DNA of 37,578 bases from Thermoplasmata archaeon (lineage in GTDB: Archaea > Thermoplasmatota > DTKX01 > VGTL01): contig JAWCLH010000028.1 in NCBI GenBank assembly GCA_038851035.1, positions 1-37,578 on the forward strand, written 5' to 3'. This document shows, in pieces, positions 1-37,578 of this stretch (position 1 is the first letter of the stretch; each line of letters begins with the position of its first letter). The notes beneath the pieces were generated by a model. That model saw only the letters and a program-made list of their open reading frames with translations, was not told where the DNA came from and made no database searches. A program made the position numbers and the translations under genes.

Positions 1-1
1 T

Positions 2-46
2 GCAGGGCTTTGCGTTCATGTTCTATCAACATCCGTAAGGCCCTGC
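2..46 (+). other. Strong RNA-type stem-loop, function unknown
   Basis: Bases 2-14 pair with 34-46 in a 13-bp stem holding two G-U wobbles (9:39 and 12:36). After a small asymmetric bulge, bases 18-22 pair with 28-32 and close a 5-nt loop (CTATC). Both wobbles pair only in a + strand transcript and would be A-C mismatches in the opposite strand, which favours an RNA structure read left to right. It lies at the window edge, so it could be the 3' part of a longer RNA or of a transcript starting outside. Bases 49-184 hold no convincing gene; a weaker hairpin lies near 69-90. I do not recognise a known RNA family. Confidence 0.4.
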
Positions 47-184
47 CACGCGATTAACCTTTCTCTCGGTCGCCAGGGATTGGCCGACTAAATGGCAGTA
101 TTATCTATCAAGAGCCTGCGTTGGAACTCACTCTGGCAAAATCGTTAAGTAGGCGCTGCTCGATGCCCCACCTGCGGGAGAGAG

Positions 185-604
185 ATGATCGTTCGGAGCG
201 GTCATATAATCTTCACTAAGAAGGTAAAGTATAAGGACCTCGCCAAGGTCTTCCCGGACCTCATGAAGCTCTTCCTCAAGGAGAGCGGCCAGATGCCAGA
301 GGACGAGGCCCTCACCCGGGTTCTCATAAAGACGAACATGGTAGACCTCCAGAACAACCGCAAACCAGAGGGCTTCAATAGGGACAATAAGCTCAGGATG
401 ATATTCCCAATCACAAAGGGCGAGGTGAGCTTTTACATCTATCGCTCAACGAGGAGTGAGGAAGTCGTGCGTATAACGGAGCTCCTCAGCGCCTTCTTGA
501 AATCAAAGGGGCTCCCCCATAGGGTGGACTGGGACAGAATGGTCCTCTACCGTTTAAAAAACCATAGAAACCGCAGAGCCGAGACACCCCCCTCGGCCCT
601 CTGA
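185..604 (+). CDS. Conserved-looking hypothetical protein, 139 aa
   Basis: A soluble basic protein that I do not recognise. It has no signal peptide or membrane segment and no cysteine motif. The middle (about residues 60-90) alternates hydrophobic and charged residues as in a beta-sheet (RMIFPITKGEVSFYIYRST), followed by an amphipathic helix (VVRITELLSAFLKSKG), so a small alpha/beta fold is likely. The purine-rich stretch GGGAGAGAG directly before the ATG could serve as a Shine-Dalgarno sequence, although very close. An AT-rich TATA-like element lies near 142-152. Codon use matches the neighbouring genes, and the frame is not shadowed by a better one, which is why it is kept. The function is unknown, and the context (helical-repeat protein and AMMECR1 downstream) gives no clear hint. 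Confidence 0.65.
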   Translation: MIVRSGHIIFTKKVKYKDLAKVFPDLMKLFLKESGQMPEDEALTRVLIKTNMVDLQNNRKPEGFNRDNKLRMIFPITKGEVSFYIYRSTRSEEVVRITELLSAFLKSKGLPHRVDWDRMVLYRLKNHRNRRAETPPSAL

Positions 605-728
605 GGCTGTCCGGGAGTTCTGCTAGGAGTTCCGTCCGGAATTCATTGGAGACAAGTACGGAGGAGCGGGCACAGGGGATATATTTTGTTTTAGCTCCGG
701 CCCCCCAATTCCCCTTGATTCCGAAACC

Positions 729-737
729 TTTAATATT
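729..737 (+). promoter_or_regulatory. TATA box for the 759 gene
   Basis: TTTAATATT is centred 26 nt upstream of the second in-frame ATG at 759. That is the spacing expected when an archaeal transcript begins at the start codon. It favours 759 over the upstream in-frame ATG at 741. A second AT-rich element (GATATATTTTG, about 675-685) lies further upstream. Confidence 0.55.
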
Positions 738-758
738 CCTATGTCATATCGGGTCCGC

Positions 759-1478
759 ATGTCCGAATACCTTTATCTCGCCCTGTCTGCAGTAGTATTC
801 GTGGTGGGCCTGATAATCGGCATCATGCTCCTCAGGAGAGCGATGCGTGAACAGATTGAATACGAGCAGCAGCTCCGGAGCCTTGCTGCCGGCGCCTCCA
901 GCCCGTCCGGAGGAGCGAGCGCCGCTCCGCCAGCACCGCCCGTTCCATCTGTGGCACCTGAGACCCCGGGAGTCGCCCCCTCGCCCGCGGCACCCCCCGT
1001 TCCCCCAGCCCCTGCGGCTGAGGCCCCAGCAACAGAGGCTGATGCCAAGGCCAAGGTTGAGGCCGCCAAGGCAGAGCTAGAGAAAATGAAGGGCGAGGGC
1101 AAGGACGTCTCCAGTGCCGACAAGCTGCTCCAGCTCGCGACATCCTGCCTGTACAGCGGAGACTTCGACAGAGCGGTCAAGTACGCTACCAAGGCCTCCA
1201 AGCAGCTTCAGGAAATCAAGGAGAGGAGCGAGGCCGAGAAGCCCCCCGAGGCACCCGCGCCGGCCGTGGAGGCCGAGGACCCGCAGCAGAAAGAGGCAAT
1301 GAGCGTTATCAGCGCGGTCCAAGCCAAGATGGCCAGTATCAAGGAAGAGAGCGTCGAGAAGAGCGAGGTCGAGAACCTCCTCCGACTCGCGACCTCCTTT
1401 ATAAGGAGCAAGAGCTACGCCAAGGCGCTCAGGTACGCCAAGCAGGCCGAGGAGAAGGCCAGCGCCCTGGTCAAGTAA
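759..1478 (+). CDS. Membrane-anchored protein with two helical repeats
   Basis: A 239-residue protein with one N-terminal membrane segment (about residues 4-24, ending in LLRRAMR), which leaves a cytoplasmic body by the positive-inside rule. A Pro/Ala/Glu-rich linker (about 45-110) separates the anchor from two related helical modules of roughly 50 residues. Each carries the pattern LL.LATS..-(G/K)-(F/Y)-(R/K)A-(V/L)-(K/R)YA..A; the first is at about 105-155, the second at about 180-238. The modules look like TPR-type helix pairs, so protein binding is likely, but the partner is unknown. The frame is open from the ATG at 741; 759 was chosen because a TATA box sits 26 nt before it. A T5 run follows the stop codon. 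No enzymatic motif is visible. Confidence 0.75.
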   Translation: MSEYLYLALSAVVFVVGLIIGIMLLRRAMREQIEYEQQLRSLAAGASSPSGGASAAPPAPPVPSVAPETPGVAPSPAAPPVPPAPAAEAPATEADAKAKVEAAKAELEKMKGEGKDVSSADKLLQLATSCLYSGDFDRAVKYATKASKQLQEIKERSEAEKPPEAPAPAVEAEDPQQKEAMSVISAVQAKMASIKEESVEKSEVENLLRLATSFIRSKSYAKALRYAKQAEEKASALVK

Positions 1479-1484
1479 AGACCC

Positions 1485-1489
1485 TTTTT
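1485..1489 (+). terminator. Possible oligo-T terminator
   Basis: A TTTTT run begins 7 nt after the TAA stop at 1476-1478. Archaeal RNA polymerase can terminate at short oligo-T tracts without a hairpin. The tract is short, so the call is weak. Confidence 0.25.
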
Positions 1490-1515
1490 GCCCCGTCTCA
1501 CGGGAGCGGCCGGGC

Positions 1516-2214
1516 ATGTACTCAATTGAGGAAGGTAAGCTCGCGGTCTCCATCGCTAGGGGGGCGGTTGAGGCCTTCGTGGTGGGGGAGAGGGAGTACC
1601 GGCCCCCCCAGGAACTACCCGCCAGCTTCAGGCAGAAAGCCGGGGTTTTCGTTACGCTCAGCACCTACCCCGAGCGCGAGCTGCGCGGCTGCATCGGCTA
1701 CCCCGAGCCCGTCCTCCCGCTCATCGACGCCCTCGTGGACGCCGCCCGCAGCGCCGCCCTGAGGGATCCCCGCTTCCCTCCCGTCTCACCTGACGAGCTC
1801 GACAGAATCGTGGTGGAGGTCTCGCTCCTTACACCCCCAGAGCCAATCAAGGTGAAGAATCCGAGGGAGTATCTGAAGGTTGTGAAAATCGGCCGCGACG
1901 GCCTGATAGTCGACAATGGTCTGTCCAGGGGCCTCCTCCTACCCCAAGTCCCAGTAGAGTGGGGGTGGGACGTCCACGAGTTTCTGGACCACACCTGCAT
2001 GAAGGCTGGGCTTCCGGCGAGCGCCTGGATGGAGAAGGATACCCGTCTATTCCGCTTCACCGCGGAAATATTCGACGAGAAGGAACCGAGGGGCGAAATC
2101 ATCGCCCGCCCCCTCTCCCTGGAGGGGTCAGAGGGAGCCGGGGTGGGCTCGCGTGGGGCTGGCGTGAAGGGTAGCTATGGGGGGAGCTCCGGAGCAAAGC
2201 GGCCGAGGAAGTGA
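1516..2214 (+). CDS. AMMECR1 domain protein
   Basis: Residues 1-200 match the AMMECR1 family (also called AmmeMemoRadiSam system protein A). The hallmark LRGCIGY is at residues 56-62, followed by a conserved PLIDALVDAARSAALRDPRFPPV segment; the longest quoted piece is family-typical. The biochemical role of the family is unsettled. In many prokaryotes it is encoded beside Memo and radical-SAM proteins, but neither partner is in this window. The last ~30 residues form a Gly/Ser-rich tail (from about 201) not usual in the family; similar tails occur on other enzymes here. The 3' end overlaps the GTG start of the OsmC gene (GTGA), so the two are probably translated together. Confidence 0.93.
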   Translation: MYSIEEGKLAVSIARGAVEAFVVGEREYRPPQELPASFRQKAGVFVTLSTYPERELRGCIGYPEPVLPLIDALVDAARSAALRDPRFPPVSPDELDRIVVEVSLLTPPEPIKVKNPREYLKVVKIGRDGLIVDNGLSRGLLLPQVPVEWGWDVHEFLDHTCMKAGLPASAWMEKDTRLFRFTAEIFDEKEPRGEIIARPLSLEGSEGAGVGSRGAGVKGSYGGSSGAKRPRK

Positions 2215-2678
2215 GCCTGGAAATGGGTTGGGAGCCAGTTCAGTATCATTATACTACTTCGCTCAGATGGATAGGGGAGCACAAGGGCATACTCTCCTGC
2301 GAGGGAAAGCCGGACATCGCCATCGCCTGCCCGCCGGAGTGGGGCGGCCACCCGGGAATCTGGTCCCCGGAGGACCTCTTCGTGGCGTCGCTCGAGGTCT
2401 GCACAATGACCACCTTCCTCTTCCTCATCGAGAGGATGAGGGGGAGAATTCTCTCCTACGAGTCCACGGCCACGGGCACCGCCCAGATGATCGAGGGAGT
2501 GTTCCTGTTCAGGGACGTCGTGATTCGGCCGAGGGTGCGCGTGGCGTCTGAGGAGGACCTGGACAAGGCCTCAAAGGCCTTCGGTGACTGCGCGCGCTGG
2601 TGCCTCGTCACGAAGAGCGTCAGGTGCGAGGTCAGGGTGGAGCCCGAGATATCCATCGCCACTCCGGGCGGCGGGTAA
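2211..2678 (+). CDS. OsmC/Ohr-family thiol protein
   Basis: A 155-residue OsmC-like protein. The family's two redox cysteines are visible: C64 in SLEVCTMTTF, and C131 in a CARWC motif (with C127). OsmC/Ohr proteins reduce organic hydroperoxides using a cysteine pair, and that is the likely role, inferred by family. The GTG at 2211 overlaps the preceding AMMECR1 stop; the ATG at 2223 (MGWEPVQ) is an equally good start that would cost four residues. The next gene is a DsrE-like protein, so three small genes linked to thiol or sulfur chemistry follow one another. No signal peptide is present, so it should be cytoplasmic. Confidence 0.9.
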   Translation: MSLEMGWEPVQYHYTTSLRWIGEHKGILSCEGKPDIAIACPPEWGGHPGIWSPEDLFVASLEVCTMTTFLFLIERMRGRILSYESTATGTAQMIEGVFLFRDVVIRPRVRVASEEDLDKASKAFGDCARWCLVTKSVRCEVRVEPEISIATPGGG

Positions 2679-2726
2679 CCAAAAAATGGATATCTTTGCT
2701 CATTGTAGCCCCCGGCGGGTGGCAGG

Positions 2727-3092
2727 GTGGAGAAGAAAAAGATGCTTTATGTCGTCAGTAGCGGAACAGACCGGCCGGAGCAGCTCTACGCCCCCTTCGT
2801 CCTGGGCATGACCGCGGTCTCGATGGGGATGGAGGCGACGGTTTACTTCGTAATAAAGGGAGTAACGGTTGTGAAGAAGGGTGCCGCCCAGAACATCAAG
2901 CTTGGCTCATTCCCTCCCCTGAGCCAGATAATGGACCAGGCGGTGAAGGCGGGCGTGAAGGTGATGGTCTGCGAGCAGAGCTGCCAACTCCTGGGCCTCC
3001 CGAGGGGAGACTTCGAGCAGTGGGCCAGGATCGTGGGCGCCGCCACGCTCAACGACCTCGCGCTCGAGGCCGACGGCACGCTGTGCTTCTGA
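2727..3092 (+). CDS. DsrE/DsrF-like sulfur-transfer family protein
   Basis: A 121-residue Rossmann-like protein of the DsrE/F/H superfamily. The N-terminal strand LYVVSSGTDRPEQL is followed by a helix, then a FVIKGV strand and VKVMVCEQSCQLLG, which holds C82 and C86 where the family often has its active cysteine. Members carry persulfide sulfur or act as small redox modules; the specific partner is unknown here. The start is a GTG at 2727; an ATG at 2742 would also keep the first strand. It lies 48 nt after OsmC in the same direction, which suggests one operon with OsmC and AMMECR1. Stop to tyrS is 142 nt, with a GC-rich imperfect inverted repeat around 3158-3201. Confidence 0.85.
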   Translation: MEKKKMLYVVSSGTDRPEQLYAPFVLGMTAVSMGMEATVYFVIKGVTVVKKGAAQNIKLGSFPPLSQIMDQAVKAGVKVMVCEQSCQLLGLPRGDFEQWARIVGAATLNDLALEADGTLCF

Positions 3093-3204
3093 GCCCCCGG
3101 GCTCGGCCCCCGTCCCTATTCCTCCGGGCACCATCGGCTGTGGAGCACGTCCGGTTTTGACGGTCGGGACCAATCGCAATGCGGCCGTCCCTCCGACCGC
3201 AACT

Positions 3205-3213
3205 GCTATTTAG
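3205..3213 (+). promoter_or_regulatory. TATA box of tyrS
   Basis: GCTATTTAG is centred 26 nt before the GTG at 3235, the spacing of a leaderless archaeal transcript. It supports GTG 3235 as the start rather than ATG 3241. Confidence 0.5.
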
Positions 3214-3234
3214 ACAGAGGGGGATGCGCACCGG

Positions 3235-4278
3235 GTGGCGATGCAGGCCTACGATAGGGTGGTGCGCAACGCGGAGGAGGTGGTGACATCCGAGGAGCTC
3301 CGAGAGCTCTGCGGCCGCGCGCAGAAAAAGGCATACATTGGAATCGAGCCCTCGGGCCAGGCCCACCTGGGTTGGAAGATTCTTGCTGACAAGCTCCGGG
3401 ACATCACCGATGGTGGCTTCGAGACGATCGTCCTGCTCGCCGACTGGCACGCGTACATCAACGACAAGTTCGGCGGCGACATAGAGAGGATAAGAGCCTG
3501 TGCGGAGTACATCAAGGACGCCCTCGAGGCGCTCGGGGTTCCACGCGGGAGCGTCAGGTACGTTCTCGCCAGCGAGTACATCGGGGAGAGGGAGTACTGG
3601 GAGAGAATCATAAGAATTTCCAAGGCCGCCTCCCTGTCCAGAATTCGGAGGGCGATGGACATCATGGGGAGGAAGGAGGAGGAGGCTGAGCTCGACTCCT
3701 CCCGTCTGCTCTACCCCATGATGCAGGTGGCGGACATCTTCCATCTGGACGTCGACCTCGCATATGGAGGAATGGACCAGCGAAAGGCCCACATGCTCGC
3801 GCGCGACGTTGCGGAGAAGTACGGCTGGAAGAAGGTGACGGCCCTCCACACGCCCCTCCTCCCGAGCCTCCTCGGCACCGAGAGGATGGACCCGGTGGAG
3901 GCAAAGATGTCTAAAAGCAGGCCCGACTCAGCGATATTCATCACCGACAGCCCTGAGGAGATATCGAGAAAAATCAGGGCCGCCTTCTGCCCGGCGAGGC
4001 AGGTCCAGGGCAACCCCGTCCTCGAGATTTCTCGCCTGATTATCCTCCCCGCACTAGGTGTTCTCAAAATATCCCGGCCAGCAAAGTGGGGCGGCGACTT
4101 GGAGATAAAGAGCTACGAAGAGCTGGCCCGTCTGTACTCCTCGGAAGAGCTCCACCCGGCCGATCTGAAGAGCGGCGTGGCGGAGGCGCTTTCAGAAATT
4201 CTGGCTCCTGTGAGACAGTACTTCGAGAGAAGGCCGGAAGGCCTCGATTTCGTGAGTGGTCCCGGGCCCCGGAATTAA
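3235..4278 (+). CDS. tyrS: Tyrosyl-tRNA synthetase, archaeal type
   Basis: Charges tRNA-Tyr with tyrosine in the cytoplasm. The 347-residue class I protein has YIGIEPSG plus the HIGH-equivalent at residues 44-47 (HLGW), the tyrosine pocket Y160-P-x-x-Q164-x-x-D167, GGMDQRKAHMLAR at about 178-190, and KMSKS at 224-228. GGMDQRK and the Y..Q..D spacing favour TyrRS over the related TrpRS. It is longer than the ~306-residue Methanocaldococcus enzyme, mainly through N- and C-terminal extensions. The fourth HIGH position is Trp rather than the usual His, an uncommon variant. The start GTG is supported by the TATA spacing. The TAA stop lies inside a perfect 12-bp palindrome shared with the end of the convergent gene. 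Confidence 0.96.
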   Translation: MAMQAYDRVVRNAEEVVTSEELRELCGRAQKKAYIGIEPSGQAHLGWKILADKLRDITDGGFETIVLLADWHAYINDKFGGDIERIRACAEYIKDALEALGVPRGSVRYVLASEYIGEREYWERIIRISKAASLSRIRRAMDIMGRKEEEAELDSSRLLYPMMQVADIFHLDVDLAYGGMDQRKAHMLARDVAEKYGWKKVTALHTPLLPSLLGTERMDPVEAKMSKSRPDSAIFITDSPEEISRKIRAAFCPARQVQGNPVLEISRLIILPALGVLKISRPAKWGGDLEIKSYEELARLYSSEELHPADLKSGVAEALSEILAPVRQYFERRPEGLDFVSGPGPRN

Positions 4279-4282
4279 TTCC
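4271..4282. repeat. Perfect palindrome between convergent genes
   Basis: GGAATTAATTCC is a perfect 12-bp palindrome that includes the tyrS TAA stop and lies 9 nt from the TAG stop of the convergent gene. It may help end transcription in both directions, but it has no oligo-T tract, so this is a guess. Confidence 0.35.
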
Positions 4283-4291
4283 TGGAAGAGT

Positions 4292-7200
4292 CTATCTCTC
4301 ATGAGTCCGCATGCCCAGCAATTGGCTCCCTCCCTCCCCCGAGCCCTCCGTCACGCCCTCAGGAGCCTCCCCAGCATGTTTGCGCTCTCCTTCGTTCGGA
4401 CCCCCACTGCTCCCCCCACCCTCCCTGGCATCCGGCGTGCTCCTGAAGAAAATAAAGTAAATGGCCAGGCCCGACCCGAGGACCACGAGGAGAGCCCCCA
4501 GAAGGCATGGCAGGTCCCCAATCGTTGTCCCGCTCTCCTTGACAACGAGGAGGAACTCCGCTTCCTCGGTGGAGTTGTCCTCGCCGACGCCCTCTATTCT
4601 CATCATATATCTACCGGGTGCGGCGTCCGGCCCCGGTCGCACGGAGACCACTAGCTCCGTGTTCGAGGAGTGGTTGACGGTGACCAGAGCTTTCTCGAGG
4701 GAAATCCAGGAGGAGTGTCTGCCGGCTGTGAGGAGGCGAACCGTCTCGGGTCCATTGCCAGAATTCTCCACGAAGAGGCTGAGGGAGGCCCTCATGCCCG
4801 GCGATACGCAGACTCTCTGCGGGTGGGCGCGAAGGGTGAAATTGTGCACCCGGAGCACCGTTACGTCAAGGTTTAGGGCCAGACGCTGTCCCGCGCCATC
4901 CAAAAGAGTGACGCTGACGCCGTAGGTGGCAGCGAGGGCGCCGCCTGGGGGCCGGACCACCACGCGGCACTGCCCCCTCCCTCCGCGCTCGAGAAGGAGG
5001 ATTGGAACATCCGCCGAAGCTTCCCACCCGGGAGCCCCACCCTCCACTTCCACCCGCACCTCCTCGGGTCCGTTCCCCTCATTCCAGATTTTAAGGAGGC
5101 TCTCTCCCCTCTCCCCGGGATAGAGGGAGAGATTGGGAGGCGAGAGCTCGCCCAGAACTCGGTGGGTCTGGTTCACTACGACCACGGCAATAGCGCTCGC
5201 ATTCACGCTCGCGTTGAGCAAAGAGTAAGCCTCGACGGTGAAGATGAGCCTCTCCCCTGCCTCTGCCTCAGCAGGAACGGGAACAGCGAGCGTGGAGTCA
5301 AAGGATTCCCACGGCTCCAACGGCGCCTCCTCCACGCTCAGGGAGGCCCCTGGAGAGGCGCTTAGACGGACTCTCTCCGGGGCGTTGCCCGTGTTGAGTG
5401 CGTCGACCCGGAACTCCACCAGAGTGCCTGGGTCGGCATGGAGGACTGGCGGAGAGATATTGAGACTGATTCGGCTTACGCGCCTCACGACGGCCTTGAG
5501 GGAGAGGCTGTCGCGTGCGTCTGGGTCGCGCACAGATGCCGCGAGCAGGGAGATGGTGATGCTCTCGTTGGCCTTGCTTAAAGGAGGCGCGTGTGTGACG
5601 ACCGTGACCACGGCGGAGCTTCTGTAGGGGAGGTAGATATGTGTGGGATCGAGGTCGACTCTCCACGGGCATCCTCCGGATAGATAAATGGAGACGTCGT
5701 CGTGGCCGTTGCCGAGGTTTGTGATGGAAACGGGGAAGACAGCGACCGAGCCCGGGTCAACGCCCCGTTCTGGCTCCAGACACCCAAGCTCCACTCCAAA
5801 GCGCTGCCTAATTCTAGTATAGGTGTCCTCGCGTGCGCTCGCCTCCGGCGCGCCCGGGAGCAAGGCCAGAACGGTCACTTTCCCTTCTTCTCCACCGAGG
5901 GCGCTGGAGGGAGGTGTGACGGTGAGATTGAAAATTCGCTGGGCCCCCTGGGGGAGGAGGAGCGCGCTTGCATCGAGAGCGGCGCCCCACCCCTCGGGGC
6001 CTTCGGCGACCAGCCTCACCTCCTCCTCAACATTTCCCCTGTTTGCGAGCCTTAGCTGGAAGATGGCGCTCTCCCCCGCCTCAACCACTTTCCTGTTGTC
6101 CTCGCAGAGAAGCGAGAGCCCATGTAACGCCGGCACTCTGACGGTGCAGTTCATCATTGCGGATACCATCGGGTCGGCGCGTGAGTGAGCGCATATGACG
6201 AAGAGCTGGCTCTCACCAACCATTGCTTCCGGCGGCACGCGGACCTCGAGCGTCATCACTCTTTCCTCGCTGCTTCTTAGGGTGAGGGCGCTGTGGCTCA
6301 GGGCGTGGCTCCAGCTCTGGGGGCGGTCCCCCTCGACTGTAAAGTCGTACGTGTCCTGAACATTCCCCGTGTTCCGCGCGCGGATGTAGAAAATGGTGCT
6401 GTTGCCTTGGGTGCAGTTGTGGGTTATCTCCCGTTGGCCCTCGGTCCCCTTCTCCGCTGATGCCAACTCGACCGACCTGTGAGGAGGCACGTCCGCCAGC
6501 CACTCGCATATCCTGAGCCCGTAGAGCTCGTTGTCGCTGTCGAAGAGGTCCATGTCCGGGTCGTCGTCCCTGTTCTCGTCGGTCTCGAAGGTGTTTGTGT
6601 CCGCGACCACCACGACCCTTCCGGCACCGGCGGTTCCGTTGGAGGGTATGGCCGCAGCGACCACGCTCCGTGGCGAGGGGACCCTTACGGTGTCGGTATG
6701 GTCTGAGGTGCAATATGTATCCGAGTCGGATATTATCAGGGGCCAGGCGTCGGCGGGGAGGGCAGTGAAGTAATCGGTTCGATACAGCTCGACGCGGCCG
6801 ATGTCGCTCATAATCGGGTGGTCGCTGAAGTTGTCCCTTTCAAAGGCAATGAACACATCACCGTACATGTCAAAGGGCTCGCCGGTGGTGCTGTTCCGGA
6901 CGAAGTCTGTGGGGTCGTGGAGAAGTTTCTGTGCATAGCTGATGCCGAAGCGCCTCGCTATTGGAAATATTGCCGGAGGGAATGTGGTGTGGTCGCCAAT
7001 GAGGAAGAGGCCACCGCCTCCCCGGACAAAGTTCACGACAGCATCCACCTCCCCCTCCGTGTAGGGGGCCCTGATGGAACCGGAGACGTCTTGGCCCTGA
7101 GAGCAGACGATGACGAGAACCTTCACCCCTGCGAGCGAGCTCGAGTCGAGATAGTAGCCGTAGTCAAGGGTCCTCACCGTGAACCCCGCCCTCCTCAGCA

Positions 7201-7438
7201 CTCCGGCGAAACTGGCGTAGGCTCCTCTCGGGCTGTTGCCCGAGCTGTACCCACTCGGGTTGTCAGGGTTGACTGTGTAGACGGGGAAGTGAGCCTCGTC
7301 GAAGAGGACGACGGTGCCATCGGGCACGAAGCGGCCCGCGCCTGTGTCGGGGGAGAAGGGCAAGGAGGCTGAGAGAGAAAGCGGATGCTGGAGAATCAGA
7401 GTGAGGAGCAGACATAGCGTAAGGCGCCTGAGGGGCAT
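4292..7438 (-). CDS. Secreted, membrane-anchored protein: DUF4350-like domain plus tandem beta-sandwich repeats
   Basis: A 1048-residue surface protein. Residues 1-25 are a signal peptide (MPLRRLTLCLLLTLILQ). About 40-325 form an alpha/beta domain resembling DUF4350/GATase-like domains (VPDGTVVLFDEAHFPVY, VKVLVIVCSQGQ, GGGGLFLIGDHTTFPPAIF), as in ABC-associated or glycan-related exported proteins. About 330-965 hold roughly six repeats of ~105 residues with the NEW3/CARDB-type signature NxGN plus a closing hydrophobic strand. A single membrane segment (LPCLLGALLVVLGSGLAIYF) at about 975-998 is followed by a charged Gly/Glu-rich cytoplasmic tail. Many N-x-S/T sites suggest glycosylation. The open frame runs to 7534, but the ATG at 7438 begins the signal peptide and has a TATA box ~30 nt upstream. 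The ligand is unknown. Confidence 0.85.
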   Translation of the reverse strand: MPLRRLTLCLLLTLILQHPLSLSASLPFSPDTGAGRFVPDGTVVLFDEAHFPVYTVNPDNPSGYSSGNSPRGAYASFAGVLRRAGFTVRTLDYGYYLDSSSLAGVKVLVIVCSQGQDVSGSIRAPYTEGEVDAVVNFVRGGGGLFLIGDHTTFPPAIFPIARRFGISYAQKLLHDPTDFVRNSTTGEPFDMYGDVFIAFERDNFSDHPIMSDIGRVELYRTDYFTALPADAWPLIISDSDTYCTSDHTDTVRVPSPRSVVAAAIPSNGTAGAGRVVVVADTNTFETDENRDDDPDMDLFDSDNELYGLRICEWLADVPPHRSVELASAEKGTEGQREITHNCTQGNSTIFYIRARNTGNVQDTYDFTVEGDRPQSWSHALSHSALTLRSSEERVMTLEVRVPPEAMVGESQLFVICAHSRADPMVSAMMNCTVRVPALHGLSLLCEDNRKVVEAGESAIFQLRLANRGNVEEEVRLVAEGPEGWGAALDASALLLPQGAQRIFNLTVTPPSSALGGEEGKVTVLALLPGAPEASAREDTYTRIRQRFGVELGCLEPERGVDPGSVAVFPVSITNLGNGHDDVSIYLSGGCPWRVDLDPTHIYLPYRSSAVVTVVTHAPPLSKANESITISLLAASVRDPDARDSLSLKAVVRRVSRISLNISPPVLHADPGTLVEFRVDALNTGNAPERVRLSASPGASLSVEEAPLEPWESFDSTLAVPVPAEAEAGERLIFTVEAYSLLNASVNASAIAVVVVNQTHRVLGELSPPNLSLYPGERGESLLKIWNEGNGPEEVRVEVEGGAPGWEASADVPILLLERGGRGQCRVVVRPPGGALAATYGVSVTLLDGAGQRLALNLDVTVLRVHNFTLRAHPQRVCVSPGMRASLSLFVENSGNGPETVRLLTAGRHSSWISLEKALVTVNHSSNTELVVSVRPGPDAAPGRYMMRIEGVGEDNSTEEAEFLLVVKESGTTIGDLPCLLGALLVVLGSGLAIYFIFFRSTPDAREGGGSSGGPNEGERKHAGEAPEGVTEGSGEGGSQLLGMRTHER

Positions 7439-7463
7439 TGTAATTTGCCATTGACAGGGACCC

Positions 7464-7472
7464 AATATAAAG
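7464..7472 (-). promoter_or_regulatory. TATA box for the 7438 gene
   Basis: On the minus strand CTTTATATT is centred about 30 nt before the ATG at 7438. It supports that ATG over the longer open frame. Confidence 0.55.
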
Positions 7473-7640
7473 ATTGTGGAGCGTGAAAGGATGCGCCGGG
7501 GTGGTTGAGATGGTGCGGGTCGCCAGCAGCTCATATAGGTCGGGAGAGGAGGGCGTGCCGGGGCCTGAAGGGGCCAGTCTTGTCAGTGGACCGGAGCAGC
7601 AGGGGCCCCCGGTAGGGCGTCATTAGCCAGCTATCTACCA

Positions 7641-8546
7641 CTAGTGCTCATGTGGTCCAGAGCATTTCTTCTCCTCGAACTGGAGGGTGGTGTGGACGAT
7701 GTTGTACTCCCTCCTGAGGAGCCCAGAGAGGATGTGCGATACCCTCTCCCTATTCCTCTGGCCTTCCTCGTCTAGGACAATGTGCGCGCTCATGGCGCGC
7801 ACGTGGGAGCAAAGGCTCCATATGTGTAGGTCGTGGAGGGAGCGGACGCCCGCCACGCGCAGGAGCCTCTTCTTCACCTTTGCGGGGTCAATGTCACGGG
7901 GGGTCCTCTCGAGCAGAATCTCCGCGGAGGCCTTGACCAGCTTGCCTGCCCCAAAGATTATCACTAGACCTATCAAGGCGCTGAGGGCGGGGTCTATTCG
8001 CCTCTCGCCCGTGGCTAGAATCAAGAAAGCCCCGAGGAGAACAGCCATCGAGGATAAGGCATCGCCGAGCACGTGCAGGTATGCCCCTCTGATATTCAGA
8101 TCCCGGTGGCCGTGCAGCAGCCCGATGCATATCAGGTTGGCTGCCAGCCCTGCACCCGCCACAAGGAGCATCTCGAGCCCCCTGACCTCTGGGGAGGACA
8201 GTAGCCTCCTCCCGGCCTCGAATAAAATTGCGCATGCGAGGGCAACCAATGTGAGGCCGTTGACGAGCGCCGCAAGAATCTCTGCCCTATGCATTCCATA
8301 TGAGAATTTCGATGTTGCGGGCATCCTGCAGATTCTTGCCGCGTAGAGCGCAAGCCCAATCGCGAGGAGGTCGAGAAAGACATGGGCTGCGTCGCTTAGT
8401 AGGGCCAGGCTGTTGGCCAGCAGGCCGCCGACGAGCTCGAGGGAGAGTGTGAAGCCCGTGACCCCGGCAGCGAGGAGGAGCCTTCGCTGCACGTCCCTAC
8501 CCGCGTGGCCCCTCAGGCTCATCGTTTCCCCACTGAGCACCGTCAT
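7641..8546 (-). CDS. Cation diffusion facilitator (Zn/Co/Cd exporter)
   Basis: A 301-residue CDF transporter of the ZitB/CzcD type, expected to export Zn2+ or similar divalent metals in exchange for protons. The two metal-site HxxxD motifs are seen in SDAAHVFLD (H55/D59, with D52) and YLHVLGDALS (H158/D162). FSYGMHRAEILAALVN, typical of ZitB-like members, lies at about 81-96. Six hydrophobic segments precede a ~90-residue cytoplasmic domain (from about 210) ending in a Cys/His tail (CSGPHEH). ATG 8522 (M9) is an alternative start. It is divergent from the ModE-HTH/Nudix gene across 178 bp with a palindromic site, which suggests, but does not prove, that this neighbour regulates it. Confidence 0.95.
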   Translation of the reverse strand: MTVLSGETMSLRGHAGRDVQRRLLLAAGVTGFTLSLELVGGLLANSLALLSDAAHVFLDLLAIGLALYAARICRMPATSKFSYGMHRAEILAALVNGLTLVALACAILFEAGRRLLSSPEVRGLEMLLVAGAGLAANLICIGLLHGHRDLNIRGAYLHVLGDALSSMAVLLGAFLILATGERRIDPALSALIGLVIIFGAGKLVKASAEILLERTPRDIDPAKVKKRLLRVAGVRSLHDLHIWSLCSHVRAMSAHIVLDEEGQRNRERVSHILSGLLRREYNIVHTTLQFEEKKCSGPHEH

Positions 8547-8570
8547 TCCTACTCTGGATTATCCAATTTG

Positions 8571-8584
8571 GTATTTTTAATATT
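8571..8584 (-). promoter_or_regulatory. TATA region of the CDF gene
   Basis: On the minus strand AATATTAAAAATAC ends 25 nt before the ATG at 8546, which fits a leaderless transcript from that ATG. Confidence 0.5.
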
Positions 8585-8663
8585 GGGTCTGCAGCTCCAT
8601 GGCTTTCAGACTTGCGGGCCTCGCCTCACACCCGAAAAATGCCTACCTCCTACAGAGTTGATA

Positions 8664-8686
8664 CGCCGGGACTCCTCGGCGTCCCG
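8664..8686. promoter_or_regulatory. Candidate operator: overlapping inverted repeats
   Basis: CGCCG(8664-8668)-N8-CGGCG(8677-8681) overlaps CGGGAC(8667-8672)-N8-GTCCCG(8681-8686), two exact inverted repeats with 8-nt spacers. They lie just upstream of the TATA element of the HTH-Nudix gene, where a bound repressor or activator would act. The first 12 bases (8664-8675) recur exactly at 21017-21028. The likely binder is the adjacent ModE-like protein, by position only. Confidence 0.4.
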
Positions 8687-8692
8687 CCACAA

Positions 8693-8700
8693 GATTATTC
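8693..8700 (+). promoter_or_regulatory. TATA-like element of the HTH-Nudix gene
   Basis: GATTATTC is centred 28 nt before the ATG at 8725 and fits a leaderless transcript. Confidence 0.4.
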
Positions 8701-8724
8701 TTTGCCCCGAACCATCCAGCAATC

Positions 8725-9441
8725 ATGTACACCATTAGATATAGAGTGTGGCTCGAGAGAAGCGGAAGATTCATTGCGGGCGAGGGCCGGGCGGCCCTCC
8801 TCCGCGAAATAGGAAAGAGAAAGAGTCTCAGCTCGGCTGCTTCTGCTCTGGGAATCTCGTACAGGCACGCCTGGGAGATGCTTAAAAAGATGGGCCTCGC
8901 TGCAGGCTCCCCTGTGGCTGAGAGCTCTTCAGGCGGCTCCCGACACGGCGAGACGAGACTGACCCCCCTCGGCGAGGAGATTCTGCGCGCATATGAAGAT
9001 GGTGTTCGCAGGCTCAAGAGGAGCAGTGGCCCATGGCTCACCGTGGACGCCATTGTCGAGACTAGTAAGGGTCTCCTGCTGGTCAGGCGCCGCCACCCCC
9101 CCTTCCAGGGCCGCTACGCCCTCCCAGGCGGTTTCGTGGAGTGTGGGGAGACGGTGGAGGAGGCGGTGGTGCGCGAGGTGAGGGAGGAGACGGGCCTTAG
9201 GACCCGCGTGACGGGACTCGTCGGCGTCTACTCCGACCCCTCCAGAGACCCGCGGGGTCACACGGTGTCTGTGGTATTTAGTCTGAGAATCACGGGCGGA
9301 AGCCTCAAAGGAAGCGACGACGCATCCGAAGCGGCGTTCTTCGACATCTGGAGACTCCCCGAGCTCGCGTTCGATCACTCTCGGGTGGTGCATGACTATC
9401 TCCATCAGTGGAGAGTCGGGAGGAGGGGGAGGCGGGTGTGA
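8725..9441 (+). CDS. ModE-type winged-helix fused to a Nudix hydrolase
   Basis: A 238-residue two-domain protein. Residues 1-100 resemble the DNA-binding N-domain of ModE/LysR-like proteins (VWLERSGRFIAGEGRAALL, then SLSSAASALGISYRHAWEML as the helix-turn-helix), with a short Ser/Gly loop at 61-77. Residues 104-232 are a Nudix domain of the ADP-ribose pyrophosphatase type, with an intact Nudix box from G136 through E142, R150-E151, E154-E155 and G157-L158. Since the catalytic residues are kept, it may hydrolyse a nucleotide or sense one as NrtR does, but the domain order is the reverse of NrtR. It is divergent from the CDF exporter. Autoregulation through the 8664-8686 site is plausible. Effector and targets are unknown. 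Confidence 0.88.
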   Translation: MYTIRYRVWLERSGRFIAGEGRAALLREIGKRKSLSSAASALGISYRHAWEMLKKMGLAAGSPVAESSSGGSRHGETRLTPLGEEILRAYEDGVRRLKRSSGPWLTVDAIVETSKGLLLVRRRHPPFQGRYALPGGFVECGETVEEAVVREVREETGLRTRVTGLVGVYSDPSRDPRGHTVSVVFSLRITGGSLKGSDDASEAAFFDIWRLPELAFDHSRVVHDYLHQWRVGRRGRRV

Positions 9442-9481
9442 CCACCGGCCGGGGCCCGCTTGACCGTACCTCACCACATCG

Positions 9482-9838
9482 TCACCACATCGAGACCAGT
9501 GCGCTGACAATGAATATCAGGGCCGCGATGCTGAAGAGCCAAAGACCCGCCACCACGGCGCCCAGCGCGTAACTAACTGGTGGTCCTCTATTGAATTCAA
9601 CCCGGGCCTGCTCGAGGTACTCCTCAATCACGCCTGCGGGAATCCAACGCATCGCAGGACCTAGCAGGGCTGAGACGACCACTAGTTCATCCAGCTGGCC
9701 CACCACAGGGATGAAGTCGGGAATCAGGTCCACAGGGCTGAAGAAGTAGGCCACGGCGAGGGCGACAGCGAGCTAGGCCTTGAGGGGAATTCGTGGGTCT
9801 CGGCGCGCCAGATACAGCGCCAGGAGGCGCTCCCTCAT
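9482..9838 (-). pseudogene. DUF1232 (YkvA-like) membrane gene broken by an in-frame TAG
   Basis: The minus-strand frame reads MRERLLALYLARRDPRIPLK-A, then TAG at 9773-9775, then LAVALAVAYFFSPVDLIPDF and on to the stop at 9482. Both halves lie in the same frame and both match the DUF1232 pattern (helix, RDPRxP, then AYxxSPxDLIPDFIPVxGxLDD), so one gene seems interrupted by a single codon. From memory of the family, the TAG stands where Lys (AAG) or a similar residue is common, one base from TAG. A GTG at 9754 could restart translation and give a 90-residue protein lacking the first helix. TAG is a normal stop codon in at least six other genes here, so pyrrolysine insertion is unlikely. The C-terminus has one more membrane segment (ALGAVVAGLWLFSIAALIF). 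A sequencing error remains possible. Confidence 0.7.
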
Positions 9839-10004
9839 CTCCTCCAGTCTGGAGCGGAGGGCGGCGCGACTAGAAGCGGCCCGTTCCCTCCAGTTCTTTT
9901 TCCCCGTCGGCCCCGGAGGGCCCAGCGTGCCCGCGATGGACCTCTGGGACCCGGCCTCGGAAGTAACCCTTGGTGATTCCCCGGGCCATTTACCTGGGCC
10001 CGCA

Positions 10005-12449
10005 TCAGACTTTGGAGAGATAGTAGGAATAGATCACCACGCAGCCTATGACGACGAGCGCCACCCCGCTCGCCTTTTTTATAGCGGGTATCCAGCCCCG
10101 CATCCTCCTCACCAACTGCTCTTTTGCGAGGCCTAGGAGAATGGTGACCAGGACCATGAAGCTCCCCATACCAATTCCAAACAGTATAAATGCAAGGAAT
10201 GCCGAGGCGAACCCGCCTGCGGCCAAACCCATCAGGACAACCGAGATGAAAATAGGCGCGTGGCAGGCGAGGGAGGCGGCGCCGTAGCCAGCACCGTAGG
10301 CCATTAGGCCGAGGGAGCCGCCGGTCGCTTCCCGGCCGACGACCCTCCCCAGCACCCTACGCCCTCCCTCGGCGAGGGGTCGGAAAACGGAGGTTAGCCG
10401 GTGGACAGGAATGGTGTAGTCGGTTAGCATGACCACACCCATGACAATCACGACAACAGCGACGAGCGGTGTCAGGAGGGCTACGTGCGATTTCACCGCT
10501 GCGCCCGCGGAGCCAACAATCGCGCCGATGAAAGCATACACAGCGAGAACGCCAATCGCGGCCGCCAAGCCGCCGGTCACAGCCCTCCGGAGTGCCCGTC
10601 TCTTTCCCGTGCTCTTGCTCGCCCCCTTATCGCCGCCCTCCGCCATTCTCTCTCCAACGTCTGCCCTATCCGTAGTAGTCACCACGCCCCCTACGACCCC
10701 GACCCCAGTCCCCCCCCAGTCCCCTTCTCCCGGCGTGCCTCTCCCATCTCCCACGGACATATCCTCTCTCCTGCCGAGATAGTAGCTGATGTATCCAGGA
10801 AGGAGGGGGAAGGCGCAGGGGGAGAAGAATGCCGTGCAGCCCGCGACGAACGCGAGCACGGCGAAGCCCTGTTCCTTGCCCATCGAGAGCACCGGGGCGC
10901 TCCCGGCATAGGCGGCGTCCACGGCCCGAATCAGCTCGTCGCTCCTGACGAAGGCCGCCTTCATGAAGGTTATATGGCCCCCGGGGGAGACCACAACGAG
11001 CTTTGGTATCTCCGTGACATGGTACTTCGACATCACATTGTCCGTGTCCATGGCGAGAACCCAGTCGGCTCCCTTCGACCTCATGTGGCTTTCGAGCAGC
11101 TGGGCGCTCTCGGTCCTGTCGATATCAATAGAGATTATGACGGCTCCGGGCCTCTCTTTGTGCAGACGGGTCAGCTCGTATATCTCTTGGTTGCAGGTAG
11201 GGCACCAGGTCGCCATGAGGTCGAGAACCACGACCTTCCCGCGGAGGTCGCTGAGGGTGAAGGCGTTTCCCTTCGTGTCTGTCAGGGTAAAGTCGGGGGC
11301 GAGCTCTGAGCCGCCGGAGGCGGGGGCCATCGTCAGGTAGACGCCTGCAATTGCCACAACCAGCAGCACCACGGCACCCGCCGCCACCACCGCGCCAGTT
11401 CTGGAGGGGAGGAACCTTAGGCCAGGCCCCCCGGCCCCCTTCCTCTTTCGATAAAAATAATAGACCACCCCGGCCGCAAACATCACAGCCGCCACCGCCG
11501 CCAGAGCCGCCGCGGAGCCGCCGAATTCTGCTGGGGCCGTTTGCGTCAGCCGGACCCACCCGTCAGCGCCAGCGGTGAGGTTGCTGCGCGTGTGGACCAC
11601 GATCGCCACTGCATAGTGGCCGGATAGAATCGCAGCTTGGTCGTACCTCCAAATATAGGAGAAGGCGAGCTCTCCCTCGAGCTCGTCGGTTGGAAGGTCC
11701 TCGACGTGCTTTACGAGTCTCGTCCTGTTCTCCAGCAGCCCGAGCCCGCAGCCCCCTGCAGATGAGAAGGGCCCCATCACCGCCAGCTCGACTGACTGGA
11801 CGTCGTCCGGTCCCCAGAAGTCGGATATATTACCACTCACCTCGAGCTCGCCCGCTCTGCTAACAACGCTCATGTTGACGGTAAGCGGCGCGAGCTGGAG
11901 CACCAGCCTCGACGGATAGCTCCCTCCGAAGAGCAGCTCCCCCCCACCGCCCCTCTCGTGGGCGTAGACCCAGAAACCTATCGTGTCGCCGGGCGAGAGA
12001 GAGAGCTGGACCTCCCCGGTGCCCGTGAACTCCTGCGGGGTTGACGTTAGCCGGGCGGTATTAGTGTTAAGGGCGTTGTCGGGTCTCTGGTCGTTGACCC
12101 CCACGTACACCTGGAACCTGCAGCTCAGCTGCACGGGGCCAGTGGCACGCGCCCAGAGCGAGAAGTTAACGGTGCCACTGTAGGAGAAGGAGCGGCCAAT
12201 CGCGGGGGAGTTCCAGGTGCCTACAAGCCAGACCAGCGGCCCGCCTGCCCTGGCGGGAATGGGCGCGCTACCCTCGCTCGAAGAAGGAACGGGTGAGAGG
12301 GCGTTTGAGGAGTCTAAGTAGAGCGCGAGGGTGGTGGGTCCTGCGCAGCTCTCCTCCTGCGCTTGGGCCCTCTCCGCGGGAGGGAGGAGCAGGAAGAGGA
12401 CGGCGGACGCTATTATTAATGCCGGGGGAACCCGAGAGCGCGAGGTCAT
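10005..12449 (-). CDS. Ectodomain - TlpA-like thioredoxin - CcdA/DsbD membrane fusion
   Basis: An 814-residue protein that probably moves reducing equivalents across the membrane. After a signal peptide (1-30), residues 31-305 are a beta-rich ectodomain of no recognised family. Two membrane segments follow at about 310-332 and 350-372. A TlpA/ResA-like thioredoxin domain (about 380-520) has the redox pair W415-CPTC-419 and LRGKVVVLDLMATWC. Residues ~530-814 are a six-helix CcdA domain with FFSPCAFPLLPGY (C538, C545) and GAGYGAASLACHAPIF (C729), the family's cysteine pair. The loop at about 565-625 carries a Gly/Thr/Lys-rich low-complexity insert. CcdA normally passes electrons from cytoplasmic thioredoxin to an external TlpA partner; here both are one chain, with the thioredoxin before CcdA, unlike DsbD. 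The substrate is unknown. Confidence 0.9.
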   Translation of the reverse strand: MTSRSRVPPALIIASAVLFLLLPPAERAQAQEESCAGPTTLALYLDSSNALSPVPSSSEGSAPIPARAGGPLVWLVGTWNSPAIGRSFSYSGTVNFSLWARATGPVQLSCRFQVYVGVNDQRPDNALNTNTARLTSTPQEFTGTGEVQLSLSPGDTIGFWVYAHERGGGGELLFGGSYPSRLVLQLAPLTVNMSVVSRAGELEVSGNISDFWGPDDVQSVELAVMGPFSSAGGCGLGLLENRTRLVKHVEDLPTDELEGELAFSYIWRYDQAAILSGHYAVAIVVHTRSNLTAGADGWVRLTQTAPAEFGGSAAALAAVAAVMFAAGVVYYFYRKRKGAGGPGLRFLPSRTGAVVAAGAVVLLVVAIAGVYLTMAPASGGSELAPDFTLTDTKGNAFTLSDLRGKVVVLDLMATWCPTCNQEIYELTRLHKERPGAVIISIDIDRTESAQLLESHMRSKGADWVLAMDTDNVMSKYHVTEIPKLVVVSPGGHITFMKAAFVRSDELIRAVDAAYAGSAPVLSMGKEQGFAVLAFVAGCTAFFSPCAFPLLPGYISYYLGRREDMSVGDGRGTPGEGDWGGTGVGVVGGVVTTTDRADVGERMAEGGDKGASKSTGKRRALRRAVTGGLAAAIGVLAVYAFIGAIVGSAGAAVKSHVALLTPLVAVVVIVMGVVMLTDYTIPVHRLTSVFRPLAEGGRRVLGRVVGREATGGSLGLMAYGAGYGAASLACHAPIFISVVLMGLAAGGFASAFLAFILFGIGMGSFMVLVTILLGLAKEQLVRRMRGWIPAIKKASGVALVVIGCVVIYSYYLSKV

Positions 12450-12470
12450 CGAGAATGCTAGACCGATGGA

Positions 12471-12480
12471 AACTTAAAAA
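12471..12480 (-). promoter_or_regulatory. TATA box of the 12449 gene
   Basis: On the minus strand TTTTTAAGTT is centred ~26 nt before the ATG at 12449, consistent with a leaderless mRNA. Confidence 0.5.
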
Positions 12481-12528
12481 TCTTGTGGTTTTTTATGAAT
12501 GTGAAAGAATATCAGGTCGCCGGAGTCA

Positions 12529-15500
12529 TCAGTGGCCGTTGTCCCCTCCGGCTGCCGCCGCTCGGTCCGACCTGACCTCCAGCGGTGCGACCGCCAGGGA
12601 ATTCTTTTTCCTCGCGCATAGTGCTCTGACTGCCGCCGAGGCAGCGGCGATGGTCGTTATGAAGGGAATGTTCAACTCGACCGCGAGCCGTCTCATCATG
12701 TAGCCGTCCCTTTCGATAAGTCTGTCCGGTGAGGGCGTGTTGATAACCAGACCAATCTCACCCCTCCTCATCATGTCCAGGGAGTCGGGCGAGCCCCCCT
12801 CGCTTATCCTGAATATCCGCGTCACCGGAATCCCTCTCTCCCTCAGGTATGCGGCGGTCCCCCGGGTTGCGAGAATTCCGTAGCCCATGTCCGATAGAGC
12901 TCGGGCGATGGGCACCACGCTCTCTTTGTCCGCGTCGTTCACCGTGACGAAGATGTTGCCAGACTTCGGCAGAGCGACGCCGGCCGCGAGGAGGGCCTTA
13001 TAGTAGGCTAGCCCAAACTCGCTGTCCCTGCCCATGACCTCTCCCGTGGACTTCATCTCCGGCCCGAGGACCGCGTCAACCCCGGGTAGCTTCTGGAACG
13101 GAAACACGGACATTTTAACCGAGACCCCCCTCGGCACAGCCCCCCCCGTCAGGCCGAGCTCCCTCAGGCTCCTCCCGAGCTGGACCCTCATCGCCGCCTT
13201 GGCCATCGGCACACCTATCGCCTTCGAGACGAACGGCACGGTGCGGCTCGCCCTCGGGTTGACCTCGAGAACGTAGACCCTCTCATCCTTCACGGCGAGC
13301 TGGAGGTTGACTAGCCCGATTATGTTGAGCTCTTTACAGAGTCGCCTCGTGACGCGCTCGATTTCAGAAACGGTCTCCGGCGCGAGTGTCTGGGGTGGAA
13401 TCACCATCGCGGCGTCGCCAGAGTGTACCCCAGCCTCCTCGATGTGCTCCATCACCGCTCCAATGAATACGTCCCTCCCGTCCGCGACCGCGTCGACGTC
13501 GATTTCTATCGCGCTCGAGAGGTACTTGTCCACGAGAACTGGGTGGGAGCCGGAAACCTTCACCGCCGCCTTCATGTACTGCTCCAGCTCCTCCTCGTCG
13601 TGGATGATCTGCATGCCGCGCCCGCCGAGGACGTATGAGGGCCTCAGGAGCACGGGGAAGCCGATGGCCTTCGCCGCTTTCCGGACCTCCTCCACGGAGA
13701 ACCCTATGTCCGATTCCGGCTGGAGAATTCCAAGCCTCCACGTCAGCTCCCTGAAGCGTCCGCGGTCCTCAGCGATGTCGATTGAGTCGGGGGAGGTGCC
13801 GAGGATGCGGGTGGGCAAGTCGGGCCTTTTCTCGAGAGCCCTCTGCAGCGGGACCGCGAGGTCTATCGAAGTCTGACCCCCGAACTGGACCACCACACCC
13901 TCAGGCCTCTCGAGCTCGATTATTTCCCAGACGTCCTCGAGCCTCAGGGGCTCGAAGTACAGCCTGTCGGAGGTGTCGAAGTCGGTCGAGACGGTCTCGG
14001 GGTTGTTGTTGACCATTATTGCGAGCAGTCCCTCCTCACGAATCGCCTGGACCGCGTGGACGCAGCAATAGTCAAACTCGATGCCTTGGCCGATTCGGAT
14101 CGGCCCGGCGCCAATGATCAGAATTTTCCTCCGGTTTTCTCTGCCGACTGATGCGAGGGAAGGGGACTCAGAGACTGCATGACCATGCCCCTCCGCGGTC
14201 GAGAGCGCGGCCACTGGTCTTGCGCTGGCCGGGGCCCCATCTGTCCCCCCTGGCGTGCCTGCTCCCCTATCTGAGCCCACCCCATCCGATTCCTCTCCGT
14301 ATGTGGAGTAGAAATACGGGGTCCGAGCCTCGAACTCCGCGGCACAGGTGTCGACCATTTTGAAGCCAGGGCGGAGGCCCAATGCCCTTCTGAGCCTCCT
14401 CACCTCCTCCTCGTCGATGTGATACATCGAGGCGAGCTGCTCGTCCGGGAAACCGAGTCTCTTTGCCCTCTTTAGGAGACTGGCCGAGGGGCCGCCTCCT
14501 TTCTCCGCCTCAGCCTTTATCTCCCTCTCGACCTCCAGAATGTTCTGGAGCTTGTGAATCCAGAACTCGCTCCATTTCGTCAGGTCAGCGATGGTCGAGG
14601 GCTGGAAGCCCCTTCGAAGGGCCTCTGCAATCGCGAAGAGCCTCCTGTCGGTCGGCTCCACGAGCTCTACTATTAGCTCCGCGGTGCTCCACTTGTCTGG
14701 CTCGATATAGACCCTGTCAATTTCGAGCGACCTGACGGCCTTCAGGAGGGCCTCCTCCGCGCTCCGGGCTATCGCCATAACCTCCCCCGTGCTCTTCATC
14801 TGGGTCCCGATTCGGCGGTCGGCGGTCCTGAATTTGTCGAAAGGCCAGCGCGGTATCTTCATCACCACATAGTCCAGCGCGGGCTCGAAGGAGGCGAGGG
14901 TCCTGCCGGTTATCGAGTTGGGAATCTCGTCCAGAGTCATTCCGACGGCTATCTTCGCTGCCACGCGGGCGATGGGGTATCCCGTCGCCTTGGATGCGAG
15001 CGCCGAGGAACGCGAGACTCGCGGGTTGACCTCGATCACCCTGTACTCGCCGGTCGCCGGGTTGAGAGCGAACTGGATGTTGCACCCGCCCTCAATTCCG
15101 AGCGCGCGGATTATCTTCAGCGCCGCGGACCTTAGCATCTGATGGTCGCGGTCGCTCAAGGTCTGCGCTGGGGCGACGACGATGCTCTCGCCAGTGTGGA
15201 TACCCATCGGGTCCAGGTTCTCCATGTTGCAGACGGTGATGCAGTTGTCAGCCCCGTCCCTCATAACCTCGTACTCGAACTCCATCCAGCCCAAAACGCA
15301 CTCCTCGACCAGAACCTGCTTTATGCGCGAGTAGCAGAGGCCAAGGGAGACTACGTGCTCCAGCTCCTCCTCCGCCTTGACCACCCCGCTCCCCGTTCCG
15401 CCGAGGGTGTAGGCCGCCCTGATGATGACCGGGTAGCCACCGAGCTCCCGCACAATCTCCCTCGCCTCCTCCACGCTTCCGCAGGCGACGCTCCTCGGTA

Positions 15501-15927
15501 TCGGCTGGCCTATTTCCCTCATTGTTTTCCTGAACAGGTCCCGGTCCTCGGAGGCCGCGATCGCCCTGAGCTGGGTCCCGAGGAGCCTGACGCCATACCT
15601 CTCCAGAACTCCCCTCTCGGCGAGCTCTGCGCAGAGGTTGAGCCCCGTCTGGCCCCCCATCCCGGAGAGAATGCCTTGGGGCCTCTCGCGGTCGATTATC
15701 CTCTCCACGCACTCAACGGTCAAGGGCTCGACATAGACCGCGTCAGCCATCTCGGGGTCGGTCTGAATCGTCGCTGGGTTGGAGTTCACCAAAACGGTCC
15801 TCAGCCCCTCCTCCCTCAGCGCCCTGCAGGCCTGGGAACCCGAGAAGTCGAACTCCGCCGCTTGCCCGATCACTATCGGCCCGGAGCCGATTATCATTAC
15901 CTTCTCCAGGTCACACCTCTTCGGTAT
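12529..15927 (-). CDS. carB: Carbamoyl-phosphate synthase large subunit, probable ATA start
   Basis: Makes carbamoyl phosphate for pyrimidine and arginine synthesis, using ammonia channelled from CarA. Two homologous ATP-grasp halves are present, beginning MIIGSGPIVIGQAAEFDFSG and ILIIGAGPIRIGQGIEFDY, followed by an oligomerisation region between them and a C-terminal MGS-like regulatory domain (GNIFVTVNDADKESVVPIAR onward). A ~45-residue Gly/Ala/Ser-rich insert precedes the second half; the family normally has a short linker there. The first ATG (15897) would cut off PKRCDLEKV, which matches the conserved N-terminus of the family. The only suitable upstream codon is ATA at 15925-15927, with GGTGAG just before it, 4 nt after the carA stop. 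In-frame TAG upstream rules out a longer ATG start. Confidence 0.95.
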   Translation of the reverse strand: MPKRCDLEKVMIIGSGPIVIGQAAEFDFSGSQACRALREEGLRTVLVNSNPATIQTDPEMADAVYVEPLTVECVERIIDRERPQGILSGMGGQTGLNLCAELAERGVLERYGVRLLGTQLRAIAASEDRDLFRKTMREIGQPIPRSVACGSVEEAREIVRELGGYPVIIRAAYTLGGTGSGVVKAEEELEHVVSLGLCYSRIKQVLVEECVLGWMEFEYEVMRDGADNCITVCNMENLDPMGIHTGESIVVAPAQTLSDRDHQMLRSAALKIIRALGIEGGCNIQFALNPATGEYRVIEVNPRVSRSSALASKATGYPIARVAAKIAVGMTLDEIPNSITGRTLASFEPALDYVVMKIPRWPFDKFRTADRRIGTQMKSTGEVMAIARSAEEALLKAVRSLEIDRVYIEPDKWSTAELIVELVEPTDRRLFAIAEALRRGFQPSTIADLTKWSEFWIHKLQNILEVEREIKAEAEKGGGPSASLLKRAKRLGFPDEQLASMYHIDEEEVRRLRRALGLRPGFKMVDTCAAEFEARTPYFYSTYGEESDGVGSDRGAGTPGGTDGAPASARPVAALSTAEGHGHAVSESPSLASVGRENRRKILIIGAGPIRIGQGIEFDYCCVHAVQAIREEGLLAIMVNNNPETVSTDFDTSDRLYFEPLRLEDVWEIIELERPEGVVVQFGGQTSIDLAVPLQRALEKRPDLPTRILGTSPDSIDIAEDRGRFRELTWRLGILQPESDIGFSVEEVRKAAKAIGFPVLLRPSYVLGGRGMQIIHDEEELEQYMKAAVKVSGSHPVLVDKYLSSAIEIDVDAVADGRDVFIGAVMEHIEEAGVHSGDAAMVIPPQTLAPETVSEIERVTRRLCKELNIIGLVNLQLAVKDERVYVLEVNPRASRTVPFVSKAIGVPMAKAAMRVQLGRSLRELGLTGGAVPRGVSVKMSVFPFQKLPGVDAVLGPEMKSTGEVMGRDSEFGLAYYKALLAAGVALPKSGNIFVTVNDADKESVVPIARALSDMGYGILATRGTAAYLRERGIPVTRIFRISEGGSPDSLDMMRRGEIGLVINTPSPDRLIERDGYMMRRLAVELNIPFITTIAAASAAVRALCARKKNSLAVAPLEVRSDRAAAAGGDNGH

Positions 15928-15931
15928 TTCC

Positions 15932-17128
15932 TCACCGCCCTATCCCTGCGGGCATCATGAGCCTCCTGAATCTGTCGAAAATCGCGCGTGCGTCCTGGGG
16001 GCCCGGGGAAGCCTCCGGATGATACTGGACGGAGAAGACCGGCAGCTCTCGATGCCTGAGCGCCTCCGCGGTCCCGTCGTTCACATTGGTCTCGACGAGC
16101 TCCAGCTCCGGCGGGAGGTCAGGGTCAACGGCGAAGCCGTGGTTCTGCGAGGTGATACGAACTTTGTGCGTCCCGACCTCCCTCACAGGCTGATTCGCAC
16201 CCCTGTGCCCGAACTTGAGCTTGAACGTCCTCCCGCCGAAAGCAAGCGCGATTATCTGGTGGCCGAGGCAGATTCCCATCAGCGGCACCCTTCCAGCGAG
16301 CTCTCTCACGGCCCTGACAACGGTTCCCTGAATCTCGGGGTGGGCCGGGTCCCCCGGGCCGTTGGAGACCAGAACGCCGTCCGGCTCGAGTTCCAAGATT
16401 CGTGCAGAGCTCCACGAGTAGGGGACCCTCACTACTTCTGCGAAGTGGCAGAGGTTCCGGATGATGCTCAGCTTCACCCCGCAGTCGACCACGACCACCC
16501 GGAGGACCCCCTCCCTCTTCGTAGGAATTCCTCCCTCAGAATTCGGCGGGAAGGGGGGCGCTCCCCCGGAGGCTTCTGCGGACGCGGACGAAGCCCCCCA
16601 ATGTCCCGGGCGGCCGGAGAAAGCGTGGAAGACGGGCTGCGGAACGCTGACGCCTGCGACGAGATTCTGTGTGTCTGGGTAGGGCATCTCCCGGACAACT
16701 CCTAGTAACTTCTCCTCGCCCCCCTCCGTCGTCAGGGCGGCGCGCATCGTGCCCCTCGCCCTCGTTTTTATGGTGAGCGCCCGCGTGTCGACGCCGGCGA
16801 GCCCCGGCACGCCGCCCCATCTCAAAAATTCGTCGAGGGTCATCAGGCTCTCCCTGTGATGGGGCCTCGCGCAGTGCTCCCGCACAACCATCGCCCTGAC
16901 TTTTATACCGTCGGATTCAAAAGCGCCACCGCTGATGCCGTAGTTCCCGATGAGGGGGTAGGTCATCATCAGCAGCTGGCCGCTGTAGGACGGGTCGGTC
17001 AGGGCCTCTTGGTAGCCGGTCATGCCCGTGTTAAAGACGAGCTCACCGAAAACAGTCCCCCTGGCGCCGAAGGCGCGCCCTCGGACAATCGTACCGTCGT
17101 CCAGGACCAGCGCGCCCTCCCGCTCCAT
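15932..17128 (-). CDS. carA: Carbamoyl-phosphate synthase small (glutaminase) subunit
   Basis: Hydrolyses glutamine and delivers ammonia to CarB. The 398-residue protein has the CPSase small-chain N-domain (LVFNTGMTGYQEALTDPSY, residues 31-48; GNYGI at 61-65) and a class I glutamine amidotransferase domain (about 208-390). The latter carries nucleophile C287 in GICLGHQ and the His/Glu pair in YHPEAS (H370, E372). A ~37-residue Gly/Ser/Pro-rich insert (about 170-206) separates the domains, longer than usual. It is immediately upstream of carB and probably cotranscribed; the stop (TGA, 15932-15934) is 4 nt from the proposed carB ATA start. A TATA-like CTTATGAA lies near 17158-17165 on the minus strand. 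The preceding 17129-17353 interval is GC-rich with no gene seen. Confidence 0.97.
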   Translation of the reverse strand: MEREGALVLDDGTIVRGRAFGARGTVFGELVFNTGMTGYQEALTDPSYSGQLLMMTYPLIGNYGISGGAFESDGIKVRAMVVREHCARPHHRESLMTLDEFLRWGGVPGLAGVDTRALTIKTRARGTMRAALTTEGGEEKLLGVVREMPYPDTQNLVAGVSVPQPVFHAFSGRPGHWGASSASAEASGGAPPFPPNSEGGIPTKREGVLRVVVVDCGVKLSIIRNLCHFAEVVRVPYSWSSARILELEPDGVLVSNGPGDPAHPEIQGTVVRAVRELAGRVPLMGICLGHQIIALAFGGRTFKLKFGHRGANQPVREVGTHKVRITSQNHGFAVDPDLPPELELVETNVNDGTAEALRHRELPVFSVQYHPEASPGPQDARAIFDRFRRLMMPAGIGR

Positions 17129-17353
17129 CCCACAGGCCTCACCCCAATTGCGCAGGATTCATAAGAACGTTGGCCATGGGAGCCCCTCACGACCGGTCCG
17201 CGATTCTCCGGGTTCCGTTGCGAGGGGCGGGACAGGACGGAGGGCCGCGCATGTCTGGCCAGCCCTGTGCTGGAATAAGGGGGCGGGGTGGCCGGTGTTA
17301 ACGGACCCGGGGGGGTGGGAGCCGAGCGGAGCGGAATCGGCGGGGGGATTTTT

Positions 17354-20300
17354 CTACCGCGAGGCCGCAGCCAGCGGGAACTCCGGCGGGTAGCACAGCG
17401 TGTTCCTGCCCCTCTGCTCTATTTTCACGCTCCCCCTGCGCGCCAGAAGCCTGATGTGGTAGCTCACGACCTGATGGCTCGTTTCCAGCGCGTTGGCCAG
17501 CTCGTTTGGAGTGATTCCCGGCCTCTGCTGAATCAGCTCCAGAATTTTCTTCTGCGTCTCCCTCACGCCCAGCCGCAGCCTGACCCGCGCGGGGTCAACG
17601 CCCGTCGGGTAGAAGCGCCTGTAAATTCTGTCCATTCTCGAGAAAATGAACCCTTCCCTCTCCAGGGTGCGGAGGTGGTAGGCGAGGGTCCCGTTCTTCA
17701 GCCTAAGGGTCCTTCTGATCGAGGAGTAGTGATCTCCGGGGTTGGCCTGAATGTAGCCGAAGACCTGCCCCCTGACGAACTGGTCGAGTACTTCCTCCTT
17801 TTTTATTTTTGAGTAGAGGGGAACCAGCGCCAGAAAGAGCTTGTACCGGGAGGCCTCCGCGCCCACTATCGCGACTGCTGCCAGAACGGCCGACACCGCC
17901 GAAACTGCCACCGCGGTCCGGCCTAGACTCTCGGATGGGGCCGCGGCCGGAGCTGGGGACCCGGGAGAGGTCGAAGCCGGGGGAGGGGCCCGAACATCCA
18001 CTTTGATTGATGTGGAGGAGGGTGATAGGAATGAAGCCTTGGCGCCCTGCGGGCTGAAGAGGACAGAGAGCTCGTGCGCCCCCTCGGCCTCCAGAACAAT
18101 AGCGCTTACACAGAACCGCCCGGAAGGGTCGGTCACGCAGGAATAACTCCTGCCTCCGAAGACCACTGTCACGGGGGCACAGCCCACGGGATCGCCGCTC
18201 TCGCCGCCCCAATTCTCCCTGAGAACCCCTGAGACCGTGAGGGGGCCTCCGCTAGTTAGCGTGGGAAGAGGATCTAGTTTGATGAGGGTTCCGACTGTGA
18301 CACGGAAGACCGCCTCCCGTCGGGCCGTTCCTGTTCCGGAGAGGCTCGCGGTGGCGACCACCCTTAGCTCCCCGGCGGGCTCGGACCATCCGACGGTGTG
18401 GGGGAGGCAGAAGTAGCCCAAGGGGTCCGTTCTCACTCTCCCGAGGAGCTCACGGTAGCCCGCCCTCAGGGCCTCGATCATGACCGAGGCCCCTGAGAGC
18501 GGCTCACCGGCCTCATCCACGACCTTCCCCGCAACACCCGGGAACCTGAGGCCGTCGAGCCAGGTCTCAACAGCATGACCCTTCGCCCACTCCCCTCCCT
18601 CAAAAATTACGCTGAGCGACCTCTCAATCCTCACATCCAACCGGCCCTCCGCGGGAAGCAGCCCGTGCCCGGAGCCATTCGAGCGCAGGACGAGCTCGAA
18701 CCCCTCCTCCTCGAAGGTCTCAGGAACAAAAAAGGCGATGGAGAAGCAGCCAAGGCTGTCAGTCTCCGCCGCCAGTCCCCACGGATCGAAGGGAAGGACG
18801 GCCCACACGCTCTCCCCCGGTAGCGGGGTCCCGTCGAGAAGGAGTGCGCCGGAGACGAGAGCCTCCGACCCGGGCCTGACCGGCGAAATTTGGGGGAGCT
18901 CGAAGCGAGGCCTGACTACGACTCGGCACCCCACCTCGGCCTCCGCTGGCTGATAGCTCTCCGTTCCCTCGAAAAGCAGCCTGAAGGCGGCGTTGCCCGG
19001 GCGCTCGCCGTAGGGAATTCGGATGGCCGCGGCGAAGAAGCCAGTGGCATTGGGAGCAGTAACGCTCCTCACCTCGACCGGAGCTCCAGAGCCGTTGTCC
19101 CAGAGCACATTTATCAGCCCCGACCCCCAGGTCCCCGCGGGAATTACCGGGGCAATTCCTCGGGCGTCGACCAGCCGGGCCCGGACCTCGGCCCAGCCGC
19201 CGGGCGAGGCTATTATCTCGCCCTCAGGAATCTCGAAGCGCGTCGCAGCCCTTACGCGGATTCTCAGGTGTGCGAAGGAGGGGTAATAGGGCCCATCGGG
19301 ATTGAATTTGATATCGAGGTGAACGTGGCCCGCGGGTGCATCGAAGGGCACATTCCAGTCAAGGGAGAAGGCGCCGGTGGACAAACGAGCAGATGGGGTC
19401 GTGCTCTTCAGCTCGAATCTCACCACCACTCCATCAGCGCTGCTGAAATCCATCGGGGAGCCAGTGGCCCTCAGGCTCGCAAGCTCGACGGTCATTACAA
19501 TCCACTCGCCCTCCGGTCCCACAATGGCGACGGGGTCGCTCCAGGCGCTCCCGTTCCACACGCGAAGTCCGGCGCGGTCTCCGGGCGCAAGCCCCTTCCA
19601 GAATGCGAAAGAGATTCTTGTCTCCGACCCAAGAGCGTTTAGTCCCATCAGAGGGCTCTCCGCCCATTCGTCGGCGAGGTGGGAGTAGGGGCCGTCAAGA
19701 TTCGTGCCCAGACACGAGTGGCCGCGGAACGGCGCCGGACCATGGGAAGGTCTCCCCGCCTCCCAGTCAACGCCGTCCCCTCCGAAGCTCCAGCCGGGCG
19801 CTCCCGCCTCAAAACCCTCCCTGAAAAGGACCGCCGGAATTCCGGGAGCGGTGAGCTCGAGCTCGTCGATATAGAGGCCGGCGGGCAGGGGCGGGCCGAG
19901 CGGGGCACCGTCGAGCGTGGCGCGGACCACGCCCCTCAGCGGCCCGCCATCCACGGCCTCGGCCCGTCCCGAGATTCGGCACGTGGAGCCGGCGTCCACG
20001 GCACCCGCGGGCTCCAGAATTCGAATCACGGTGGGGAAAAGCACCTCGACCCGGACCAACAGCTCAGCGGGAGGGTAGAGCTGAAGCTCTCCTACGCCGG
20101 GGAAGAAAGCCCTCGTTCCCGCGAAGCTGAACTTCATCTCGTAGATACCGGCCGAGGGAGCGAGGCGCCTCTCCGGCACCCATCTTCTAATGAAAAAAGT
20201 TCCGTTGATTTCACCGCCAGGAGCCGCGGGGTCGCGCCATGAGACCTGAATGGGGCACTGCTCCTCCCCGTTGAACCACCAGCGGATGGTCTCTCCATGA

Positions 20301-20851
20301 CCCGCCACGCCCCTGTTCCGAAGCGCCGCCTCCCTGCCCCCCCCGTAAGAGAGGAGTGTGAAGTTGCCGTCCACGAGCTGGCCTGTCAGGTCCAGGGGCT
20401 CGTCGACGCGAATTCTCCCCAGCCCAGTCTCGAGGTCGGGGAAGGGCTGGAGGCCGCTCTCGAAGGTCCCCTTCGCAAGCGTGATGCTCACATTTTCCGA
20501 GACAACGACGATGCTCCGTGGTGATGTCCCGCCGACGCCTCTCTGCCCGTCCCTTCCTTCAGTTGGGCAGGAAGCCTCCCTTCCTCGAGCGCTCCCGTGG
20601 GCCTCACCTCCCCCGCCTCCTGCACCACAATCAGCCCCACCTCTTTCCTCGAAGCCTGCCGATTCCGGCGGAGCGGCCGCCCCGGTCTCCCCGCTCCTGT
20701 TTTCAGTCTCCGGCCCCGGCCCTTTATCCCGCGCCCTCGTCTCCTCCTTCATCGGGCCGGCTGCGCCGGACGGAGCCTCCGCCAGACTCACCTGCGCCAT
20801 TAGAGCCAGCAGCACCACCAGCGCTGCGAGGGCGCGGAGAGTCCGGTCCAT
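17354..20851 (-). CDS. Membrane-anchored regulator: large ectodomain plus two cytoplasmic winged helices
   Basis: A 1165-residue protein. A signal peptide (MDRTLRALAALVVLLALMAQ) is followed by a low-complexity Glu/Gly stretch and a ~850-residue extracellular part of beta-sandwich and carboxypeptidase-regulatory-like repeats (for example VVDEAGEPLSGASVMIEALR). A single membrane segment (about 955-980) leads to a cytoplasmic C-terminus with two winged-helix domains. The first contains VFGYIQANPGDHYSSIRRTL and GTLAYHLRTLEREGFI; the second contains ETQKKILELIQQRPGITPNE and SHQVVSYHIRLLARRG. Such chains occur in Thermoplasmata-like archaea and are presumed to couple an external signal to transcription. 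The ligand and target are unknown. ATG 20851 was chosen over TTG 20881 because it starts the signal peptide and has GGAGGGAG just upstream. Confidence 0.86.
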   Translation of the reverse strand: MDRTLRALAALVVLLALMAQVSLAEAPSGAAGPMKEETRARDKGPGPETENRSGETGAAAPPESAGFEERGGADCGAGGGGGEAHGSARGREASCPTEGRDGQRGVGGTSPRSIVVVSENVSITLAKGTFESGLQPFPDLETGLGRIRVDEPLDLTGQLVDGNFTLLSYGGGREAALRNRGVAGHGETIRWWFNGEEQCPIQVSWRDPAAPGGEINGTFFIRRWVPERRLAPSAGIYEMKFSFAGTRAFFPGVGELQLYPPAELLVRVEVLFPTVIRILEPAGAVDAGSTCRISGRAEAVDGGPLRGVVRATLDGAPLGPPLPAGLYIDELELTAPGIPAVLFREGFEAGAPGWSFGGDGVDWEAGRPSHGPAPFRGHSCLGTNLDGPYSHLADEWAESPLMGLNALGSETRISFAFWKGLAPGDRAGLRVWNGSAWSDPVAIVGPEGEWIVMTVELASLRATGSPMDFSSADGVVVRFELKSTTPSARLSTGAFSLDWNVPFDAPAGHVHLDIKFNPDGPYYPSFAHLRIRVRAATRFEIPEGEIIASPGGWAEVRARLVDARGIAPVIPAGTWGSGLINVLWDNGSGAPVEVRSVTAPNATGFFAAAIRIPYGERPGNAAFRLLFEGTESYQPAEAEVGCRVVVRPRFELPQISPVRPGSEALVSGALLLDGTPLPGESVWAVLPFDPWGLAAETDSLGCFSIAFFVPETFEEEGFELVLRSNGSGHGLLPAEGRLDVRIERSLSVIFEGGEWAKGHAVETWLDGLRFPGVAGKVVDEAGEPLSGASVMIEALRAGYRELLGRVRTDPLGYFCLPHTVGWSEPAGELRVVATASLSGTGTARREAVFRVTVGTLIKLDPLPTLTSGGPLTVSGVLRENWGGESGDPVGCAPVTVVFGGRSYSCVTDPSGRFCVSAIVLEAEGAHELSVLFSPQGAKASFLSPSSTSIKVDVRAPPPASTSPGSPAPAAAPSESLGRTAVAVSAVSAVLAAVAIVGAEASRYKLFLALVPLYSKIKKEEVLDQFVRGQVFGYIQANPGDHYSSIRRTLRLKNGTLAYHLRTLEREGFIFSRMDRIYRRFYPTGVDPARVRLRLGVRETQKKILELIQQRPGITPNELANALETSHQVVSYHIRLLARRGSVKIEQRGRNTLCYPPEFPLAAASR

Positions 20852-20882
20852 ATCTCCCTCCCATCGATTCTCTGTCCTCAAA

Positions 20883-20891
20883 TTATATAAA
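20883..20891 (-). promoter_or_regulatory. Strong TATA box of the double-wHTH gene
   Basis: On the minus strand TTTATATAA sits in a longer AT-rich run (20881-20930). Its centre is 36 nt before ATG 20851, giving a short leader of about 10 nt that contains the Shine-Dalgarno sequence. Confidence 0.6.
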
Positions 20892-21138
20892 AATTGTTGA
20901 TGGTATTTTTCATATTATAAAAGTGTTGCTGCTGGGCGGCGCCAGGGAGAAGGGCTGACAGCTGCTCCGGTGGAGCCTCCCTTTAGCCCTACCGCGCCCG
21001 TTGTATGGCTAGGCATCGCCGGGACTCCCGCCCGGCAGCTGGCCGGATTGCGCTTGCCCGGTCGGGAGCGACATTTCCGACGCCTGAAGGGCCGGTCAGA
21101 GGCATAATTAGTTAAATCTGGAAATAGATAACGGCACG

Positions 21139-21621
21139 GTGGTCTGTTTGATGCCCCCGCAGCCGAGCCAGAGTCCGTATCCGCCGCCTCCGCAGCCAGC
21201 GACCTACACGATGCCGCCCCCTCCGTCGGGCGGCCCCTGGACGAAGGGTTTGACCATCGTCCTGGCGCTCGTAGGCCTCATCCTGTTTTTCGGGGGAATG
21301 ATGGTTGTATCCTCGACGGCATTTTTGGATCCCCCGACCAGGCCCGAATATGGGGATGACTATGGGGAATACGAGAAGAAAATGGAGAAATACAAGGAGG
21401 ACTCGGAGAAATACCAGGACACAATCAGAAATATGGGCGGGGCCGGGAGGGTGGTGATCGAAATAGGTGGCCTGATCGCAACCGTCGCCTTCATCACCGG
21501 AGGAATAGCGGCCGAGCAGATAAACGAGAAGGTCAGGGTTGGCCTCGTCTCGGCTGCGGTTGCGGTGATTGTCTCGACGCTCGTGGTGCTCAGCATATTC
21601 TCCAGTTTCCCGGGACTCTGA
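21139..21621 (+). CDS. Small membrane protein with proline-rich N-terminus
   Basis: A 160-residue protein that I do not recognise. The Pro/Tyr-rich N-terminus (residues 5-32) is followed by a membrane segment (TKGLTIVLALVGLILFFGGM), a charged Tyr/Glu/Lys-rich loop (about 66-98: DDYGEYEKKMEKYKEDSEKY), and two further hydrophobic segments (about 104-123 and 131-155). The loop is probably on one side of the membrane as a short helix. Start choice is unsure: GTG 21139 has an AT-rich element 25 nt upstream (21111-21119), and ATG 21151 has GAAATAGATA at the same distance. No partner gene or catalytic residue is evident. Confidence 0.65.
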   Translation: MVCLMPPQPSQSPYPPPPQPATYTMPPPPSGGPWTKGLTIVLALVGLILFFGGMMVVSSTAFLDPPTRPEYGDDYGEYEKKMEKYKEDSEKYQDTIRNMGGAGRVVIEIGGLIATVAFITGGIAAEQINEKVRVGLVSAAVAVIVSTLVVLSIFSSFPGL

Positions 21622-21625
21622 GCTG

Positions 21626-21822
21626 TTACCATCGGGGCCTTCCCCGCCCGAGCCACAGAAGGAGGGAGGCGGAAGCGGCGGAGAGAACTAGGATCAGCGC
21701 GCCGATAGCCAGCGGCATGCGGGCATTATCCCCCGGAATGCAGAAGGAGAACCCGACGAGCACGAGCTCCGAGCACTCAACGCCGTCGAACGCGCGGACC
21801 GCGAGGGTGTTGAGGCCGCGTC
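21626..21822 (-). pseudogene. 3' remnant of an Ig-like, membrane-anchored surface protein
   Basis: Translating the minus strand from about 21822 gives RGLNTLAVRAFDG, a short strand, then MPLAIGALILVLSAASASLL and a basic end (GRGRPRW) before the stop at 21626. The same order ends the surface protein at 36776-37578 (GRHTLQARAYDG, strand, GAVLVLMAAASAAVLLWRKR). The matching part starts right after the MinD-type gene's stop and has no start codon of its own with similarity upstream. It is best read as the last ~65 codons of a lost gene, cut at the junction near 21822. It is too short to be a functional protein. The open frame extends to 21988, but that upstream part is antisense-frame noise inside the ATPase gene. 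Confidence 0.6.
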
Positions 21823-22707
21823 TCACCCGTAGAGTATCCTCCGCGCTACTCTTCGCCATATCCCATCCACCAGCCTGCCGAACCCCTCTGGCTCGAGCTC
21901 TACCACCGTTTTCTCCGCGACCATGGCTCTGGCCGGTGCGTCGCTGTACGGCAGCTTCCCAGCGAGCTCGAGCCCACGCTCCGAGCACCAGCGCTCGATG
22001 CTCTTTGTATTTCCTTCGTTCAGGTCGTGCTTATTGATGCAGACCATCGCTGGCACATTGAAGTGCTCGCAGACCTCCAGAACGCGTTCCAGGTCGTGAA
22101 TTCCTGATGGCGTGGGCTCGGTGACTAGCAGCGCCAGGCTCGCTCCACCAAGCGAGGCGATTACGGGGCAGCCCGTCCCGGGCGGCCCATCCACGATGAT
22201 AAGCCCCCTTCCCTCCCTTTTCGCGAGCTCCCTCGCGCTCTGCAGGACGAGCGAGACCAATTTTCCAGAAGCCTCTCCCCCCGGCTCCAGCTCCGCGTGC
22301 GCCATTGGACCGAAGCGAGTCCGTGATATAAAAGCCGAGCCCAAAACTCTCTCGACGTATCTTATAGCCCCGGCGAGGCATACGATTCCGCAGACGCCGC
22401 AGCCCTCGCAGCGCTCCGCGATTATTCTGAATTTCTCATCGATGGCGAGGAAGCGGCAGCGCTCACGGCAGGCGCCGCACCCAGTGCATTTCGCCGGGTC
22501 TATTTCGGCCAGCCTGGGCCCCTTGAACTCCTCCATGCTGAGAATCTCTGGCCTGAGTAGGAGGTGGAGGTCAGGGGCGTCGACGTCGCAGTCCGCAAGA
22601 ACCGCGCCCCGCGCGAGGGAGGCGAATGCCGCAGCTAGGGAGGTCTTCCCCGTTCCTCCCTTGCCGCTGATGACCGTGAGCTGCCTTATCTCTCCACCAC
22701 ACCTCAT
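21823..22707 (-). CDS. MinD-type ATPase with inserted 2x[4Fe-4S] ferredoxin domain (second of pair)
   Basis: A 294-residue cytoplasmic P-loop ATPase of the SIMIBI/MinD class. The deviant Walker A is SGKGGTGKT (residues 14-22), and DCDVDAPD follows at 39-46. A ferredoxin insert has C74/C77/C80/C84 and C100/C103/C106/C110, giving two [4Fe-4S] sites, as in COG1149 proteins. Switch-like VDGPPGTGCP is present at about 172-181. Proteins of this kind come in pairs in anaerobes and are linked to Fe-S or metal-cluster assembly and to the Desulfovibrio Orp complex. The true start is ATG 22707, which overlaps the stop of the paired upstream gene (ATGA), so the two should be made together, likely as a heterodimer. 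The open frame upstream of 22707 is noise. Confidence 0.93.
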   Translation of the reverse strand: MRCGGEIRQLTVISGKGGTGKTSLAAAFASLARGAVLADCDVDAPDLHLLLRPEILSMEEFKGPRLAEIDPAKCTGCGACRERCRFLAIDEKFRIIAERCEGCGVCGIVCLAGAIRYVERVLGSAFISRTRFGPMAHAELEPGGEASGKLVSLVLQSARELAKREGRGLIIVDGPPGTGCPVIASLGGASLALLVTEPTPSGIHDLERVLEVCEHFNVPAMVCINKHDLNEGNTKSIERWCSERGLELAGKLPYSDAPARAMVAEKTVVELEPEGFGRLVDGIWRRVARRILYG

Positions 22708-23543
22708 GCCACCGCCTCCAGTCTCTCCAGCAGTTGCGCGAAGCGAGATTCCATCTCCGGAATCGCGATTGGAGGAACACCCTTTGAGTAGAGCCTGGCC
22801 ACCTCCATGCTGTTGGGAATTCTGAGGAGCACCGAAACCCTCTCCCGCGCGCACCACTCCTCGACCCCGGCGTCCCCGATTCCGTCCCTGTTGACGACAA
22901 CGCCGAACGGGATACCCAGCTTCCTAATCACCCTAACCGCTATTTTGAGGTCGTGCAGGCCGAATAGCGTGGGCTCGGTCACGAGGACGCAGAAGTCGCT
23001 CCACCGGACCGTCTCCACCATCGGGCAGGCGGCGCCCGGTGAGGAGTCGAGAACCACGAGCTCCCTGACCGCCATCGGCCTCAGAGCCCTGATGACCGGG
23101 ACCGCCGCGGTCTCGCCGATGTTCAGCCGTCCCTCCAGAAGCTCCAGACCATTTTTCACCCCGCGGCTCAGTGCGCCCACGGTCCGCGACTCCTCCCCAA
23201 TCGCCCCTCTCGGGCACACGAGGGCGCAGCCGCCGCAGCCATGGCAGAGCTCCGTGAAAAGGAGCACATCGGAGGGCAGGACCGCGAGTGCGTGGTAGTT
23301 GCAGAAGTCGGCGCATTTCCCGCAGAAGTCGCACCTGGATTTGTCGATTCGGGGGACGGCCAGCCGCACCTCACCCGCCGGCCTCATCTCCGCTCCGACG
23401 AGAAGGTTGCAGTCGGGCGCCTCGACGTCGCAATCGAGCAGCTGAACCATCCCCGGGCGCCGGGAAGACGCGAGGAGGGCGAGGCTGACGGCCACGCAGG
23501 TCTTTCCCGTCCCTCCCTTGCCGCTCGCGACGGAGATTATCAT
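22704..23543 (-). CDS. MinD-type ATPase with inserted 2x[4Fe-4S] ferredoxin domain (first of pair)
   Basis: A 279-residue paralogue of the next gene. Walker A SGKGGTGKT is at residues 7-15 and LLDCDVEAPD at 36-45. Ferredoxin cysteines are C71/C74/C77/C81 and C100/C103/C106/C110. The N-terminus MIISVASGKGG is typical, so ATG 23543 was chosen; ATG 23570 or 23573 (MMEKGG) would add about ten residues and cannot be excluded. The much longer open frame to 24179 overlaps the CoA-binding gene in another frame and is spurious. The VVLDSSPGAACPM segment replaces the more usual DGPPG switch, so ATP turnover may differ between the two partners. The role is inferred: ATP-driven assembly or transfer of an Fe-S or metal-sulfur unit. 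Confidence 0.93.
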   Translation of the reverse strand: MIISVASGKGGTGKTCVAVSLALLASSRRPGMVQLLDCDVEAPDCNLLVGAEMRPAGEVRLAVPRIDKSRCDFCGKCADFCNYHALAVLPSDVLLFTELCHGCGGCALVCPRGAIGEESRTVGALSRGVKNGLELLEGRLNIGETAAVPVIRALRPMAVRELVVLDSSPGAACPMVETVRWSDFCVLVTEPTLFGLHDLKIAVRVIRKLGIPFGVVVNRDGIGDAGVEEWCARERVSVLLRIPNSMEVARLYSKGVPPIAIPEMESRFAQLLERLEAVA

Positions 23544-23626
23544 AACGCCATCCCTCCCTCCTTTTTCCATCATAATAATCGGGCCAAATGGGTATCCGCT
23601 AAAGACCCCACCTTCCCCGGGCCCCA

Positions 23627-24049
23627 TCAGGACGATGGACTGCTCCGCTCCTGCCGCCTCCTCCTCTCCACCATAACGCACATCCTGTGCAGCACCTCTA
23701 TTCCCCTCTCCCTGCAGATGGCCAGCGCCCTCTCGCTCTCGGAGCCGGGCTGCATCCAGACCTTCTTGATGCCAAGCCGCGCGCACTCCTCCACCACCTT
23801 CTTGGTGACTGCGGGCGGAACCACAATGTCCACCACATCCGGCCGCTCGGGGAGCTCGGCGAGGCTCCTGTAGCACCTGCGGCCCAGAACCTCCTCCAGG
23901 CCGGGGTTGACTGGATAGACCTTGTATCCAGCGCGGGTCAGGTCCAGAAAGACCTGGTGCCCGAACTTCTCCGGGCTCCGGGAGACGCCCACGAGAGCGA
24001 AGACGTTCTTTTTGTCCAGAAAACCATCGACCGGGCCCCGCTGCTCCAT
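23627..24049 (-). CDS. CoA-binding domain protein (YccU-like)
   Basis: A 140-residue Rossmann-fold protein. FALVGVSRSPEKFGHQVFLD, YKVYPVNPG, the PDVVDIVVPP strand and VWMQPGSESERA match the CoA_binding_2/YccU family. Members bind CoA or a related nucleotide; their role is mostly unclear. The start is ATG 24049 (MEQRGPVDG); the open frame reaches to GTG 24130, but that part overlaps the preceding NifX-like gene and looks like noise. The gene is 17 nt after the NifX-like stop, within the MinD/NifX/Mrp block. Similar CoA-binding proteins are often found beside redox or Fe-S genes, so cotranscription is likely. Confidence 0.9.
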   Translation of the reverse strand: MEQRGPVDGFLDKKNVFALVGVSRSPEKFGHQVFLDLTRAGYKVYPVNPGLEEVLGRRCYRSLAELPERPDVVDIVVPPAVTKKVVEECARLGIKKVWMQPGSESERALAICRERGIEVLHRMCVMVERRRRQERSSPSS

Positions 24050-24066
24050 TTTCAGCCTCCTCCTCC

Positions 24067-24426
24067 TCAGTGCCTGTGCTCCCTGGACGCGGTCTCCTCG
24101 CTCGCCGGCAAAAGCCTTCCACGCTTCCACAGCTCGAGGGTCTCACTGACGGTGCCCCGGGCGCCCATGTAGACCTCAATCCCGACGCTCTTAAACATCG
24201 CGATAGCTCTCGGCCCCATCCCGCTGGCCAGCATCACCTTTACCCCCTCCCTGGCGAGGTGCTCCGGGGGTTTTCCGGCTCCGCCCATGTGCTCGCTCCT
24301 GTTCTGAATCACCTTAACCTCGTCCGTTTCGCTGTCCACTATCGTGAATGTGGGGGCGCGGCCGAAGTGCTCGATCACGAGCTCGTCCAGCCTCCTCTCA
24401 CCGAGGGTTGGCACCGCTACTTTCAT
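24067..24426 (-). CDS. NifX/Orp-like dinitrogenase-cofactor family protein
   Basis: A 119-residue protein of the Nitro_FeMo-Co (NifX/NifB C-terminal) family. It starts MKVAVPTLGE and has a HFGRAPTFTIVD strand, then RSEHMGGAGKPPEHLAREGV and LASGMGPRAI, the pattern of such proteins. The family binds iron-molybdenum or copper-molybdenum-sulfur units; the Desulfovibrio orange protein (Orp) belongs to it. ATG 24426 overlaps the stop of the zinc-ribbon gene (ATGA), so coupling is likely. No nif structural genes are in the window, so nitrogen fixation is not implied. The C-terminus is charged (ASREHRH). Confidence 0.93.
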   Translation of the reverse strand: MKVAVPTLGERRLDELVIEHFGRAPTFTIVDSETDEVKVIQNRSEHMGGAGKPPEHLAREGVKVMLASGMGPRAIAMFKSVGIEVYMGARGTVSETLELWKRGRLLPASEETASREHRH

Positions 24427-24647
24427 TTCTTCCCTCCTCCCTTCTTCCCCGCCTTTTTTCCAGCGTCCTCCGCCCTCATCTCCGCACAGTGCTCTCCCTT
24501 CATGAATGCCCCGCACCGCGGGCACTTGATAGAGCTGCACGGAATTCCTCTTGTATGCTCGATTTTGTTACTGCACTTTGGGCATATGCAGAACCTCGAG
24601 CCGTAGCTCGAGGCGAATCGCCTCGTGTCTTCGACTTTCTTCGCCAC
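24423..24647 (-). CDS. Small zinc-ribbon protein
   Basis: A 74-residue protein with two Cys pairs, CPKCSNK (around 22-25) and CPRCGAF (around 42-45), plus C20 and C37, forming a zinc ribbon. The C-terminus is Lys/Gly-rich (AGKKAGKKGGGKK). The start is GTG 24647. Such small ribbons are common in the Orp/NifX/MinD gene sets of anaerobes, where their job is not known; metal or Fe-S binding is an alternative to zinc. It overlaps the start of the NifX-like gene by 4 nt. Confidence 0.8.
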   Translation of the reverse strand: MAKKVEDTRRFASSYGSRFCICPKCSNKIEHTRGIPCSSIKCPRCGAFMKGEHCAEMRAEDAGKKAGKKGGGKK

Positions 24648-24725
24648 CTCTCATCCCCTCCCGACAGTGTTCACCCGCTCTCCATTCCTCTTCCCTCTCA
24701 CTCTCGCTCCCATACCCCTCGGCGC

Positions 24726-25082
24726 TCACTCAAGCTCCTTCATTCTCTTCTTTATCTCATCGAGCCTCGCCTCGAGCGCCTTTCTTTCCGCCTCAAGGAA
24801 CTCCTTCTCCTGCCTGGGCGGGATGGCGGGCGGAAAGGGAGGGGGGTAGCCGTATGGGGGCTGTCCTGGCGATATGCTGTCAGAGGGCCTGGGCACTGGA
24901 GGTGGATATCCATACGGCGGGTACCTGCACCTGCCCCTCCCCTGTCCCATTCCCCCTCCGCCCCCCCGCCCCATCCCGCGTCCCATGCCGCGTCCCATCC
25001 CGCCCCCCATACCGCCTCCCATGCCCCTTCCCCCACCCCCCGAAGCCGGGGGACCACGTCGTCGGGCTGCCTCCGGGAGCAA
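24726..25082 (-). CDS. DUF5320-type segment, probable C-terminal half of a frameshifted NifX fusion
   Basis: This frame encodes a Gly/Met/Arg repeat (GRGMGGGMGGGMGRGMGRGM), a Pro/Tyr linker (YPPYGYPPP, twice) and a coiled-coil end (EKEFLEAERKALEARLDEIK), the layout of DUF5320 proteins. No good start exists: TTG 25082 and ATG 25022 are the only options, and both lie inside the NifX-like frame. It is the +1 frame relative to the NifX gene. A one-base indel in the G-runs at about 25027-25050 would join the two into a NifX-DUF5320 protein. It may also be a separate, overlapping gene. See the matching finding. Confidence 0.6.
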   Translation of the reverse strand: MLPEAARRRGPPASGGGGRGMGGGMGGGMGRGMGRGMGRGGGGGMGQGRGRCRYPPYGYPPPVPRPSDSISPGQPPYGYPPPFPPAIPPRQEKEFLEAERKALEARLDEIKKRMKELE

Positions 25083-25410
25083 GGGCCTCGCCTAAGAGAT
25101 ACTTCCCGACCGCCTCCCTCACGGGAATTCCGACGACCGGGGCCATCACTATTCCCGCCTGCGCCAGAACCTGCGACGCGTGGGGCCCGAACCTGCCAGC
25201 GATGACGGCCCTGACGCCTTCCTTTGCGGCGAGCTGCGCGACCTGAATTCCGACGCCCCCCATGTCGCCCGCGAACTGGTTCGGGACCACCGTTGCATTC
25301 TTGATCTCCTTTGCATCGACCTCCACAATCGTGAATGTAGCGCAGCGCCCGAAGACATTCGACACGATGTCGTCCAGCCCGCCTTTAGTCGTCGCAACCA
25401 TGATTTTCAT
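24880..25410 (-). CDS. NifX/Orp-like protein, C-terminus probably frameshifted
   Basis: Residues 1-115 match the NifX-like family: MKIMVATTKGGLDDIVSNVF, GRCATFTIVEVD, NQFAGDMGGVGIQVAQLAAK and IAGRFGPHASQVLAQAGIV. After GKYLLGEALAPGGSPTTW (to about 125) the frame becomes Gly/Arg/His-rich without clear family pattern, and ends at 24880 without similarity. In the +1 frame the same DNA gives a well-formed DUF5320 end. So the true protein may run 25410 to 24726 through a frameshift. GGTGAG before the ATG 25410 serves as a Shine-Dalgarno sequence. It is 32 nt downstream of the stop of a stand-alone DUF5320 gene (25443-25835). The role is inferred as a carrier for a metal-sulfur unit, by family. Confidence 0.85.
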   Translation of the reverse strand: MKIMVATTKGGLDDIVSNVFGRCATFTIVEVDAKEIKNATVVPNQFAGDMGGVGIQVAQLAAKEGVRAVIAGRFGPHASQVLAQAGIVMAPVVGIPVREAVGKYLLGEALAPGGSPTTWSPGFGGWGKGHGRRYGGRDGTRHGTRDGAGGRRGNGTGEGQVQVPAVWISTSSAQAL

Positions 25411-25421
25411 TTTCTCACCTT

Positions 25422-25429
25422 AAAAAAAA
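25422..25429 (-). terminator. Possible oligo-T8 terminator between DUF5320 and NifX-like genes
   Basis: On the minus strand an uninterrupted T8 tract lies 13 nt after the DUF5320 stop. It could end some transcripts or lower expression of the NifX-MinD part, or instead act as part of a promoter (TTTTTTTTAAGG). Confidence 0.4.
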
Positions 25430-25442
25430 GGGAGAGGAGGGG

Positions 25443-25835
25443 CTACTTCCTCAGCTCCTCCAGCCGCTTCTTGATTTCGGCCACGCGCTCCTCAAGCGCT
25501 GAGAGCTCTTCGGTTAGCGACCTCTCCTCCTCCTCCCTGCTCATACCGGAAGGTTGCGGGTAGCCGGGGTAGCCCGGTGGAGGAGCCCACAGGCCCCACC
25601 GCGGTGGCGGAGCGGAGTGGCCAGCCGCGCCTCCAGTCCCCGAGGGAGGCGTACTGCCACTTCTCAGCCACGGGTTGAGGAACCACCAGCACGCCCAACG
25701 CCCGTAGACCCAGCCAGGCCTTTGCCAGGGCGGAAGGTGGCTGAATGGCCCCCTCCCCGGCCACGGGCCCCCGAAAAACACGCGGCCCCGGCCTGCTCCT
25801 CCTCCGTATCCGCATCCATACCAGCCGCTCCACAT
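25443..25835 (-). CDS. DUF5320 protein
   Basis: A 130-residue protein with a Gly/Trp/Tyr/Arg-rich N-terminus (MWSGWYGCGYGGG), a Trp/Pro-rich middle, and a coiled-coil end (EEEERSLTEELSALEERVAE then IKKRLEELRK) typical of DUF5320. The family has no agreed function but is repeatedly encoded next to Mrp, NifX-like and MinD-ferredoxin genes in anaerobes. It likely binds a partner through the coiled coil. A GGTGATG just before ATG 25835 gives a good ribosome site. The coiled coil resembles that of the DUF5320 segment at 24726-25082, so the two arose by duplication. Confidence 0.83.
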   Translation of the reverse strand: MWSGWYGCGYGGGAGRGRVFFGGPWPGRGPFSHLPPWQRPGWVYGRWACWWFLNPWLRSGSTPPSGTGGAAGHSAPPPRWGLWAPPPGYPGYPQPSGMSREEEERSLTEELSALEERVAEIKKRLEELRK

Positions 25836-25860
25836 GTTGCATCACCTTACTAATCTCCAC

Positions 25861-26775
25861 TCACTTATTCGGGCCATCCTCACTGCCTTTGCCGCCCTCT
25901 ACTTTCCCCTCCTCCCCTCCCTCCTCTTTTTGCGCGCCTCCCACGAGCTCCTCAACCTTGCGTGCGATTTCTTCGAAGGCCTTCGCGGTGGGCGAGCTCA
26001 TAGACTCCGTCACGAAGGGCCTCCCCGCGTCGCCCGTGTCCGTTATCATCGGGTCGAGCGGTATGCAGCCCAGGAAAGGAACCGTGAGGTCCATGCAGGC
26101 CCTCATCCCGCCGCCGGTCTTGAAGACATCGACTCTCTTTCCGCAGTGGGGGCAGGTGAGGCCGCTCATATTCTCTATGAGGCCGATGACTGGAAGGTTG
26201 AGGGCCCGGGCGAAGTTGATTGACTTGCGCACGCTGAGAAGCGCGACGTCCTGCGGGGTCGTTACTATCAGCGCCCCATCGGGCCCCGGCAGGAGCTGGG
26301 CGATGCTCAGGGGCTCGTCGCCCGTGCCCGGGGGCAGGTCGATTATGAGGTAGTCGAGCTCGCCCCACTTCACCTCGCCCAGGAATTGCTTGATTGCCAT
26401 CATCTTGAGCGGCCCGCGCCAGATAACAGGCGAGTCGTTATCGCTCAGCAGGAAGCCGATCGACATCACTTTGATTCTGGGCGCGACGGGAATCGGCTCC
26501 ACACCGGCGCCCGTGACGACAGGTCGCTTTCCTTCAACGCCGAGCAGCTTGGGAATCGTGGGACCGTGGATGTCGCAGTCCAGAATTCCAACAGTGTGCC
26601 CCCTCATCGATAGCGCCACCGCGAGGTTGGCGGCAACCGTGCTCTTTCCGACTCCGCCCTTTCCGCTCATGATGACGAGCTTGTGCTTTACGTCCTTTAG
26701 AGCGATGTGGATGTCGATTTCGTCCGCGCTCTTCGGCCGCTCTCCGCTCTCCCGCTTCTCTTCAGCGTTCTGCAT
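25861..26775 (-). CDS. Mrp/NBP35-type Fe-S carrier ATPase
   Basis: A 304-residue cytoplasmic protein of the Mrp/ApbC/NBP35 group, which holds and transfers [4Fe-4S] clusters in an ATP-dependent way. Walker A is GKGGVGKST at residues 38-46; [14 protein letters not shown] follows at about 67-80, [10 protein letters not shown] at 146-155, and the cluster-binding CPHC at 208-211. The Mrp-specific [10 protein letters not shown] makes the call firm. The C-terminus is a Gly/Glu/Lys-rich tail. It overlaps the end of the DUF134 gene by 14 nt and precedes the DUF5320 gene by 25 nt, so one operon is likely. It lacks the N-terminal DUF59 domain of bacterial Mrp. Confidence 0.96.
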
Positions 26776-27238
26776 TTCCGTCTACCTCCTTCTCGCGGCG
26801 CCGCGTTGCCTGCCCCCAGTCCACCCTGGCGACCTCTGCCGAGCCACACTCCGGGCACTCGCCAGGCCTCCCCGTCCCGAAGGGCTCGTCCCAGGCGTGG
26901 CCGCAGGAGTCGCACACGAACCTCCGCGCCGCCACGATGTAGCTGCCGCCGCGTATCGCGATGGCGCATCCCTTTACAAGAGCCTCCGCCACCTTTCTCC
27001 GGGCGCGGGTCAGCTCGTCCCACAGAGCCCTTCTCGAGATGCCCATCCTTAGGGCGGCCGCGTCCTGCTCCAGCCCCTCGAGGTCAACGAGCCGGAGCGC
27101 CTCGAGCTCCTCGACGGCTAGCTCCACAACCTCGAGGTCCGAGACGGGAACCCCCCTCGGCTTGTAGTATGTAACCCGGGGGACCGCCTCGACCCTCCGA
27201 GGGCAGCGGGGCCGGCCCCGCATTCGCCGTCTCATCAA
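26762..27238 (-). CDS. DUF134 (UPF0251) DNA-binding protein with zinc ribbon
   Basis: A 158-residue protein with the family start [10 protein letters not shown] and a sigma-like helix-turn-helix ([19 protein letters not shown] and [14 protein letters not shown] regions, about 52-85), followed by a zinc ribbon with CDSCG and CPECG. DUF134 proteins are usually the first gene of NifX/Mrp/MinD-ferredoxin clusters and are thought to control them. Two starts, ATG 27238 or ATG 27235, are possible; a TATA box lies ~23 nt upstream. Its position as the first gene of the block fits a local regulator. Its operator was not recognised. Confidence 0.92.
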
Positions 27239-27255
27239 TTAACGCATAGGCGATG

Positions 27256-27265
27256 AAATATATAG
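27256..27265 (-). promoter_or_regulatory. TATA box for the DUF134-Mrp-MinD block
   Basis: On the minus strand CTATATATTT is centred ~23 nt before ATG 27238, giving a leaderless mRNA. It lies directly after the stop of the glycerate kinase gene (27275), so the block has its own promoter. Confidence 0.6.
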
Positions 27266-27274
27266 GGCTTACTA

Positions 27275-28873
27275 CTAATTTTTTTCAGTTATTAGCAAAC
27301 CAATGTCTGCTACGTTTGTCCCCGTGGGCCCTGTGAGCAGGAGCCCGTTTGTCTTCTTGAAGAAGCTGTTCGAATCGTTGTTTTCAAGGAAGAGGGCGGC
27401 CTTGAGGCTCAGTTTCGTTGCGTGCTCCATCACCTCCGCATCTGCGATTGCGCCTGCGGCATCGGAGTTCCCATCTATGCCGTCGGTACCCATGGAGGCG
27501 AGGGTCCAGGCAGGGTAAATGGTGTCGGGTTTTGTTGGGGACTGGGCCTCGCTCGTGCCTCCTTCAATCTGGCGGAGTGAAAGGCTCCCGGTGTCAGCGA
27601 GCTCGTGAGATAAGCGGCCCCTCTCAAGCCCATTCAGCGCCGCCAGCGCCATCTCCTGATTCCTCCCTCCCCTCCCACTCCCCCTAACCGTTACCGTTAG
27701 CTCGCCCCCGAAGACAAGGGCGGCGGGCCTTCTCAGCTCCCCGGTCTCCAGCAGACGCCGCATCTCCGGAAAGAGCAATTTCTCAGGGAACTCGCGGGCC
27801 TCGCCCACGCTCCACCTGTATCTCGTTGCCACATCGTAGCCGAGTTGGCGGGCGCGTGCCGCGGCCGCATCTACGGCCTTTTCGTTGTTTCCGATGATTA
27901 TATTCCTAACCCGTGTGAAAACGGGGTTGTCCGCCTTCGGCGTCTCGCTCCTGCGTGATTCAAGCAGTCGTCTGACGCTCTCCGGAGCCTCCGCCCATAT
28001 TCCATATTTCCTGAGAACAGCTATTGCGTCGTCGCAGGTCTTTGTGTCGGGAGCCGTCGGGCCGGAGGCTATCGAGTCGAGCGGGTCGCCCAGCACATCC
28101 GACAGGATGAGGCTGAATATGCGCGCCCTCCCCGCCGCCAGAGCGAGCTTTCCACCTTTGATTCGGGAGAGGTGTTTGCGGACGGAGTTGATTTCCACGA
28201 TATCAGCCCCGCACTTCAGCAGCAGCCGGGTCGTCTCCATCTTGTCCTCAAGGCGAATTCCCTCCTCCGGCAGGGGCATGAGCGCGGAGCCGCCGCCACT
28301 TATCAAACAAATCACGACGTCCCTCTCCGTCGCGCTGCGCGCGAGCTCCAGAATTCGCTCCGCGCCCCTAACCCCGCTCTCGTCAGGAATTGGGTGGCGG
28401 GCCCTGTTTATATGAATTCGCCCGATGTCTTTTTCCTCAAGACCGTTGACCCAGCCCTCTGCCCTGTCCCCCAGAGCCTCATGGACGGCCTGAACCATGG
28501 CCGTCGCGGCCTTGCCACAGCCGACGACGATGACACGCGCCCCTTTCTCGAGCGTGACCTCATCCACTGTGGTTCCCGGGCCCCCGCTCTTCTTGGGTCC
28601 CGCGTCCCCGTCCCTCAGCCCGACCTGCCCTGGAGGGGCCTCCCTTACCCCCCCACCGCCTGCACCCGCCGACCTCGCCCCTGCGGATAACTCCGGCGCC
28701 TGGCCTTCCCGGGCCCCGGGCCCTATCCTCAGCGCGTTTCCGCGGAGCGAGAGATGCTCGAGCACTGATGCGCGCGGGTCAACGGAGCGGATGCCGGCCT
28801 CCAGAATGCTCAGGACCTTTCTCCTCGTCTCCGCGCATCGCCCTGACAGGAGTTCCCGCTCGTTGAGGAACAT
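27275..28873 (-). CDS. Glycerate 2-kinase (MOFRL family)
   Basis: A 532-residue enzyme that phosphorylates D-glycerate, giving 2-phosphoglycerate, in the cytoplasm. Motifs are VIVVGCGKAATAM (nucleotide/substrate loop), LISGGGSALMPLPEEGI, NSVRKHLSRIKGGKLA, SGPTAPDTKTCDDA and the C-terminal MOFRL domain with GGRNQEMALAAL and GTDGIDGNSDAAGA. A ~45-residue Gly/Ala/Pro-rich insert (about 60-105) precedes the first motif; standard members lack it. ATG 28873 follows GGTGGAGGGGG and is preferred over the in-frame ATG at 28927. The gene is divergent from korD with a shared promoter region. Glycerate use and the 2-oxoacid oxidoreductase may thus be controlled together. Confidence 0.95.
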   Translation of the reverse strand: MFLNERELLSGRCAETRRKVLSILEAGIRSVDPRASVLEHLSLRGNALRIGPGAREGQAPELSAGARSAGAGGGGVREAPPGQVGLRDGDAGPKKSGGPGTTVDEVTLEKGARVIVVGCGKAATAMVQAVHEALGDRAEGWVNGLEEKDIGRIHINRARHPIPDESGVRGAERILELARSATERDVVICLISGGGSALMPLPEEGIRLEDKMETTRLLLKCGADIVEINSVRKHLSRIKGGKLALAAGRARIFSLILSDVLGDPLDSIASGPTAPDTKTCDDAIAVLRKYGIWAEAPESVRRLLESRRSETPKADNPVFTRVRNIIIGNNEKAVDAAAARARQLGYDVATRYRWSVGEAREFPEKLLFPEMRRLLETGELRRPAALVFGGELTVTVRGSGRGGRNQEMALAALNGLERGRLSHELADTGSLSLRQIEGGTSEAQSPTKPDTIYPAWTLASMGTDGIDGNSDAAGAIADAEVMEHATKLSLKAALFLENNDSNSFFKKTNGLLLTGPTGTNVADIGLLITEKN

Positions 28874-28927
28874 AATCCCCCTCCACCGTATTTGGCAGGC
28901 CGGCTTAACGATTTCGGGTCTGTGCAA

Positions 28928-28937
28928 GCTTTATGCT
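28928..28937. promoter_or_regulatory. Shared TATA region of korD and glycerate kinase
   Basis: GCTTTATG (28928-28935) is centred 27 nt before the GTG of korD, the leaderless spacing. The reverse complement, CATAAAGC, can serve the glycerate kinase gene in the other direction, with a transcript start near 28910 and a leader holding its Shine-Dalgarno sequence. One AT element may thus serve both. Confidence 0.5.
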
Positions 28938-28958
28938 CCGGCGCGTCATTGGCCCTCT

Positions 28959-29378
28959 GTGGCCCGGAGGCACGAGGTCCGTATACTGAAAGAGATGTGC
29001 AAGGGCTGCGGAATATGCGTCCGCTTCTGCCCTGTCGGGGTCCTTGAGATGTCCGAGGAGCTGACGCCTAGGGGCTACCATCCTCCGGTTGTTAAGGAAG
29101 GGAGGCTGTGCATGGGGTGCAGGACATGCGAGCTGATGTGCCCGGACCTCGCAATTTTTATTGAAGAGGCGGTCGCCGCGCGTTCGGGGGAGCGGAATGT
29201 GGAGAGAGGGGTGGTGGATGGGGAAACTAGGAAGGAAGCGGAGAGGATGAGAAAGGAGAGAGGCGCGGGGCACGGGGAAAAAAGAAATATGGAGGCAGAG
29301 AGAGGGAGGGGAGCTGGAGAGAGGAGAGAGGGGAGACTGATGGAAGAGGAGAGGGGGGATGAGGGGTGGTGGAGTTGA
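28959..29378 (+). CDS. korD: 2-oxoacid:ferredoxin oxidoreductase, delta (ferredoxin) subunit
   Basis: A 139-residue subunit with two [4Fe-4S] motifs, C14/C17/C20/C24 (CKGCGICVRFC) and C51/C54/C57/C61 (CMGCRTCELMC). It passes electrons from the oxidoreductase to ferredoxin. Its first ~70 residues are complete by family comparison; the other ~70 form an Arg/Glu/Gly-rich low-complexity tail (from about 76) with no counterpart in the family. The longer upstream open frame (from 28497) runs antisense to glycerate kinase and is noise; GTG 28959 is chosen because of the TATA spacing and because the protein begins with the usual RRHEVRILKEMCKGC. It is the first gene of the kor cluster. Confidence 0.93.
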   Translation: MARRHEVRILKEMCKGCGICVRFCPVGVLEMSEELTPRGYHPPVVKEGRLCMGCRTCELMCPDLAIFIEEAVAARSGERNVERGVVDGETRKEAERMRKERGAGHGEKRNMEAERGRGAGERREGRLMEEERGDEGWWS

Positions 29379-29390
29379 GGAATACAGGAG
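29190..29390 (+). other. Purine-rich tract at the korD-korA junction
   Basis: About 200 nt on the + strand are dominated by G and A (runs such as GGAGAGAGGAGAGAGGGGAG). It covers the codons of the KorD tail and the junction to korA. The matching pyrimidine strand could form unusual DNA structure, and the same kind of sequence recurs between korB and korC. Confidence 0.5.
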
Positions 29391-29508
29391 CGCTGGGGGC
29401 GGTGTGGTTCTTGAGGCGGAGGACAAGATTGCAGGGGGCTGGGTGATGAAGAGGCGCACCGGGGCGGGCCGTGGAGTCGGTGTAAGGGGGAGGCGGCCGG
29501 AGGAGAGA

Positions 29509-30678
29509 ATGCGAAGCGACAGCAGGGAAAGGGCGGAGCTGCGCGCCGCCTATCTCAGGCGCCACCGTGGAAGGAAGCTCTTTGACCTCGGGGACGTGGC
29601 GGTTGCTTGGGGGGCCCTTTTCGCGGGCTGCGACTTCTTCGCTTCCTATCCAATAACACCCGCCTCGGAAATCGGCGAGTTCCTCTCCCGCGAGCTGCCG
29701 CGGGCTGGCGGCCGCATCATCCAGATGGAGGACGAGATAGCCTCGCTCTCGGCCGTTATCGGAGCGGCTTGGGTGGGGGCGAGGTCGATGACCGCGACCT
29801 CGGGCCCGGGCTTCTCTCTGATGCAGGAGGGGCTGGGTTACGCCTTCATGACCGAGACCCCGTGCGTCGTTGTCGATGTCCAGAGGTCTGGGCCATCCAC
29901 GGGGCAGGCGACGAAGCCCGCCCAGGGCGACATCATGCAGGCGCGCTGGGGTACCCACGGTGACCACGAGGCGATAGCGCTCTGCCCCAATTCCGTGCAG
30001 GAGTGTCTCGACCTGACGTACCGGGCGTTCGAAATCGCGGCCGCCCTCCGGACCCCGGTCACCCTGCTTCTCGACGGAGAGGTGGGCCACATGAGGGAGC
30101 CGTTCGAGCTCAGGGCACCGCCGCCCATTGCCGGGTTGCCCCGCCCACCGGACCCGGATGAGGCGCCTCCCTTCGGCGGCGACCCCGTGCCGCCAGCGGT
30201 TCATTTCGGGGAGGGCAGGTTTCTTCACGTAACTGGGTCAACACACAGACCCGATGGGACAAGGGACATAGTGAGCCGGGAGGTGCATGAGGCTCTGGTC
30301 AAAAGGCTCTGCAGAAAAATCGACGAGAATCGGGGGGTGCTGTACGATGTGGAGTCGGATGTCCCGGATGGCGCGACCAAGGTCGTTTTCTGCTGCGGCG
30401 CCCCCTCCCGGCCCGCGTTGGGGGCGGTGATGAGGGCCAGGGAGAGCGGCATGATGGTCGGTTACGTGCGGCCCCGCACCATCTGGCCATTCCCGCGCGA
30501 GGCTGTCGACGCCCTGCCCGAGAGTGTGGAAAAAATCTTCGTACCGGAGATGAATCTGGGCCAGCTGGCGCGCGAGGTCGAGCGCTACACATGTGCCGAT
30601 GTCGTCAGCCTCCCGAAAATCGGCGGCGTGACACACACAGTTCAGGAAATCTGCAGCAAACTGAAGGAGGTCTCCTGA
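29509..30678 (+). CDS. korA: 2-oxoacid:ferredoxin oxidoreductase, alpha subunit
   Basis: A 389-residue subunit (with the start used here). GDVAVAWGALFAGCDFFASY is followed by PITPASEIGEFLS, MEDEIASLSAVIGAAWVGAR and TATSGPGFSLMQEGLGYAFM, the standard KorA/VorA pyrimidine-domain pattern; RSGPSTGQATKPAQGD is also conserved. With KorB it binds thiamine pyrophosphate and decarboxylates a 2-oxoacid (2-oxoglutarate or a related acid) to acyl-CoA, reducing ferredoxin. The frame is open from ATG 29359, which overlaps korD, but the first ~50 codons are Gly/Arg-rich and unlike the family; ATG 29509 has GGAGGAG before it, and ATG 29446 is a third option. No cysteine-rich ferredoxin insert is present. Confidence 0.93.
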   Translation: MRSDSRERAELRAAYLRRHRGRKLFDLGDVAVAWGALFAGCDFFASYPITPASEIGEFLSRELPRAGGRIIQMEDEIASLSAVIGAAWVGARSMTATSGPGFSLMQEGLGYAFMTETPCVVVDVQRSGPSTGQATKPAQGDIMQARWGTHGDHEAIALCPNSVQECLDLTYRAFEIAAALRTPVTLLLDGEVGHMREPFELRAPPPIAGLPRPPDPDEAPPFGGDPVPPAVHFGEGRFLHVTGSTHRPDGTRDIVSREVHEALVKRLCRKIDENRGVLYDVESDVPDGATKVVFCCGAPSRPALGAVMRARESGMMVGYVRPRTIWPFPREAVDALPESVEKIFVPEMNLGQLAREVERYTCADVVSLPKIGGVTHTVQEICSKLKEVS

Positions 30679-30720
30679 TGCCGCCAGCCCTCTATTGCGG
30701 GGGAATGGAGGTGTGAGGGA

Positions 30721-31620
30721 ATGGCCCCGGCCCGAGCTCCGGAGGGGAGGAGGGATGCCTTGATGGAGCACCCGCTGGCGAGGTACCTGCGCCCTGGCAC
30801 GATGCCCTCGACCTTCTGCCCCGGTTGCGGCTGCGGAATGGTCCTGAACTGCTTCATCCGGACAGTTGACAGGATGGGCATAAGGCCCGAGGAGCTTCTA
30901 ATGGTCACGGGCATCGGCTGCTCGTCATGGATTCCATCGCCGCTCTTCAAGTGCGACACCCTGCACACCACCCACGGGAGGGCCGTGGCCTTCGCCACAG
31001 GCGCCAAGCTGATGAGCCCCGGGACGAGGGTGCTGATTATCGCCGGAGACGGGGACCTGGCCGGAATCGGAGGCAATCACCTCATCCACGCCGCCCACAG
31101 GAACATTGACCTCGGGGTGATGATGGTGAACAACGGGATTTATGGAATGACGGGCGGCCAGTCCTCGCCGACCACACCCGCCGGAGCGAGGACCTCGACC
31201 TCCCCCTACGGCCACCTCGAGCGCCCGATGCTCGTTGCAGAGCTGGTCGCGGCCGCCGGCGCGAACTACGTCGCGCGCTGGACGACATACCACATCCGCC
31301 AGCTCTCGGGGGCTATGGAGGAGCTGATCCTCGGCGAGGGGTTCAGGTTCCTCGAGATAGTCTCGCAGTGCCCGACCTACTTCCGCTCCGAAGGGGCCAG
31401 AACCGGAGCGGAGATGCTCGAGTACTTCAGGGACCACAGTGTCCCGGTTGAGAAAATAAGGGCAGCGCCCGAAATGCGGAAGCAATCGAAAATACCCGTG
31501 GGGACGCTGGTGGACAGGAAGGAGCCGGGATATATTTCCGTGATGCTGAAGATGGAGAAGAGAATTCGGAGGGGTGTGGTCGAGGCTCGGGGGCCCGAAA
31601 TCGGAGGAGCGCGCGGCTGA
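30721..31620 (+). CDS. korB: 2-oxoacid:ferredoxin oxidoreductase, beta subunit
   Basis: A 299-residue thiamine-pyrophosphate-binding subunit. CPGCGCGMVL (about 33-42), GIGCSSWI, HTTHGRAVAFATGAKL, the TPP/Mg motif GDGDLAGIGGNHLIHAAHRN and NNGIYGMTGGQSSPTTPAG are all seen. The substrate cannot be fixed from sequence; 2-oxoglutarate is likely by the korDABC order. A second start, ATG 30763 (MEHPLARYLRPG), would drop an N-terminal Ala/Arg-rich part. It lies 42 nt after korA. The C-terminus is normal, but the next gene is 352 nt away, unusual inside this operon type. Confidence 0.95.
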   Translation: MAPARAPEGRRDALMEHPLARYLRPGTMPSTFCPGCGCGMVLNCFIRTVDRMGIRPEELLMVTGIGCSSWIPSPLFKCDTLHTTHGRAVAFATGAKLMSPGTRVLIIAGDGDLAGIGGNHLIHAAHRNIDLGVMMVNNGIYGMTGGQSSPTTPAGARTSTSPYGHLERPMLVAELVAAAGANYVARWTTYHIRQLSGAMEELILGEGFRFLEIVSQCPTYFRSEGARTGAEMLEYFRDHSVPVEKIRAAPEMRKQSKIPVGTLVDRKEPGYISVMLKMEKRIRRGVVEARGPEIGGARG

Positions 31621-31972
31621 GGCGGCGGCGTCGAGAGGGAGGAAAGGGAATGGGGCGGAGGGGCGCATGGAGCGCGGGGATGAGGGTCCGGGGCCAGCGG
31701 GGAGGAGGGGGAACAGAGGCGGAGAGGCCCACGAAGCGCGGGGCTGCGGCGGGGACCGACCATGGAAAAGCCGTGATGGCGATGGGGGAGGCACGTGGAA
31801 GGACGGGTGAGGACGGGGAGCCCGGGAGGGCACAGGCGCCGTCGGGAAGGAGGGCGAAGGATGTGCTTCGGATGGCGGCGGCGCTGTCTGGAAGGGGGAC
31901 GAGGGTTGTGCCTCGGAAGGGAGCGACATTGTCGGACAGGCAGGCGGAGAGTGTTCAGGGAGGCTGATTAGG
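31621..31972 (+). other. 352-nt gap between korB and korC, no credible gene
   Basis: The interval is rich in G and A on the + strand. Frames open in it give only Arg/Gly/Ala-rich sequence without conserved features, so they are not called. It ends in a set of three imperfect ~45-nt repeats (next entry). The interval may be untranslated mRNA of the kor operon or a decayed extension like the KorD tail. Confidence 0.55.
31811..31945 (+). repeat. Three imperfect 45-nt tandem repeats
   Basis: Units start at 31811, 31856 and 31901. By eye, adjacent units agree at roughly two thirds of positions; all share the pattern GTC-x-GGA-x-x-G near their ends and CTTCGG / CCTCGG / CCCGGG in the middle. A 45-nt unit is a multiple of three, so an ancestral in-frame 15-residue repeat is possible. 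Confidence 0.5.
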
Positions 31973-32560
31973 GTGATAGTGCGCTTCTCTGGGTTCGGGG
32001 GGCAGGGAGTAGTTCTCATGGGTGTGGTCCTGGGGAGGGCGGCGGCGCTGGAGGGGAAGGGAGTGCTCCAGACCCAGTCCTACGGGGCGGAGGCGCGCGG
32101 CGGCGCCTGCCACTCGACGGTGACAATCAGTGAAGGGCCGGTATTCGAGATAGAACCGGAGGAGATTGATGTGCTTGTGGCGATGTCCCAGCCCGCGCAC
32201 GACCGCTTCATCGCTCTCCTCAGGCCGGGAGGGACACTGCTCTTCGAATCTGACCTCGTGAAGGGCCCCGGTGGAGCGATATCCGGGGCGGCGGGGCATG
32301 GTGGCTCCATAAAAAACCCGGTGGAGGAAAACCGCGCGAGGAGTGCCGGGAGAATGAGGGGAATTCCCGCCACCGCGCTCGCGAGCCAGGAGCTGGGGAG
32401 GGAGCTCTTTGCCAACAGCGTGATGCTGGGATTCTTTGTGAAGGAGACGGGCGCGGTCTCGCTGGAGAGCGTCAGGATGGCTCTGGAGAAGACCGTCCCG
32501 GCGGGGACCGAGAAAAAGAACCTGAGGGCGCTCGAGCTCGGCCTCTCGTGGGGCCGCTAG
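31973..32560 (+). CDS. korC: 2-oxoacid:ferredoxin oxidoreductase, gamma subunit
   Basis: A 195-residue subunit. MIVRFSGFGGQGVVLMGVVL (1-20), QTQSYGAEARGGACHSTVTI, EIDVLVAMSQPAHDRF and NSVMLGFFVKETGAVS match KorC/PorC gamma chains, which contact the CoA moiety. A ~35-residue Gly/Ala/Arg-rich insert (about 97-130) is longer than in relatives. The start is a GTG at 31973. The order D-A-B-C matches korDABC of methanogens. TAG is the stop codon. The aminotransferase gene is convergent and begins its end 15 nt later. Confidence 0.93.
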   Translation: MIVRFSGFGGQGVVLMGVVLGRAAALEGKGVLQTQSYGAEARGGACHSTVTISEGPVFEIEPEEIDVLVAMSQPAHDRFIALLRPGGTLLFESDLVKGPGGAISGAAGHGGSIKNPVEENRARSAGRMRGIPATALASQELGRELFANSVMLGFFVKETGAVSLESVRMALEKTVPAGTEKKNLRALELGLSWGR

Positions 32561-32575
32561 AGCCGCCGGCTCCCT

Positions 32576-33742
32576 TCACTTGGTGCCGTATTCCCTCTTC
32601 AGAATCTCGAGCATCTCCTTTATGTTCTCCATTGAAGAGGCGTAGGACAGGCGCATGTAGCCCTCGCCGCCGGCGCCGAAGGCGGTGCCGCAGAGGGTGG
32701 CGATACCAAGGTTGTTGAGCAGGTGGTTCTCGATCTCCTTGCTCTTTTTCTTCAACTTCTTTATGTTGGGGAAGACATAGAAGGCCCCCCTCGGCTTCAG
32801 ACAGCTCCAGCCCTTTATCTGATTCAGGCCCTCGACGATGAAGTCCCTCCTCCTCCTGAACTCCGCCACCATCGCCCTGACCGAGTCCTGCGGACCCAGG
32901 AGGGCCTCCTTCGCGGCCATCTGTGAGAACGCGCTGGTGCAGGAGACGGAGTTGATGGTCAGTAGGGTCTCCCATTTGTGAAGCTCCGGAGGCATGACGC
33001 CGTACCCCAGCCTCCAGCCCGTCATTGCGTAGGTCTTGGAGAGGCCGTCGAGCAGAATCGTGTACTCCAGGCACTTGTCATACACCGCGGGCGAGAAGTG
33101 CTTTCCCTCGTACAGAATCTCATTGTAGACCTCGTCCGAGAGGAGCCAGATTCCCTTGTCGTGGCAGAGGTCCGCGATCGTCCTGACCTCCTCCTCATTC
33201 AGTGCAGAGCCCGTCGGGTTGTGGGGCGTGTTGATGATGATGAGCTTCGTCTTCTCGCTCACCTTTTTCTTGATATCCTCCGGGTCCATGCGGAACTCGT
33301 TCTCCTCCCTCAGCTTGATGGGCACGGGCCTTGCCCCTATGTACCTTATCATCGACTCGTATATCGGAAAACCGGGGTCGGGGTAGAGGACCCTGTCTCC
33401 CCTGTCGCACAGGGCCATGATGGTGAAGGTCATTATCGGCTTGGCCCCGGGCGTCAGCAGGACCTGGTCGGGTGAGGGCCTGAAGCCCCGCGTTCTATTG
33501 ATGTACTCGCATATCGCCTCGCGGACCTCCGGGATGCCGGGCGCAGGAACGTAGTGAGTATAGCCCGCGTCCAGCGCCCTCTTCGCGGCGTCGATGATGT
33601 GGGGCGCCGTCGGAAAATCCGGCTCGCCGATGTTGAAGTAAAGAATTCTCCTCCCCTGCCTCTCCAGCGCTTTTGCTCTAGCCAGAACCTCGAAGGCCGA
33701 CTCAGTCCCTATCCGCCCCATGCTTTTTGCGAAAGGCCTCAT
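32576..33742 (-). CDS. Class I PLP-dependent aminotransferase
   Basis: A 388-residue aspartate/alanine-type aminotransferase. It has NIGEPDFPTAPHI, YVPAPGIPEVREAIC, TPGAKPIMTF, NTPHNPTGSALN (the PLP ring contact), the SDEVYNE motif, and GLSKTYAMTGWRLGY, in which the Lys forms the Schiff base to PLP. The C-terminal Arg for the substrate carboxylate is in GYMRLSYASS. The amino donor is not decided by sequence. It is divergent from the GlcD-like gene across 243 bp, which holds a 7-bp GC hairpin near the start and a TATA-like element at about 33805-33815. Context with the hydroxyacid and 2-oxoacid oxidoreductases suggests transamination of pyruvate, glyoxylate or 2-oxoglutarate (inference). Confidence 0.95.
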   Translation of the reverse strand: MRPFAKSMGRIGTESAFEVLARAKALERQGRRILYFNIGEPDFPTAPHIIDAAKRALDAGYTHYVPAPGIPEVREAICEYINRTRGFRPSPDQVLLTPGAKPIMTFTIMALCDRGDRVLYPDPGFPIYESMIRYIGARPVPIKLREENEFRMDPEDIKKKVSEKTKLIIINTPHNPTGSALNEEEVRTIADLCHDKGIWLLSDEVYNEILYEGKHFSPAVYDKCLEYTILLDGLSKTYAMTGWRLGYGVMPPELHKWETLLTINSVSCTSAFSQMAAKEALLGPQDSVRAMVAEFRRRRDFIVEGLNQIKGWSCLKPRGAFYVFPNIKKLKKKSKEIENHLLNNLGIATLCGTAFGAGGEGYMRLSYASSMENIKEMLEILKREYGTK

Positions 33743-33757
33743 TCCCCCAACCCCCTC

Positions 33758-33774
33758 AGGCCCCTCCGGGGCCT
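33758..33774. repeat. GC-rich perfect hairpin in the aminotransferase leader
   Basis: AGGCCCC (33758-33764), a TCC loop, then GGGGCCT (33768-33774) gives a perfect 7-bp stem 16 nt upstream of the aminotransferase ATG. It could affect translation or bind a regulator. Confidence 0.4.
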
Positions 33775-33835
33775 CGGCCGGGTAAACAGAGCGGGGCTAC
33801 AAATAGCTTTTCCGCCACCGGTCCCATATGCGCAA

Positions 33836-33848
33836 AAGCATTAAATCA
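33836..33848 (+). promoter_or_regulatory. TATA-like element upstream of the GlcD-like gene
   Basis: AGCATTAAATCAG is the most AT-rich element of the + direction here. Transcription from it would begin near 33865, right at the short ORF 33864-33905, and about 120 nt before the GlcD-like start. CCTTTAGG (about 33944-33951) is a second, closer candidate. Confidence 0.35.
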
Positions 33849-33863
33849 GTGTGAGGGAGAGAC

Positions 33864-33905
33864 ATGGCAGCGCCGGGCAGGGTGCTGGAGCTCCTCCGAA
33901 CATAG
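33864..33905 (+). CDS. Possible 13-residue leader peptide
   Basis: ATG-GCA-GCG ... ACA-TAG reads MAAPGRVLELLRT. It sits 22 nt after a TATA-like element and after GAGGGAGA. It may be a chance ORF; if real, it would be the first coding unit of the GlcD-like transcript. Confidence 0.2.
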   Translation: MAAPGRVLELLRT

Positions 33906-33985
33906 CGCGGTGCCGGAGAGTCTCAAGGCCCATCTCCAAAAACCCTTTAGGCAGCTTCCCGATTACCGCACGCGGGTGGTGGGTG

Positions 33986-35608
33986 ATGCAGGCCTATATT
34001 GAGGAGCTGAGGGCTGCGCTGGGGGAGAAGGTCCGCACTGAGGACTTCGAGAGATTCGCTTACGGCGCCGACTGGTCCCCCCGGACGCCGAAGGAGGTGT
34101 TTCCCCCGGATGTCGTGGTTCTACCGAAAGAGACCGAGGACGTCAGGAAGACGGTTGAGATCGCGCGCAGGCACGGTGTCCCCGTGACTGCCGGAGGCGG
34201 ACTGACGGGGATGGCGGGCGGGGCGGTTCCGATACACGGCGGCATCTACATCGACGGCTCCTCGATGAACAGAATTATCGAGGTCGACCCGGCGAACCAG
34301 ACCATCCGGGCCCAGGCTGGGGCGACGATGCAGGAGCTGCTCGACGCGCTCGAGCCCCACGGCCTCTGGATACCCAATCTCCCGGAATCGAAGTGGTCCT
34401 GCACCCTCGCTTCGGAAATCGCCTGCGACAACGACTCGACCTTCGGAATGAAGTACGGGAAGATTCTCAACGCCCTCCTCTCCGTCGAGGTTGTCACGGG
34501 CAGGGCGGAGGTCGTGGAGCTGGGGCACAGGAAGGCCCACTTCACCTCCAGCGGCTACAAGCTCAAGGATCTGATTGTCGGGAGCGAGGGAACGCTCGGG
34601 GTGATAACGGCCGCGACGCTCAAGGCCGAGCCCATTCCCGAGGAGCGCTCCGTGGACATGATTCTATTTCCATCGATGACAAAGGCGGTGGAGTACCTGA
34701 ACCGTCTCCTTAAGGCGGGGCTGTGCATCGAGGGCGCGCACATCAACTGCAAGAGGAGGCTGAAGTTCTACACCCACGCCTACAAAGAGAAGCACGGGAG
34801 GGAGCCGGAGGTTCCGGACTGGGCCGAGGCCCTGCTGGCCATAATTTTTGCAGGTGACAAGAAGGTGGTCTCGTTCAATAAAAAGTACGCCTTCAGAATA
34901 GCCGAGGAGATGGGCGGGCAGCTGGTTAAAGAGAGGGACATCGTGGAGAGCTGGTGGATATCCAAGCACACGCTCGCCTTCGAGCCCTACAAGCAGAAGT
35001 GGCCCAAGTCGCAGGTGGAGAAGAAGTTCGGGGCCTGCGACCCCGGGGTTCCGATGGGCAGGCTGGAGGAGTTCTACAAAGCCTTCGTCGCGACCGCGGA
35101 GAAGCACAATCTGCAGATTCTGGGCATGAACGCCTATCTAGAGCACCCAAACAGCATCGGCTTCTCATGCTCCTGCGCGCTTTTCGTCAACTACAGGGAC
35201 CAGGACGAGGTCAACAGGTTCAGGAGGTACTTCGAGGAGCTCTCGAAGATAGCCGTTGACATGGGCGGGACAATGAGCACCTACATGGGCGACACAAACC
35301 TCAGGGTTCCGTATCTGGAGTATGAGCACGGAAAGGCCGTGGAGTACATGAGGGAGGTCAAAAGGGTTTTCGACCCCGACGGCATAATGAACCCGGGGAA
35401 GAAGTTCAGGTGGGAGGGGAGAGCGGGAGTCTGCGGGCCGGCAGGAGATTCTGCAGGCGCCGGTGGCGGGGTAGGGGGCGGAGGAGGGGCCGGGGGCGAG
35501 ACAGGAGGGGCCGGGGGTAGGGAGGAGAGCGGCAGCAACAAGGAAGGGCGAGTGGTTTCAGAAGCCGGGAGCGGCGGGTGGTCAGGGCCCGGGGGAGGTG
35601 GTGTGTGA
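33986..35608 (+). CDS. FAD-linked oxidase, GlcD/D-lactate dehydrogenase type
   Basis: A 540-residue flavoprotein. The FAD-binding PCMH domain spans about 20-215 (VVVLPKETEDVRKTVEIARR, TAGGGLTGMAGGAVP, DPANQTIRAQAGATMQELLD), and the FAD-oxidase C domain follows (about 225-470), with the closing PDGIMNPGKKF at about 466-476. It probably oxidises a 2-hydroxyacid such as lactate or glycolate and passes electrons to the next gene's Fe-S centres. The last ~65 residues are an unusual Gly/Ala-rich tail. ATG 33986 was chosen because the family starts here; the open frame reaches 33851. The stop (TGA) overlaps the ATG of the partner gene (TGATG), so the two are translationally coupled. Confidence 0.93.
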   Translation: MQAYIEELRAALGEKVRTEDFERFAYGADWSPRTPKEVFPPDVVVLPKETEDVRKTVEIARRHGVPVTAGGGLTGMAGGAVPIHGGIYIDGSSMNRIIEVDPANQTIRAQAGATMQELLDALEPHGLWIPNLPESKWSCTLASEIACDNDSTFGMKYGKILNALLSVEVVTGRAEVVELGHRKAHFTSSGYKLKDLIVGSEGTLGVITAATLKAEPIPEERSVDMILFPSMTKAVEYLNRLLKAGLCIEGAHINCKRRLKFYTHAYKEKHGREPEVPDWAEALLAIIFAGDKKVVSFNKKYAFRIAEEMGGQLVKERDIVESWWISKHTLAFEPYKQKWPKSQVEKKFGACDPGVPMGRLEEFYKAFVATAEKHNLQILGMNAYLEHPNSIGFSCSCALFVNYRDQDEVNRFRRYFEELSKIAVDMGGTMSTYMGDTNLRVPYLEYEHGKAVEYMREVKRVFDPDGIMNPGKKFRWEGRAGVCGPAGDSAGAGGGVGGGGGAGGETGGAGGREESGSNKEGRVVSEAGSGGWSGPGGGGV

Positions 35609-36747
35609 TGGCCGAGCAGGCTGGATTAGAGGCCCTGAGGAAGGACGCCGAGACATGCTTCGGCACCTCCTGCAACTTCTGCGAGAAGGACTGCCCCATT
35701 TATAAAATCAAAAAGGACAAGACCTACACATCAAGGGGCAAGAACAGGGCGATTCTGGGCGTGCTGGAGGGGAAGGTGAAGCCCTCGGAGGAGCTCCTCA
35801 GGCTCTTCTACACCTGCGTTCTCTGCGGCTCCTGCGACGCGCGCTGCGCGATGGAGAACAACAAAAGGTTCAGGCAGATGAGAACCGAACTCGTCAGGAG
35901 GGGGCTGGTACTAAAGGAGCACAGGGAGCTCGTTGCGGCGCTGAAGGCCACAGGCGATATCTACGGCAGGAAGATAGACCTGGCGAAGCGCTTCGAGGAC
36001 ATTGGGAAGGACGGTGTTGTGCCGCTCTACATCGGGTGCCAGTACAAGGACCAGGTCGAGGACGTCAGGGCGGCCGTGAAGGTGCTCAACGCCCTCGGAA
36101 TCAGGCCGGGGATAGGGGACGAGTACTGCTGCGGGTTCGTCGCGGACGCGCTGGGCTTCGAGAGCGAGCTGAAGGAGATAATGACGAGTAATGCGCAGGT
36201 CGTGACCTACAAGGAGTTCATAACGATGTGCCCCTCCTGCACCCACTTCTTCAGGACTGCCTACGGCCTGAAACCGAGGCACATCGTCGAGGTCGTGGCC
36301 GAGAGCCTCGACAAAATCCAATGGAGGAGGCCGCGCGGGCCGAGGGGGAGGAAGCTCAGGGTGACCTACCACGACCCCTGCGATTTAGGCAGGAGGCTGA
36401 AGCTCTTCGACGAGCCGCGGATGATTCTGGAGGCGATGGGCGTGGAGCTGGTGGAGATGAGGAACAACCGCGAGTTCTCGCTCTGCTGCGGGTCCGGGGG
36501 TGGAATTCTCACGACCGACAGGCCCCTCGCGCGCGAGATGGCCAAGAGCAGGATGAGGCAGGCGGTCGAGACCGGCGCGGACCTGCTGGTCACGTGCTGC
36601 CCGACCTGCGAGCTGGCGCTTCTGCGCGGCTCTCTGGCGGTTGCGAGGGAGGGGAGGAGGATGGAGGTCGCGGGGCTCTACAGGTTCATGGCGGAGCACC
36701 TCAGGGAGCAGGCCCGGCCCATTCATGACCCCGGTCGTGAGGGTTAA
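35608..36747 (+). CDS. GlcF/HdrD-like Fe-S oxidoreductase with two CCG domains
   Basis: A 379-residue partner of the flavoprotein. An N-terminal ferredoxin-like part has CNFCEKDCP (about 22-30) and CVLCGSCDARC (about 72-82). Two CCG domains follow: the first has CQYKDQ, DEYCCGF and CPSCTHFF, the second YHDPCDLGRR, FSLCCGSGGG and TCCPTCELAL. CCG domains bind non-cubane or [4Fe-4S] clusters in HdrB/D-type proteins. No haem or membrane segment is seen, so electron flow probably goes to a soluble acceptor or a membrane partner elsewhere. The start is ATG 35608, which overlaps the flavoprotein stop; a frame open from 35578 is not needed. Confidence 0.93.
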   Translation: MAEQAGLEALRKDAETCFGTSCNFCEKDCPIYKIKKDKTYTSRGKNRAILGVLEGKVKPSEELLRLFYTCVLCGSCDARCAMENNKRFRQMRTELVRRGLVLKEHRELVAALKATGDIYGRKIDLAKRFEDIGKDGVVPLYIGCQYKDQVEDVRAAVKVLNALGIRPGIGDEYCCGFVADALGFESELKEIMTSNAQVVTYKEFITMCPSCTHFFRTAYGLKPRHIVEVVAESLDKIQWRRPRGPRGRKLRVTYHDPCDLGRRLKLFDEPRMILEAMGVELVEMRNNREFSLCCGSGGGILTTDRPLAREMAKSRMRQAVETGADLLVTCCPTCELALLRGSLAVAREGRRMEVAGLYRFMAEHLREQARPIHDPGREG

Positions 36748-36775
36748 AACAGGCCCGCCACTGGATCCTTATCCA

Positions 36776-37578
36776 TCAGCGCGACTTATGGCGCTTTCTC
36801 CAGAGCAGAACCGCGGCCGAGGCCGCCGCCATAAGAACCAGCACGGCTCCGAGCCAGAGATTGAGGGCCATGCCCTCAGCCGGATTGTCAACAATGATTG
36901 TCCTGTTCACAGGCAGCGAGAAATCGTATCCATCGTAAGCGCGGGCCTGGAGGGTGTGCCTGCCGTTTTTCAATCCGGAGGTATCAACTGTGCAGCTCCA
37001 GGAGTGGTTGCCGGAGGCTTCGAGCCAGTCTCCGGAGTCAATCCGAATCTGGACCCTCACGACCTCCAGGGTTCCCCTGAGGACCTTTCCCGAGACAGTC
37101 ATCCTGCCGGTGACCCTCTGGCCCTCTGTGGGCTTAATGAACTCTACAATCGGCAGGACCTTGTCCCTGACATTAATCCCGAACTCCTGAACTGCCTCCC
37201 CGCCGCGGCCGTCAGAGGCGAGAAGCCTAACTGAGAAATTCCCGGTTTCGTCCGGAACCCAGATAAGCTGTCCCGTGGAATTGTCCAGGGTCATGTTCCG
37301 CGGCCCCGAGAGAAGGGTCAGGGTTATCTGGTCACTATCGGGGTCCTCCACGCGGATATCATAACGATAGACGACATGGCGGATGCCCTCAGTAACGGGT
37401 CTGGATTTGAACAGGGGAGCCCTGTTCCCGCGGACGACAATGATGGTGAAGTTGTGCGTTATGTTTGCTTCGCCATCAGAAATATTGACTGGGACCGGGA
37501 ACTCTCCGGTCTCCACAGGTGTCCACCTTAGAACGCCGGTCGAGGAGTTCAGGGACATGTTCTCCATTTCAATGAGGA
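36776..37578 (-). CDS. Cadherin-like surface protein, 5' end outside the window
   Basis: The frame is open to the window edge (the ATG at 37567 is internal: codons E-I-L precede it). The visible ~267 residues contain two dystroglycan/cadherin-like repeats (SSTGVLRWTPVETGEFPV; NSTGQLIWVPDETGNFSV), then a ~90-residue Ig-like domain (IVEFIKPTEGQRVTGRMTVS, GRHTLQARAYDGYDF), a membrane segment (NLWLGAVLVLMAAASAAVLL) and a basic tail (WRKRHKSR). It should be exported and anchored by its C-terminus, with the N-terminus missing here. Ligand unknown. The final module and anchor resemble the 21626-21822 remnant. Confidence 0.85.
   Translation of the reverse strand, partial: LIEMENMSLNSSTGVLRWTPVETGEFPVPVNISDGEANITHNFTIIVVRGNRAPLFKSRPVTEGIRHVVYRYDIRVEDPDSDQITLTLLSGPRNMTLDNSTGQLIWVPDETGNFSVRLLASDGRGGEAVQEFGINVRDKVLPIVEFIKPTEGQRVTGRMTVSGKVLRGTLEVVRVQIRIDSGDWLEASGNHSWSCTVDTSGLKNGRHTLQARAYDGYDFSLPVNRTIIVDNPAEGMALNLWLGAVLVLMAAASAAVLLWRKRHKSR

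Follow-up and report, generated by a model that had tools for sequence, protein, structure and literature searches.

Two overlapping reading frames on the minus strand of the window (the whole 37,578-nucleotide stretch of Thermoplasmata archaeon DNA that was analysed) are very probably the two parts of one gene for a NifX/ORP-type carrier, a linker and a coiled coil, a gene whose frame was broken within the linker's G-runs by a non-programmed change amounting to one base. The original prediction, that a single NifX-DUF5320 fusion gene had been split by a +1 shift, is strongly supported by a comparison with relatives: wherever a coiled coil follows their NifX domain (53/53), the two lie in a single open reading frame (ORF). 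The locus contains the following features:

24880..25410, minus strand: NifX-like (Nitro_FeMo-Co / Di-Nase) ORF in frame 0, with an ATG start and 176 aa (PF02579)
24726..25082, minus strand: +1-frame ORF, DUF5320-like; Gly/Met-rich linker followed by a Pro/Tyr-rich stretch, with a coiled coil at the C-terminus (PF17253, tail profile)
25023..25041, minus strand: G-runs GGGGGG T GGGGG AA GGGG, with the predicted frame change within them (sequence, family motif, G-quadruplex-like motif)
25020..25022, minus strand: first in-frame ATG of the +1 frame past the G-runs, a possible internal start (Shine-Dalgarno-like duplex, -12.0 kcal/mol)
24729..24812, minus strand: C-terminal coiled coil QEKEFLEAERKALEARLDEIKKRMKELE (aligned with the coiled coils of single-ORF relatives; strong +1 codon signal)

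The two frames and the junction between them

The two ORFs overlap at 24880-25082, exactly where the overlap had been placed. The NifX-like ORF, whose start at 25410 has a clear Shine-Dalgarno match, belongs to PF02579 (67.1 bits over residues 13-104, cut-off 26.3). It is family-like to about 25036, after which a 0-frame tail of about 47 residues is unlike the family. The +1-frame ORF is 118 aa long, from TTG 25082 to a stop at 24726, and its frame is open from 25091. It reads GMGGGMGGGMGRGMG..., then a Pro/Tyr-rich stretch, then the coiled coil. The match to DUF5320 (PF17253) was confined to the +1 frame and passed the cut-off of 27 with 28.2 bits; its alignment spans profile positions 13-99 of 99 and is partly low-complexity. 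In a six-frame search of the genome the score was 23.7 bits, under that cut-off.

A tail profile was built from 38 relatives. It gave 41.7 bits for the +1 ORF and 45.6 bits for the joined reading, compared with 2.5 bits for the 0-frame tail and 5.5 bits for the third frame, and the second frame is therefore more than a chance product. Both the loss of family similarity in the NifX frame and the DUF5320-like nature of the +1 frame, as originally described, are borne out by these scores. As assembled, the two domains lie in two frames, and they come into one chain only when the frame is read through the G-run.

By codon-usage log-odds, the NifX frame is preferred as far as 25081 and, beginning at 24810, the +1 frame; the low-complexity DNA between these positions is ambiguous. 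Neither codon-position GC over the G-rich linker nor a codon-usage HMM, which called the linker non-coding, located the switch. At the junction the relatives read '...APMFGGMGMGGG...'; in the window, frame 0 gives '...SPGFGGWGKG' and the +1 frame 'MGGGMGGGMG'. The upstream part of the motif, FGG-M/W-G, is thus in frame 0 and the downstream part, MGGGMGGGM, in +1. On this motif the switch most likely falls after FGG and before ATG 25022, at about 25035-25023, in agreement with its earlier assignment to the G-runs (GGGGGG at 25041-25036, GGGGG at 25034-25030 and GGGG at 25027-25024). The tail of the window contains G-runs of 7, 6, 6, 5 and 5 and three G-quadruplex-like motifs; among 27 relatives, none exceeds a single run of 6. 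DNA that is rich in G-runs or G-quadruplex-like is liable to slippage and to sequencing trouble.

Fusion architecture in relatives

Homologues came from three sources: 60 related genomes, 61 loci on GTDB contigs, and a search through 390 genomes of the phylum. Separate profiles for the NifX part and the coiled-coil part were run against all six frames of the examined loci and the window. For 54 distinct NifX domains a coiled coil was found no more than 480 nt downstream. In 53 of these cases both parts shared one ORF, and only in the window did they lie in different frames. The coiled-coil profile derives from single-ORF fusions and leans toward that class, although it is frame-blind and still found the shifted copy in the window. 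Among the examined loci the split architecture is therefore found in the window alone, and the comparison with relatives that had been proposed as a check for two separate genes showed none split.

PF02579 and PF17253 were both matched in 18 of 20 aligned single-ORF fusions. Within one ORF, the recurrent order is a NifX domain, then a linker rich in Gly/Met or in Pro, and a coiled coil at the C-terminus; in other NifX relatives a zinc ribbon takes the place of the coiled coil, or the domain is followed by nothing more than a Gly-rich tail or lacks a tail altogether. The NifX domain of the best relative is 64% identical to that of the window, and a class search (5 genomes) gave no homologue in a same-family genome. 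Single-ORF NifX (PF02579)-linker-coiled-coil (PF17253-like) proteins from archaea, Bipolaricaulota and Chloroflexota (for example loci L032, L036, L041, L047 and L082) share the domain order, the Gly/Met-rich linker and the coiled coil with the window. Their frame is continuous in every case, whereas the window needs a +1 shift. Because all the other loci with NifX and a coiled coil are single-ORF, the locus is read as a fusion gene: as judged from sequence, it is a broken member of an ordinary NifX-linker-coiled-coil family. A limited search of the open-licence literature found no paper on the NifX-linker-coiled-coil/zinc-ribbon arrangement, and likewise nothing useful on DUF5320.

Some relatives depart from the common arrangement. 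The NifX fusion at L046:1171-1767 ends in a coiled coil that in its relatives L042, L043 and L052 belongs to the next gene, a ferredoxin, and this looks like recombination or misassembly between two low-complexity linkers. In L037, L038, L049, L061, L064 and L065 (the last cut by the contig end) the Gly/Met-rich linker of NifX leads to a zinc ribbon and not to a coiled coil; in other relatives this zinc ribbon is encoded by an adjacent gene of its own. Downstream of the fusion ORF in L042, L043, L045, L048 and L052 there is a ferredoxin with a Pro/Met-rich linker and a C-terminal coiled-coil-like segment, which suggests that several proteins of the cluster share one docking or assembly device.

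Cause of the frame break

The coiled-coil frame contains no stop and has kept its codon bias, and the break is therefore either recent or artificial. A sequencing or assembly error has perhaps a slightly better than even chance of being the cause. A real, recent indel in the lineage or strain is also a serious contender, at somewhat below an even chance. These were two of the three causes originally offered, and both remain candidates; the third, programmed frameshifting, was not supported.

When 0.84 Mb of the same genome was scanned for frame switches, seven candidates with long overlaps emerged; this is a rough guide only, since the scanner performs poorly in low-complexity DNA and failed to detect the NifX target itself. 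One candidate lay on a run of Ns, one PF04060 gene looks truly broken, and the rest resembled, by eye, ordinary gene overlaps. Frame breaks in this genome are rare yet present, with one other credible case in 0.84 Mb, and their low rate speaks mildly against a generally poor assembly. This second likely break is at L117:12599 on the minus strand (contig C18 of the same genome, G000), where the upstream frame has no family match and the other frame, which lacks a good start, encodes an Fe-S domain (PF04060, 52.8 bits). A comparable split is known from the Pyrococcus furiosus chitinase PF1233/PF1234, an archaeal gene divided by a one-base insertion and continuous in a relative (PMC3575233), although it is a different gene from the NifX gene of the window. 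In the annotation of the present assembly the NifX gene can be expected to appear truncated and to be accompanied by a spurious, separate DUF5320 gene.

It is highly unlikely that the locus consists of two separate genes, a NifX carrier with a new tail of its own and a DUF5320-like protein starting at ATG 25022. The second frame had been thought to lack a start codon, which proved incorrect: in addition to TTG 25082, ATG codons are in frame at 25022, 25010, 24998 and subsequent positions. The Shine-Dalgarno-like pairing of ATG 25022 with the core of the 16S rRNA 3' end, at the -12.0 kcal/mol given above, is within the best 0.7% of minus-strand ATGs and stronger than that of nearby true starts (-8.5 to -10.2 kcal/mol), and separate DUF5320-like genes do exist, one of them adjoining at 25443-25835. 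However, intact fusions carry internal in-frame ATGs whose matches are just as strong, as low as -13.8 kcal/mol, and the signal at ATG 25022 is therefore probably a by-product of the Gly/Met-rich, G-rich composition of the linker. An internal start for the DUF5320 frame, which by the original account would have counted against the split-gene reading, was for this reason largely set aside. Two separate genes are also hard to reconcile with the fusion of the parts in all relatives with a downstream coiled coil (53/53), with a 0-frame tail unlike the family and with the missing N-terminal end of DUF5320 in the +1 ORF, where the match begins only at profile position 13.

It is barely credible that the G-run is a site of programmed +1 frameshifting by the ribosome, or of transcriptional slippage, that yields a carrier with a short alternative tail as well as the full fusion. 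The relation between the two long open frames is a clean +1, the site is G-rich, slippery and G-quadruplex-like, and the carrier domain would be in both products. Against this, none of the 53 other fusions is shifted, and no stop codon is present at the site, where the 0 frame stays open to 24880 and continues for about 47 family-unlike codons. Programming is disfavoured for these reasons, and no known shift signal was found at the site; a non-programmed indel is far likelier. Moreover, the archaeal recoding established up to 2021 consists of stop readthrough and -1 shifting (PMC8037382). A lineage-specific form, in which programmed +1 shifting or slippage in the G-quadruplex-like G-run would set the ratio of free to coiled-coil-tethered carrier, is just as hard to credit. 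If true, a programmed +1 shift here would be a first case of +1 recoding in archaea.

Finally, the possibility that the +1 frame is an incidental open frame and that there was never a fusion is refuted, for although high-GC, low-complexity DNA produces spurious long ORFs, including several in this interval, the tail profile separates the +1 frame from the third frame, the codon signal over the coiled coil is strong and the relatives are single ORFs throughout.

Gene neighbourhood and putative function

The broken fusion gene has the following neighbours:

25443..25835, minus strand: DUF5320-like gene of its own, next upstream of NifX (PF17253 20.5 bits, cut-off of 27 not reached)
25861..26775, minus strand: Mrp/NBP35 P-loop ATPase (376.8 bits to the NTPase part of NF041136 MrpORP, the best NCBIfam match; equivalog cut-off of 450 not reached)
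24423..24647, minus strand: zinc-ribbon protein (CxxC pairs; only weak Pfam matches)
24067..24426, minus strand: second NifX-like protein (PF02579 85.2 bits)
21823..23600, minus strand: two MinD-type P-loop ATPases with inserted ferredoxin domains (CbiA/ParA and Fer4 matches)

A DUF134 protein and a CoA-binding protein are further neighbours. The C-terminal coiled coil of the DUF5320-like gene at 25443-25835 resembles that of the split fusion. In relatives, separate zinc-ribbon genes related to 24423-24647 come after the fusion.

This Mrp/MinD-ferredoxin/NifX cluster resembles the ORP system. In Desulfovibrio, MrpORP is a Mrp ATPase joined to a Di-Nase domain; both bind Fe-S clusters, which are passed to the ORP complex (PMC6345978). 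As in the window, a Di-Nase domain, a Mrp/NBP35 ATPase and two ferredoxin-type ATPases are encoded together in that system. In the window, by contrast, the Mrp ATPase (25861-26775) and the Di-Nase protein (24880-25410) are separate genes, both below the 450-bit equivalog cut-off of NF041136, and it is the Di-Nase protein that has the linker and coiled coil. The nearest solved structures, which by sequence are of the same domain, are MTH1175 (PDB 1eo1, E 1.5e-21) and ORP (PDB 2wfb, E 2.2e-13). Their chains have 120-124 residues and the match ends with the domain, leaving no room for a linker and coiled coil.

By analogy with the ORP system of Desulfovibrio, the product of the window's gene is a putative metal-cluster carrier, with a coiled coil that may serve in assembly or docking. 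The intact protein would carry an Fe-S or Mo-type cluster for the adjoining Mrp and MinD-ferredoxin ATPases; its Gly/Met- and Pro-rich linker would be flexible, and the coiled coil would mediate docking or oligomerisation. A real break would leave the cell with a carrier ending in about 47 wrong residues and deprive it of the tethered coiled coil, although a little free coiled coil might perhaps be made by internal initiation at ATG 25022.

Whatever the cause of the break in this genome, the NifX-type carrier is, across archaea, Bipolaricaulota and Chloroflexota, commonly one chain with a low-complexity linker and a coiled coil or zinc ribbon. The carrier, coiled-coil and zinc-ribbon modules also occur as separate adjoining genes in the Mrp/MinD-ferredoxin cluster.
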